NCBI RefSeq assembly: GCF_014196625.1
Contig: NZ_JACIDZ010000024.1
Span: 1-50,722 of the forward strand
Direction of reading: 5' to 3'
Length of the DNA stretch: 50,722 nt
DNA from: Martelella radicis
GTDB lineage: Bacteria; Pseudomonadota; Alphaproteobacteria; Rhizobiales; Rhizobiaceae
Within the stretch, counting starts at the first letter, position 1. Each line of letters starts with the position of its first letter. The position numbers and the translations under genes were made by a program. Positions 1-50,722 of the stretch are shown in pieces. The notes beneath the pieces were generated by a model, which searched no databases, was not told where the DNA came from, and worked only from the letters and a program-made list of their open reading frames with translations.

Positions 1-130
1 CGAAAAATCCTAACCCTTGCAAACGCAATGCTAAGAGATCAGACCATGTACAAACCAGCCTGAACAGGTACAAAACAATACAGTTGCCAGGGCGGTTCTT
101 GCAAACTTATCCGTTCACACCACGCCGAAA

Positions 131-175
131 GGCCAGTCGTATGGCCCTGGATCCCGGCTCAAGGCCGGGATGACG
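131..175. repeat. REP-like palindromic intergenic element
   Basis: Two inverted repeats sit side by side in the gene-free first 228 bases. GGCCA (131-135) pairs with TGGCC (142-146). ATCCCGGC (151-158) pairs perfectly with GCCGGGAT (164-171) around a 5-base loop. The second palindrome, with flanking CTGG and GACGG, resembles a dispersed extragenic palindrome seen in many alphaproteobacterial genomes; that is recalled, not searched. Nothing else is recognised in 1-228. Confidence 0.45.
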
Positions 176-228
176 GTAGAGTGTGCCGGAGGCCATGTAG
201 CAAGACGCGCGAACGCGGAACCAAGCCT

Positions 229-864
229 TTACGCATTCACCGGCCGCATCGGCCTCAGCCAGGTCATCAGCGCGCCATAGGGCAGCAGCATGACGAGGCT
301 GAAGATCAGCTTGACCGAAAGGTCGCCCAGCGCCCAGGAAACCCAGCGCGGCACCTCCATGAACGAAAAGACGCCGAAGAGCGGCGCGATGCCGAGGGCG
401 AATTCATCATTGGCGCCGATGAAGGCGAAGATGGCGGCGAAGCTGATGGAGAAGAACAGAACCGTATCCAGGATCGAGCCGAACAGCGAGCCGACAAGCG
501 GCGCCTTCCACCAGCTCTGGCGGCGTAGGCGATTGAACAGCGTGATGTCGAGGAACTGGCCCACCAGAAACGCCGTGCCGGAGGCGATCGCGATGCGCGG
601 CACCGAGGCGTAGAAGGAAAAGGCGACGCCGACGACGAAGCCGGCGACGACCACCTTGCGCGCGGCCGTCGGACCGAACTGACGGTTGGTCAGGTCGTTG
701 ACGAGAAAGGCAAGCGGATAGGTGAACGCGCCCCAGGTCAGTAGGTCGGCAAGCGAAATGCCGTAGACCATGCCCTGAACGGGATACTGAACCAGAATGT
801 TGGAGGCGAGAACGACGCCTGCCATCAGCAGGCTGTAGATAATGACGGATTGCGACTGTCGCAT
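229..864 (-). CDS. yhhQ: Queuosine precursor transporter (YhhQ/VUT family)
   Basis: A 211-residue integral membrane protein of the YhhQ/VUT family (COG1738), thought to import the queuosine precursors preQ0 or preQ1 for tRNA modification. The sequence shows about six hydrophobic segments and family-typical stretches such as LTWGAFTYPLAFLVND near the N-terminus and FGSILDTVLFF in the second half. The ATG at 864 (MRQSQS) is preferred because the upstream in-frame extension to 930 runs into the terminator hairpin of rpmB and has no family similarity. No preQ1 riboswitch could be recognised upstream. The gene follows rpmB on the same strand, beyond that terminator. Confidence 0.88.
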   Translation of the reverse strand: MRQSQSVIIYSLLMAGVVLASNILVQYPVQGMVYGISLADLLTWGAFTYPLAFLVNDLTNRQFGPTAARKVVVAGFVVGVAFSFYASVPRIAIASGTAFLVGQFLDITLFNRLRRQSWWKAPLVGSLFGSILDTVLFFSISFAAIFAFIGANDEFALGIAPLFGVFSFMEVPRWVSWALGDLSVKLIFSLVMLLPYGALMTWLRPMRPVNA

Positions 865-900
865 TTTTTTATCCTGGGTGATGCCACCAGTTGGAGGACA

Positions 901-933
901 AATAAAGAAAGCCTTACTGCCGGGCAGCAAGGC
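901..933 (-). terminator. Rho-independent terminator after rpmB
   Basis: On the minus strand GCCTT-x-CTGC (933-924) folds on GCAG-x-AAGGC (920-911) with a three-base loop and is followed by TTTCTTTATT (910-901). It lies 27 bases after the rpmB stop and separates it from yhhQ. Confidence 0.7.
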
Positions 934-959
934 TCTCCAGTTTCAAAACTGCCTGAAGA

Positions 960-1256
960 TCAGGCGGCGGCCTGTTCAGCCGTCTTCTTGATGATTTCCT
1001 TGCGGATCAGGCGCGCGCGCGGCGACAGATCGCCCTCGCCGGACTTGATCAGGAATGCGTCGAGGCCGCCACGATGTTCAACCGAGCGCAGCGCTGCAGC
1101 GGAAACGCGCAGGCGATAGCTCTGGCCGGTGGCTTCGGACATCAGCGTCACGCGGCACAGGTTCGGCAGGAACTTGCGGCGGGTCTTGTTGTTGGCGTGG
1201 CTGACATTGTTGCCGGACAGCACGCCCTTGCCAGTCAATTCACACGTGCGGGACAT
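960..1256 (-). CDS. rpmB: 50S ribosomal protein L28
   Basis: A 98-residue L28, a component of the large ribosomal subunit. The N-terminus [12 protein letters not shown] and the following [15 protein letters not shown] are hallmarks of the family, and the length fits alphaproteobacterial L28, which carries a C-terminal extension relative to E. coli. The ATG at 1256 matches the conserved N-terminus; the open frame continues to 1472 without similarity and is not coding. It is monocistronic as far as visible: a terminator follows it, and the gene at 1490 is divergent across a 233-base intergenic region. Confidence 0.97.
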
Positions 1257-1489
1257 GATTTCACCTATACTCGTCTTCAGCCAACGGCTTACAACGGGAC
1301 GGCCTAGTCCCGCGATCCAATTGGCGGCTAATTGGAAAGTTGCGGTTCTATAATCGGGCGACACGCAAAGGTCAAGGCAGGAAGCCGGATTTTCACGGGG
1401 ACGCGAAAATTTACCGCTGTTTTTTTCAGCCCGCCTGACGCATAAACAGGTGAGCAGGAACGACCATATCACGGGTGCGAGAGAGCGAC

Positions 1490-2266
1490 ATGAGAAAAAC
1501 CATCATTTATCAGACTGTAATCGCTATGGTTTTTCTATTTACGTCGGCTGCAACCAGGGCCGATGATATCACCCAGCAGACCGTCTATACCATCGCCTTC
1601 TCCGGCATCAAGATTGCCGATGCCGTATTCAACACCACGGTCAATGACGGCGACTACCGGATTGCCGCCGACATCAAGGCGGCGGGAATCGGCAATCTCT
1701 TCACCTCGATCGCGGTCAAGGTCGATGCTAAAGGCGACTGGAAGGACGGCCGCCCCGAGACCCGCCAATTCGATCTGAGCTACCGCGACGGCGATTATGC
1801 CCGCGACTACGGCGCGGAGTTCTCCCGCAAGCGCGTTGTGTCTTCAACGATCGAGCCGGATCCCGGTCCGCGCGGCGATGACTGGGTCGACGTCACCGCA
1901 AAGCATCTGCGCGGCGTGATTGATCCGATCTCGGCCCTGCTGCTGCCGCCGTCCCAAAATCCCTGCCAGGGCAAGATCGCGATCTTCGACGGCGAGACGC
2001 GGCTGAACCTGGAACTGGCGTCCGCCGGCACCAAGCCGTTTTCCACCACAGGCTTCTCCGGCCGCGCGGTCGGCTGCGCCATCCGCTTCCGCCCGATCGC
2101 CGGTTATGAGCGCATGGACGACGACATCGAGTATCTCGCCAACACGCGTGAGCTGGTCGTCTGGTTCGCCTTCAACGATGAACTCAATGTCTATGCCCCG
2201 GTCACCGCGCAAATCCCGCTGAAGATCGGCAGGCTGACGATTTACGCCTCGAAGTTCGGCGTCTGA
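1490..2266 (+). CDS. DUF3108 domain exported protein
   Basis: A 258-residue protein with an N-terminal signal peptide (basic MRKT, then a hydrophobic stretch to about residue 23, ending near TRADD), so probably periplasmic. The rest matches the DUF3108 pattern: [19 protein letters not shown] near the start, an [13 protein letters not shown] segment, and a C-terminal [15 protein letters not shown] stretch. The function of DUF3108 is not established. The ATG at 1490 gives a clean signal peptide; a GTG at 1475 is in frame five codons earlier. It lies 18 bases before a DMT transporter and may be cotranscribed with it. Confidence 0.8.
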
Positions 2267-2284
2267 TACACGGGCTGTCTCATC

Positions 2285-3151
2285 ATGCGCGCAACGCTGA
2301 TCGGCTTCTCGGCCGTCATCATGTGGTCGTTTCTGGCTCTGTTCACGGCGGCCTCCGGCGATGTGCCGCCATTTCAGCTTTCGGCCATCGCCTTTGCCAT
2401 CGCCAGCCTTCCCGGGATTGCGGTCCTGATCGCGCGGCCGGAACGCCGCCATGCGCTGCGCCAGCCGGCAAAGGTATGGATCGCAGGCATTGCCGGCCTG
2501 TTCGGCTACCACTTCCTCTATTTCACCGCCTTGCGCAACGCGCCCGCCGTGGATGCCGGACTGATCGCCTATCTCTGGCCGCTCCTGATCGTCGTCGGAT
2601 CGGCGCTGCTGCCGGGCGAGAAGCTGAAGGCCCATCACATCGCAGGCGCGATCGCCGGCTTTGCCGGAACAGCGCTTCTGATCACCCGCGGCGGCGGGCT
2701 GACGATCAGCGGCGAATACACGCTCGGCTATATCGCCGCCTTTCTCTGCGCCTTCACCTGGTCGGGCTATTCGCTGATCTCGCGGTCCTTTTCCAAGGTC
2801 TCGACCGATGTGGTCACCGGCTTCTGCCTCGCGACCTCGGTGCTTTCGCTTTTCTGCCACCTGCTGCTTGAAACAACCGTCTGGCCGCAGACGGCAACTG
2901 AGTGGCTGGCGGTTGTCGGCCTTGGCCTGTTTCCGGTCGGCATCGCCTTTTATGCTTGGGACTACGGCGTGAAGAGGGGCAATATCCAGGTTCTGGGGGC
3001 GGCAAGCTATGCCGCGCCGCTGTTTTCGACCATCGTGCTCCTCGTCGCCCGCTTCGGCGAGCCGGGCTGGCGCGTGATCGTCGCCTGCCTGTTGATCACC
3101 GGCGGCGCGGTTCTTGCCGCGCGCGACATGATCGTCCGGAAAAAGGCCTGA
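2285..3151 (+). CDS. DMT (EamA) family transporter
   Basis: A 288-residue membrane protein with about ten hydrophobic segments arranged as two EamA halves, typical of drug/metabolite transporters. The first half contains GLFGYHFLYFTALRNAPA and AGLIAYLWPLLIV; the second has LFPVGIAFYAWDYGVKRG, which recalls the YddG-like aromatic amino acid exporter branch. Substrate is not evident from sequence; efflux of amino acids or similar metabolites is the usual role. It starts 18 bases after the DUF3108 gene, and the next gene is convergent. Confidence 0.85.
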   Translation: MRATLIGFSAVIMWSFLALFTAASGDVPPFQLSAIAFAIASLPGIAVLIARPERRHALRQPAKVWIAGIAGLFGYHFLYFTALRNAPAVDAGLIAYLWPLLIVVGSALLPGEKLKAHHIAGAIAGFAGTALLITRGGGLTISGEYTLGYIAAFLCAFTWSGYSLISRSFSKVSTDVVTGFCLATSVLSLFCHLLLETTVWPQTATEWLAVVGLGLFPVGIAFYAWDYGVKRGNIQVLGAASYAAPLFSTIVLLVARFGEPGWRVIVACLLITGGAVLAARDMIVRKKA

Positions 3152-3157
3152 GGCGTT

Positions 3158-3595
3158 TCAGCCGGCCGGCGCCCAGTCCGGAGCAGCGAGTTCGAAATCA
3201 TCGAAGATAAAGCCGGGGGCGACGGTGCAGCCCACCAGCGTGAAGTCGCCCGTGCTTTCCGCCGCCTGCCACTGGCCGGCGGGGATGACGCCCTGCGGAC
3301 GTTCGCCGGCCATGATATCCGGCCCGAGCGTCATCGTCTCGGTTGCCCTCCCGTCGGGCGAGACCATCAGCTTCAGCGGCGCGCCGGCATAATAGTGCCA
3401 GATCTCGACCGTCGTCAGAAGCCGGTGCCAGTGCGAGCGTTCGCCGGCCTTCAGCAGGAAATAGATCAGCGTCGAGGCGCCGCGTCCCGGTTCGCCGGCC
3501 GTGTCGCGGAAGGTTTCCGCATACCAGCCGCCTTCCGGATGCTGCTGCATGCCCAATGCATCGATGATGGCTTCGGCTGTCGGAGCGCCGGCCAT
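3158..3595 (-). CDS. Cupin domain protein (DUF985)
   Basis: A 145-residue single-domain protein of the DUF985/cupin_5 family. It begins with an EAIIDALGMQQHPEGGWYAE block and contains the cupin core: STLIYFLL, SHWHRL, EIWHYYAG, LVGCTVAPGF. The histidines of HWHR and WHYY may bind a metal or sugar-like ligand; the biological role is unknown. Its ATG overlaps the stop of gloB by one base (TGATG on the minus strand), indicating translational coupling with the glyoxalase gene. Confidence 0.85.
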   Translation of the reverse strand: MAGAPTAEAIIDALGMQQHPEGGWYAETFRDTAGEPGRGASTLIYFLLKAGERSHWHRLLTTVEIWHYYAGAPLKLMVSPDGRATETMTLGPDIMAGERPQGVIPAGQWQAAESTGDFTLVGCTVAPGFIFDDFELAAPDWAPAG

Positions 3596-4365
3596 CAGAA
3601 ATTGTCCTTCAGCCGGCGGACCTCGCCGAGAACCTCGGCATCGCTCGCATCGGCCATGCCGAGCTTCGCCCGGATTGCTGGATCGGCGACCCGCAGGAAG
3701 GGATTGGTCTTCTTTTCCAGTCCGATCGTTGTCGGAATGGTGAAATCGCCGGCATCGCGCAGCGCGGCCACCGCCTCGGCGCGCTCTTTCAGCACCTGAT
3801 TGTCCGGATCGACCGAGAGCGCGAACTTGGCATTGGCCAGCGTATATTCATGGCCGAAATAGACTTCGGTTTCGTCCGGCAGCGCCAGCAGTTTTTGCAG
3901 CGACGGCCACATGTCGGAGGCCGGGCGCTCGAACAGGCGGCCGCAGCCCATGGCAAACAGCGTGTCGGCGGAAAACAGCAGACCGTCATCGACGAAGTGA
4001 TAGCAGACATGACCTGCCGTGTGGCCAGGCGTTTCGATGACATCCACCTTGTGGCCGGCAAAATCCAGTTCATCGCCCTCGCCCACGGCAAGATCGAGAC
4101 CGGGGATCACCACCGCCTCCTCGACCGGCCCGACGACGCGGCAATCGTAACGCTCCTTCAAAAGAAGATTGCCCTCGACATGGTCCTTGTGGTGATGGGT
4201 GGTGAAGACGTCGGTAACCACCCAGCCGCGCTCTTCGGCTTCCGCAATGACCTTCTCGCCATCGGGCGCGTCGATGCTGACTGTCCTTTTCGTCTCTGGG
4301 TCATGGACCAGCACCCCGTAATTGTCGGATCGGCACATGAAAACGGCGATTTCCAGTGAAGTCAT
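3595..4365 (-). CDS. gloB: Hydroxyacylglutathione hydrolase (glyoxalase II)
   Basis: A 256-residue metallo-beta-lactamase-fold hydrolase that converts S-lactoylglutathione to D-lactate and glutathione in methylglyoxal detoxification. The binuclear metal site THHHKDH is at residues 56-62, with further ligands in ETPGHTAGH and [16 protein letters not shown], and substrate-binding regions in VYFGHEYT and the KKTNPFLR stretch near the C-terminus. Length equals the bacterial GloB norm. It is the first gene of a two-gene unit with the cupin gene and is divergent from the methyltransferase at 4452, an arrangement I recall as common in rhizobia. Confidence 0.95.
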
Positions 4366-4451
4366 CTCAAGCCTCGCGATTGCTTACCCAGTCGGCTTCA
4401 ATGTAGTACTGTGCGGTCTCAAGTCCAACCGGGGCCGCCTGAACTTCGCTC

Positions 4452-5195
4452 ATGAACGCCGATATCGTTGACCTTCGCTCCTTCTATCACACACGGCTTG
4501 GACGGCTTGCCGCCCACTCGATCGCCATGGCGCTCGTTCCCGTCTGGCCGAAACTACCGGACGAACGCCTGGTGGGGCTTGGCTACTGCCTGCCCTATCT
4601 CGACCGGCTCGGCGCGGATGCGGAACGGGTAATGGCCTTCATGCCCGCCTCGCAGGGCGCAATCAACTGGCCGGCGCATGCGGCTTCGGCCACCGCGCTG
4701 GTGATGGATGACGAACTGCCGCTGCCCGACGCCTCGATCGACCGCGTGCTGATGGTGCACGCGTTGGAGTTCTCCGAAAGCCCGCGCGAGACCATGCGCG
4801 AGCTCTGGCGCATTCTCGCGCCCGGCGGACGTCTCGTCATCGTCGCGCCCAACCGGCGCGGCGTCTGGGCACGGCTGGAGCATACGCCCTTCGGCAATGG
4901 CCGGCCCTATTCCAAGAGCCAGATCACCGAACTGCTGCGGGAAACCAATTTCACCCCCGGCGCCTTTGCCGAGGCGCTGTTCTTCCCGCCGTCGAAGAGC
5001 CGGGCGGTGCTGAAATTCCGCTCCAGTTTCGAACGCTCGGGCCGCACATTCTGGCCGGCCTTTTCCGGCGTCAATATCGTCGAGGCGCAGAAGCGGCTCT
5101 ATCAGGGCCTGCCGGTTGCAGCGCGCGCCGCGCGCAAGGTTCTGGTGCCCGCCCTCGCGCCCCAGGGCGTGCCGACCACGCGCAACCGGCCCTGA
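4452..5195 (+). CDS. SAM-dependent methyltransferase, class I
   Basis: A 247-residue class I methyltransferase (COG2226-like). The SAM-binding motif I is LGYCLPYL rather than a strong GxGxG, while the methyltransf_11 core is clear: DDELPLPDASIDRVLMVHALEF followed by LWRILAPGGRLVIVAPNRRG. The C-terminal half, including the YQGLPVAARAARKV tail, is typical of an uncharacterised rhizobial family found beside gloB. The substrate is unknown. The gene stands alone, divergent from gloB and 109 bases before hisC. Confidence 0.82.
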   Translation: MNADIVDLRSFYHTRLGRLAAHSIAMALVPVWPKLPDERLVGLGYCLPYLDRLGADAERVMAFMPASQGAINWPAHAASATALVMDDELPLPDASIDRVLMVHALEFSESPRETMRELWRILAPGGRLVIVAPNRRGVWARLEHTPFGNGRPYSKSQITELLRETNFTPGAFAEALFFPPSKSRAVLKFRSSFERSGRTFWPAFSGVNIVEAQKRLYQGLPVAARAARKVLVPALAPQGVPTTRNRP

Positions 5196-5304
5196 GAGCC
5201 TTGCCGGCATGGGCCGCGCGCCCTCGACAAAGCGTCCAATCCTGATTATTCCTTCTCCGTTCAAAAACGGCCCTTGAGGCCACATGTTGTTTTCGAGGTT
5301 TCCT

Positions 5305-6429
5305 ATGCCTGATCAGTCGATGAAGCCGACACCCCGCCCCGGTGTCATGGATATTGCCGCCTATGTCCCCGGCAAGGACCATGTTGAGGGCGTTGCCAAG
5401 GTGTACAAGCTTTCGTCGAACGAGACGCCGCTGGGCCCGAGCCCGAAGGCGATCGAGGCGATGCGGAACCTGAGCCAGACGCTCGCGCTCTATCCCGATG
5501 GTCAGGCGACTCAGTTGCGCGAGGCAATTGCCGCCAAATACGGCCTCAACACGAAGAACATCATCTGCGGCAACGGTTCGGACGAACTGCTCGGGTTGCT
5601 GGCCCATGTCTATCTCGGCGAGGGCGACGAGGCGATCATCACCGAGCACGGCTTCCTCGTCTACAAGATCCAGATCATGGCGAATGGCGCGACGCCGGTC
5701 ACCGTGAAGGAAAAGAACGCGACCGTCGATGTCGACGCGATCCTTGCAGCGGTTACCGACAAGACGCGCATCGTCTTCGTCGCCAATCCGGGCAATCCGA
5801 CCGGCACCTACGTGCCTTTCTCCGAAATCCGCCGCCTGCATGCCGGCCTGCCGAAGAATGTCATCCTTGTGCTGGACGCCGCCTATGCCGAATATGTCCG
5901 CCGCAATGATTACGAGGCAGGCCTCGAACTGGTCGCCGAAAACGCCAATGTCGTGATGACCCGAACCTTCTCGAAGATCTATGGGCTGGCGGCGCTGCGC
6001 GTCGGCTGGCTTTACGGCCCGCTCGAGATCGTTGGCGCGATGGACCGCGTGCGCGGCCCCTTCAACCTCAATGCGGCGGCAATCGCGGCGGCAACGGCCG
6101 CGATCAAGGATGACGGCTTCACCCAGCACGCCGCCGCGTTCAACGCCGAATGGATCGAGACGCTGACGCGGGAACTGACCGCGCTCGGCCTGACCGTGAC
6201 GCCGTCGGTCACCAATTTCATCCTGATCCACTTCCCCGACGAAGACGGCCTGCGCGCGCCGGATGCCGACCGCTTCCTGTCGTCGCGCGGTTATGTGCTG
6301 CGTATGGTCGCCGGCTACGGCTTCCCGAACGCGTTGCGCATGAGCGTCGGCACGGAAGAGGCCAATCGCGGCGTGATCGCGGCGCTGAAGGACTTCATGG
6401 CCCAAAGCGCGAAAACGGATGTGGCATGA
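5305..6429 (+). CDS. hisC: Histidinol-phosphate/aromatic aminotransferase
   Basis: A 374-residue PLP-dependent class I/II aminotransferase of the HisC family. It can convert imidazole-acetol phosphate to histidinol phosphate and, in many alphaproteobacteria, also handles aromatic keto acids. Visible motifs are [10 protein letters not shown], the cofactor loop [24 protein letters not shown], the PLP-lysine segment [15 protein letters not shown] and the C-terminal R-rich LRMSVGT. The ATG at 5305 is chosen for the GAGG at 5295-5298; an ATG at 5284 lacks this. It overlaps tyrC by four bases (ATGA), so this copy probably serves tyrosine or phenylalanine synthesis as well as, or rather than, histidine. 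Confidence 0.93.
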
Positions 6430-7355
6430 GCAGCGTTATGTTTGAACGGATCGCCCTGATCGGCATCGGCCTGATCGGCTCCTCGCTCGCCCGTGATATC
6501 CGCGCCAGGGGCCTTGCCGGCGAAATCGTGGTCTCCACCCGGTCGCCGGAAACGCTGAGGCGCGCGGAAGAGCTGGGGCTCGGCGACCGCTATACGGCCG
6601 CTGCCGAAGATGCCGTCCGGGGCGCCGATCTGGTGATCGTCTCCGTTCCCGTCGGCGCGTCCGGCGCGGTTGCGGAAAAGATCGCGCCCAATCTGAAGAA
6701 AGGCGCGATCCTGACCGATGTCGGCTCCACCAAGGCCTCGGTCATCGCCCAGATGTCGCCCTTCGTGCCGAAAGGCGTGCATTTCATTCCCGGCCACCCG
6801 ATCGCGGGTACGGAACATTCAGGTCCGGACGCGGGCTTCGAGGGCCTTTTCGCAGGACGCTGGTGCATCCTGACGCCGCCGGAAGGCGTTGACGAGGATG
6901 CGCTTCAGAAGCTGACGGCCTTCTGGCAGGCGCTCGGCTCGACGGTGGACCGGATGGTGCCGGAGCACCACGACAAGGTGCTGGCCATCGTCTCCCACCT
7001 GCCGCACATCATCGCCTACAACATCGTCGGAACGGCCGACGACATGGAAACGGTGACCCAGTCGGAAGTCATCCAGTATTCGGCCTCAGGCTTCCGCGAT
7101 TTCACCCGCCTTGCCGCCTCGGACCCGACCATGTGGCGCGATGTCTGCCTGCACAATCGCGATGCCATTCTGGAAATGCTGGCGCGGTTTTCCGAAGACC
7201 TCGCCTATCTGCAGCGGGCGATCCGCTGGGGCGAGGGCGACAAGCTGTTCGAACTCTTCTCCCGCACGCGCGACGTCCGCCGCTCGATCATCGAGGCCGG
7301 ACAGGATGTGGATGTGCCGGACTTCGGCCGCCACACGCTCGACAAGAAGGGTTGA
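6426..7355 (+). CDS. tyrC: Prephenate/arogenate (cyclohexadienyl) dehydrogenase
   Basis: A 309-residue NAD(P)-dependent dehydrogenase of the TyrA/TyrC family that oxidatively decarboxylates prephenate or arogenate towards tyrosine. The Rossmann motif is [17 protein letters not shown] at the N-terminus. Substrate and catalytic motifs follow: [36 protein letters not shown] and [10 protein letters not shown]. There is no fused chorismate mutase or ACT domain. The ATG overlaps the hisC stop (ATGA), so the two are translated together, which supports a shared role in aromatic amino acid synthesis. Confidence 0.95.
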
Positions 7356-7373
7356 AGCCCAACGGCGATCCCG

Positions 7374-8372
7374 TCAGACTGGCGGAATCTGGCCGAGCGG
7401 GATGAAGCCCAGCATCGCCCGGCCCTGGTTCACCCGCACATCAAGCGTCATGGTGCGCTGGCCGCCAGTGAAGGACTTGATCAGCCCGGTGACGGTGTCG
7501 ACCGGCCGCGCTGCCTGCGGGAAGGCGAGCTGCAGGACTTGGGAAATGCCGTCAATGCCGGTCAGCTCGACGCTGAAGCGTCCGTCCAGATAGCCTCCCT
7601 GATCGAAGGAAAACCGTCCGGAAATCGCGATATGAGAGGCGCGATCGCCGATGGCAAGCGTCGCCTGGTTGAGGATGCCGCTCTTGCCGCGAAGCCCATT
7701 GGCGCGAATCTGTTTTTTCGCCAGAAGCTCTCCTCCATCATCAACGGTCGCCAGCACATTGACGGAGACGGACGGCAGGGCCTCGGCATTGTTCTGCGGA
7801 CGCAAGACGCCATTGGTGACCGTGAAAGCGAGATCGAGATCGCCGTCATCGTTTCGCACCAGGCCTTGCGCATATTCGGCCGTCAGCGTCCCCTGCTGGC
7901 CGGCAGGCACGGCAAAGCGCGCAGTCAACCCCTCTATGTCATAGGAGATCAGACGCGGGCCGCTGCGCCCATAGATCAGTTTTCCACCGAGATGTTCCCA
8001 TTCCGAACGCAGGATCATGCCTGCGTCATTATCAAGCGTTGCCGGCCCGGTGACCGTCGCCATCACCGACCAGGGCGAATAGACCGGCGCCTCGGCAAGC
8101 AGCCGCGGCGTATCAAAAACGGCATCGGTCTGCCGGTCTCGCACATGGAGACTGTCGCAGAAAAAGCCGAAGCTTGCAGGAAAGCCCTGATAGCCGATAT
8201 CCTCGCAGCTTACGACCGTTTCATTGCCCTTCTGCCCCTCCAGAAGTTCGAAAATCCGGGCCTTCACCGTGCGGGCGATGAAGAACCAGCCGAGCGCATA
8301 GGCAATGAGGATGATGACCAGCACGATCAGCGACCATTTCAGATATTTGCGCGTGCGGGTTGAACCTGCCAT
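7374..8372 (-). CDS. DUF2125 domain membrane-anchored protein
   Basis: A 332-residue protein with a single N-terminal membrane segment (about residues 12-33, WSLIVLVIILIAYALGWFF) and a large periplasmic part, the DUF2125 architecture. The family has a GYQGFPASFGFFCD segment with two conserved cysteines, and that segment is present here. Function is unknown; the repeated beta-rich domain recalls AsmA-like or lipid-transfer folds, but this is only a guess. The ATG at 8372 directly precedes the basic, hydrophobic anchor. It ends 18 bases from the convergent tyrC, and its start faces the divergent gamma-glutamylcyclotransferase gene. Confidence 0.82.
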   Translation of the reverse strand: MAGSTRTRKYLKWSLIVLVIILIAYALGWFFIARTVKARIFELLEGQKGNETVVSCEDIGYQGFPASFGFFCDSLHVRDRQTDAVFDTPRLLAEAPVYSPWSVMATVTGPATLDNDAGMILRSEWEHLGGKLIYGRSGPRLISYDIEGLTARFAVPAGQQGTLTAEYAQGLVRNDDGDLDLAFTVTNGVLRPQNNAEALPSVSVNVLATVDDGGELLAKKQIRANGLRGKSGILNQATLAIGDRASHIAISGRFSFDQGGYLDGRFSVELTGIDGISQVLQLAFPQAARPVDTVTGLIKSFTGGQRTMTLDVRVNQGRAMLGFIPLGQIPPV

Positions 8373-8421
8373 GGTGGCTTCCCATTCTGTCCTACGTTTC
8401 AATCGGAGTATGGCATAGCAT

Positions 8422-8964
8422 ATGGACGAATTCTGGGTCTTTGGCTACGGCTCGTTGATGTGGAATCCGGGTTTCCCGAGCCACAAACGCGCCAACGCCC
8501 GCCTTTCCGGCTATCACAGAAGCCTCTGCGTTTATTCCTACGTCCATCGCGGAACCGCGGAAATTCCCGGCCTTGTGCTCGGTCTCGACCGGGGCGGCTT
8601 TTGCGAGGGCGTCGCCTTTGCCGCAAAGAATGATGACGAGGAGGCGGTGATGGCCTATCTGCGCGCCCGCGAACTGGTCACAAGGGTCTATCGCGAACTT
8701 GTCCTGCCGATCCGGCTCGACAATGGCGATACCGTTCCCGCTGTCACCTATGTGGTCGACCATTCCCACAAGCAATATGCGGGCAAGGTCGACATCGACA
8801 GGGCGGCCGACATCGTGCGGCGCGGCCACGGCCAGTCGGGCCCGAACCGGGACTATGTGCTGAACACCGTCGACCACCTGAAACAGATGCGCATCGGCGA
8901 TGCAGCGCTGGAATCGGTCGCCAAGCTTCTGCTCAACGAGCAACCACGCCCCAGGCACGGCTGA
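8422..8964 (+). CDS. Gamma-glutamylcyclotransferase (ChaC-like)
   Basis: A 180-residue protein of the ChaC family, which cleaves gamma-glutamyl peptides such as glutathione to 5-oxoproline. The substrate-binding YGSLMW lies at residues 9-14, followed by the family pattern GYHRSLCVYSYVHRGT and CEGVAFA, the Glu-containing YLRARELV, and a C-terminal GPNRDYVLNTVDHL. Size matches bacterial ChaC. It is monocistronic, divergent from the DUF2125 gene and convergent with plsC. Confidence 0.9.
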   Translation: MDEFWVFGYGSLMWNPGFPSHKRANARLSGYHRSLCVYSYVHRGTAEIPGLVLGLDRGGFCEGVAFAAKNDDEEAVMAYLRARELVTRVYRELVLPIRLDNGDTVPAVTYVVDHSHKQYAGKVDIDRAADIVRRGHGQSGPNRDYVLNTVDHLKQMRIGDAALESVAKLLLNEQPRPRHG

Positions 8965-8970
8965 GCGCCC

Positions 8971-9774
8971 TCAAGGCCCTTCGGCTGCCTTCAGTTCCGC
9001 GACGCGCTTTCGCGTCACTTCGGGAAGGTCGAGATGCGGATTTTCGGCGACGGTTTCGAGAAGCAGGCGGTCGCTTTCCCGCTCCATGGTCTCGACCAGT
9101 TCAGCGAAGAAGACCTTCGGCGGCTTGCCCGGCGGGATCGCCGGCAGGATCTTCACCTTGAAATGTCCTTTCTGGCGTCGAAAATTGCCGCGCGGCCAGA
9201 ACAGGCCCGGATGCATGACCACCGGTACAACAGGGACAGCAAGGCCGCTGTAGATCAGTTGGATGCCGCGCTTGTAGTCCGGCTCCGCGCCAGGCGGGCG
9301 TCGCGTGCCTTCGGGAAAGATGATGAGCTGCCGCCCGGTTTCCACCTCGGCCTTCGTCCGCTTGATCGCATCCGCCATCGCCCGGCCGCTTGCCGCGCGG
9401 TCGACCGCGATCTGCCGCTGTTTCTTCAGGTACCAGCCGAAGAGCGGCATCTGGATCAGTTCGCGCTTCAGCATGAAGACGGAATCAGGGATCCACGGGA
9501 GCAGCATGATCGTGTCCCAGGCGGACTGGTGTTTCGGCGTGATGATGCAGGGTCCGTCGGGAATATTCTCCAGCCCCTCGATTTCGAAGGTCGTGCCGAC
9601 CCAAAGGCGCATCTGACGGTTGACGAACCGCCCCCAGCCCTGGACGACGACGCGATAGGCGTTTTCGCGCGAGGTCGAGAAATAATAGGGAGACTGCACG
9701 ATCATCCTCAGCGCCGTGCCGACGTAAAAGGTCGTATTGAAAGCGAGAGAACGAAGAACACCCATGCTGATCAT
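8971..9774 (-). CDS. plsC: 1-acyl-sn-glycerol-3-phosphate acyltransferase
   Basis: A 267-residue lysophosphatidate acyltransferase that makes phosphatidic acid at the inner membrane. The catalytic HX4D is KHQSAWD, the glycerol-phosphate-binding motif is FPEGTRRPPG, and a PVVPVVMHPG block follows. A hydrophobic N-terminal segment anchors it. The start at 9774 overlaps the stop of the upstream YdcF gene by four bases (ATGA), which suggests coupled translation; a second Met (MGVLRS) lies three codons later. Confidence 0.93.
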   Translation of the reverse strand: MISMGVLRSLAFNTTFYVGTALRMIVQSPYYFSTSRENAYRVVVQGWGRFVNRQMRLWVGTTFEIEGLENIPDGPCIITPKHQSAWDTIMLLPWIPDSVFMLKRELIQMPLFGWYLKKQRQIAVDRAASGRAMADAIKRTKAEVETGRQLIIFPEGTRRPPGAEPDYKRGIQLIYSGLAVPVVPVVMHPGLFWPRGNFRRQKGHFKVKILPAIPPGKPPKVFFAELVETMERESDRLLLETVAENPHLDLPEVTRKRVAELKAAEGP

Positions 9775-10457
9775 GTCTCCTGCTCTGCGGGCCCCAGAAC
9801 CCGAAGCCCGGTCACCGCGCGCACATGCGCGCCCAGAAATTTGAGATATTCCGAGGCCAGCACTTTCACATAACGCAGATTGCCGTACCAGGGCCCATCC
9901 CCCTCGCCCATGGGGACCGGATAGCCGACAAACACGGTATCGGGATCGATATGGCGCAATTCAAACAGGCCGCGCGGCAGATGATAGGCACTGGTAACCA
10001 CCAGTACGCGCCTGTAGTCGTGCTCCTCGATCCATTTGCGGGTTTCCACTGCATTGCCGTAGGTGTCGAGCGCCTCATAGCCGACATCGACGCAGCATTC
10101 GAACAACTGGCTGTCGCCACCCGTGGTCTTGCGAATGCTTTCCGGCGTTGTCGAGGGATTGACGCCCGAAATCAGGAGACGTTCGCCTGCGCCTTCTGCC
10201 AGCAGAAGAAGCGCCTCGTCGATGCGGCGCGCGCCCCCGGTCAGCACCACGATCGCGTCGGTCTCGTAGATCGGAGGCGGTTTGGCGGACAGAATATTGG
10301 CGGAAAACCAAACAAAACCGCCGCCGAATGCGATCAGCACGGCAAGAAATGCGGCCAGAAAGAAACGCAGCACGGAGCTTGCACGCGTGACCTCCCGTCC
10401 TCGCGCACCATCCCCGTGGCCGCTCTTTTCCGGCGGCTTGCCGAGCTCGTTTTCCAT
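9771..10457 (-). CDS. YdcF/SanA-like DUF218 membrane protein
   Basis: A 228-residue protein with one transmembrane segment (about residues 29-52) and a DUF218 domain. Diagnostic stretches are DAIVVLTGGARRIDEALLL, RLLISGVNPSTT, and RRVLVVTSAYHLPRGL. Family members such as SanA and ElyC affect envelope integrity; the biochemical activity is unknown. The ATG at 10457 (MENELG) is chosen because the preceding residues have no similarity. It is operonic with plsC and lies 166 bases downstream of ftsX on the same strand. Confidence 0.85.
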   Translation of the reverse strand: MENELGKPPEKSGHGDGARGREVTRASSVLRFFLAAFLAVLIAFGGGFVWFSANILSAKPPPIYETDAIVVLTGGARRIDEALLLLAEGAGERLLISGVNPSTTPESIRKTTGGDSQLFECCVDVGYEALDTYGNAVETRKWIEEHDYRRVLVVTSAYHLPRGLFELRHIDPDTVFVGYPVPMGEGDGPWYGNLRYVKVLASEYLKFLGAHVRAVTGLRVLGPAEQET

Positions 10458-10623
10458 AGTCCTTCCATTCCGGATGCCTGACGACCACAAATTCCGCGCA
10501 TTCCGGAGTTCATCACGAATCAACGGCCGACCGAATCACTCAGCCGCCTTTCATACAGTAGAGACGATATAGCTGAAATTCGGGCCGGACGACGACGACG
10601 GATAAGTTGAAAATCGGGAGGGG

Positions 10624-12066
10624 CTAAAGCGTATCGGTGCGCGCCGGATCCGAACGGATGCGATCGATCTCCCGGATCGTGCGGATCACCGTCAGGCGCG
10701 CGGTCAGCGTGGTCAGAGCGGCGATGATGACGATGGTCAGGAGGATGCCCGCATAGGCGCCCCAGCCGATCGAGATCGTGCCGAACAATGCGGTCGCCTG
10801 GTCTGCGCCAGGGGTCGCCAGAAAGCGCGATTGCCAGAAGCGCGCGGCCACGAAGAACAGGCAGGCCATCCCGCCCCCCAGAAACGCGCCCTTGAGCGCA
10901 ACATTGAGGAAATGGTTCTGGAACTGGCGCGCAACGAAACTGCCTTCTGCGCCGACGAAATGCAGCACCTCGACGATGTCGCGGCTTCCCGAAAGCGCGC
11001 CGCGCGTTGCAAACACCACCGTCAGCACCATGGCCGAAAACACCAGAGCCATGATCGAGGCGCCGATCGTCGTCGTCGCGTCCGCCATGGCCGAAAGCCG
11101 GTTCACCCAGGCGCGGTGGTCATCAAGATAGGCGCCGGGCACGGCGCCCTGAAGCGCCTCCGCCATCGCCGAAAAATCCGGCGGATTGTTTTCGTCTATG
11201 GTCACGATCACCAGGCGCGGCACCGGCAGTTCGTCGAAATCGAGTCCGGTTCCGAGCCAGGGTTCCAGAAGCCGCTCGGTCGCCGCCTCATCCACCACCT
11301 GTCCGTCGATCGTACCGACGAACTGCAACGCCACGTCGCGCGCGGTCAGGAGAGCCTGATTCATGTCGCGCCCTTCGGCCGGCTTGATCTGGATGGTCAC
11401 CTCACGGGAGATGCCGCCTTGCCAGCTTGTGGCCGTGGCCCGCACCATCGAAACCGCGCCGAGCGTCAGGCAGGCGAGAAAGGCCATGATCGCGATCACC
11501 GCCATCAGCGCCCGCGACTGGACGTTCGAAGGCGGTACGATCGGTGTGGGCTTGCCGTGCTGCCGGCCGGCCGTCGGCGGCTTGCGAGCGGTCTGTCTTT
11601 CCGCTTGAGCTTCACGCTCCTTTCCCCGGGTCGGCATTGCCGGACGAATGCCATCCTGCCGACGTGCCGGTCTTTCGCCCGATGGGACGTCACGGCGCTC
11701 CGCGCGCGGCAAGGACGTCCGGTCAGTGCCGGAGGGGATCGGGCGATTACGCGCCTGCCGCTGCTCTTCAACGCGCCTTGCCGCAGTCCGCGCGGCCTCG
11801 GCCCTTTCGCCCGCGGCTCGCTCCCTTTCCCCCCTCTCCCGCTCGGCTTCGCGCGCGGCAGCTTCCTGCTGCATCTGGCGCTTGCGCGCCGCTTCGGCCT
11901 CGTGCACGCGGATCTCCTCGCGGCGACGCTCTTCTAGGATCCTCTCCTCAAGCAGGCGTTCCTCACGCGCGCGCGCGGCCGCGCGACGGCGCTCCTCCTC
12001 GCGCTGTCGCTGAAGGCGGTCCTCCTCCAGACGGGGGTCTCGGATCGAACGGGGCGGCCTAGTCAT
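10624..12066 (-). CDS. ftsX: Cell division protein FtsX with long charged N-terminal extension
   Basis: A 480-residue FtsX, the membrane partner of FtsE in an ABC-type complex that controls peptidoglycan hydrolysis at the septum. The usual FtsX body starts near residue 174 (PIVPPSNV) with TM1 at about 186-208, an extracytoplasmic loop, and three C-terminal TM segments. Residues 1-173 are an Arg/Glu/Ala-rich extension, with about 12-105 predicted by eye as a coiled coil (EERRREEIRVHEAEAARKR) and 106-173 basic and Pro-rich. Typical rhizobial FtsX proteins are about 320 residues. The ATG overlaps the ftsE stop by eight bases, which supports this start. An internal start cannot be excluded. Confidence 0.9.
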   Translation of the reverse strand: MTRPPRSIRDPRLEEDRLQRQREEERRRAAARAREERLLEERILEERRREEIRVHEAEAARKRQMQQEAAAREAERERGERERAAGERAEAARTAARRVEEQRQARNRPIPSGTDRTSLPRAERRDVPSGERPARRQDGIRPAMPTRGKEREAQAERQTARKPPTAGRQHGKPTPIVPPSNVQSRALMAVIAIMAFLACLTLGAVSMVRATATSWQGGISREVTIQIKPAEGRDMNQALLTARDVALQFVGTIDGQVVDEAATERLLEPWLGTGLDFDELPVPRLVIVTIDENNPPDFSAMAEALQGAVPGAYLDDHRAWVNRLSAMADATTTIGASIMALVFSAMVLTVVFATRGALSGSRDIVEVLHFVGAEGSFVARQFQNHFLNVALKGAFLGGGMACLFFVAARFWQSRFLATPGADQATALFGTISIGWGAYAGILLTIVIIAALTTLTARLTVIRTIREIDRIRSDPARTDTL

Positions 12067-12724
12067 AGATATCGAGCCTTCCCTCCGAGAGGATCATCCG
12101 CCTTGCGTCATACCGATCCATAAGCGCGATATCATGCGTGGCGATCACCACCGCGGTGCCCATCCGGTTGAGTTCGACGAAAAGGCTGAGGATGCGCCGC
12201 GCCATGGGCGGGTCGACATTGCCCGTCGGCTCGTCGGCAAGCAGCACTTCCGGTTGATCGATCAGCGCCCGCGCGATCGCCGCGCGCTGTTTCTCGCCGC
12301 CGGAAAGAACGGGCGGACGGACATGGAGGCGCTCGCCGAGCCCGACCCACTTCAGCAGTTCGATCACATCATTGCGGAAGGAGACTTCATCCTTGCCGCG
12401 CACGCGCAGCGGCAGCGCGACATTTTCATAGGTCGTCATATGGTCAAGCAGGCGGAAATCCTGGAAAACGATGCCGACGCGACGACGCAGCATCGGCAGT
12501 TCCTTGTGGGGAATGACGGCGACATCGCGATCGAACAGGCGGATAAGGCCGCGCGTCGGCTGCAGCGCCATCAGCATCAGCCGGAGCAACGTCGTCTTGC
12601 CCGCGCCAGAGGGGCCCGTCAGAAACTGGAAGGAATGTTTCGGGATATCGAAGGTCATGTCCCTGAGGACTTCCGGACCCATTCCGTATCGCAATCCCAC
12701 ATTTTCAAACTGGATCAACGCCAT
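12059..12724 (-). CDS. ftsE: Cell division ATP-binding protein FtsE
   Basis: A 221-residue ABC ATPase that pairs with FtsX. Walker A is GPSGAGKTT, the Q-loop is VFQDFRLL, the signature is LSGGEKQR, Walker B is VLLADEPTG and the switch histidine is in IATHD. The ATG at 12724 matches the family start (MIQFENV type); the open frame upstream to 12850 has no similarity. The gene overlaps ftsX by eight bases and is divergent from hpt. Confidence 0.96.
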   Translation of the reverse strand: MALIQFENVGLRYGMGPEVLRDMTFDIPKHSFQFLTGPSGAGKTTLLRLMLMALQPTRGLIRLFDRDVAVIPHKELPMLRRRVGIVFQDFRLLDHMTTYENVALPLRVRGKDEVSFRNDVIELLKWVGLGERLHVRPPVLSGGEKQRAAIARALIDQPEVLLADEPTGNVDPPMARRILSLFVELNRMGTAVVIATHDIALMDRYDARRMILSEGRLDIYD

Positions 12725-12961
12725 GGTCAGCAGGCAGCCTTCATCTTTCCGATCAGCGCCATCATCGCCGATTATGCATAACAGGAGGTGAACGAAGCGC
12801 AAGAGCGGCAGGATTGTGGCATTATCCACGGCGAATCGGCGGATGCCCACGCCCGTTGCCGGTGTTTTGATTGCCGCCCGGTTGCAAAGCCACTAAAACC
12901 GAACTTCCCGATAGGCAATGAAAGCGGCGCCACGGCGCACCGCAGGCAAGAGGAGCGCGCC

Positions 12962-13504
12962 ATGCACGTCGTTCGCGGAAAGACGATCGAGGTCCTGTTT
13001 TCTACCGAGGACATCGCGAAACGCAATGAGGAACTCGCAAACGAGATCGCCAGCGGCCCCTCCGACGATCTTCTCGTCATCGCCATCCTGAAGGGCTCGT
13101 TCGTCTTTGCCGCAGACCTGATCCGCGCGCTCCATAAGGTGGGACTGGCACCGGAAGTCGAGTTCATGACGCTTTCGAGCTACGGCACAGGTACCATCAG
13201 CCGCGGCGTACGCCTGGTCAAGGATATCGACAGCGTCGTGGAAGGCCGCGACGTGCTGCTCGTCGACGATATTCTCGAATCCGGCCGGACCCTGCGCTTT
13301 GCCCGCAACCTGATGCTGGAGCGCGGCGCATCCAATGTCTCGATCGCCGTCCTCCTCGACAAGCAGAATAAGCGCGAAGAGGTTCTGGAGGCCGATTATG
13401 CCGGGTTCCATTGCCCGGACCGCTTCGTCGTCGGTTACGGCATGGATGTCGCCTACGCCTTTCGCGAGCTTCCCTTTGTGGGCGTGATTACCGGTGATGC
13501 TTAA
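12962..13504 (+). CDS. hpt: Hypoxanthine phosphoribosyltransferase
   Basis: A 180-residue purine-salvage enzyme that makes IMP or GMP from hypoxanthine or guanine with PRPP. The PRPP-binding motif is LLVDDILESGRTL; the pyrophosphate loop region ILKGSFVFAADL, the flexible loop SYGTGT and the base-binding PDRFVVGYGMD are present. The ATG at 12962, after GGAGCGCG, gives the family length; an open frame runs back to 12788 without similarity. It is divergent from ftsE and followed by the cpdR-like gene. Confidence 0.95.
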   Translation: MHVVRGKTIEVLFSTEDIAKRNEELANEIASGPSDDLLVIAILKGSFVFAADLIRALHKVGLAPEVEFMTLSSYGTGTISRGVRLVKDIDSVVEGRDVLLVDDILESGRTLRFARNLMLERGASNVSIAVLLDKQNKREEVLEADYAGFHCPDRFVVGYGMDVAYAFRELPFVGVITGDA

Positions 13505-13538
13505 CCAAGGTTAAATCGCGGTAACAGAGCTTGTTAAC
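13501..13538 (+). promoter_or_regulatory. TTAA-rich candidate CtrA sites upstream of cpdR-like gene
   Basis: TTAA half-sites occur at 13501-13504 and 13511-13514, with GTAAC at 13521-13525 and GTTAAC at 13533-13538. CtrA in alphaproteobacteria binds TTAA-N7-TTAA-type boxes. The spacings here are N6 and irregular, so only weak similarity can be claimed. The location, about 130-170 bases before a CpdR-like receiver, makes it worth noting. Confidence 0.3.
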
Positions 13539-13667
13539 TACATAAATTGCCATTTTTCGATGTTTACCTCTCGCTAGGAAAGTTCTGGTGATCTCTAGGG
13601 CAACAAGGCCCGGAACAACGGGTCAGCCTCAAGGGTTTTGACAAGACAGAAAGAACTGGACAGCGCC

Positions 13668-14027
13668 ATGGCGAGGATTTTGATCACGGAAGACGAGGCA
13701 TCTCTGAGGGCATTCGTTGCACGCGCCTTGAGGCTCGACGGCCATGAGACGGTCGAGGCCTGTGATGGCGCGGAAGGCCTCGAGCTCCTGTCGGAGAGCA
13801 ATTACGACCTGCTTCTCTCCGATGTCCGCATGCCGATCATGGACGGCATCGCCCTTGCCCATCAGGCTGCCAGCACCCATCCGGGCATGAAGATCCTGCT
13901 GATGACCGGCTTTGCCGAACAGCGCGAACGCGCCGACGACCTGATGGAAAAGATCGTCGACGTGGTGCCGAAGCCCTTCGCCCTGCCGGATATCCGCAAG
14001 GCGGTCGCCCGCGCGCTGGCGGCTTAG
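13668..14027 (+). CDS. cpdR: Single-domain response regulator, CpdR-like
   Basis: A 119-residue stand-alone receiver domain. The acidic pocket is TEDE (residues 7-10), the phospho-acceptor is Asp52 in LLSDVRMP, the conserved Thr is in MTGFAEQRERAD and the Lys in VPKPFALPDI. The MTGFAEQRERA.DL segment and the length match CpdR, which, when unphosphorylated, primes ClpXP for degradation of cell-cycle regulators including CtrA. Assignment as CpdR rather than a generic CheY-like protein rests on this resemblance and the hpt neighbourhood. Start 13668 gives the family N-terminus MARILI. Confidence 0.8.
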   Translation: MARILITEDEASLRAFVARALRLDGHETVEACDGAEGLELLSESNYDLLLSDVRMPIMDGIALAHQAASTHPGMKILLMTGFAEQRERADDLMEKIVDVVPKPFALPDIRKAVARALAA

Positions 14028-14099
14028 GTTTTCACCAATACTATCGAGCCAAGCGTACCGGGACTGCGGAGCAGCGGTCATTGGTGCCAGAAAATAATC

Positions 14100-16661
14100 T
14101 CAGTTCCCCGTCTCCGGTTCCAGCAACCGCTCCAGATAGGGCGGTTCTGACGGCAGTGGCGCGTCCTCGTTGAGGCGTTCGCGAATGGCGTCGAGGATCT
14201 CGCGGGCGCGCTCGACGGTGAACTCGTCCGGCACCTGAACGTCATCGCCGAAATCGAGCCCGTCCGTGCCCTGGTTGCGGCCGAGCGGATCGCGGCCTGC
14301 CTGCGAGCCCCAGCCGGTCTGGCCGTTCGGTCCCTGCTGGCCTTGCTGACCTTGTCCCTGGCCTTGCGCCATCATCGAATTCATCATCTGCTGGGCGCCC
14401 TGACGCAGGGCTTCCAGCGCATTGCCCTGCCCTTCCAGCGCGCCTTGCCCTTCGCCTTCACCCAGAGATTCGGCGGCGCCGTCCATCGCCTCGCCGGCCT
14501 GGTCGAAGCCCTCGGCGGGCGGCATGCCGAGCTCGGACAGCTTCTGCTGCATCTCGCCGAGCTGTTCGGAAAGCGCCTGCTGGCGGTCGCGAAGCTGGCG
14601 CAGCGCCTCGCGCAGTTCCTCCGCCGTCATCTCCTGCGGGGGACGCTCGCCACCATTCTCACCCTGCTGTTCGCCGTCCTGACGCGGCGGCGGGTCGCCC
14701 CACTGCTCGCGATCGCGCAGTTGCTGGTCGAGTTCGAAGGTCTCGTTCATCAACCGCTGCTGTTCCTGGATCAACTCGCCGAGCTTGTCGATCTGTTCGC
14801 GCATCTCCGAATTCTGCTGCCCGCCCTGCTGGGCCATGGAAGACGGCGGTTGGATATTGTTCATCATCCGCTGCAGTTCGGACAACAATTGTTGAGCGGC
14901 AGCGCGATCGCCGGAGCGGGCGAGGTTTTCGAGCTGGTTCAGGAGGTTGTCGAGATCGCGCTGGCGCAGCGCCTGCTGCGCGCCCTGCTGCATGTCGGAG
15001 GGCTGCATGCGTTCTGCCATTTCGGAAAGATATTCCTGCATCGCCTGGCGCAATTCCTCCATCAGCCGGGCGATCTCGGCATCGGAGGCGCCGTCGCGCA
15101 GCGCCTCGCTCAGCGCGTCCTGCGCCTCCCGCAAGCGGCGTTCGGCATCCGACAATGCGCCGTCCTCGATCCCGGTCGCGATCTCCCAGAGATAGTCTGC
15201 CGTATCGAGATAGCTCTCCTCGTCGTGAGCCAGCAACATGCGCGTCTGTGCCGACTTGATGAGCAGATACTGCGTGATATCGGGGATGGTTTCTTCGGGG
15301 CGAAGCGTGATCGCGGCGCTGTATTGCAGAGCTTCCGGCATGGCGCGCACGTCGAGCGCGAAGATCTGCCGCTGCTCGGCGACGGAGCCTGCCAGCAGAT
15401 TGTAGAAGTTGCGCGCCGGAAGCACCATTTCCAGCGGTTCGCTGCGAGCCACATGGCCTGCGGCGTCTTCGGCAATCAGCGTGATCGCGACCGGTTTGCC
15501 CGAAAGCGGATGTTCGGTGAGATTGCGGCTGGTGAAGGCCGAATGATCCTCGCTTGAGCGCGACGGCATGTTGAGCGGAAACTCCGGCGCAGCATAAAGC
15601 GGCTCGGCGTGCTCATCGATATCGCCCGCCGGAATGATCCTGGCGCGGGCCGCCGTCACGCCGTAATCGTCGGACACGGTGTATTCGAGTTCCAGAGCGC
15701 CGTTTGCGGCGGCCTTCGGCCTGCCCTTGAAGGCGATAACCGGCATTTCGTCCGGCACAACTCCGATCATCCATTGCCGCCCGGCCGCTTCCAGCAGACC
15801 GCTTGATGACAGCGTAAAACTTGCGCCGCGCATCATCGCGCCCTCTTCGGCCTCGTTCGGGGTCTGCGGTGCGTCTGCGTTATCCGGCTGGAAGGAGATC
15901 GGAGCATCGGCCCCCTCGCCGGAAAGGCGCACGGTCAGCACCGAGCCTTCGGGAATGTTCTCGACCTGATCGACGCCGTCGGCCTGAAGATAGACCGGCG
16001 CCTTGCGGGTATAAGGCGGCGGCGAGATCCAGGCATCAAACCGGAGCGCCAGCGCCGTCTCGCTTTCTTCCGCCGGCGGCAGGAAGGCATCGGCAAGCCG
16101 GCCAGAGCCTGTCGCCCCGGCATAGAAGAAGGCGACGAACAGCAAGAGCGCGGGAACGGCGCGCAGGCCGTACGGATCGATGGCTGCGAGGTCCGGCCGG
16201 GCATGGCCGCTGTCGATACTGCCGAGTTTCTCGGCCATGCGGCGCTGGTGGGCATGCCACAGGGCAAGCGCCTCCGGCGTCTCGCGCGCCGGCCTGTCTC
16301 CGGCAACGGAAATGGCCTGGTGAGCAAGCGCGTTCTCGCGCTCCAGACGCCGCTCGGCATCTGCCCGGGATGGCATTTTGAAACGCCGCAGCGGCCAGAA
16401 ACCGGCAAAAAAGCCGCCGACAAGCAGCAGAAGGAGAACGACCCTCAGGGCAAACGGCACGGCGTGAAACAGGCCGAGCCAGGAAAAGGAAAGGTAGAGC
16501 GCAAGCGCACAGGCGGGCCAGACGAGGCCCGGAGCCAGGCGTTCAACGACAAGGTTGAAGCGGGCAAAGGCGCGACCGCGGGCAATGCGCCGCATCAGCG
16601 CCCTGCCTTGTCTGCCCTGGTCCGGGTCTTGCGTGCCGGTGTCTTGCTGTCGCGCGGTCAT
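14100..16661 (-). CDS. TIGR02302 family (DUF4175) membrane protein
   Basis: An 853-residue alphaproteobacterial protein of the TIGR02302/DUF4175 family, function unknown. It has two N-terminal hydrophobic segments close together, a third near residue 155-175 (AVPALLLFVAFFYAGATG), a long beta-rich periplasmic region (ISPPPYTRKAPVYLQ), and a C-terminal third dominated by Gln/Glu/Met-rich helix with low-complexity QGQGQGQQGQQG, ending in a short conserved domain (PDEFTVERAREILDAIRERL). The start is the ATG at 16661 (MTARQQ). It lies downstream of lysA on the same strand. Confidence 0.85.
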   Translation of the reverse strand: MTARQQDTGTQDPDQGRQGRALMRRIARGRAFARFNLVVERLAPGLVWPACALALYLSFSWLGLFHAVPFALRVVLLLLLVGGFFAGFWPLRRFKMPSRADAERRLERENALAHQAISVAGDRPARETPEALALWHAHQRRMAEKLGSIDSGHARPDLAAIDPYGLRAVPALLLFVAFFYAGATGSGRLADAFLPPAEESETALALRFDAWISPPPYTRKAPVYLQADGVDQVENIPEGSVLTVRLSGEGADAPISFQPDNADAPQTPNEAEEGAMMRGASFTLSSSGLLEAAGRQWMIGVVPDEMPVIAFKGRPKAAANGALELEYTVSDDYGVTAARARIIPAGDIDEHAEPLYAAPEFPLNMPSRSSEDHSAFTSRNLTEHPLSGKPVAITLIAEDAAGHVARSEPLEMVLPARNFYNLLAGSVAEQRQIFALDVRAMPEALQYSAAITLRPEETIPDITQYLLIKSAQTRMLLAHDEESYLDTADYLWEIATGIEDGALSDAERRLREAQDALSEALRDGASDAEIARLMEELRQAMQEYLSEMAERMQPSDMQQGAQQALRQRDLDNLLNQLENLARSGDRAAAQQLLSELQRMMNNIQPPSSMAQQGGQQNSEMREQIDKLGELIQEQQRLMNETFELDQQLRDREQWGDPPPRQDGEQQGENGGERPPQEMTAEELREALRQLRDRQQALSEQLGEMQQKLSELGMPPAEGFDQAGEAMDGAAESLGEGEGQGALEGQGNALEALRQGAQQMMNSMMAQGQGQGQQGQQGPNGQTGWGSQAGRDPLGRNQGTDGLDFGDDVQVPDEFTVERAREILDAIRERLNEDAPLPSEPPYLERLLEPETGN

Positions 16662-16743
16662 GGGTCCCGTTTGTCGCGCCTTTCGGCGGCGGCGTGAGCG
16701 ATACGAAAACCATAGCACGGTTTATGACGATAGCGAGGAGACG

Positions 16744-16769
16744 AAGACGAATTTGGAGAAATCCGTCTT
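16744..16769 (-). terminator. Possible terminator hairpin after lysA
   Basis: An 11-base-pair stem (16744-16754 with 16759-16769) around a GGAG loop. Its single mismatch becomes a G-U pair on the minus strand, so it would fold best in the lysA transcript. There is no good U-run after it, so confidence is low. Confidence 0.35.
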
Positions 16770-16788
16770 CAAGACTTTGCGAGCAGGG

Positions 16789-18051
16789 TCACATCCAGTC
16801 CGGCACGGAATCAAGCCCGATCAGCTCTTCATAGGAGCCGCGCGGGCGGATGACATGGTAGCGGTCGCCATCAACCAGCACTTCCGGCACCAGAAGGCGG
16901 GTATTGTAGGTGCCGGCCTGCACCGCGCCATAGGCGCCTGCCGTCGAGACCGCCAGAAGATCGCCCGGCTCGGGCCGTCCCATCTCGCGCGAAAGCGCCA
17001 GATAGTCGCCCGTCTCGCAGACCGGGCCGACGACATCGGCCGTCAGTCGATCCGCCTTCGGGTTCAGCACCACGGGACGGATGGCGTGGTAGGCGTCGTA
17101 AAGCGTCGGGCGGATCAGGTCGTTCATCGCACCGTCAACGATGACGAAGCTCCTCGCTTCCGCATCCTTCACATAGATCACTTCGGTAACGAAAATGCCG
17201 GCATTCCCGGCAATCATCCGGCCGGGCTCGGCAACGATCCGGCAATCAAGCCCCGCCAGTTCCTCGCGGATGACGGCGGCATAGGCCGTGGGCTCCGGCG
17301 GCGGATTGTTGTCGAACTGATAGGGAATGCCGAGCCCGCCGCCGACATCGACGTGATCAATCGCATGGCCCTTTGCCCGCAGATCCGAAACCAGCGTCTT
17401 CATCAGCCGGAAGGCATCGCGGAAGGGTGAGAGCTCGGTGATCTGGCTGCCGATATGCATGTCGATCCCGGTCACGCGAATACCGGGCAGTTCCGCCGCG
17501 CGGGCATAAACGGCCTCGGCGCGCGAAAAGGCGATGCCGAACTTGTTTTCCTTCTTGCCGGTCGAAATCTTGGCATGGGTCTTCGCATCCACATCCGGAT
17601 TGATGCGGAAGGAAACCGGGGCTTCGAGACCCTTGGCCACGGCGCGCGCGCTCAAAACCTCAAGCTCCGGCTCGGATTCGACATTGAAGCAGTAGATGCC
17701 GGTTTCCAGCGCGAAATCGATTTCCCGCACCGTCTTGCCGACGCCGGAAAACACGATCTTTTCCGGAGCGACGCCGGCGGCCAGCGCGCGGCGCAATTCG
17801 CCCTCGGAGACCACGTCCATACCCGCGCCGAGACTGGCCAGAAGCCTCAGGATCGCCTGGTTGGAATTGGCCTTCACGGCATAGCAGACCAGCGCGTCCG
17901 AACCGGCAAAGGCTTCGGCGAAGACCTTGTAGTGGCGCGTGAACGTGGCCGTGGAATAGCAGTAGAAGGGCGTGCCGACAGCCTCGGCGATTGCCGGAAT
18001 GGAAACACCCTCGGCAAAGAGCACGCCGTCGCGATATTCGAAATGGTTCAC
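16789..18051 (-). CDS. lysA: Diaminopimelate decarboxylase
   Basis: A 420-residue PLP-dependent decarboxylase, the last step of lysine synthesis. The PLP lysine is Lys60 in CYAVKANSN. Further signatures are HIGSQI, HVDVGGGLGIPY, EPGRMIAGNAG, and GPVCETGDYLA with the active-site Cys of the partner subunit, then AGAYGAVQ. Length and both ends match the family. It starts 15 bases after the lptM-like lipoprotein gene, and the same lipoprotein-lysA order is common in Proteobacteria. Confidence 0.97.
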   Translation of the reverse strand: MNHFEYRDGVLFAEGVSIPAIAEAVGTPFYCYSTATFTRHYKVFAEAFAGSDALVCYAVKANSNQAILRLLASLGAGMDVVSEGELRRALAAGVAPEKIVFSGVGKTVREIDFALETGIYCFNVESEPELEVLSARAVAKGLEAPVSFRINPDVDAKTHAKISTGKKENKFGIAFSRAEAVYARAAELPGIRVTGIDMHIGSQITELSPFRDAFRLMKTLVSDLRAKGHAIDHVDVGGGLGIPYQFDNNPPPEPTAYAAVIREELAGLDCRIVAEPGRMIAGNAGIFVTEVIYVKDAEARSFVIVDGAMNDLIRPTLYDAYHAIRPVVLNPKADRLTADVVGPVCETGDYLALSREMGRPEPGDLLAVSTAGAYGAVQAGTYNTRLLVPEVLVDGDRYHVIRPRGSYEELIGLDSVPDWM

Positions 18052-18066
18052 GAGGAAAGACCTGGC

Positions 18067-18333
18067 CTAGTTGAGAAGGGAATCGAGAATGAAGGGCTCG
18101 CCGTCGACTGCGGCGTCCGGCCCGGCATTGATGACATTGTCGCCGGAACCGTCGAGGACGATCGGTTTGTCGTTCGGCGCGATGCGGATGGCAGGCGTAT
18201 TGGCGTTTTTCGCCTCGCGCTCGGCCTGTTTCGGCGTTGCCGGCGGCACTTCCAGCGGGCCACGCCGCCCGCAGGCGGTCAGCACCAGTGCGCTCGCCAA
18301 TAATGCCGCAACGGCGATCCTGTCTTTTCTCAT
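18067..18333 (-). CDS. lptM: Small lipoprotein, LptM/YifL-like
   Basis: An 88-residue lipoprotein. The N-terminus MRKDRIAVAALLASALVLTA leads to lipobox LTAC with the lipidated Cys at residue 21, followed by GRRGPLEVPP, the hallmark of the LptM (YifL) family that assists disulfide maturation of the LptD-LptE complex in enterobacteria. Beyond the first ten mature residues it is low complexity and variable. The start at 18333 is chosen to begin the signal peptide. It sits immediately before lysA, the usual place for this family. Confidence 0.85.
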   Translation of the reverse strand: MRKDRIAVAALLASALVLTACGRRGPLEVPPATPKQAEREAKNANTPAIRIAPNDKPIVLDGSGDNVINAGPDAAVDGEPFILDSLLN

Positions 18334-18367
18334 GGCACTTTCCACCGCAAGCCTGAACAAACCCGAT

Positions 18368-18396
18368 GCCTCTCCTGATAGCCGATCAGGCGAGGC
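18368..18396 (-). terminator. Hairpin between argH and lptM
   Basis: GCCTC-x-CCTGAT (18368-18379) pairs with ATCAGG-x-GAGGC (18385-18396), an 11-pair stem with one internal mismatch. On the minus strand it follows argH by 24 bases. The bases after it are only weakly U-rich, so it may attenuate rather than terminate. Confidence 0.4.
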
Positions 18397-18420
18397 TTGT
18401 GCACCCTCAAACGCGCGAAT

Positions 18421-19818
18421 TCAAACGCGCTCGCGCCACCAGGCAATCTGCTTTCTCACCTCGTCCGGCGCCGTGCCACCGAAGCTCTTGCGGCTCGCCA
18501 CCGAGGCTTCGACCGTCAGCACGTCAAAAATGCCGGCGGTGATCGCCGGATTGGTGGCCTGAAGTTCTTCGAGAGACAGCTCGGCAAGGTCGCAGCCCTT
18601 CTTCTCGGCGAGCGCCACCGCATGGCCGGTCGCGTGGTGAGCGTCGCGGAAGGGAAGCCCCGCCTCGCGCACGAGCCAGTCGGCGAGGTCGGTCGCGGTG
18701 GAGAAGCCGGAGCCTGCGGCAGCCTTCATCGAGGCCGTGTTGACGGTCAGGTCGCCGATCATCCCGGTCATGGCGGCAATCGCCAGATCAAGGCTTTTCG
18801 CGGCGTCGAAGACCTGTTCCTTGTCTTCCTGCATGTCCTTGGAATAGGCGAGCGGCAGGCCCTTCATCACCGTCAGCAGCGCCACCAGCGCGCCGTTGAC
18901 GCGGCCGGTCTTGGCGCGCACCAGTTCGGCGGCATCCGGGTTCTTCTTCTGCGGCATGATGGAGGAACCGGTGGAGAAACTATCCGACAGCCGGACGAAA
19001 TTGAACTGCGGCGTCGACCAGATCACGATCTCCTCGGCAAGACGCGACAGATGCGTACCGCAGATCGACGCGACCGACAGAAATTCCAAAGCGAAATCAC
19101 GGTCGGAAACCGTGTCGATCGAGTTGCGCGTCGGACCGCCGGAAAAGCCGAGCGCTTCGGCCGTCATGTGCCGGTCGATGGCAAAGCCCGTGCCGGCAAG
19201 TGCTGCGGCGCCGATGGGGCTCTCGTCCAGATGCTCGATTGCGTGGCGCACGCGGGCGCGGTCGCGGCCGAACATCTCGACATAGGCCATGCAGTGATGG
19301 CCGAAGGTGACCGGCTGGGCGGTCTGCAGATGGGTGAAGCCCGGCATCACCGTATCGGCGTGCTCTTCGGCGCGGGTCAGGAAAACGCCGATCAGGCGCG
19401 TCAGCGCCGCTTCGGTCTTGATCAGTTCCTTCTTCACCCAAAGGCGGAAATCAAGCGCCACCTGGTCGTTGCGCGAACGCGCGGTGTGAAGCCGTCCGGC
19501 CGCAGCCCCGATCAGTTCGCGCAGGCGTGATTCGATATTCATGTGAATATCTTCGAGCTGGCGCGAGAAGGTGAAGCGACCCTCCTCGATCTCACGACGA
19601 ATTGTTGTCAGCCCCTCCAGAATTGAGGCCTTGTCCTCTTCCGAAATGATATTTCTCTCGGCCAGCATGGTGGCGTGGGCGATCGATCCGTCGATATCCT
19701 CGTTGTAGAGAGCCTTGTCGAAATCGATGGAGGCATTTATCTCCTCCATGATCGCGTCGGGGCCGGAGGCGAAACGCCCGCCCCACATTGTGTTCGAGGT
19801 GCTGTTGTCGGAAGCCAT
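18421..19818 (-). CDS. argH: Argininosuccinate lyase
   Basis: A 465-residue member of the fumarase/aspartase superfamily that splits argininosuccinate to arginine and fumarate. The signature [12 protein letters not shown] is present, along with [13 protein letters not shown] near the N-terminus, [13 protein letters not shown] and [17 protein letters not shown]. It is full length. Divergent from tlpA with only 23 bases between the start codons, so the two promoters must overlap. lptM and lysA follow on the same strand past a possible terminator. Confidence 0.97.
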
Positions 19819-19841
19819 GACGTGCCTATCTGGAGAGTGAC

Positions 19842-20504
19842 ATGACGAAGAAGAGCCGCAAGAGCCCCATCTCCGCCAGACTTGTTCTTATCGCGCTTGT
19901 TGCCGGGCTCATCGCCGGCGCTGTGGCGGTATACGTGAAAAATACGTTCACTGGCAATGGCGCGGGTGAACTGGCGACGGCAGGCCAGTGTGAAATGGCG
20001 GTTGAGACCGCAGCCAAGCTCAAACCGCTGTCAAAAGGCGAGGTCGCGGCCTTCATTCCGGCGGAAAAGCCGCGTCCGATGCAGAACCTCGCCTTCAATT
20101 CCGACGCCGGAGAGACATCGCTCTCCGCCTTCAAGGGCAAGACCGTGCTGATGAACCTCTGGGCAACCTGGTGCGTGCCCTGCCGCGAGGAAATGCCGGC
20201 GCTTGACGAACTCGAGGCGGAGATGGGCGGCGATGATTTCGAGGTCGTCGCCGTCAACATCGATACGGGCTCGGATGAAAAGCCGAAGAAATTTCTCGAC
20301 GAGATCGGCATCTCGTCACTGGCCTTCTATCGCGACGGCACGATGGGCGCGTTCAACACGCTGAAAAAGGACGGCCTCGCCTTCGGCCTGCCCTCCACCC
20401 TCCTGATCGACGAGAACGGCTGTCTGCTCGGCTCCATGAACGGCCCGGCCGAATGGGCAAGCGACGATGCCAAGGCGCTGGTGGGGGCGGCTCTCGGGCG
20501 CTGA
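19842..20504 (+). CDS. tlpA: TlpA-family thiol:disulfide reductase
   Basis: A 220-residue membrane-anchored thioredoxin-like protein. A single N-terminal hydrophobic helix lies at about residues 11-32. The thioredoxin domain carries [20 protein letters not shown] with the redox pair Cys111 and Cys114, and the cis-Pro region is [12 protein letters not shown]. TlpA/CycY proteins reduce periplasmic thiols for cytochrome c or oxidase assembly. An extra Cys50 and Cys near the C-terminus (DENGCLLG) fit the TlpA branch. It is divergent from argH, the usual rhizobial arrangement. Confidence 0.92.
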
Positions 20505-20880
20505 CGCCTGCATGTGACCGCAACGGCGACCGCCATCACTATTTCAGGCAAGCACCGGGTTGGGAAATTCCGTCTACCATAGTTGAGGGACGTATGAAAA
20601 ACCCAATAAATTCGTGCCCCTAGCCCACAAGTGACGGCAGCCTTCCAGAGGTTTTCCGACCAGACCATGGGCGCTCTTGGGTAGCATCAAACGGGTTGTT
20701 GCAATCGGGTGACACCCACCTCAGATTTCACCTGTTAACGAAGAATAAAACGTTAGCCGCGCGTTGTCATGCACGCGGGCTTTCTGTTACCTCAAACTAT
20801 GGTTGCGTTAGCATTTCCGTCAACCCGGCCCGGGGACAACAGGCCAAGGCGTTGACGGATCGGTCATTGGGGGGCAGAAA
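20505..20880 (+). promoter_or_regulatory. Intergenic leader upstream of autotransporter
   Basis: No coding potential is seen in these 376 bases. The proximal part should hold the promoter and 5' leader of the autotransporter gene. CCGTCAAC (20817-20824) and GTTGACGG (20851-20858) form a perfect 8-base inverted repeat with a GC-rich 26-base spacer, ending 22 bases before the start codon. A GGGGGGCAG ribosome-binding stretch follows. A stem here would sit just upstream of the ribosome site. No -35/-10 pair can be called with confidence. Confidence 0.35.
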
Positions 20881-23800
20881 ATGAACATCAGATTTGTTGC
20901 GATCGACGGGAAGAAAGAAGTAGGCGGGCCGCGTTTCGAGGCCGGTGGCCTTTTGCGCAGCCGGCGCTCCCTGCTCCTCGCCCAGGCCGCCTTCGCTGGC
21001 ATCGTCGCCGGCGTCATCGGCGCCGGCCCGGCGGCGGCCATCCCTGCTCCCACCTGCCCGCCAAACCCGATCAACACTACCGATAACCAGTTTAGCGGAA
21101 CTTGTGACTTCGGCAGCGATAGCTTCGTAGTCGGCCAAACGGCAAAGGGCACGCTGCTGATCTTGAATGGCGGCAGCATCAGCAGCCAGAACGGCACAAT
21201 CGCGGGCGCCGAAGACGTTGATGGAACGGTCACTCTGCGGACCGGCTCGAAATGGACGCTCACCGGACCCGGATCAAGCGGTGAAGGCAAGCTCGTTGTT
21301 GGCGAGTCCGGCAATGGTCTTCTTCAAATAACGGGAGGCAGCGTCGTCAGCAATCAGCAGGGTATCGTCAGCTATGAGGATACCAGCAACAGCCTGGTGA
21401 CGGTCGAAGGCGCCGGCTCGAAATGGAGCAACACTTATGGCCTCACCGTCGGCCTGAGCGGAAAGGGCCGGGTCTCCATCAGGACCGGCGGCAAGGTGGA
21501 GAATTCTTTCACCAATATCGGCTACGGTTCCTTAAGCGACCCCGATATTGGTGAAGGCACGGTAGAACTCTATGGCGAAAACGCGGAACTGACGAACCAA
21601 TATCACATCCAAGTGGGCGTGTACGGAAAAGGAACACTCACGGTCAAGGCCGGCGGCAGCGTTACGAATACCGACCCAGCCACCATCGCTGCGCAATCAT
21701 CCGGTGTAGGTGTGGTAGAAGTTAGTGGCGCAGGCTCGAAATGGGCATCTAAGGACGAACTTGCTGTCGGCTCCAAGGGTGATGGAAGGCTTTATATTGC
21801 CGCAGGCGGCGCCGTTACCAGCAAAACAGCCTATATCGCCAAGGAGACCGGCTCGAAGGGAACCGTGATCGTCACCGGCGCTTCCGATTCTGATCCGGCC
21901 ACGCCTTCTTCGTTTAAGGTCGACACCAATCTGGTCGTCGGCCAGCGAGGAACCGCAACACTCTCCGTGCTTGAGGGCGGAGAGGTCGATGTCCCCTTTC
22001 AGATGACGGTCGGCGGCGCCAGATCGGGCTACGCGACCGTGTCGGGCAGCGGTTCGAAACTGACGGCGGGCGGCGTTCTTGTCGGCGGCAGCCAGGGCTT
22101 CGCGAACCTTGATGTTCTGGACGGCGGCCAAGTCCTTGTTGCCGAATCGATCACTGTCGCCTCGGGAAATGGCGCCTACCTGCGCGTCAGCGGAGAGGGA
22201 TCAACCGTCAGAAATGATCTGTTCAGAATCGGCTACGGCAACGATAACGGCGTCGTGACGCTTGCAGACGGCGGCACGCTCAAAACCAACGACCTGTGGC
22301 TCAGCCAGGGCACAGAGGGCTCGGGGGATGTTGGTTGGCTCTTCATCGGCGGGGGCCAGGCGATTTTCGGTGAACTGCAGTCCGCCGCAGCGCCCGGAAC
22401 GCTCGACGCCCCGAGCGTGCAGTTCGCGGAAGATGGCGAACAGGCCCTGCTCGCCTTCAACCACACCAGTGACGATTATACCTTCGCTCCCGATCTGGTA
22501 GATTATGGTGCCGATAATCCGAAAATCGCCAACTATGCCGGCACGACAATCCTGACCGGCGACGGTTCGACCTTCTCCGGCCAGACGAGCGTTTTCGGCG
22601 GCGCGCTGCAGGTCGACAGCACGCTCGGCGACAGCGGCTCGCAGGTCTATGTCACCAGTTCCGGCACGCTTTCCGGCAGCGGTACGCTGGGCGGCAAGGT
22701 CTATGTCCTGGACACCGGCACGCTGTCCCCCGGCGCCGCCGACAGCACGGGCACGCTGACGATCGACGGCAACCTGTCGCTCAACACCGGCTCGACCACC
22801 GTCTTCCAGCTCAACACCGCAGATGTTGCCGGAGGAGAAACGAATGACTTTATCTCGGTTGGCGGTGATTTGAAGCTTGGCGGCACGCTGGATGCGACGG
22901 TTGCGGCGGCAGGCTATTATTATCTGTTTGAATATGGCGGCGCGCTTTCCGGCGAGTTTGATGTGCTCGATGTCTCCGGCGTCGCCGATGCCGAAAGCGC
23001 CATCGACACGGACGTTGCCGGCGAGGTCAACCTTGCCGTGACCACGGGCGGCGGCGAACCGCAGACCATGCAGTTCTGGGATGGCGGCGATCTCAAGGCG
23101 GATAAGACCGTCGATGGCGGCGATGGCATCTGGAACGCGGCAAACACCAACTGGACGACGTCTGACGGTGGCAAGAACGACATCTGGGGCAGCCAGGTCG
23201 GCATTTTCACGGCCGCGGCCGGCACGGTCACCGTCGAGGACACGCAGGAATTCGACACGCTGCAGTTCAAGACCGACGGCTATCTCATCCAGGACGGCGC
23301 GCTGGCGCTTTCGCCGGTAAACGGCGACGGCGGCACGTTCAACATCGATGACGGCGTTTTGACCACGGTGTCCTCAGCGATCGTCGATGGCACCAAGAGC
23401 CTGCTGATCAAGGCCGGTGACGGCACCCTCACTCTGACGGGCGCCAACACCTATACCGGCGGCACCCGCGTCATGGCCGGTCGCCTTGTCGGCAATACCG
23501 GTTCGATCCGCGGCGATATCGCCACCCAGGGCGTGGTCGAGTTCGCGCAGGACGCAGACGGCACATTTGCCGGCACGATCGGCGGCTATAACGGCGTCAG
23601 CGGAACGATGGTCAAGTCCGGCGCGGGCAATCTGCGGCTGACCGGCGGCAGCACTCTCGACTGGTCGGTGGAAGAAGGCGGGCTCGTCTCCAACACCAAC
23701 CTCTTCTTCGGCAATCTCGATGTCGCCGAAAGCGCCGCGATGACCTTCGACCAGGCCTTCGACGGCACCTATGCCGGCACGATCTCCGGTTCCGGCGACA

Positions 23801-25479
23801 TTCTCTTCACCGGCGGCGGTCTGGTGACGCTGACGGGCAATTCGTCGGGCTATACCGGCGACAGCACCGTCACCGACTTTACGCTCCATCTCGACGGCAC
23901 GGTCGGCGGCACGGTCTCGCTCACCGGCTCCGGTCGCCTCACCGGCAACGGCACGGTCGGCTCCACCTCCGTCGGCAATGGCGGCACGGTCTCGCCCGGC
24001 AATTCGATCGGCACGATCAATGTCGCAGGAAACGTCTCCTTCGGTCCCGGATCGACCTATGAGGTCGAGACCGAACCGGGCGGCACGTCCGCCGACCTGA
24101 TCGCGGCGACGGGAACCGCAACGCTTTCCGGCGGCGATGTCTCCCATATCGGCTTTGACGGCCTTTATGCGGCGGAATCGGAATACACGATCCTGACAGC
24201 GGACGGCGGCGTTTCCGGCACGTTTGACGGCGTGACCACGACGCTTGCCTATCTCGATCCGTTCCTCGATTACACCTCCAATTCGGTGCTGCTGCGCCTG
24301 ATCCGCAATGGTTCCGCCTTCGATCGCTATGCCCAGACGCCGAACCAGCGGGCAGCAGCCTATGGCGTCGAAAGTCTCGGCGCCGGCAACGCTGTCTATG
24401 ATGCGATCCTCGGCCTCAACACAACGGATGTCCCCGCGGCCTTCGATGCGGTTTCCGGCGAGATCCATGCCAGCCTGAAGACCGGCATGATCGAGGACAG
24501 CCGCTTCATCCGCGATGCCGCCCTTGGCCGGGTGCGGGCCGCCACCGGCTCGGCCTGCTCAGAGCCCTCGGGTTCCGTGCCGCTGACGGCGGCGCAGACG
24601 GCCGAGCGGAACGCCAATGGCTGCATCGACGACCTTTCCGCCCCTGCCTACGGCGCCTGGATGCAGGCCTTCGGCGGCATGGGCCATATCGACGGCGACG
24701 GCAATGCCGCCAAGCTCGACAGCAATACCGGCGGCTTCATCATCGGCGGCGATGCGGGATTTGGCGACGCCGGCGTTCTCGGCGTCATGGCCGGCTACCA
24801 GTCATCCACCTATGATGTCGATGAGCGCGCCTCTTCCGCCGACGCCACCAGCTACCAGATCGGCATTTATGGCGGCACGTCGTTCGAGGGCTTCAACATC
24901 TCCGGCGGCGCGGCCTATGCCTGGTCCGACATCGACACCAAGCGCACCGCGGCCTTCCCGGGCTTCTCCGATTATCTGACAGGCTCCACCAATGGCGGCG
25001 TTGCCCAGGTCTTCGGCGAGGTCGGCTATGAATTCGATCTGGGCATGGCCACGATCGAGCCGTTTGCGGGCCTGGCCTATGTCTCGGTCCATACCGATGC
25101 CTATAGCGAGAGCGGCGGCGCGGCAGCCCTTGCCATTGCTTCCGACACCACGGACATGACCTATTCCACGCTCGGCGTGCGTGGGTCGGTGGCCTTTGAC
25201 GAGGCGGCGCGGGTGACCGGCATGCTCGGTTGGCGCCATGCCTATGGCACGCTTTCCCCGAATTCGGTCAACGCCTTTGCTGGCGGCGCACCGTTTACCG
25301 TGGCGGGCGTTCCGGTCGGCGAGGATGTGGCGCTCGTCAGCGCCGGCGTCGCGTTCGACCTGGACAGCCTGGCGGAAAGCGGCCTGAAGGACGCAAGCCT
25401 GTCGCTCTCCTATGACGGCCAGTTCGGCTCCGGCGTGGCTGACTCCGCCGCAATGGCAAGGTTCTCGTTCAAGTTCTGA
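20881..25479 (+). CDS. Type Va autotransporter, beta-barrel outer membrane protein
   Basis: A 1532-residue secreted autotransporter. A signal peptide with an extended N-region has its hydrophobic core at about residues 31-49 and probable cleavage after AAA53. Residues ~75-480 hold about seven T5SS/PEP-CTERM-associated repeats (pattern GSKW...LxVG..GxGxLxIxxGG). A middle region has further beta-helix and one clear passenger-associated transport repeat ([18 protein letters not shown], near 848). The autotransporter barrel begins near residue 1255 ([13 protein letters not shown]) and ends MARFSFKF with the terminal Phe needed for Bam recognition. No catalytic triad or adhesin motif was recognised, so adhesion is only a guess. 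Cysteines are rare. It is monocistronic. Confidence 0.93.
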
Positions 25480-25488
25480 GAACATGGC

Positions 25489-25514
25489 CCGGGCGTTTCC
25501 AAAAAAACGCCCGG
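25489..25514. terminator. Hairpin between convergent genes
   Basis: A perfect 10-base-pair stem CCGGGCGTTT/AAACGCCCGG with a 6-base loop lies 9 bases after the autotransporter stop and 8 bases from the phosphate transporter stop. There is no U-run outside the stem, but the A/T inner stem and position suit a bidirectional terminator. Confidence 0.55.
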
Positions 25515-25522
25515 CAACCCCC

Positions 25523-27022
25523 TCAAAACCCGATCGCCCGCAGAAGCAAGAAACACCCGGCCGACAGAAGCGCTGCCGCCGGAACCGTAATCACCCAGGC
25601 GGCGATGATCGTCATGAAATGCGAGCGCCGCACGAGCTTGCGCCGCGCGCGCTCCTGGCCGGGAATGCGGCGGGCGACCGGCCGCTCCATCTCGACGCGC
25701 CGGGCGCGGCGTTCCATGTACCATTCGCGGAAGAAGCCGACGCCGAAGACGCCGCCGACGGCGATATGGGTGGAGCTCACCGGCAGGCCGAGCCATGAGG
25801 CGGCGATCACCGTCACGGCGGCCGACAGCGCGACGCAATAGGCGCGCATCGGGTTGAGCTTGGTGATCTGGCTGCCGACCATGCCGATCAGCTTCGGCCC
25901 GAACAGCACGAGGCCGAAGGAAATGCCGAGCGCGCCGATCATCATCACCCAGAGCGGGATGGCGACCTCGCCGGCGACCGCGGAAGACTTCTGCACATAG
26001 GCGATCGCCGCCAGCGGGCCGACGGCATTGGCGACGTCATTGGCGCCATGGGCAAAGGACAGAAGCGCTGCCGAGACCACCAGCGGCAGGCGGAACAGGG
26101 ATTTCAGCGAGCGGTTGCGGTTTTCCAGCCCCTCCGACTGACGCCTGATGAAGGGCATGGACACGAGCCACATGGCGATCCCGGCGACAAGACCGATCAG
26201 CAGCGCCGTGCCGATATCGATGGAAATGACCTTCTTCAGGCCCTTCATTGCCAGATAGGCGGCAAAGGCGGCGCTCATCACACCGATCAGCACCGGCACC
26301 CAGACGCGCGCTGCGGCGATCTTGTCCTCGACATAGATCACCCGCCACTTGATGAAGGCGAGCATGGCCGCCGCGATGACGCCGCCGAGAAGCGGCGAGA
26401 TCACCCAGCTTGCCGCGATCGCCCCCATGGTCGGCCAGTTCACGGTCGCAAGTCCCGCCGCCATGATGCCGGCGCCCATGACGCCGCCGACCATGGAATG
26501 GGTGGTGGAAACAGGCGCCCCGATCCAGGTGGCGACATTGACCCAGACGGAGGCCGCAAGCAGGGCCGCCATCATCGCCCGCACGAACACGGCCGTGCTG
26601 GCAAGCGCCGACGGATCGATAATGCCCTTGGAGATGGTGGAAACGACATCGCCGCCGGCAAGCAGCGCGCCGGCGCTCTCACACACGGCGGCAATGGCGA
26701 TCGCGCCCAACAGCGAGAGCGCCTTGGCGCCGACCGCCGGGCCCATATTGTTGGCGACGTCATTGGCGCCGATATTGAGCGCCATATAGGCGCCGAAGGC
26801 GGCCGCCACGATCACCGCCAGGCTCTGCGGCTCGCCGCCGGTAAAGATCGCCGCCGCCACCACGGTCAGCGTCACGAAAACGAGGCTGACGCCGACGCCC
26901 ACCAGCGGGCGGGCGGTGTACATGGTGGCTTCTTCCAGACGCGTCAGACGGTTCAGGTCCTTGTCGAGCGTCTTCCATTGCGGCGTGGCATCTTCGGTCA
27001 CTGTGAATGTCCTTGCAGTCAA
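25523..27022 (-). CDS. pit: Inorganic phosphate transporter, PiT family
   Basis: A 499-residue PHO4/PiT permease that moves phosphate (often as metal phosphate) with protons or sodium. The two inverted family signatures are present: GANDVANNMGPAVGAKAL in the first half with GAPVSTTHSMVGG, and HGANDVANAVGPLAAI in the second with GLPVSSTHIAVGGVFG. About ten to twelve hydrophobic segments are visible. It is longer than the about 330-residue rhizobial Pit, with an extra 35-residue N-terminal segment. No DUF47 PhoU-like partner, which often accompanies Pit in rhizobia, is next to it. Confidence 0.93.
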   Translation of the reverse strand: MTARTFTVTEDATPQWKTLDKDLNRLTRLEEATMYTARPLVGVGVSLVFVTLTVVAAAIFTGGEPQSLAVIVAAAFGAYMALNIGANDVANNMGPAVGAKALSLLGAIAIAAVCESAGALLAGGDVVSTISKGIIDPSALASTAVFVRAMMAALLAASVWVNVATWIGAPVSTTHSMVGGVMGAGIMAAGLATVNWPTMGAIAASWVISPLLGGVIAAAMLAFIKWRVIYVEDKIAAARVWVPVLIGVMSAAFAAYLAMKGLKKVISIDIGTALLIGLVAGIAMWLVSMPFIRRQSEGLENRNRSLKSLFRLPLVVSAALLSFAHGANDVANAVGPLAAIAYVQKSSAVAGEVAIPLWVMMIGALGISFGLVLFGPKLIGMVGSQITKLNPMRAYCVALSAAVTVIAASWLGLPVSSTHIAVGGVFGVGFFREWYMERRARRVEMERPVARRIPGQERARRKLVRRSHFMTIIAAWVITVPAAALLSAGCFLLLRAIGF

Positions 27023-27050
27023 GAGGCCGTCGCGGCCTGTCGCACGCGGC

Positions 27051-27530
27051 CTAGCCGCGCCGCGCTTCGTCGATACGTTTCGGGAAGTCCTTCAGGATCG
27101 CCTTGAGCTCCGGTTCCTGCACGGCGCGCGCCGCGTCGTCAGACGTCATCCATGCGCGTTTGCGCTCGTCCATCTCCGGAAAGCTGTCGAGCAGCGTCTC
27201 GACCCGGACGGCGTAGACATAGACATCGGTCGTCACCGGCAATTGGCCGCCAACGATCTTCTTGTAGCGGTAGCGCCCGAGCCGGAGATGGTCGGTTTCA
27301 GCGGGTTTTACCCCGGCCTCCTCCCAGGCCTCCTGCAACGCCGTGCCGGCGCCGTCTGTCCCGGCCACCGGCCAGCCCTTCGGGATGATCCAGCGCTTCG
27401 TCGTTCGGGACGTGATCAGCAGGATTTCCGGGCCGTCTGCCCCCTCGCGGTGGCATAGGGCTGCGATCTGAACGCGGGCGGGCCGGCCCAGCAGCGGAGC
27501 GAGATAATTATTCCAGATACGGGAAAGCAT
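27051..27530 (-). CDS. Nudix hydrolase
   Basis: A 159-residue single-domain Nudix protein. The Nudix box is G-x5-E-like: GTALQEAWEEAGV, in which the usual RE is QE, while the metal-binding EEAG is kept; KRWIIPKGWPVAG precedes it. The family cleaves nucleoside diphosphates linked to another moiety. This branch (with KGWP) resembles diphosphoinositol or diadenosine polyphosphate hydrolases, but the substrate is not certain. It lies on the same strand just upstream of the phosphate transporter gene, 28 bases apart, and may be cotranscribed. Confidence 0.88.
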   Translation of the reverse strand: MLSRIWNNYLAPLLGRPARVQIAALCHREGADGPEILLITSRTTKRWIIPKGWPVAGTDGAGTALQEAWEEAGVKPAETDHLRLGRYRYKKIVGGQLPVTTDVYVYAVRVETLLDSFPEMDERKRAWMTSDDAARAVQEPELKAILKDFPKRIDEARRG

Positions 27531-27661
27531 TCATAAAACCGTCATAAAGCGGAAAAGTGGGGGTGGTTTAGTGAAAAAGGCGCCGGATCACAAGCCGCAA
27601 TCGACGAACCGCCTCTGGCGCGAAGCGTTCAGCGGTCCGGTCAGCACCGGCAAAGCGCCGT

Positions 27662-28606
27662 TCATCCGACCCGTTTTTCGAGCCTGTCGATCACCGTCCT
27701 GCCGAGCGTTTGCGGCTTGACCGCAAGCGCCGGGTCGTCGTGTTTCAGGCGGTCGGCCATATGTCCCAGGCCGAAGGCGGCGGCCGAGTTCAGGTTCTTC
27801 AGTTCGTCCCAGGTGACAGGGGTGGCGATTGGGGCACCGGGCCGGGCGCGCACCGAATAGGGCAGGATCGCGGTTGCGCCGCGTTCGTTGCGCAGCCAGT
27901 CGATGAAGATCTTCCCCTTGCGCTTGTCCTTCGACATGGTGGCGGTAAAGCGATCCGGCTCCCTGTCCGCCATCAGATGGGCGAGCGTCTTGGCGAAGGA
28001 TTTGAGCGTCTCCCAGCTGACCGTGCGCCGAAGCGGCACGACAACGTGAATGCCCTTGCCGCCGGTCACCATCGCATAGGCCTCAAGGCCGATATCTAAG
28101 AGCAGGGACTTCAGGTCGAAAGCCGCCTGCTTCGTTTCGGCAAAGCCGAGCGTCTCGTCGGGATCGAGATCGAAGACCATCCGGTCGGGCCGCTCCAGCC
28201 GGTCGGCGCGCGCCGCCCAGCCGTGAAACTCGATCGTGCCCATCTGGGCGGCAGCGACATAACCTTCCGGGCCCGTTGCATAGAGATATTCTCCGATCTC
28301 GCCGTTCTTCTCCTCGATGTCGATGCGGGTCAGTTCACCGGGAAAGCCCTTGCCCGCATGTTTCTGGAAGAAGCACTCGCCTTCAATGCCGGCGGGGCAG
28401 CGCAGAAGCGAGACGGGGCGTTCTCCGGACACTTCGGTCATGCGGTCACCGACCAAGCCGTAGTGACTGGCTATGTCGATTTTCGTCACACCACTTCCCG
28501 GATAGAGTTCGCGATCCGGGTGGGTAATGGTGATGCCTTCAACCACATCGCCGCCATCATTCTTTGCTACAGAACTTGTCTGGTGCGTCCCTTTCTCTGA
28601 CTTCAC
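27662..28606 (-). CDS. LigD polymerase-domain protein, separated from its ligase
   Basis: About 314 residues forming a complete LigD primase-polymerase domain, used in non-homologous end joining to fill ends. Visible landmarks: ITHPDRELYPGSGVTK at the start, ECFFQKHAGKGFP, the catalytic MVFDLDPDE, the nucleotide-binding VTGGKGIHVVVPL, KIFIDWLRNERGATAI, and VRARPGAPIATPVTWDEL. The proposed start is GTG at 28606, with AGGAGG eight bases upstream (28620-28615). The open frame extends upstream, where it encodes a remnant ligase OB-fold. Whether this is a functional stand-alone polymerase or part of a decaying ligD is open. No intact ku or ligase gene lies in the window. Confidence 0.75.
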   Translation of the reverse strand: MKSEKGTHQTSSVAKNDGGDVVEGITITHPDRELYPGSGVTKIDIASHYGLVGDRMTEVSGERPVSLLRCPAGIEGECFFQKHAGKGFPGELTRIDIEEKNGEIGEYLYATGPEGYVAAAQMGTIEFHGWAARADRLERPDRMVFDLDPDETLGFAETKQAAFDLKSLLLDIGLEAYAMVTGGKGIHVVVPLRRTVSWETLKSFAKTLAHLMADREPDRFTATMSKDKRKGKIFIDWLRNERGATAILPYSVRARPGAPIATPVTWDELKNLNSAAAFGLGHMADRLKHDDPALAVKPQTLGRTVIDRLEKRVG

Positions 28607-28860
28607 CCTTTGCGCCTCCTTGTCCTTGCCGAGAGCGGGACAGGCGCCGTGGCGCACTTGCCCTTCGGCGGTCAGTTCCGCAAATCCGATTTCGACCAAA
28701 CGTTCCGGCGTGATCCACTCCGCTCACGCGCGATCTTTCCCGGCTCATCCTGAAAGGGAGCGGTCTTGCGGACAAGGCCGTTCCGCCTGCCGTCCAGTCG
28801 GTCAAGCTCATCCTCAGAAAAGGCGGCACCTAGGTCCCCATGATAGCAGACCGTGCCGAC
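28607..28860 (-). pseudogene. ligD: LigD ligase-domain remnant, frameshifted and truncated
   Basis: Reading towards the polymerase gene, one frame (about 28860-28720) gives YHGDLGAAFSEDELDRL and then RKTAPF, resembling the ligase OB-domain entry YAGRVGTGFS...PPF, with RVGTG degraded to DLGAA. Near 28720 the reading must shift one base to continue as WITPERLVEIGFAELTAEG and QVRHGACPALGKDKEAQ, the end of a LigD ligase domain. The catalytic adenylation domain is absent. Thus the 5' part of ligD was deleted and the rest carries an indel. Confidence 0.7.
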
Positions 28861-29007
28861 AGCCGCACCTGCCCTTTCCATATCGCACTCGAAACCATGT
28901 CGCACACCCCGGTTTCTTTGCTGTATCAACGAGCGAACCGGTGCAAGGCTCTGATTGGCCGCCGTCGCCAGCGCGGCGACCGCCTTGGTTTCACCGCCGC
29001 CGTCGCC

Positions 29008-29727
29008 TCACCAGGGCGTCTCGCCATCCGGCTCGAAGAAGCCGCCAGTTTCCTCCCCCTCAAGGGCAAAACGGACGGGAAGCCGCGCGCCTTCTTCCGG
29101 CGTCATGGAGCCGAAACCGGTCAAATCCGTCTTTACGAAGCCGGGGCTGACCGAGTTGACGACGATCTCGCTTCCACGCAAGGCTTCGCGAAGCTGCACC
29201 GTCAACATGTTTAATGCCGCCTTGGAGGAATTGTAGCCGATGAACTGCGAAGCGTAGTAGGGCGACGTCGGATCACCATTGAGGGTCAATGAGCCAAGTG
29301 AACTCGAGATATTGACGATCCGTCCATTCTCCGCCTTGCGCAGCAGGGGCAGCATGGCCTGCGTCACCGCCAGCGTGCCGATAAAGTTGGTCTCCATGAC
29401 CCGGCGAACGGCGCTGATTGCGGCAGTGTCCGGCGGACCATCGGCAAAGTCGAAGATACCGGCATTGTTGACGAGTACGTCCAGCCTGCCGTGGCGTTCC
29501 TCGATCCAGGCAGCCGCCGCGGCAATCGTCTCGGCGTCGTTGATGTAGATATGAACCGGCTGGACGTAAAGCCCCTCGCCTCCAAGCGCGTCAACTGCCT
29601 TCCGGGCGCGGGCGTCATCGCGCGCGCCGATGATCACCTGCATGCCGGCAGCGGCGAGTTTGCGGGCAATCTCCAGACCGATGCCCTTGTTGGCACCGGT
29701 GACGAGTACCGTTTTTTGATCAGTCAT
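29008..29727 (-). CDS. SDR family NAD(P)-dependent oxidoreductase
   Basis: A 239-residue classical short-chain dehydrogenase. The cofactor motif TGANKGIG is at the N-terminus, LVNNAG follows, the catalytic Ser is in VNISSSLGSL and the YxxxK is YNSSK; the SPGFVKTDL segment binds the nicotinamide. The substrate is unknown; members with similar IYINDAETIAAAAAW stretches act on small carbonyls. It is divergent from a TetR regulator 60 bases away, which probably controls it. Confidence 0.92.
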   Translation of the reverse strand: MTDQKTVLVTGANKGIGLEIARKLAAAGMQVIIGARDDARARKAVDALGGEGLYVQPVHIYINDAETIAAAAAWIEERHGRLDVLVNNAGIFDFADGPPDTAAISAVRRVMETNFIGTLAVTQAMLPLLRKAENGRIVNISSSLGSLTLNGDPTSPYYASQFIGYNSSKAALNMLTVQLREALRGSEIVVNSVSPGFVKTDLTGFGSMTPEEGARLPVRFALEGEETGGFFEPDGETPW

Positions 29728-29769
29728 TCATCAAATCCTTTTCATGCGATGCGTTTCGGGCCTAATATA

Positions 29770-29783
29770 TGAAGCATTGTTCA
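29770..29783. promoter_or_regulatory. Candidate TetR operator between SDR and tetR
   Basis: TGAAGCATTGTTCA is an imperfect 14-base inverted repeat (five of seven pairs match) in the 60-base gap between the divergent SDR and TetR genes, next to an AT-rich TAATATAT that could be a -10 element. Position fits an autoregulated operator; similarity alone is weak. Confidence 0.35.
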
Positions 29784-29787
29784 GTTT

Positions 29788-30450
29788 TTGGATTCGCATT
29801 TGCCTGCTCCCGCCCGCCTCTCTCTGACACCCCGAAAAATGCCGCGTCAGGCGCGTGCGGAAGCAACAGTCGATGCCATTTTCGAGGCGACCATTCAGCT
29901 TTTGACCCGTGCGGGCGCCGACAGCCTGACGACCACACGCGTGGCCGAACGCGCCGGCGTTTCCGTCGGCACGCTCTATCAGTATTTCCCGAACAAGCAG
30001 GCGCTGATCTATGCCCTGAACGAGCGCTATCTCGAGGCTCTGGCGAAGAGGATCGAGGCGACCTGCAGCGCTCAGGCGGGGCAAACTGCCCCGAACATGC
30101 TCAAGACCCTGATCGACACCTACTGGCAGGCGAAGACCGAACGGCCGGAAGTGACGCGGGCGCTTTATCGCTCGGTCGCCGACCTCGACAACTCAGCGCT
30201 CATCGAGACATTCGCCCGCCGGGTCGATACTGCGACCACGGCCATGTTCGCGAGTGCCTGCGATGCCGATTTCGCCGACCTTGCCAGCGTGAACCTGACC
30301 CTCGTCACGGTCATCTTCGGGACGGTGCGCAACGCCTTCGAACGCGGCCTCGATAGCGGTGATGCCGAGAAGCTGCAGGGTCAGTTGCACTTGATGTGCG
30401 ATGCCTATCTGAAGGCTCTGGACAGGAGCTCGATCGCGCAAACCCTGTGA
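29788..30450 (+). CDS. TetR/AcrR family transcriptional regulator
   Basis: A 220-residue repressor-type regulator. The N-terminal helix-turn-helix is in ATIQLLTRAGADSLTTTRVAERAGVSVGTLYQYFPNK; the remaining ~150 residues are the ligand-binding and dimer domain. The first codon is TTG at 29788; an ATG at 29839 (MPRQAR) is an equally plausible start and would leave the HTH intact. Neither has a strong ribosome site. Its divergent placement suggests it represses the SDR gene and itself. Confidence 0.88.
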   Translation: MDSHLPAPARLSLTPRKMPRQARAEATVDAIFEATIQLLTRAGADSLTTTRVAERAGVSVGTLYQYFPNKQALIYALNERYLEALAKRIEATCSAQAGQTAPNMLKTLIDTYWQAKTERPEVTRALYRSVADLDNSALIETFARRVDTATTAMFASACDADFADLASVNLTLVTVIFGTVRNAFERGLDSGDAEKLQGQLHLMCDAYLKALDRSSIAQTL

Positions 30451-30567
30451 TTGCGGCGGTGTATGATGACAAGTTTCCTTCCGGAAATTTGCGTCCAGGC
30501 GCAGATCACCGCCCCCTTTCCGCCATATTTTGCGCTGCAAACCTTGCCCTTCAACGCCCAAATCCGT

Positions 30568-30583
30568 ATTGACTGTCGTCAAT
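30568..30583. promoter_or_regulatory. Inverted repeat ATTGAC-N4-GTCAAT upstream of SulP operon
   Basis: ATTGAC (30568-30573) and GTCAAT (30578-30583) form a perfect palindrome with a 4-base spacer, 130 bases before the SulP start. A second small hairpin ACCCGG-N7-CCGGGT follows near 30593-30611. The first looks like a protein-binding site; the binding protein is unknown. No other gene is seen in 30451-30713. Confidence 0.4.
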
Positions 30584-30713
30584 GAACCCCGGACCCGGTG
30601 AAACTCCGGGTGGCTCTTCCGGCCGCCGATCCGCCGGACAACCATTGAAACTGTTTTTTACCTCCCGGCCAGCCTTTGCCTGCCGGCCGCAAACAGATTT
30701 TCAGGGACCATTG

Positions 30714-32216
30714 ATGAACACCAGACATTTTTCGCTCGCCCAGTACCGGCAGGAGTGGTTCGGCAATGTGCGCGCCGACACGCTTTCCGGCCTTGTGGTT
30801 GCCATGGCGCTCATTCCCGAGGCCATCGCTTTTTCGATCATCGCCGGCGTCGACCCCAAGGTCGGCCTGTTCGCCTCCTTCTCGATCGCCGTGATCATCG
30901 CCTTTGTCGGCGGCAGGCCCGGCATGATTTCCGCCGCGACCGCAGCAACCGCCGTGTTGATGACGCCGCTGGTTGCCGGCCACGGGCTGGAATATCTGCT
31001 GGCGGCAACGGTGCTCGCCGGCGTCATCCAGGTTGTCTTCGGCCTGCTGAAGCTTGGCGCGCTGATGCGCTTCGTCTCGCGCTCCGTGATGACCGGCTTC
31101 GTCAATGCGCTGGCGATCCTGATCTTCATGGCGCAACTACCGGAACTGACCAATGTGACATGGATGACCTATGTTCTGGTCGCCGGCGCCCTTGCCATCA
31201 TCTACCTCCTGCCGCGCGTCACCAACGCGGTACCCTCCCCGCTCGTCGCCATCATCGTCATCACCGTGTTGACCATGATCTTCCAGTTCGACGTGCGCAA
31301 TGTCGGCGACATGGGCGAACTGCCGGACGCTTTCCCGGTTTTCCACCTGCCGATGGTGCCGCTGACGCTTGAAACGCTGATGATCATCCTGCCCTATTCG
31401 CTGGCGGTTGCCGTCGTTGGCCTCCTGGAAAGCCTGATGACGGCGCAGCTCATCGACGACCTCACCGATACGCGCTCCAACCGCAACCAGGAATGCGCCG
31501 GCCAGGGTATCGCCAACTTCTTCACCGGCTTCATCGGCGGCATGGCCGGCTGCGCCATGATCGGCCAGTCGATGATCAACGTGAAATCCGGCGGTCGTGG
31601 CCGGCTCTCGACCTTCATCGCCGGTATCGTCCTGCTGATCCTCGTCGTCGTGCTCGACCAGTGGGTGCGCCAGATCCCGATGCCGGCGCTTGTCGCCGTG
31701 ATGATCATGGTCTCGATCGGCACCTTCTCCTGGTCCTCGATCAAGAACCTGAAGGATCATCCGCGCTCCTCCTCCGTCGTCATGGTCTCGGTGGTTGCCG
31801 TCGTGGTCGCAACGCATAACCTCGCCATCGGCGTGCTCGTCGGCGTTCTTCTCTCCGGTATCTTCTTCGCCTGGAAGATCGCCCAGCTCTTCGGCGTCCG
31901 TTCGGAGCTTTCCGAGGACGGAACGCAGCGGACCTATCATGTCGAGGGCCAGTTGTTCTTCGCCTCGGTGGAGGATTTCAACGCCGCCTTCGACTTCCGC
32001 GAAGCGCTGGAGAAGGTGGTCATCGACGTCTCGCGTGCCCACATTTGGGATATATCAAGTGTCGGAGCGCTCGATATGGTAGTGATGAAATTCAGGCGTG
32101 AGGGCGCCGACGTCGAGATCGTCGGCCTCAATGAGGCAAGCGCAACAATCGTCGACCGGCTTGCCGTCCACGACAAGCCCGACGCGCTCGAAGAATTCAT
32201 GAAAGAGGGGCACTAG
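30714..32216 (+). CDS. SulP family anion transporter with STAS domain
   Basis: A 500-residue SulP/SLC26 permease. About 11-12 hydrophobic segments begin after [20 protein letters not shown]; the family motif region [19 protein letters not shown] is clear, and [15 protein letters not shown] with [16 protein letters not shown] matches the core of the bicarbonate/sulfate group. A short cytoplasmic STAS domain (from about residue 415, [16 protein letters not shown]) follows. Substrate could be sulfate, bicarbonate or a dicarboxylate; sequence alone does not decide. The ATG at 30714 is preferred to the upstream open frame. A two-domain universal stress protein gene starts 12 bases after it. Confidence 0.9.
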
Positions 32217-32227
32217 GGAGATCAATC

Positions 32228-33082
32228 ATGGATAAGCTGACTGCCTTTATCGACAGCTCGAACTACGCCGAGAGCGTGTGCGATCATGCCGCCTGGATTG
32301 CCGGACAGCTCGGCCTTTCGGTCGAACTCGTCCATGTGCTGGAGCGCCAGAAGGGCCATCACGCGCCGGCAGATCTTTCCGGCTCGATCGGCCTTGGCGC
32401 GCGCACCGCGCTGCTGGAGGAACTCGCCGAACTCGATGCGCAAAACGCCAAGGTGGCGCAGAAACGCGGCCGCCTGCTGCTTGAAGGCGCGCTCGAGCGA
32501 CTTGCGGCCGAGGGCGTTACCGATGTGAAGACCCGGCTGCGCAATGGCGATTTCGTCGAAGCCATCGAGGATGTCAGCGCGGATTCCCGCGTCATCGTCA
32601 TCGGCAAGCGCGGCGAAGGGGCGGACTTTGCCTCCGGTCACCTCGGCTCCAATCTGGAGCGCGCGGTCCGAACCGCGAAGCAGCCGGTTTTCGTTGCCGC
32701 CCGCGCCTTCAAGCCGATCCACAAGGTTCTGGTCGCCTATGACGGGGGTCCCAGCGCCGAAAAGGCCGTGGATCGCGTGATCTCGAGCCACATTCTGCAG
32801 GAAACGGATGCGACGCTCCTGACCGTGTGCAAGGAAGGCGACCCGATGGCCGGCAAGGCCGAGGCCGCGCTGAAGCGCCTGCGGGATGCCGGCGTGACGG
32901 CAAAGCTCGTCATGCGCGCGGGCCACGCGGAAAAGGTCATCGAGGAAGTGACGTCAGAGACCGGCGCCGACCTTCTGGTGATGGGCGCCTACGGGCATTC
33001 GCGCATCCGCACGCTTGTCATCGGCTCGACCACGACAGCGGTGCTGCGGGCTTGCAAGATTCCGGTTTTCCTGGTGCGCTGA
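32228..33082 (+). CDS. Universal stress protein, tandem UspA domains
   Basis: A 284-residue protein with two Usp domains. The second carries the nucleotide-binding signature G-2x-G-9x-G-S/T: LLVMGAYGHSRIRTLVIGSTT. The first has a related VIVIGKRGEGADFASGHLGS. Such tandem proteins bind ATP and act in stress adaptation. Because it is 12 bases downstream of SulP and ends at a strong terminator, the two form an operon. SulP-Usp pairs are recurrent in Proteobacteria, and the stress protein may modulate the transporter; this is inference. Confidence 0.92.
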   Translation: MDKLTAFIDSSNYAESVCDHAAWIAGQLGLSVELVHVLERQKGHHAPADLSGSIGLGARTALLEELAELDAQNAKVAQKRGRLLLEGALERLAAEGVTDVKTRLRNGDFVEAIEDVSADSRVIVIGKRGEGADFASGHLGSNLERAVRTAKQPVFVAARAFKPIHKVLVAYDGGPSAEKAVDRVISSHILQETDATLLTVCKEGDPMAGKAEAALKRLRDAGVTAKLVMRAGHAEKVIEEVTSETGADLLVMGAYGHSRIRTLVIGSTTTAVLRACKIPVFLVR

Positions 33083-33105
33083 GCACGAATACGGATCTCG
33101 AACAT

Positions 33106-33146
33106 AAAAAGACCCTCCGGAACGCACGCTCCGGAGGGTCTTTTTT
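33106..33146. terminator. Strong bidirectional terminator
   Basis: An 11-base-pair stem GACCCTCCGGA (33111-33121) with TCCGGAGGGTC (33130-33140), 8-base loop, followed by six T residues on the plus strand and preceded by five A residues, so it can end both the SulP-Usp operon and the minus-strand cold-shock gene. Confidence 0.9.
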
Positions 33147-33180
33147 CGTGTCCGGCCTTTGGGGCCGGCCGCGCTCGGAA

Positions 33181-33390
33181 TTAGGCAGCGCTGAGGTTTT
33201 CAGCGGCGCTCTTGCCCGTGCGGCGATCAGCAACAACTTCAAAGTTGACCTTCTGGCCTTCGGCCAGGGTGGTCATGCCGGAGCGCTCAACAGCGGAGAT
33301 GTGGACGAAAACGTCCTTGCCGCCGTCTTCCGGTTCGATGAAGCCATAGCCCTTGGTGGTGTTGAAGAATTTTACAGTGCCGACGCTCAT
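33181..33390 (-). CDS. cspA: Cold-shock domain protein
   Basis: A 69-residue CspA-type RNA chaperone consisting of one OB-fold. RNP1 is KGYGFI (13-18) and RNP2 is VFVHIS (27-32). The ATG follows AAAGGAAA. It has a leader of up to about 250 bases before the next upstream element, typical of cold-shock mRNAs whose 5' UTR controls translation; a 98-codon open frame in that leader has no protein-like features. It ends just before the shared bidirectional terminator. Confidence 0.95.
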
Positions 33391-33639
33391 AACGATTTCC
33401 TTTCAAATCGTGCGTTCCAAGATCACATGATATCCATCATGCAGTGTCGTTCGATTTTGATAGGAAGACCGTTTCCAGCACTTTCGCGCAGACGTAACTT
33501 AGCAAACCAATTCGATGCGCCTTTTGTTACGCGACAATTATGACTGGAGCAAGACGCTAAATTTTTATTTTTCGGTACGGTTGCGGCCTGCTGTCCGGCC
33601 GAAAGCCCTTGCATGCATGCCGTTGTTCCGAACGAGAAA

Positions 33640-33671
33640 CGCCCTCTGTCCGGGAGGAAGGACAGAGGGCG
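33640..33671 (-). ncRNA. Cuckoo-like stem-loop with CCTCCC loop
   Basis: A perfect 12-base-pair stem (33640-33651 with 33660-33671) presents an 8-base loop that reads TTCCTCCC on the minus strand, an anti-Shine-Dalgarno-like motif. It is about 110 bases downstream of the first DUF1127 gene on the same strand and is followed by TTTCTCGTT. Loop type and position match the three stem-loops behind the second DUF1127 gene, so it is read as part of the same RNA family, possibly also ending the transcript. Confidence 0.6.
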
Positions 33672-33731
33672 ATACGGATTTTTTTGCGCTGATGCGGGGC
33701 CGTTTCGCCCACGCTTCACCGTCTTTTGCCG

Positions 33732-33770
33732 GGGGCTGCAGGCCGCTTCAGCAGAGGAAGCGGCGGCCCC
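33732..33770 (-). other. GC-rich hairpin after DUF1127 gene
   Basis: GCCGCTTC (33742-33749) pairs with GAAGCGGC (33757-33764), extended by GGGGC and GCCCC on the outside with a bulge. It lies 12 bases after the DUF1127 stop. The loop lacks a CCTCC motif and no U-run follows, so it looks like an mRNA-stabilising or processing hairpin rather than a terminator. Confidence 0.45.
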
Positions 33771-33782
33771 GCGAGAGGCTGG

Positions 33783-33926
33783 TTACTTCGCAGCCTTGCG
33801 GGCAACCCGGCGGATGTCTTCGCGATTGATGCCGAGATCGGCCAGTTCGCGGTTGTTCATGCGGTTCAGTTCGCTGACCGTCTGACGATACTTCATCCAG
33901 TTGTTGAAGCTATGTGCCATGCTCAT
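33783..33926 (-). CDS. Small DUF1127 protein, copy 1
   Basis: A 47-residue basic protein almost entirely made of the DUF1127 domain: FNNWMKYRQTVSELNRM then RELADLGINREDIRRVAR. Proteins of this type in rhizobia and Rhodobacter affect RNA turnover and phosphate or stress metabolism. The start is the ATG at 33926 with GGGAG upstream; MAHS two codons later is an alternative. A close paralogue lies at 34296-34439 on the same strand. It has its own promoter-like module at 33998-34053 and is followed by hairpins, one with an anti-SD loop. Confidence 0.9.
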   Translation of the reverse strand: MSMAHSFNNWMKYRQTVSELNRMNNRELADLGINREDIRRVARKAAK

Positions 33927-33997
33927 ATCATATCTCCCTTCGCTTGAAGGTCTCGGCGCCGCATCCGTGCGACGCATCTCTGTTCCTGACAATGCGA

Positions 33998-34053
33998 GAT
34001 ATAGAGGCTTGCGCGGGGTTGAGGCAGAGGGTTTGCGTCAACAGTCCTATGCA
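33998..34053 (-). promoter_or_regulatory. Conserved promoter module of DUF1127 copy 1
   Basis: On the minus strand TGCATAGG (34053-34046), 17 bases, TCTGCCTCAA (34028-34019), 15 bases, TATATC (34003-33998). The same three blocks with identical spacing stand before copy 2. TATATC is a reasonable -10; TGCATAGG, with a second TGCATAG at 34062-34056, lies where an activator such as a LysR-type protein would bind. Confidence 0.6.
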
Positions 34054-34141
34054 TTCTATGCAAAGCTTGGAGAACCTGCCTCAATTTTGACCAGAAAACA
34101 GGCAGTGCAGCCCGGGAGCACTTATCGACTGGCGACAGCGC

Positions 34142-34188
34142 AAAAAAATAGCGCTCACCGGGGGAGGAGGATCCGGTGAGCGCCATTT
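34142..34188 (-). ncRNA. Cuckoo-type stem-loop 3 and terminator
   Basis: A perfect 11-base-pair stem (34151-34161 with 34173-34183), lengthened by four A-U pairs, displays a loop reading ATCCTCCTCCC on the minus strand. It is followed by TATTTTTTTG, so it doubles as the Rho-independent terminator of the DUF1127 copy 2 transcript. Confidence 0.8.
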
Positions 34189-34193
34189 GATGT

Positions 34194-34229
34194 GGCCGGT
34201 GATTGGGAGGAGGAGGAGTATCACCGACC
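34194..34229 (-). ncRNA. Cuckoo-type stem-loop 2
   Basis: A ten-pair stem (34194-34203 with 34220-34229) with a 16-base loop reading ACTCCTCCTCCTCCCA on the minus strand. The only imperfect pair is C-A on the plus strand but G-U on the minus strand, direct evidence that the minus strand is the folded RNA. Confidence 0.8.
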
Positions 34230-34232
34230 TAT

Positions 34233-34270
34233 CGAAGGGCATTTTGGGAGGAGGAGGAGAATGCCCTTCG
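34233..34270 (-). ncRNA. Cuckoo-type stem-loop 1
   Basis: A perfect 11-base-pair stem (34233-34243 with 34260-34270) with a 16-base loop reading CTCCTCCTCCTCCCAA on the minus strand. It starts 25 bases after the stop of DUF1127 copy 2. Stem sequences of the three hairpins are unrelated while the loops are nearly identical, the pattern expected if the exposed anti-Shine-Dalgarno loop is what is selected. Confidence 0.8.
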
Positions 34271-34295
34271 AATTCCTGTAATTCTTGTGCTTCGC

Positions 34296-34439
34296 TTAGA
34301 ATGCGGCCCGGCGAGCGATCCGGCGGATATCTTCGCGGTTGATGCCGAGGTCGGACAGTTCGCGGGTCGACATGCGATCCAGCTCGCTGACGGTGCGACG
34401 GTATTTCATCCAGTTGTTGAAGCTGCGCGTGACGTTCAT
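34296..34439 (-). CDS. Small DUF1127 protein, copy 2
   Basis: A 47-residue paralogue of the protein at 33783, sharing FNNWMKYR-TVSEL-RM and REL-DLGINREDIRR. The start is the ATG at 34439 (MNVTRS); the open frame continues upstream through the promoter module and is not coding there. In Rhodobacter a DUF1127 gene (ccaF1) precedes and is cotranscribed with CcsR RNAs bearing CCUCC loops; the same layout appears here with three stem-loops directly after the stop. Confidence 0.92.
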   Translation of the reverse strand: MNVTRSFNNWMKYRRTVSELDRMSTRELSDLGINREDIRRIARRAAF

Positions 34440-34500
34440 TTTTCTGTCTCTTCGCTGGAGCGTCGTTTTTGAGGGACGCTCATCATTTGCTGTTAAACCG

Positions 34501-34556
34501 GATATAATCGTTTCATTCCGATTGAGGCAGACCCTTTTCAGCAATGCCCCTATGCA
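34501..34556 (-). promoter_or_regulatory. Conserved promoter module of DUF1127 copy 2
   Basis: On the minus strand TGCATAGG (34556-34549), 17 bases, TCTGCCTCAA (34531-34522), 15 bases, TATATC (34506-34501), exactly the blocks and spacings seen before copy 1. The start codon is 61 bases from the -10-like element. Confidence 0.6.
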
Positions 34557-34676
34557 AAAAACGCAAGGCTCGGAGAAGGCGCGCCAGGAACCCCGCAAGC
34601 GGCCGCGCCCAAAGGCGCGAACAACTTGCAGCAAAGGGAAAAGCAGGGCCGCCGGGCGTCCCCGCCGCTCTTGCAG

Positions 34677-35837
34677 CTACTGGAGCGAGGCAAGCGCCCG
34701 GGCGATGCCGCGCACCTCCGAGAGGCCGCGCAGTCGGCCGATCAGCGGATAGCCGGGATTGGTCTTGCGCGACTGGTCATCCAGGATCGCATGGCCGTGA
34801 TCCGGTCGGAATGGAAGCTGGACGCCCCTGGCCTTTTCCACCTCAAGCGCCGCCCTGACGACCGCCACCATGTCGACATCGCCTTCAAGATGCGGCGCCT
34901 CGTGAAAGCTCAGACCATCGTCCTCGCGCTTGGTGGCTCGCAGGTGCAGGAAATGCACCCTCTCGCCGTGCTTCTTCAGCATTGCTGGCAGGTCATTGTC
35001 GGCGCGCACGCCGTAGGAGCCGGTGCAGAAGGTGAAGCCATTGGCAAGGCTCGGCACGCGGGCGGCAATCCGGTCCATATCCTCGACGGTGGAGACGACG
35101 CGCGGCAGGCCGAAGAGCGGACGCGGCGGATCGTCGGGATGGATCGCCATCACGGCGCCCGCCTCTTCCACCATCGGCACCACGATCTCGAGAAACCGCG
35201 AAAGCTGCTCGGCAAGCGCTGCCGCATCGATCGCATCATAACGGGCAAGCTGCGCCCGGAAGTCTTCCAGCGAATAGCTTTCCTCCGCGCCCGGAAGGCC
35301 GGCCAGCACGGTGCCCGTGAGCTTGGCAATCGCATCCTCGCTCAGCGTCTTGAAACGAGCCTCGGCCTTTGCGACCACATCTGCCGGATAGTCGGCCTCC
35401 GCACCCTTGCGCTGAAGAACGAAGACGTCGAAGGCGACATAAAGCAGATAGTCGAACCGGAGCGCCAGCGCGCCGTCTTCGAGCGGATAGGTCAGGTCCG
35501 TGCGGGTCCAGTCGAGCACGGGCATGAAATTGTAGCAGATCGTCTTCACGCCTTCGCGCGCGAGGTTCTGGGCGGAGCGCCCCCAGGTTTCGGCGAGTTT
35601 TTCCCAGCCGGGCTCGGCCGTCTTGATCTTCTCGTGAACCGGAATGCTCTCGACGACGGACCAGGTGAGACCGGCCTCGGCAATCATGTCACGGCGGGCG
35701 GCGATCGTCTCGCGCTCCCACAACACGCCGTTGGGCAGCTCGTGCAGCGCGGTAACGATATCGGTCGCGCCGGTCTGGCGCACCTCGGCAAGTGAAATCG
35801 GATCATTGGGTCCGAACCAGCGCCAGCTTTCCTTCAT
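34677..35837 (-). CDS. uxuA: Mannonate dehydratase
   Basis: A 386-residue UxuA that dehydrates D-mannonate to 2-keto-3-deoxygluconate. Family segments include MKESWRWFGPNDPISL, VVESIPVHEKIK, CYNFMPVLDWTRTDL, MAIHPDDPPRPLFGLPR with metal ligands, NGFTFCTGSYGVR, VHFLHLRAT and FRPDHGHAILDD. The length is close to the E. coli enzyme. It is the last gene of the minus-strand operon dctP - GH2 - gntR - uxuA, separated from gntR by 112 bases, and acts with UxuB encoded at 44177. Confidence 0.97.
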   Translation of the reverse strand: MKESWRWFGPNDPISLAEVRQTGATDIVTALHELPNGVLWERETIAARRDMIAEAGLTWSVVESIPVHEKIKTAEPGWEKLAETWGRSAQNLAREGVKTICYNFMPVLDWTRTDLTYPLEDGALALRFDYLLYVAFDVFVLQRKGAEADYPADVVAKAEARFKTLSEDAIAKLTGTVLAGLPGAEESYSLEDFRAQLARYDAIDAAALAEQLSRFLEIVVPMVEEAGAVMAIHPDDPPRPLFGLPRVVSTVEDMDRIAARVPSLANGFTFCTGSYGVRADNDLPAMLKKHGERVHFLHLRATKREDDGLSFHEAPHLEGDVDMVAVVRAALEVEKARGVQLPFRPDHGHAILDDQSRKTNPGYPLIGRLRGLSEVRGIARALASLQ

Positions 35838-35949
35838 CGTATTCTCCTGTCATTTTCATAAGGCAGTCCGGGGACGGCGCTCGCCTGGGGAACGCGCGCG
35901 GCAGACTGTCAAAACTGTTGTTTCGGGCGCTTCTCGGCCGCGGGTGAGG

Positions 35950-36717
35950 CTAGCCCACGATCCGGCCCAGTTCGCGCGAGCCGAACAGATAGCCGTCGAA
36001 AGCCGGGTCATCGACATCCGAAAGTTCCATAAGAGTCTCGCGCACGTTCTGAAGGTGTGTCCACATCGCCTGTCGCGCGCGTGCCGGATCCTTCATCTGC
36101 AGCGCCTGCAGGATTTCCTGATGGTCCTGCAGCCAGCGGCGGCGATAATCCGTATCGAAGACGCGGGTATGGAGTTGCGCCCACATGCGGCTCTTCTTGC
36201 GCTTGCCCCAGAGCTCGTCGAGAAGATCGACCAGCACGGCGTTCTGCGTGGCAACCGCGATCAGCCGGTGAAACAGCTCATCCGCCTCATAGCCGTCATC
36301 GGTCCCCTTCTCGATCGCCTCGCGCTCCATGTCGAGCGCTTCGCGCATGCGGCGGATGTCGGCCATGGAGACCATTTCGGCGGCAAAGGCGGCAATGGTT
36401 GATTCCAGAAGCTGGCGGGCCTGCAGCAGTTCGAACGGACCGAAATCATCCGGCAGATCTTCGAGCGCCGGCTCGTCATGTGCAGCCTCTTCCGGCGGGG
36501 TGGCGAGGTAGATGCCGGAACCCTTGCGCACATCGACCAGGCCTTCAAGCTCCAGTGTAATCACCGCCTCGCGCACCAGCGAACGGCTGACGCCCAGTTC
36601 CTCGGCCATCTGCCGCTCGGTCTTCAGACGATCGCCCGGCTTGTAGTTCGAGCGCGCGATCAGATCGCGGATTTCGGCAGCCACCTCCTGGTAACGGCGT
36701 TTTACGGTGTCTCCCAT
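35950..36717 (-). CDS. GntR/FadR family regulator of hexuronide genes
   Basis: A 255-residue regulator with an N-terminal winged HTH (RYQEVAAEIRDLIARS, ERQMAEELGVSRSLVREAV) and a C-terminal FCD ligand-binding domain containing His and Asp residues that bind metal (DELFHRLIAVATQN). UxuR and ExuR, hexuronate regulators, belong to this family. Its start overlaps the 3' end of the GH2 gene by 16 bases. FCD regulators often bind TTGGT-ACCAA palindromes, and such palindromes occur in the dctP-dctQ intergenic region, so it probably represses the locus until a uronate intermediate binds. Confidence 0.9.
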   Translation of the reverse strand: MGDTVKRRYQEVAAEIRDLIARSNYKPGDRLKTERQMAEELGVSRSLVREAVITLELEGLVDVRKGSGIYLATPPEEAAHDEPALEDLPDDFGPFELLQARQLLESTIAAFAAEMVSMADIRRMREALDMEREAIEKGTDDGYEADELFHRLIAVATQNAVLVDLLDELWGKRKKSRMWAQLHTRVFDTDYRRRWLQDHQEILQALQMKDPARARQAMWTHLQNVRETLMELSDVDDPAFDGYLFGSRELGRIVG

Positions 36718-38510
36718 TCGTCAACCTCCCCTGCGGCAACCGTCCGATAGAATTCCTGCATTATAGCGAAGGATTTCTTCTTGGTTACCTTGTCAGCAGC
36801 AATCAGACCTTTTCTGTTGAAACCGCGCTGGAAAATACCCTGGCGGCGTTCGGTCCTGAAATCATAGAGGATCCAGGGCGACATGCCCTTGACGAAATCG
36901 AGGTCCCGCAAGGTGGCAATCTGCTTTTCGTAGACTTCCGCCTGGTAATCTTCGGAGAACAGGCCATCCTTGGGCCCGTGCTCGGTGATGTCCGCATCGG
37001 CGCCGGTCTCGGAGATGACGACGGGGCGATCGGGCTGGGAATTGGCGAGGATTTTCGGCAGTTCGGAAAAGTCCTCGTCATACCAGCCATAATATTCGTT
37101 GATGCCGATGATATCGAGATAGGCGGCAAGCCGGTCCTCGATCTTCAGCTTGGTGTGGTTGACGAGGCAGGCGGCGGCGATCAGCCGCGTCGGGTCCTCG
37201 GCGCGGGCGGTTTCGGCAAGCCCCTTCATGAATGCAAGCCGCGCATCGGTATCGGCGTTTTCATTGCCCACAGACCAGATCGCCACGCTGGCGCGGTTGC
37301 GGTCGCGGCGGATGAGCTCGATCAACTGGTTCTGCGCGTCGCGTTCGGTTGCCGGATTGGCAAAATCGATGGCCCAGTAGACCGGAATTTCCGCCCAGAC
37401 GAGCAGCCCGAACTCATCGGCGAGTTCAACGGCGCGTTCGTGGTGGGGATAGTGGGCAAGACGGACGAAATTGCAGCCCATCTCCTTGGCATGGGCATAG
37501 CGCCGGCGCAGGTCGTCTTCGGTGATGACCTTCCCGAGCTTCGCGTCATCCTCATGCACCGAAATGCCCCTGAGCCAGAGCGGACGTCCGTTGAGGAAAA
37601 GCTCACGACCCTTCCGCTCGATCGTACGGAAGCCGACGCGATCGGAAACGCGGTCGTCGCCGGCGGTGACATGCACATTATAAAGCTTCGGGCGCTCCGG
37701 CGACCAGAGCAACGGCGCGGCGTCGATCGCGAGGGTCCCACGGCCGTCAACCAGCGTCACGGTTTCGCTGACCCCGAGTTCGGGGATCGCGATTTCGGCG
37801 GTCTCCGCGCCTTCGGCAACAACGCTTGCGACAAGTCCGGTGCGTTCGGCGCTCGGTTTCATGTGAATGAAGAAGTCCCGGATCAGGCTTTGCGGCGTCT
37901 CGATCAGCGAAACCTCGCGATAGACGCCGCCATAGTTGAACCAGTCGGTATTGCGCATGGGCACGCGGTCGGTAGTGCGCTGATTGTTGACGCAGAGCAT
38001 CAGCCAGTTGCGGCCATCCTTCAACTGATCGGTCAGTTCAGCAAAGAACGGCGTCGAGCCGCCATAGTGATTGCCGATGAATTCGCCGTTCAGAAACACC
38101 TTGCAGTCATACTGCGCGGCGCCGACGCGCAGGAAGGTGCGCTTGCCGGGCTTCGGCGAAAAGTCGACGGGCCGGGTGTACCAGGCGCTGCCCTCGAAGA
38201 AATACCATTTCTCCTTGAGCATCTGCCAGCAGGAGGGCACCGGCACGGTCTCGCCCATATAGGGGTCGTAATCCCAGGGTTCCTCACGGTCACGCGGCGC
38301 AGCCGGTTCCATGGCGAACCATTTCTGGCGCAGGCCCGTATCGAGAAGATCGACGCAGAAATTCCAGTCGCCATCGAGCGAGACCTGCTCGCGGTCACCC
38401 ATGAAGATCATGGTGGTGTGGTTGAGGTTCTGCGGATTGAAGGGACGATCATAGTCCTCGTCATGCAGCGCCTGCAGCGCGTTCTCCGCCAATTCTGATC
38501 GCTCGAGCAT
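36702..38510 (-). CDS. uidA: Glycoside hydrolase family 2, probable beta-glucuronidase
   Basis: A 602-residue GH2 enzyme with jelly-roll, Ig-like and TIM-barrel domains. The acid/base Glu417 is in SVGNENAD and the nucleophile Glu501 in VISETGAD. Features shared with beta-glucuronidases include RTDRVPMRNTDWFNYGG-type and GINEYYGWYDE segments and the FRTERRQG loop, with length close to UidA (603). No signal peptide, so cytoplasmic. Substrate could be a glucuronide or galacturonide; context (uxuA, uxuB) favours glucuronide. It follows dctP by 79 bases in the same operon. Confidence 0.9.
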   Translation of the reverse strand: MLERSELAENALQALHDEDYDRPFNPQNLNHTTMIFMGDREQVSLDGDWNFCVDLLDTGLRQKWFAMEPAAPRDREEPWDYDPYMGETVPVPSCWQMLKEKWYFFEGSAWYTRPVDFSPKPGKRTFLRVGAAQYDCKVFLNGEFIGNHYGGSTPFFAELTDQLKDGRNWLMLCVNNQRTTDRVPMRNTDWFNYGGVYREVSLIETPQSLIRDFFIHMKPSAERTGLVASVVAEGAETAEIAIPELGVSETVTLVDGRGTLAIDAAPLLWSPERPKLYNVHVTAGDDRVSDRVGFRTIERKGRELFLNGRPLWLRGISVHEDDAKLGKVITEDDLRRRYAHAKEMGCNFVRLAHYPHHERAVELADEFGLLVWAEIPVYWAIDFANPATERDAQNQLIELIRRDRNRASVAIWSVGNENADTDARLAFMKGLAETARAEDPTRLIAAACLVNHTKLKIEDRLAAYLDIIGINEYYGWYDEDFSELPKILANSQPDRPVVISETGADADITEHGPKDGLFSEDYQAEVYEKQIATLRDLDFVKGMSPWILYDFRTERRQGIFQRGFNRKGLIAADKVTKKKSFAIMQEFYRTVAAGEVDEWETP

Positions 38511-38589
38511 GAAAAACCTCCACCAAAACCTGTAAATGCTGCCTTAACCGGCCGGCCACCCGAAGTGGCCGACCAATTTTTCATGCGAC

Positions 38590-39582
38590 TTAGTTGTCGC
38601 TGTAGTTTGCGCCTTCGGCCTGGATGCGGTCGACCAGGTCGGCGACAGCCGGAGAGCTGCCCTTGACTTCGTCATACATCGGCTGAACGGCTTCGATGAA
38701 GGGCGCCTTGTCGACGGTGTTGACCGTCACGCCCATTTCCTCGATCTCGCCCATCGTCGTGGAAACGATTTCGTCCCACTGTTCGCGATGGAACTGCATG
38801 GCTTCCTGGGCGGCCTGACGGAAGGCGGCCTTGTCGTCATCGGACATGGAATCCCATGCGCAGTTCGAGATCACCACGACGGAGGGGATCATGGTGTGCT
38901 CGTCGAGCGAGAAGAAGTCCGCCACTTCGCCGTGACGCACGGTGGTGAGCGCGGTCGGGTTATTCTCCGCACCGTCAACGACGCCTTGCTGCAGGGCGCT
39001 GTAAAGCTCGCCATAGGCAAGCGGCGTCGGGCTGCCGCCCAGAAGCTCGACCATGCGGATGGCCGAGGGGCTCGGCTGAACGCGGATCTTCATGCCCTGG
39101 AGGTCTGCCGGCGTGTTGATCGGCTTGTTGCCGTAGAAGGAGCGTGCACCCTCGATCAGGAAGGCAACGCCCTGGAAACCCTTGTCATGGGAGGCATCAA
39201 GGATTTCCTGGCCGATTTCACCGGTCAGAATGTCGAACTGGTGATCTTCACTGAGGAAGAGATAGGGCAGGTTCAGGGCCGAATAGGTCGGCTCGAAGGC
39301 TTCCAGCTCGCTGGCATTGCTCTTGGCCATGTCGAGCACGCAGCTCTGGACCAGTTCCATCGATTCGCGCTGATTGCCAAGCTGGCCGTTCGGGAAAACC
39401 TGGATGTCCCAGTCACCATCGGTCAGTTCGGACAGGCGATCGCCCATGAATTCCATGGAGATGTGGAGCGGATGGTCCGGCGGGTTGTTGTGGTTGAGGC
39501 GAAGCGTGCGCGCTTCGGCGGTTGCGGCAAAGGCGACAGCAGCGACGCCCGTCATCAAAGCGACTTTGGAAAAGATGTTCAT
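38590..39582 (-). CDS. dctP: TRAP transporter substrate-binding protein
   Basis: A 330-residue DctP-type periplasmic receptor. The signal peptide ends near TAEA24, followed by RTLRLNHNNPPDHPLHI. The family Arg that binds the ligand carboxylate is in GMKIRVQPSPSAIRM, and YGELYSALQQGVVDGAENNPT is the family signature. In this context the ligand is probably a uronate or an acidic oligosaccharide. The start at 39582 follows GGGAGGA. It is divergent from the permease genes, leading the minus-strand operon. Confidence 0.95.
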   Translation of the reverse strand: MNIFSKVALMTGVAAVAFAATAEARTLRLNHNNPPDHPLHISMEFMGDRLSELTDGDWDIQVFPNGQLGNQRESMELVQSCVLDMAKSNASELEAFEPTYSALNLPYLFLSEDHQFDILTGEIGQEILDASHDKGFQGVAFLIEGARSFYGNKPINTPADLQGMKIRVQPSPSAIRMVELLGGSPTPLAYGELYSALQQGVVDGAENNPTALTTVRHGEVADFFSLDEHTMIPSVVVISNCAWDSMSDDDKAAFRQAAQEAMQFHREQWDEIVSTTMGEIEEMGVTVNTVDKAPFIEAVQPMYDEVKGSSPAVADLVDRIQAEGANYSDN

Positions 39583-39661
39583 ATCTTCCTCCCGGCACCC
39601 GTTCGTTTGAGGAGTGATTGTCAGACCGCCACAGAGTGCCTTATTGCAGCGGGTGGCCTTA

Positions 39662-39762
39662 TGGTTGACCAAATTATTTTAGGTGTCAACCAAAATAGAT
39701 AAATTGGTTGACCAATTTTTGGTTTTGGTTCATGCTCCAACCATCGGCCAAAGGTATCAACC
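39662..39762. promoter_or_regulatory. GntR-type operator cluster in the dctP/dctQ divergon
   Basis: A palindrome AAATTGGT-TG-ACCAATTT (39701-39718, 8-base arms perfect) and a shorter TGGTTGACCA (39662-39671) flank a degenerate GGTGTCAACC (39682-39691). A related GGTATCAACC is at 39753-39762. The GGT-N2-ACC core fits FCD-type GntR regulators such as UxuR or FadR. The sites lie between the two divergent operons, so one regulator could control both. Confidence 0.65.
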
Positions 39763-39800
39763 AGAAGGCTGCACAAAGAACTCGCTCAAGGGAGGGTCGG

Positions 39801-40358
39801 ATGTCCGAACAAGGAAAACCCGACACGATCAGCCGTCTTGTCGACGGCCTTGCCAATGTGATCGACGCGATCTTGCGCGTCATCATCGTCGCCGGTTTCT
39901 CCGGCATGGTCGTCTGCGTGGTGTGGCAGGTCATGAGCCGCTACATCCTGCGCGCGCCGTCCATCTATACCGACGAAATCGCCCGTTTCCTGTTTATCTG
40001 GATGGCGCTGATCGGCGGCGCATACACCTTCGGCAAGGGCCGGCATCTCGCAATCGAGATCCTGGCGCCGGCGCTTTCGGGCTGGCGCAAGCAGCTTGCC
40101 CAACTTCTGGTCGTCGCCGTCATCGCCTTCTTCGCCATCGCCGTGATGATCAATGGCGGCGGCGCGCTCGTTGGTCGCACGCTGGCCAACGGCCAGGTCT
40201 CGCCCGCCCTGCAGATGCCGATGGGTTACATCTACATCGCCATTCCAGTCTCCGGCGCCGTCATTCTCTTCTACTGCCTGCAGATGGCCGTCCGCCTTTT
40301 TGCCGGCAAGACGCCCGTTGAAGCCGCGCCCGCCGAGGCCGGCGGACCACTGAACTAA
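39801..40358 (+). CDS. dctQ: TRAP transporter small permease
   Basis: A 185-residue four-helix membrane protein of the DctQ family. Landmarks are VWQVMSRYILRAPSIYTDEIARFLFIWMALIGGAY in helices 1-2 and GYIYIAIPVSGAVILFY in helix 4. The ATG at 39801 is preceded by GGGAGGG. It ends 14 bases before dctM. Together with DctM and DctP it forms a sodium-coupled importer. Confidence 0.93.
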   Translation: MSEQGKPDTISRLVDGLANVIDAILRVIIVAGFSGMVVCVVWQVMSRYILRAPSIYTDEIARFLFIWMALIGGAYTFGKGRHLAIEILAPALSGWRKQLAQLLVVAVIAFFAIAVMINGGGALVGRTLANGQVSPALQMPMGYIYIAIPVSGAVILFYCLQMAVRLFAGKTPVEAAPAEAGGPLN

Positions 40359-40372
40359 GGGGAGTTCCTTTC

Positions 40373-41683
40373 ATGCTTATGTCCTACGCCCCGCTGGTCC
40401 TGTTCGGCAGCTTCATCCTGCTGATGGTTCTCGGCGTTCCGATCGCCTTTGCCATCGGTGTCTCGGCTGCCGTCACCTTCGCGCTCTTCGTCGGCATCGA
40501 CCAGTCCTTCTTCATCGTCGCCCAGCAAATGTCCTCGGGCCTCGACAGTTTCACCCTTCTGGCAATTCCTTTCTTCATCCTGGCCGGCAACATCATGAAC
40601 CGCGGCGGCATTGCCCGCCGGCTCATCGATTTCGCCAAAGTGCTCGGCTTCGCCCTTCCCGGCTCGCTCGCCCATGTGAACGTGCTCGCCAACATGATGT
40701 TCGGCGCGCTTTCGGGTTCGGCCGTAGCCTCGGCGGCTGCCGTCGGCGGCGTCATGGCGCCGCTGCAGAAGAAGGAAGGCTATGACCCGGCCTATTCGGC
40801 CGCCGTCAATATCTCGTCCTGCACGACCGGCCTCCTGATCCCGCCGAGCTCGACCTTCATCGTCTTCTCGCTGATTTCCGGCGGCACCTCGGTCGCAGCC
40901 CTCTTCGTCGCCGGCTATGTACCCGGCATCCTGATGGGCGTCGGCATCATGATCGTCGCCGGCATCATCGCCAAGAAGCGCGGCTACCCGACCCAGCCGC
41001 GCCCGACCGCCGGCGAATTCGTCAGGAAGGGTCTCGATGCGCTCCTGCCGCTCGGCCTGATCGTCGTCGTCATGGGCGGCATCATTGGCGGCATCTTCAC
41101 CGCCACCGAAGCCTCGGCGATCGCCGTCGTCTACACCCTGCTTCTGGCCTTCGTCTGGTATCGCGAAACCTCGATCAAGCAGCTTCCCTCGATCATCCTC
41201 GAATCGGCGATCACCACTGCCGTGGTCCTGCTGATGATCGGCTGCTCGATCGCGATGTCGCGCGCCATGGCCTTCGGCAACATCCCGAACATGATCTCCG
41301 ATTTCATGCTCGGCCTGTCGGACAACCCGATCCTGATCCTGTTGATCCTGAACGTCGTCCTTCTGGTTGTCGGCACCTTCATGGACATGACGCCGGCGCT
41401 GCTGATCTTCACCCCGATCCTGATGCCGGTGGTTCAGCAGCTTGGCATGGACCCGGTCCAGTTCGGTGTGATGATGACGCTCAACCTCTGCGTCGGCATC
41501 TGCACCCCGCCTGTCGGATCGGCGCTCTTCATCGGTTGCTCGGTCGGCGGCACCACGATCCCGAAGGTGATCAAGCCTCTGATCCCCTTCTTCCTCACCC
41601 TGATCGCGGTCCTGATGCTGGTTACTTATGTTCCTGCAGTCAGCCTGGGCCTGCCCCGCCTGCTTCTGGGCTATGGCGGCTAA
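40373..41683 (+). CDS. dctM: TRAP transporter large permease
   Basis: A 436-residue DctM with about 12 transmembrane segments. Family motifs include IPFFILAGNIMNRGGIARRLIDFA, GALSGSAVASAAAVG, PPSSTFIVFSLISGGTS, and TPPVGSALFIGCSVGGT. Start ATG at 40373 follows GGGGAG. It is 19 bases before the GH31 gene, placing uptake and hydrolysis in one transcript. Confidence 0.96.
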   Translation: MLMSYAPLVLFGSFILLMVLGVPIAFAIGVSAAVTFALFVGIDQSFFIVAQQMSSGLDSFTLLAIPFFILAGNIMNRGGIARRLIDFAKVLGFALPGSLAHVNVLANMMFGALSGSAVASAAAVGGVMAPLQKKEGYDPAYSAAVNISSCTTGLLIPPSSTFIVFSLISGGTSVAALFVAGYVPGILMGVGIMIVAGIIAKKRGYPTQPRPTAGEFVRKGLDALLPLGLIVVVMGGIIGGIFTATEASAIAVVYTLLLAFVWYRETSIKQLPSIILESAITTAVVLLMIGCSIAMSRAMAFGNIPNMISDFMLGLSDNPILILLILNVVLLVVGTFMDMTPALLIFTPILMPVVQQLGMDPVQFGVMMTLNLCVGICTPPVGSALFIGCSVGGTTIPKVIKPLIPFFLTLIAVLMLVTYVPAVSLGLPRLLLGYGG

Positions 41684-41702
41684 CGACAAGGGAAGATAGA
41701 CT

Positions 41703-44078
41703 ATGCGTACCCTCAAGACCTGGGCGCTCGACGCGCGTGACGCCAATGGCGTCACGCTCACCGTAGACGGCACCCACACCCTCCGCATCGCCGTGCTCGA
41801 AGAGGCGCTCTTTCGCGTCTCGCTGAAGAAAGCCGGCGAATGGCGGCTCGACCGCACCTGGTCAGTCGCCCCTGAAGAAGACGTGCCGTTCGAAGGCCGT
41901 TCCCGCGAAGACCTTTCCGGTTTTTCGCTACCGGAATTCACCTGCACCGAAGGCGAGACGCTCACCATAGAGACCGACGCCCTCAGGCTCACCGTCGAAA
42001 ACCCGCTGACCATGCGCTGGGACGCGAGACAGGCTGACGGCACATGGAAGCTGGTTGCCGAGGAGCGCCCGACCGGCGCCTACATGCTCGGCATCCGCGA
42101 TCACCGCAACAGCCATTTCCTGCTGAGAAAACCCGGAGAGAAGGTCTACGGCCTCGGCGAAAAGGCGGGCGAACTCGAACGCTCCGGCCGCCGCTACGAG
42201 ATGCGCAATCTCGATGCCATGGGCTATGATGCCAGGACCACCGACCCGCTCTACAAGCACCTGCCCGTCACCTTCACCGTGACGCCGGACGCGGGCGCCT
42301 TTTCGGTCTTCTACGACAATCTCGCTTCCTGCTGGTTCGACCTCGGCAATGAGTTCGACAACTACCACAAGCCCTTCCGTGCCTATCGCGCGCTCGACGG
42401 CGATCTCGACTATTATTTCGCCTGGGCGCCGGAGATGCTGGACCTCGTAAAGGGTCACACGCGGCTCACCGGCGGAACCGCCTTCATGCCGCGCTGGGCG
42501 CTTGGCTATTCCGGCTCCACCATGGCCTATACCGACCGCCCCAATGCGCAGGAGGAGCTCGAAGGCTTTCTGGTAAAACTTTCCGAGCACGCCATCCCCT
42601 GCGACAGTTTCCAGATGTCGTCCGGCTATACCTCGATCGGTTCGAAGCGCTATGTCTTCAACTGGAACTATGAAAAATTCCCCGACGTCGAGGGCATGAC
42701 GAAGAAATTCGCCGATGCCGGCGTGACGCTGATCGCCAATATCAAGCCGGCGCTCTTGCAGGACCATCCGCGCTTCGACGAGGCGCTCGATGCCGGGCTG
42801 TTCGTCACCGACAGCGAGACCAATTCCTATGCGGATGCGGTCTACTGGGACGACAGCGGCGCCCATCTCGATTTCACCAATCCGGCCTCCATCGCCTGGT
42901 GGCAGAAGGGCGTGACCGAGCAGCTCCTGAAGAAGGGCATCGCCTGCACCTGGAACGACAATAACGAGTATGAGATCTGGGATGACGAGGCCCGCTGCAA
43001 CGGCTTCGGCAAGGAGATCCCGGTCGCGCTGATCCGTCCGCTGCATTCGCTGCTGATGAGCCGCGCCTCGAAGGAAGCGCAGGAAGCCTTCGATCCGGAT
43101 CACCGGCAATATCTGATCTCGCGCGCCGGCTGCCCCGGCATCCAGCGTTACGCCCAGACCTGGTCCGGCGATAACTACACGCGCTGGGAAACGGTGCGCT
43201 ACAATATCCGCATGGGCCTCTCCATGTCGCTCTCCGGCATCTACAATGTCGGCCACGATGTCGGCGGCTTTTCCGGCCCGAAGCCGGAGCCGGAACTCTT
43301 CGTCCGCTGGGTCCAGAACGGCATTTTCCATCCGCGCTTCACCATCCACTCGTGGAACGATGACGGTACGGCCAATGAGGCCTGGATGTATCCGGAAGTT
43401 CTGCCGCTGATCCGCGAGGCGCTTGCCTTCCGCTACCGGCTGACGCCTTATCTCTACACGTTGACATGGCTTGCGACCACGGCCGACGAGCCGATGCTGC
43501 GCCCGACCTTCCTCGACCATCCGCACGATCCCCGGACATTCGAGGAGACCGACGACTTCATGCTTGGCCGTGATCTCCTGGTCGCCAATGTCGTCGACAA
43601 GGGTGCTGCCGAGCGGACGGTCTATCTGCCGAAGAATGAAACCGGCTGGTGGAATTTCTGGTCGGGCGAATATCACGCGCCCGGCACGGAAGCGACGCTT
43701 CCGGTGGACCTTGCCAGCATGCCGCTCTTTGTCCGCGCCGGTGCGGTGATCCCGCTTTCCGATGGCGCAAACCGCGCCAATGCCAAGGCCGACACGGCGC
43801 GCACGCTCGCCGTCTTTCCTGTTCCCGGCCGCTTCGAGGCGACATCGGTGGAATATGAGGATGACGGCGACACGGTGAACTGGCGTGAGGCCGCGGGCCA
43901 CAGCCAGACGCATTACGCCCTTTCCGGCGATGATGCCGGTCTTACCCTCAACTGGCAGCATGAAGGCGACTACAAGCCGCCTTACGAGACTGTCCGGATA
44001 CTCCTGCCCGAAGGCGAAGAACGCTCAATTGCCGTGAACGGCATGGCCGACGCCAACGGCAAGACTGTCGGTCGCTGA
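41703..44078 (+). CDS. Glycoside hydrolase family 31, probable alpha-glucosidase
   Basis: A 791-residue GH31 enzyme with an N-terminal beta-sandwich (GLGEKAGELERSGRRYEMRN), a TIM barrel and C-terminal beta domains. The nucleophile is Asp419 in TWNDNNEYEIWDD, and the acid/base is Asp490 in TWSGDN. Other family marks are FMPRWALGYSGS, GHDVGGFSGPKPEPELFVRW and FHPRFTIHSWN. No signal peptide, so cytoplasmic. GH31 enzymes remove alpha-glucose, alpha-xylose or alpha-sulfoquinovose; the canonical nucleophile box is W.DMNE, here with N in place of M. Context suggests it trims an alpha-linked unit from an imported uronic-acid oligosaccharide. Confidence 0.92.
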   Translation: MRTLKTWALDARDANGVTLTVDGTHTLRIAVLEEALFRVSLKKAGEWRLDRTWSVAPEEDVPFEGRSREDLSGFSLPEFTCTEGETLTIETDALRLTVENPLTMRWDARQADGTWKLVAEERPTGAYMLGIRDHRNSHFLLRKPGEKVYGLGEKAGELERSGRRYEMRNLDAMGYDARTTDPLYKHLPVTFTVTPDAGAFSVFYDNLASCWFDLGNEFDNYHKPFRAYRALDGDLDYYFAWAPEMLDLVKGHTRLTGGTAFMPRWALGYSGSTMAYTDRPNAQEELEGFLVKLSEHAIPCDSFQMSSGYTSIGSKRYVFNWNYEKFPDVEGMTKKFADAGVTLIANIKPALLQDHPRFDEALDAGLFVTDSETNSYADAVYWDDSGAHLDFTNPASIAWWQKGVTEQLLKKGIACTWNDNNEYEIWDDEARCNGFGKEIPVALIRPLHSLLMSRASKEAQEAFDPDHRQYLISRAGCPGIQRYAQTWSGDNYTRWETVRYNIRMGLSMSLSGIYNVGHDVGGFSGPKPEPELFVRWVQNGIFHPRFTIHSWNDDGTANEAWMYPEVLPLIREALAFRYRLTPYLYTLTWLATTADEPMLRPTFLDHPHDPRTFEETDDFMLGRDLLVANVVDKGAAERTVYLPKNETGWWNFWSGEYHAPGTEATLPVDLASMPLFVRAGAVIPLSDGANRANAKADTARTLAVFPVPGRFEATSVEYEDDGDTVNWREAAGHSQTHYALSGDDAGLTLNWQHEGDYKPPYETVRILLPEGEERSIAVNGMADANGKTVGR

Positions 44079-44088
44079 CCGGCATTTC

Positions 44089-44118
44089 GGGAGGGCATAT
44101 GCCCTCCCGCTTTTTTTC
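44089..44118 (+). terminator. Rho-independent terminator after GH31
   Basis: A fully self-complementary 22-base stem CGGGAGGGCAT/ATGCCCTCCCG followed by C and seven T residues, starting 10 bases after the GH31 stop. It separates uxuB from the TRAP-GH31 operon, so uxuB needs read-through or its own promoter in the 58 bases that follow. Confidence 0.85.
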
Positions 44119-44176
44119 ACACCTCCCATTGCCGTCGGCGCCAGCCCCAATGCGCCGTTTTACGGAAGGAACCGCC

Positions 44177-45637
44177 ATGTCCTCCAATCCGCTCCTTGAT
44201 CAGGCCGCAGCCGATGTTTTGCGCCCGGATTACGATCGCTCGAAGATAGAGGCACGCATGTGCCATATCGGCTTCGGCGCCTTTCACCGCGCCCACCAGG
44301 CCGTCTATACCGACGACGTTCTGCGCGCCGGCGGCACCTGGGGCTATCGCGAGATCGAGCTGAGAGGCCCGTCCGCGCCGCTGAAGGCGCTCGCCGAGCG
44401 CGATTATCTCTACAGCGTCGTCGAAAATGCCGCCGACGGGCAGAAGGCGCGCATTTCGGGCGCTGTGGTCGATCATCGGCACATGGAAGAATGCGGCTCC
44501 GAGGGCATCATCGCCGCCATTGCCGATGAAAAGATCGCGCTCGTTTCCATCACCGTCACGGAAAAGGGCTACACGCTCGGCGCTGACGGCGGGCTTGATT
44601 TCAACAATCCGGCGATCAAGGCCGATCTCGAAAACCCTGATCAGCCGCGCTCGGTCGTCGGTACGCTGGTGGCGGCCCTTGCCGCCCGCAAGCGCGCCGG
44701 CCAGAAGCCCTTCACCGTGCTTTCCTGCGACAACCTCCCCTCAAACGGCAAGCTCGCCCGCCGCGCCGTCATCGACTTCGCCCGCGCCCGCGACAGGGGG
44801 CTCGCCGACTGGATCGAGGAACACGGCCGTTTCCCCTCCACCATGGTCGACCGCATCGTCCCGGCGATGACCGAGGAAAGCTACCGTCTGCTTGCCGAGC
44901 GGATCGGCACGGAAGACCCCGCGGGCATTGTCTGCGAGCCCTTCCGCCAATGGGTGATCGAGGATGATTTCGTTTCCGGTCGCCCGGACTGGGACCGCGC
45001 CGGCGCGACCTTCACCGATGATGTCGTGCCCTATGAGAACATGAAGCTCAGGATGCTGAACGGCTCGCATTCCTTCCTTGCCTATCTCGGCTATCTCGGC
45101 GGCTATGAGACCATTGCCGAATGCATGCAGGATCCGGCCTACCGCAAGGCCGCCCGCGACCTGATGGGCCAGGAACAGATCCCCACCCTTGAGGCTCCGG
45201 AAGGCATTGATCTTGATGACTATGCCGATGCGCTGATCACGCGTTTCGAAAACCCCGCGATCCGCCACCGCACCTGGCAGATCGCCATGGATGGCAGCCA
45301 GAAACTGCCGCAACGCGCGCTCGAATCAATCGCGCATCATCTGAAGAGCGGATCGCCCTGCCCGCGCCTCACGCTGCTCGTTGCCGGCTGGATCCGCTAT
45401 GTCGCCGGCACGGATGACAAGGGCGCACCGATCGACGTGCGCGACCCGCTGGCCGACAGGCTGAAGACGCTCGCCAATGGCGGATCGTCGCGAGAGAAGG
45501 TCGAGCGCGTCCTCTCGGGCTCAGGCATTTTCCCCGAAATACTCCGGGAAAGCGTCGACTTCAGGCAAAGCCTCGCCGAAAGCCTCGAAGGCCTTGGCAG
45601 GATCGGCGCACGGAAAATGGTCGCCCAACTCGGCTAG
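44177..45637 (+). CDS. uxuB: Fructuronate reductase (mannitol dehydrogenase family)
   Basis: A 486-residue NAD-dependent dehydrogenase, the same length as E. coli UxuB, that reduces D-fructuronate to D-mannonate. The N-terminal nucleotide-binding region has HIGFGAFHRAHQAVYTDD; the family core is VLSCDNLPSNGKL, FPSTMVDRIVP, WVIEDDF and KLRMLNGSHSFLAYLG with the catalytic Lys. Mannitol or tagaturonate dehydrogenase activity is the alternative, but uxuA in the same locus makes fructuronate the best choice. Start at 44177 follows GGAAGGAACCGCC. Confidence 0.93.
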   Translation: MSSNPLLDQAAADVLRPDYDRSKIEARMCHIGFGAFHRAHQAVYTDDVLRAGGTWGYREIELRGPSAPLKALAERDYLYSVVENAADGQKARISGAVVDHRHMEECGSEGIIAAIADEKIALVSITVTEKGYTLGADGGLDFNNPAIKADLENPDQPRSVVGTLVAALAARKRAGQKPFTVLSCDNLPSNGKLARRAVIDFARARDRGLADWIEEHGRFPSTMVDRIVPAMTEESYRLLAERIGTEDPAGIVCEPFRQWVIEDDFVSGRPDWDRAGATFTDDVVPYENMKLRMLNGSHSFLAYLGYLGGYETIAECMQDPAYRKAARDLMGQEQIPTLEAPEGIDLDDYADALITRFENPAIRHRTWQIAMDGSQKLPQRALESIAHHLKSGSPCPRLTLLVAGWIRYVAGTDDKGAPIDVRDPLADRLKTLANGGSSREKVERVLSGSGIFPEILRESVDFRQSLAESLEGLGRIGARKMVAQLG

Positions 45638-45925
45638 GAATATCCTGACAATAACAGCTTTGGAGAACAGGCAGTTTCGGTGGTGTCATCGGAACTGCCT
45701 CTGGCTGTCCGCGGCATATTCAAGCGCTTCAGGCATTGTTTCGATAAGTTAAGACCGAAACTGAACGCCAAACGCGACAGATCGATGCCGCTTGCACGTT
45801 CGTCAAAGAATGATACGGAAAAATGGTGCACCTTGAAAGAGAGAACTTGAACTCTCTTTTTGAGGTTTTAGAGGAATGGGAAGCCCATCTCGCAGACTAT
45901 GATCTAAACGATCTGAGGTGCGACG
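45638..45925. other. Junction between hexuronide locus and mobile element
   Basis: A gene-free stretch where base composition becomes AT-richer. On the plus strand 45717-45750 reads IFKRFRHCFDKLRPK, faintly like the tail of an IS5-type transposase, too short to call. A hairpin AAAGAGAG (45836-45843) with CTCTCTTT (45852-45859) is flanked by A and T runs and works as a bidirectional terminator. The interval just before mobC could hold oriT, but no conserved nic motif is recognised. Confidence 0.5.
45836..45861. terminator. Terminator hairpin at element edge
   Basis: An 8-base-pair stem AAAGAGAG/CTCTCTTT with an 8-base loop and continuing T residues. It lies about 200 bases after uxuB and 65 bases before mobC, so it insulates the mobile element from the upstream operon. 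Confidence 0.6.
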
Positions 45926-46348
45926 ATGACGAACCAGCACCTTGATTTTAATACATATTCCGGTCGACCGCAGGAGTCCGCTCCCAAGACTCCTACGCCG
46001 TTCTCGCTGCGTCTGACGTTTGAAGAGCGCACAAAACTGGAAAATGCCGCAAATGGGCTTCCGCTCGGCACCTATATCAAGGCGGTGCTGTTTCAGGAGG
46101 ATTTGAAGAAGGTCCGGCGACGTGGAACCCATCCCGTTGCAGACCATCGGGAGTTGGCGCGGGTTCTGTCCGCGCTTGGTTCTTCGCGCCTCAGCAACAA
46201 TGTCAACCAGCTCGCAAAGGCCGTCAACACCGGCTCCTTGCCTGTAAATCCTGACACTGAAAGCGATTTGCGTTCAGCCTGTGCGAATATCGCGGAAATG
46301 CGATCAATGCTGATTGTCGCCCTTGGGCTAGAAAGCGAGGGTCCATGA
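45926..46348 (+). CDS. mobC: MobC-like mobilization accessory protein
   Basis: A 140-residue protein of the MobC/MbeC type, a relaxosome accessory that helps open DNA at oriT. The N-terminal half carries a ribbon-helix-helix-like PFSLRLTFEERTKLENAA; the C-terminal half has the diagnostic LARVLSALGSSRLSNNVNQLAKAVNTGSLP. The gene overlaps the relaxase gene by four bases (ATGA). The base composition is lower in GC than the chromosome to the left. Confidence 0.88.
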   Translation: MTNQHLDFNTYSGRPQESAPKTPTPFSLRLTFEERTKLENAANGLPLGTYIKAVLFQEDLKKVRRRGTHPVADHRELARVLSALGSSRLSNNVNQLAKAVNTGSLPVNPDTESDLRSACANIAEMRSMLIVALGLESEGP

Positions 46349-47637
46349 TCCTGAAAGCCAGCGAAAGGGCCAATGCCGCCAATCTGGCACGGCATTTGAT
46401 GAATGAGAAAGACAATGAGCATGTTGAGCTGCACGAACTGCGAGGCTTCGCCGCTGACAGCCTGCATGGCGCATTGCACGAGGTAAAGGCCATAGCCAAA
46501 GGGACACGGTGCCAGAATTATTTATTCTCACTTTCACTCAGCCCTCCTGAAACCGAAAACGTACCAGTGGAGGTGTTTGAGGCTGCCGTGAACCGGATCG
46601 AGAAGCGCTTGGGACTGGAAGATCAGCCCCGCGCTATCGTGTTTCACGAAAAGGAAGGACGACGACATGCCCACGCGGTCTGGTCGCGGATTGATGTTCG
46701 AGAACTCAAGGCGATTAACCTGCCGCATTACAAGAACAAGCTGAACGGCATCGCTCGTGAACTCTACATTGAACACGGGTGGGAAATGCCTGACGGATTC
46801 AAGCGCGTTCGGTCACCCAGCCCGCTGAACTTCACGCTTGCGGAGTGGCAGCAAGCCAAACGGCTCGGCCATGATCCGAAGCGGATGAAAGAGATCATGC
46901 AGGAATGCTGGGAAAAATCCGATTCCGCATCCGCCCTGCGCAACGCACTCTTCGAGCATGGCTATTTTCTGGCACATGGTGATCGGCGTGGCTTTGTCGT
47001 TCTGGATTATCGCGGCGAGGCCTTTTCGCTATCCCGCTTTACTGGTGTGAAAAGCAAAGAAGTCAAACAGCGCCTAGGCGAAGCTCCTAAACTTCTAACC
47101 GTCGATGAAACCCGGCAGTGGATTGCCGCGAAGATGACCAAGCAGGTGCAGTCCTATATCCGGGAACTGGAAGTGAAATATCGAAAGAAAGGCCTTTCGC
47201 TGACCTTCCAGCGTAAAGATATGGTGGACCGGCATCGCGCTGCCCGCGCCGAACTTAAACAGCAACATGCAGAACGCTGGCAGGAAGAAGAGCGCACGCG
47301 TGCCGCTCGCCTGCCACGCGGACTGAAGGGCTTGTGGAGTTGGGTCACCGGCAACAGCCGAAAAATCCGCGCACAAAACGAGAAGGAAGCTGCGGAGGCG
47401 CAGAAGCGTGACCGTCAGGAGAAACAGGCTATCACTGAAAAACAGCTTTCCGAACGCCGCGCACTGCAAGCCATGATCGTACTGCGTCGTAAACATGAGC
47501 ATAAAATGCTCTCAAGGCTCAGCCGCGACGTAATAGACTACCTCGCCATGGGTGAGGAAGCACGCGAACTCGTGCAGCAACGCAAAAACCAGGAAATGAA
47601 ACGCAATAGCGGGCCGAAACCTGAATTGGAGCTATGA
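46345..47637 (+). CDS. Relaxase (MobA/VirD2-like mobilization nuclease)
   Basis: A 430-residue relaxase that would nick oriT and lead the strand into a recipient cell. The metal-binding histidines are in VFHEKEGRRHAHAVWSRID, with the usual N-terminal pattern ANLARHLMNEKDNEHVELHELRGF. The last 150 residues are a charged coiled-coil tail (KQQHAERWQEEERTRAARL). No type IV secretion genes are visible, so the element would be mobilizable rather than self-transmissible, at least within the window. Which conserved Tyr acts in catalysis could not be fixed by eye. Confidence 0.88.
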   Translation: MILKASERANAANLARHLMNEKDNEHVELHELRGFAADSLHGALHEVKAIAKGTRCQNYLFSLSLSPPETENVPVEVFEAAVNRIEKRLGLEDQPRAIVFHEKEGRRHAHAVWSRIDVRELKAINLPHYKNKLNGIARELYIEHGWEMPDGFKRVRSPSPLNFTLAEWQQAKRLGHDPKRMKEIMQECWEKSDSASALRNALFEHGYFLAHGDRRGFVVLDYRGEAFSLSRFTGVKSKEVKQRLGEAPKLLTVDETRQWIAAKMTKQVQSYIRELEVKYRKKGLSLTFQRKDMVDRHRAARAELKQQHAERWQEEERTRAARLPRGLKGLWSWVTGNSRKIRAQNEKEAAEAQKRDRQEKQAITEKQLSERRALQAMIVLRRKHEHKMLSRLSRDVIDYLAMGEEARELVQQRKNQEMKRNSGPKPELEL

Positions 47638-47680
47638 CGTGAGTTTCATGGGTAGCGTCGAGAGGAAGTCGTTTTGAAAA

Positions 47681-48571
47681 CTATTCGCAATGACTGAGAG
47701 GCTCGTATTGATTGCGTGTCATAGGATACACCGGCCTTGAAAGCCTGCCCGTTTCCTGTGCCTTGCCAATTGCTTGAAACATTGCGGACTGCCCACCTAT
47801 CGCCTCCAGGCATGCTTGTTCCAAATAGATCGAACCTTCTAGATAGAGGTTGCGCAACCGAGCAGTGCAGCGGCTCCGAAGGTCTTCTGGATCGTAGTAT
47901 ATCAGTTGACCTTCAAGGCGGGTTAAAGCCTCAGCGTACCGAAAGTCACCATTTTCCGGGGAGCCGACGTCGACAAATGCATTTTGCGGAGCCAGAATAA
48001 AGCACCGATCCAGGGGGCGACCAGATGCATGAACCAGTTCACGTACAACCGGGTAGTATTGCGGCAAAATAAGAACTGGCGCAGGTGCGCGACGCGCGCC
48101 GACATGTGTTCCAATCATCGCGATGCGCGTGTCCAAAATCTCGCCAGACTTAATTGTTTTGCGAATTGCTATTGAAAGATCACCCAAATCTGCGAGCGCC
48201 GCCTCACTTGGCCTAAATTCAGCCGCGATAACATAGACGTCGACGTTCCCAGTGTTGGCCAGTTCAAGTCCGGCAAACTTACGTTTTCCGATATCGCTCG
48301 AATCAAAAACTAGACGTAGGAGATGCGGTTCTGGATCAGGAAAAAATGTGGCCCACATTTGAGGAGCGAGTGCAGCCGCAGTCGTAAAGAAAGACACCAC
48401 CACCAAGATAGCCGCCAATGTTCCGGAAATTCGAAAGAACGGACGCCAAAAAGGGTGTTGCCTAGTTCCGCAGGAAGAACAAATCGGAAATTCTGCAGCA
48501 ATCTTGGCCCCACAAGATTGACATATTTTTGTTTCGCCTTGGGCTTTCTCAACAAAGCTGGATTTAGACAT
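47681..48571 (-). CDS. Unknown zinc-ribbon membrane protein
   Basis: A 296-residue protein not recognised beyond its architecture. Residues about 16-38 form a zinc ribbon (CQSCGAKI then CSSCGTRQ), followed by one transmembrane segment at about 48-70 (ISGTLAAILVVVSFFTTAAAL) and a 220-residue domain presumably on the other side of the membrane. That domain has four Cys and two segments LRLVFDSSDIGKRKF and VYVIAAEFRPSEAAL suggesting beta structure. The start is ATG 48571; a TTG ten codons earlier is in frame. It lies in the mobile element on the opposite strand to the relaxase and looks like accessory cargo. Confidence 0.7.
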   Translation of the reverse strand: MSKSSFVEKAQGETKICQSCGAKIAAEFPICSSCGTRQHPFWRPFFRISGTLAAILVVVSFFTTAAALAPQMWATFFPDPEPHLLRLVFDSSDIGKRKFAGLELANTGNVDVYVIAAEFRPSEAALADLGDLSIAIRKTIKSGEILDTRIAMIGTHVGARRAPAPVLILPQYYPVVRELVHASGRPLDRCFILAPQNAFVDVGSPENGDFRYAEALTRLEGQLIYYDPEDLRSRCTARLRNLYLEGSIYLEQACLEAIGGQSAMFQAIGKAQETGRLSRPVYPMTRNQYEPLSHCE

Positions 48572-48728
48572 CTGGTTCTTCGCAAAGGTTGTTTCAGGCA
48601 AAAATGAGTTTGAACGAATTTCAGGTGCAACTCTTGTAAGCCGCGCTATTTACTTCCTCACCATACTCAACGAGCCTTGAAATCCAATCAAAATCATTGC
48701 TTGCAAGATCGGATGAAAAATCCTGATA

Positions 48729-49046
48729 TCATTCGATATCACCCTGAAACCGAGAAGCTATATTCATGCGATGCGCATAGAGGGCTTCCAGAATCACGGC
48801 GCCATCCTGTTCAACCCGGAAAAACAGCGACACCGGAAAATCACGAACGCCCCACTTGCGAAATTCTTTTCCCTCCAAATGCGTGTAGACGGGGCAAGCT
48901 TTCGGCTTGGAGACGACAAAGCGGGTGCTTTCTTCGACCTGATCAACGAATTTGAGGGCAATCTCTGATCCAGCGCGTTGCCGATAGCTTCGGGTTATTT
49001 CCAAAAGCTGACGTTTGAATAAGGCGCTGCGCTTCAATCCGGACAT
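48729..49046 (-). CDS. parE: ParE/RelE family toxin
   Basis: A 105-residue toxin of the RelE/ParE superfamily. Family segments are LKRSALFKRQLLEITRSYRQRAG and RKWGVRDFPVSLFFRVEQDGAVILEALYAHRM. ParE toxins inhibit gyrase, RelE toxins cleave mRNA; the pairing with a ParD-type antitoxin favours ParE. The ATG at 49046 has AGG a few bases upstream; a GTG at 49052 abuts the antitoxin stop. It is translated after the antitoxin in one operon. Confidence 0.88.
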   Translation of the reverse strand: MSGLKRSALFKRQLLEITRSYRQRAGSEIALKFVDQVEESTRFVVSKPKACPVYTHLEGKEFRKWGVRDFPVSLFFRVEQDGAVILEALYAHRMNIASRFQGDIE

Positions 49047-49052
49047 AGGCAC

Positions 49053-49328
49053 CTATTCGCTCGCAACCCTGCGGGCATCATCGAAATCATTCGCGGAAAG
49101 GTCCGCATAGTCGTTTTCCCGAAGGGATTGTGCCAGCATAGACCGGATATCGTGGCGTTCTTGCTCAAGCGCCCGCTCCATGTGCCTGCGCACCAGATCG
49201 CGGATAAATTCGCTCGGCGTCTCATACAATGCGCCCTTGCCAGTGATCTCGCCGACATAAGCCGCCAGCGGATCAGGAAGCGTGGTGTTCAACCGTTTGA
49301 CCATCTTGCTTTCATCAGCTTGTCCCAT
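49053..49328 (-). CDS. parD: ParD-like ribbon-helix-helix antitoxin
   Basis: A 91-residue antitoxin. Residues about 9-50 are the ribbon-helix-helix (MVKRLNTTLPDPLAAYVGEI, ETPSEFIRDLVRRHMERA); the acidic C-terminal part (LRENDYADLSANDFDDARR) should bind the toxin. GGAGG seven bases before the ATG at 49328 supports the start. It is the first gene of the pair and is expected to repress its own promoter. Confidence 0.88.
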   Translation of the reverse strand: MGQADESKMVKRLNTTLPDPLAAYVGEITGKGALYETPSEFIRDLVRRHMERALEQERHDIRSMLAQSLRENDYADLSANDFDDARRVASE

Positions 49329-49574
49329 GACGGCCTCCTTTCTATTATTCCTATGATCTCATGCATGCCAGTCGGATGTCAATATTTGCGCGTTAAGCGC
49401 GCTCCAGACGCGCATTTCAGTCGTCAAGTGCGTCTTCAACCCCTTTGACAGCTCCACTTTTCTCCTTTGTTTCCGTTCTACCGCCGAACCATCCAGGCCT
49501 TCCTTGAGCCGAGGATGACGTGAGGGCCGAAAGGCCCTGAATGGTTCGGGGCCTCCGATCAAAAGGAGGAAAAT

Positions 49575-49757
49575 ATGAAACTCGTCACTCGCTTTGAGGC
49601 AGCAGCGCTTCCAACAAATGAACTGTGCGGCCTTTACCGCAAAGCATTCAACGCGCAGGCATTGGCACTACGTGGATCGCAAGATCATCAAAACGCTCTG
49701 GCATCGCTGCGAAACATCGAAGCCGAACTGGCTCTTCGCCCATCAAGCGACCCGTAG
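49575..49757 (+). CDS. Small protein of unknown function
   Basis: A 60-residue ORF with a very strong ribosome site (AAAAGGAGGAAAA just before the ATG), predicted helical: MKLVTRFEAAALPTNELCGL, then LASLRNIEAELALRP. Short proteins of this kind occur near mobilization genes of rhizobial plasmids, as I recall, but function is unknown. It is the only gene on this strand between parDE and ardA. Confidence 0.65.
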   Translation: MKLVTRFEAAALPTNELCGLYRKAFNAQALALRGSQDHQNALASLRNIEAELALRPSSDP

Positions 49758-49790
49758 ACAAAATGGCCAAGCCATTAGGCTTGGCCGCAA

Positions 49791-50297
49791 TCACGCGCAA
49801 TGAAAAATGAAATTGGTTCCCGCTATCGTAATTTCGGAATAATCAGCCGACAGGTCGCGGGCGATGGCTTCATAGTCGATGTAAAACTTAAGGCTATCGG
49901 GGATTTCGTCGAACAACCCTTCCTCGACAAACTGCTCAGCCAATTCGCTCATGGAGGAAACCACATAGAGCGTCATATCGATGCTGCTCGGATCGCCCGC
50001 TACCTGTTCGTGGGAATAGCCGCACTCGTCAACCGCGATAATGTAGCGGTGCTTGTCGTCTTCATCCCAATCCCCGGCAGCTTCCAGATAGGCGGCGAAA
50101 TTGGCCTGATTGATGCTCCACGCTTCTGCCAGTGCGCAGTCTATGTCCTCACCGTCGATAAACTGGATTTCATATTCCTCGACTGGCTCGCCGTAGTCGT
50201 TCTCGTTGTTTTCCGCCTTGACCTCGTAATCCTCAGCGCTTTCGAAATAGAAGCCTTTTGCGGAAATGTCATAGGGTTGTGCATGTAGTAGGATCAT
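49791..50297 (-). CDS. ardA: Antirestriction protein ArdA
   Basis: A 168-residue very acidic protein of the ArdA family, a DNA mimic that inhibits type I restriction enzymes during entry into a new host. The sequence is rich in Asp/Glu (YEVKAENNENDYGEPVEEYE) with the family pattern YEIQFIDGEDIDCALAEAWSINQANFAAYLE and the C-terminal FYIDYEAIARDLSADYSE. It fits a mobilizable element as an establishment function. It is monocistronic. Confidence 0.9.
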   Translation of the reverse strand: MILLHAQPYDISAKGFYFESAEDYEVKAENNENDYGEPVEEYEIQFIDGEDIDCALAEAWSINQANFAAYLEAAGDWDEDDKHRYIIAVDECGYSHEQVAGDPSSIDMTLYVVSSMSELAEQFVEEGLFDEIPDSLKFYIDYEAIARDLSADYSEITIAGTNFIFHCA

Positions 50298-50722
50298 TGC
50301 TGCCTCAATTGGTTAGGGTTTGAGCAGCGCGAGAAACCTTTCACCCCGCGCTTGAACCCTTGCCCAGCGGCGAGCGTCCGAGACAAAACGAGTGAAAAAG
50401 GCAACGTTTCGTTCCGGGACGGTGACCATTTAAGAGGACGGGAGTACCGTAAACAGAACACCCCAAAGTCCTGTCGCTTGCGACGCCGAAGGCGGTCCTG
50501 CCAACACGGGAGCAAAGCGAATGGAGCGGGCAGGCAGGATCAGGGCTATTGGATCAGGTGGGATGTGACGGTTTAAGCTGGAATCTGGGTTCCCAAGAGC
50601 GTGTGACACACGCGGGATAAAGTCGGCGTGTTGATTGCCACTGAGAACTGACCCGGCGTTTCCACCTAGAATTGACCCGCCTGCTAGGTATGTTTCGGAT
50701 CTGCGGTTGTGGTCAAGTTCCT
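50298..50722. other. Gene-free region with repeats and a possible IS end
   Basis: No convincing gene is seen. GGGTTTGAGC (50316-50325) and GCTTGAACCC (50350-50359) pair with two G-U pairs on the plus strand. GCGTGTG-A-CACACGC (50599-50613) is a perfect palindrome. GAACTGACCCG (50645-50655) and GAATTGACCCG (50669-50679) repeat at 24-base spacing, like the terminal repeats of IS21-family elements, which would place an IS to the right of the window. The identification is from memory, not from a search. Confidence 0.4.

Follow-up and report, generated by a model that had tools for sequence, protein, structure and literature searches.

The locus and its RNA element

The window, by which we mean the whole 50,722-nt stretch of Martelella radicis DNA analysed here, carries on its minus strand a gene for a 47-residue arginine-rich protein (DUF1127a), an RNA element of three hairpins, a second small-protein gene (DUF1127b) and a fourth hairpin, with similar sequence boxes upstream of the two genes (Table 1). 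That a 47-residue DUF1127 gene stands ahead of the hairpins had been proposed in the preliminary description, and the Pfam match bears this out. The same description gave the extent as 34142-34270; the three hairpins are indeed there, but the locus does not end at 34142, since a second DUF1127 gene and a fourth, CCUCCC-bearing hairpin follow. Elsewhere in the window a sul1 RNA (RF03058, 77.8 bits; 30588-30643, plus strand) lies ahead of a gene for a SulP-type sulfate permease (Pfam Sulfate_transp and STAS), which is followed by a universal stress protein gene.

Table 1. Features of the locus, in order along the minus strand; positions are those of the window.
Feature	Positions	Strand	Details and evidence
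LsrB/VtlR-like box (TGCR-N6-GCAT) upstream of DUF1127a	34552-34565	minus	TGCGTTTTTTGCAT; conserved in 11/11 loci
-10 element TTATAT of DUF1127a/αr14 (probable, inferred)	34502-34507	minus	conserved, not invariant
DUF1127a, 47-aa arginine-rich small protein gene	34296-34439	minus	Pfam PF06568, 57.4 bits
αr14 (NfeR1/cuckoo family) RNA, three anti-Shine-Dalgarno (anti-SD) hairpins	34146-34276	minus	Rfam, fold, covariation
Hairpin 1	34232-34271	minus	12 bp; loop 34244-34259, CUCCUCCUCCUCCCAA; fold, covariation
Hairpin 2	34194-34229	minus	10 bp; loop 34204-34219, ACUCCUCCUCCUCCCA; fold, covariation
Hairpin 3	34146-34188	minus	16 bp; loop 34162-34172, AUCCUCCUCCC; fold, T run
LsrB/VtlR-like box upstream of DUF1127b	34049-34062	minus	TGCATAGAATGCAT; exact TGCA-N6-GCAT
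-10 element CTATAT of DUF1127b	33999-34004	minus	invariant in 11/11 loci
DUF1127b, small protein gene, 48 aa (first ATG) or 46 aa (second)	33783-33929	minus	Pfam PF06568, 57.1 bits (46-aa form)
Fourth anti-SD hairpin, possible terminator	33640-33671	minus	12 bp; loop UUCCUCCC; terminator scan, locus comparison

The preliminary description had read the hairpins as cuckoo-type RNAs and had suggested a covariance search as a check. Such a search matches the 131-nt element to the Rfam αr14 family (RF02344) over the whole model (model positions 1-123; 93.8 bits, E 5.9e-16), above the gathering cut-off of 58.8, and the cuckoo reading is supported both by this full-length match and by the combination of a DUF1127 gene with a CcsR-like RNA, which is the CIN1 type of locus. 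The likeness to ccaF1 and CcsR that had been drawn at the same time holds for the CIN1-type order of the locus but not for the RNA family itself; membership in CcsR1 (RF02791) is rejected, the score of 29.3 bits falling below the gathering cut-off of 65.3.

Folding of the minus strand gives a minimum free energy of -61.3 kcal/mol (z -7.52, equalled by none of 200 shuffles) with all three loops unpaired, and together with the Rfam E-value this argues that the three-hairpin element is not a chance structure. Three minus-strand hairpins with unrelated stems and a common type of loop are thus confirmed. The loops had also been called almost the same: all contain CCUCCUCCC, but the third lacks one CCU unit that the other two have. 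The element begins 19 nt 3′ of the DUF1127a stop codon, with 24 nt between that codon and the first stem. Hairpin 3 and the T run behind it are probably an intrinsic terminator; a terminator scan with a loop limit of 8 did not list it. Published accounts of the αr14 family give it three hairpins whose stems vary and whose loops carry the anti-SD sequence CCUCCUCCC (PMC10746234, PMC7143759), and three hairpins with unpaired CCUCCUCCC loops are what we find in the window fold and in the alignment of 11 loci described below. Membership and structure are therefore established, and the locus is another copy of the known rhizobial αr14/NfeR1 "cuckoo" RNA family.

Conservation and covariation

Matches to αr14 occur in 73 of the 101 genomes searched, including the window's own genome, which has four, three of them above the Rfam cut-off. 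The order DUF1127a-αr14-DUF1127b is found in 11 of 13 genomes of the genus; among the matches listed it is absent from the other two (G005 and G008), and G008 carries DUF1127-αr14 twice in tandem. Relatives of DUF1127a, 45-47 residues long, occupy the equivalent place in 11 of the 13 genomes, and an alignment of proteins of this type comprises 21 loci (13 from Martelella, two from Marinicella sp. W31 and six from Rhizobium or other Hyphomicrobiales), the closest being that of M. lutilitoris GH2-6, identical at 47/47 residues.

The 11 loci, brought together for their common order DUF1127-αr14-DUF1127 and not by a tree, contain nine distinct sequences. In their alignment 96.5% of stem cells are paired, and two-sided changes are seen in 11 of the 38 stem pairs (shuffled mean 3.3; 0/500 as high), which establishes covariation. 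Pairing falls to 36-52% when the partner is slid by 1 to 3 columns, a comparison in which the tested structure is favoured because it was taken from the window itself, and further pair types in the stems do not exceed those of shuffles (312 of 500). The changes are unevenly spread: hairpin 1 has two-sided change in 5/12 pairs with 89.8% of cells paired, four of its pairs being broken in 2 to 4 of the nine sequences and a fifth in one; hairpin 2 has two-sided change in 4/10 pairs with 98.9% of cells paired and a single pair broken once; and hairpin 3 has two-sided change in 2/16 pairs with every cell (100%) paired. The G-U pair previously noticed in the middle hairpin is real, its third stem pair being U-G in six and U-A in three of the nine sequences.

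The loop cores are nearly invariant across the 11 loci, with the third loop of one locus (G003) shortened to AUAUCCUCCC. Loops that vary on conserved stems had been named in the preliminary description as the pattern that would speak against its reading; the 11 loci contradict that pattern, their stems varying with compensation and with pairing kept, and their loops scarcely. Fixed loops on free stems are, as judged from the alignment, the pattern described for αr14. In a wider set of 151 copies (150 among the matches listed and the one weak own-genome copy) a hairpin finder counted three hairpins for 142 copies and two for nine. The pairing of each stem with its own arm in the 142 copies (0.94, 0.98 and 1.00, against 0.47, 0.46 and 0.72 with swapped arms) is high by construction because stems were chosen for best pairing, and loop conservation over the 151 copies is partly circular because the copies were found with a model that scores loops.

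Linkage to DUF1127 genes

Linkage of αr14 to DUF1127 genes is established. Our genus set consists of 41 of the 50 Martelella matches counted, and among the matches listed 40 of these 41 copies have a same-strand DUF1127 gene within 1.5 kb; the one copy without such a neighbour is the own-genome copy below the Rfam cut-off. Of the 92 DUF1127 matches, one of which scores below the Pfam cut-off, 61 have an αr14 nearby. The genes and RNAs recur in three orders: DUF1127-αr14-DUF1127, DUF1127-αr14, and αr14 with one or more DUF1127 genes after it. In the genus αr14 is usually followed by a second DUF1127 gene, which has an anti-SD motif at its 3′ end. At the level of the family, at least one αr14 stands beside a DUF1127 gene in 39 of the 42 copy-bearing genomes examined. 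For 107 of the 151 copies the flanks contain a DUF1127 gene on the same strand, and for one copy a DUF1127 gene on the opposite strand; 44 copies have no same-strand gene within 1 kb, counts that depend on a profile built from the same-strand hits of these loci and in which tandem copies share flanks.

The association can also be approached from the protein side. Forty-six DUF1127 genes from 40 stretches were hand-picked among the matches listed, away from known αr14 copies, and 19 of them (16/40 stretches) have at least two anti-SD hairpins in the 300 nt after the stop codon, some of the genes standing in tandem and sharing hairpins; control hairpins with a GGAGG loop occur in two of the 46 downstream regions. 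Rfam reports αr14 in 10 of the 16 hairpin-bearing stretches. The Rfam model seems to miss some related RNAs, since in the other six (L203, L205, L209, L210, L213 and L214) a DUF1127 gene precedes two or three anti-SD hairpins that fall below the αr14 cut-off.

Two further arrangements were seen. Three stretches (L083, L119 and L147) have three tandem αr14 copies behind one DUF1127 gene, which recalls the four CcsR copies of Rhodobacter, and in another (L227, positions 68-180 and 582-703) an αr15 RNA, which we take to belong to the AbcR family, lies a few hundred bases upstream of a DUF1127-αr14 pair.

Promoters and the LsrB/VtlR-like box

An LsrB box, TGCA-N6-GCAT, is reported in the promoter of NfeR1, which LsrB activates (PMC10746234). 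In Brucella, VtlR has the motif CAATGCAGCCATGCA and activates three DUF1127 genes (PMC12595884), and in Agrobacterium it activates the small-protein gene atu1667 (PMC7486931). The sequence TGCR-N6-GCAT, which resembles both the LsrB box and the Brucella motif, precedes both DUF1127a and DUF1127b in 11/11 loci; its exact published form is present upstream of DUF1127b in 8/11, and of the two window boxes that of DUF1127b is exact and that of DUF1127a is one base off (TGCG). Read instead as TGCA-N5-GCAT, the DUF1127a box would fit 4/11 loci, against 11/11 for TGCR-N6-GCAT. Invariant in the 11 loci are GCATAGG ahead of DUF1127a and GCAT, CTGCC and CTATAT ahead of DUF1127b, and conservation of the promoters is thereby established.

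In the genus, among the matches listed, the box lies upstream of 27/27 αr14 copies that immediately follow a DUF1127 gene and of 13/14 others (40/41 in total), and outside the genus upstream of 14/35 DUF1127-linked and 22/75 other copies, against 1/61 and 4/86 in control stretches for all copies, with the reservation that the R was admitted after the genus sequences had been viewed. The published TGCA-N6-GCAT gives 18/62 linked and 15/89 other copies (controls 1/61 and 2/86), and the looser TGCA-N5,6-GCA gives 45/62 and 31/89 (controls 2/61 and 9/86). Across the whole window there are eight TGCR-N6-GCAT sites against 6.8 expected, and because the pattern is this common only its place and conservation count.

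Scanning the minus strand here for the consensus gave no promoter of the sigma-70 type, which says little, since the E. coli consensus was used and the conserved CTATAT was missed too. Heat induction is unsupported at this locus because the promoters show an LsrB/VtlR-like box and no recognisable RpoH promoter of the CcsR type.

A fourth anti-Shine-Dalgarno hairpin

The fourth hairpin begins 111 nt past the DUF1127b stop codon. CCUCCC is found behind DUF1127b in all 11 loci, within a hairpin loop in nine and, in G003 and G012, just 5′ of a terminator-like stem, so that the motif is kept though its position shifts. The stem itself varies across the nine loci, for example from U-A to U·G to C-G. 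At least five T residues directly follow the stem in five of the nine (G002, G004, G009, G010 and G011), and the other four, the window (TTTCTCG) among them, have a short or interrupted T run. Because the T run is often weak, and because a scan of the region gives three terminator-like sites against 1.7 in shuffles, the hairpin is best called a possible terminator. Its αr14-like score in Rfam is weak (21.6 bits, E 0.14). Outside the genus exactly one anti-SD hairpin was found behind one of the 46 DUF1127 genes, 256 nt away and probably there by chance, and the single-hairpin variant thus looks confined to the genus in this sample. Further along the minus strand, this hairpin is followed by a gene for a cold-shock domain protein (33181-33390; Pfam CSD, 86.2 bits).

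Proposed mechanism and alternatives

We think it likely that this is a CIN1-type locus in which a joint DUF1127a-αr14 transcript represses translation through pairing of its CCUCCUCCC loops with Shine-Dalgarno sites. A promoter with an LsrB/VtlR-like box, presumably under LsrB control, would drive one transcript containing the 47-residue DUF1127a reading frame and a 3′ αr14 that ends at hairpin 3; cleavage within the 24-nt linker would probably free the RNA, which might otherwise act as part of the message. Base-pairing of its three exposed loops with strong Shine-Dalgarno sites would repress several mRNAs in trans, as NfeR1 does, and DUF1127b would form a second unit with a like type of promoter, ending in a single anti-SD hairpin. 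Shine-Dalgarno blocking and release by RNase E at the window locus are argued by analogy with NfeR1 and CcsR: NfeR1 silences ntrB and two transporter mRNAs by anti-SD pairing in trans, using three redundant motifs (PMC10746234), and CcsR is made from the ccaF1 mRNA with RNase E (PMC8625941, PMC10253847). Of the six αr14 copies of S. meliloti just one was reliably detected by northern blot under the conditions tested (PMC7143759), and the window copy may therefore be silent.

Candidate targets were sought in the window's own genome with the strong Shine-Dalgarno pattern GGGAGGAGG-N2-9-ATG. Of the eight sites one is the antisense of the αr14 locus, two precede genes for 4-hydroxybenzoate 3-monooxygenase and 3-oxoacid CoA-transferase subunit A (NCBIfam), two more precede what by eye read as a LuxR-type response regulator and a VasI-like protein, and three are without a convincing gene. 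The sites are not enriched, and the candidates are a lead only, since a reverse-complement control gives seven.

It is possible to regard the hairpins as a mere 3′ stabiliser or terminator of the DUF1127 mRNA with no function in trans, and their closeness to the stop codon (19 nt), the resemblance of hairpin 3 to a terminator and the scan by E. coli consensus, with no sigma-70-type promoter on this strand, would all fit. We nonetheless consider this improbable: a stabiliser needs its stems and not the CCUCCUCCC loop, yet it is the stems that vary and the loop cores that hardly do. Each of the 13 genus genomes also has one further αr14 whose DUF1127 neighbour is solely downstream, and the box is upstream of 13 of the 14 genus copies that do not immediately follow a DUF1127 gene. 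A preceding DUF1127 gene is thus not required for αr14 to be made; NfeR1, moreover, acts in trans (PMC10746234). Far less credible is a reading of the opposite strand, in which GGAGGA loops would serve as a sponge for a CsrA/RsmA-type protein. The plus-strand loops do read GGGAGGAGG, and that strand folds somewhat better than shuffles (z -2.4), but the minus strand reaches z -7.5, G-U cells outnumber A-C cells by 334 to 183 when stems are scored alike for both strands, and both the T run and the DUF1127 gene belong to the minus strand, in the window and in the 10 other loci alike. The strand is thus established, and a sponge of the CsrA type, which requires the plus strand, is rejected on the fold, the G-U pairs and the T run.

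A different suggestion would supplement the preferred reading of a repressing DUF1127a-αr14 transcript, not replace it. The DUF1127 protein and αr14 might form a protein-RNA unit, the protein binding the co-encoded anti-SD hairpins and controlling their maturation or delivery. The very tight linkage of the two is in keeping with this, and so is CcaF1, an RNA-binding protein that promotes RNase E-mediated maturation of CcsR (PMC10253847). Against it, a report on DUF1127 proteins of Agrobacterium and Salmonella describes them as acting on sensor kinases or on other proteins, with no RNA binding found for YjiS, and also states that CcaF1 can replace Agrobacterium DUF1127 proteins (PMC12501420); the 44 αr14 copies lacking a nearby same-strand DUF1127 gene likewise weigh against it. 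We hold such a unit to be a tentative possibility. Slightly more speculative is the view that the anti-SD motif is itself a selected output of DUF1127 mRNAs, with three loops behind DUF1127a and one behind DUF1127b, that would couple an LsrB/VtlR-controlled and perhaps RNA-binding protein to its own Shine-Dalgarno-blocking RNA.

Relation to known systems

The closest counterpart is αr14/NfeR1 of Sinorhizobium meliloti, with which the window copy shares a full-length match, three hairpins, CCUCCUCCC loops, variable stems and an LsrB-like box. It differs in lying just behind a DUF1127 gene, whose promoter it probably shares, whereas NfeR1 as published is driven by a promoter of its own that has LsrB and NtrC sites, and in the extra CCU unit of loops 1 and 2. 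The ccaF1-CcsR1-4 locus of Rhodobacter sphaeroides is a CIN1 locus, defined as a short DUF1127 gene associated with a CcsR-like RNA (PMC10253847), and this combination is present in the window. In both loci RNAs with the CCUCCUCCC motif come after a DUF1127 gene; in Rhodobacter there are four RNAs behind an RpoHI/RpoHII promoter (PMC10253847), whereas the window has one αr14 that scores below the CcsR1 cut-off and an LsrB/VtlR-like box. The VtlR-activated DUF1127 genes of Brucella and atu1667 of Agrobacterium are likewise small DUF1127 genes behind a LysR-type box of the GCAT/TGCA kind, but the window genes carry a 3′ anti-SD RNA or hairpin, which the accessible portions of those reports do not mention.

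The RNA family, the anti-SD mechanism, the association with DUF1127 (CIN1), and the control of NfeR1 by LsrB and of DUF1127 genes by VtlR are already published. In the open-licence literature CCUCCUCCC was not found together with DUF1127, and the accessible parts of that literature contain neither the Martelella loci, nor a box common to the DUF1127 and αr14 units of one locus, nor a single anti-SD hairpin behind a DUF1127 gene. The single hairpin behind DUF1127b is a simpler variant. Because nearly all listed αr14 copies of the genus adjoin a DUF1127 gene and their promoters share a conserved box, two questions become directly testable in Martelella: whether DUF1127 proteins act on the adjacent RNAs or on other proteins, and what role the many αr14 copies play.
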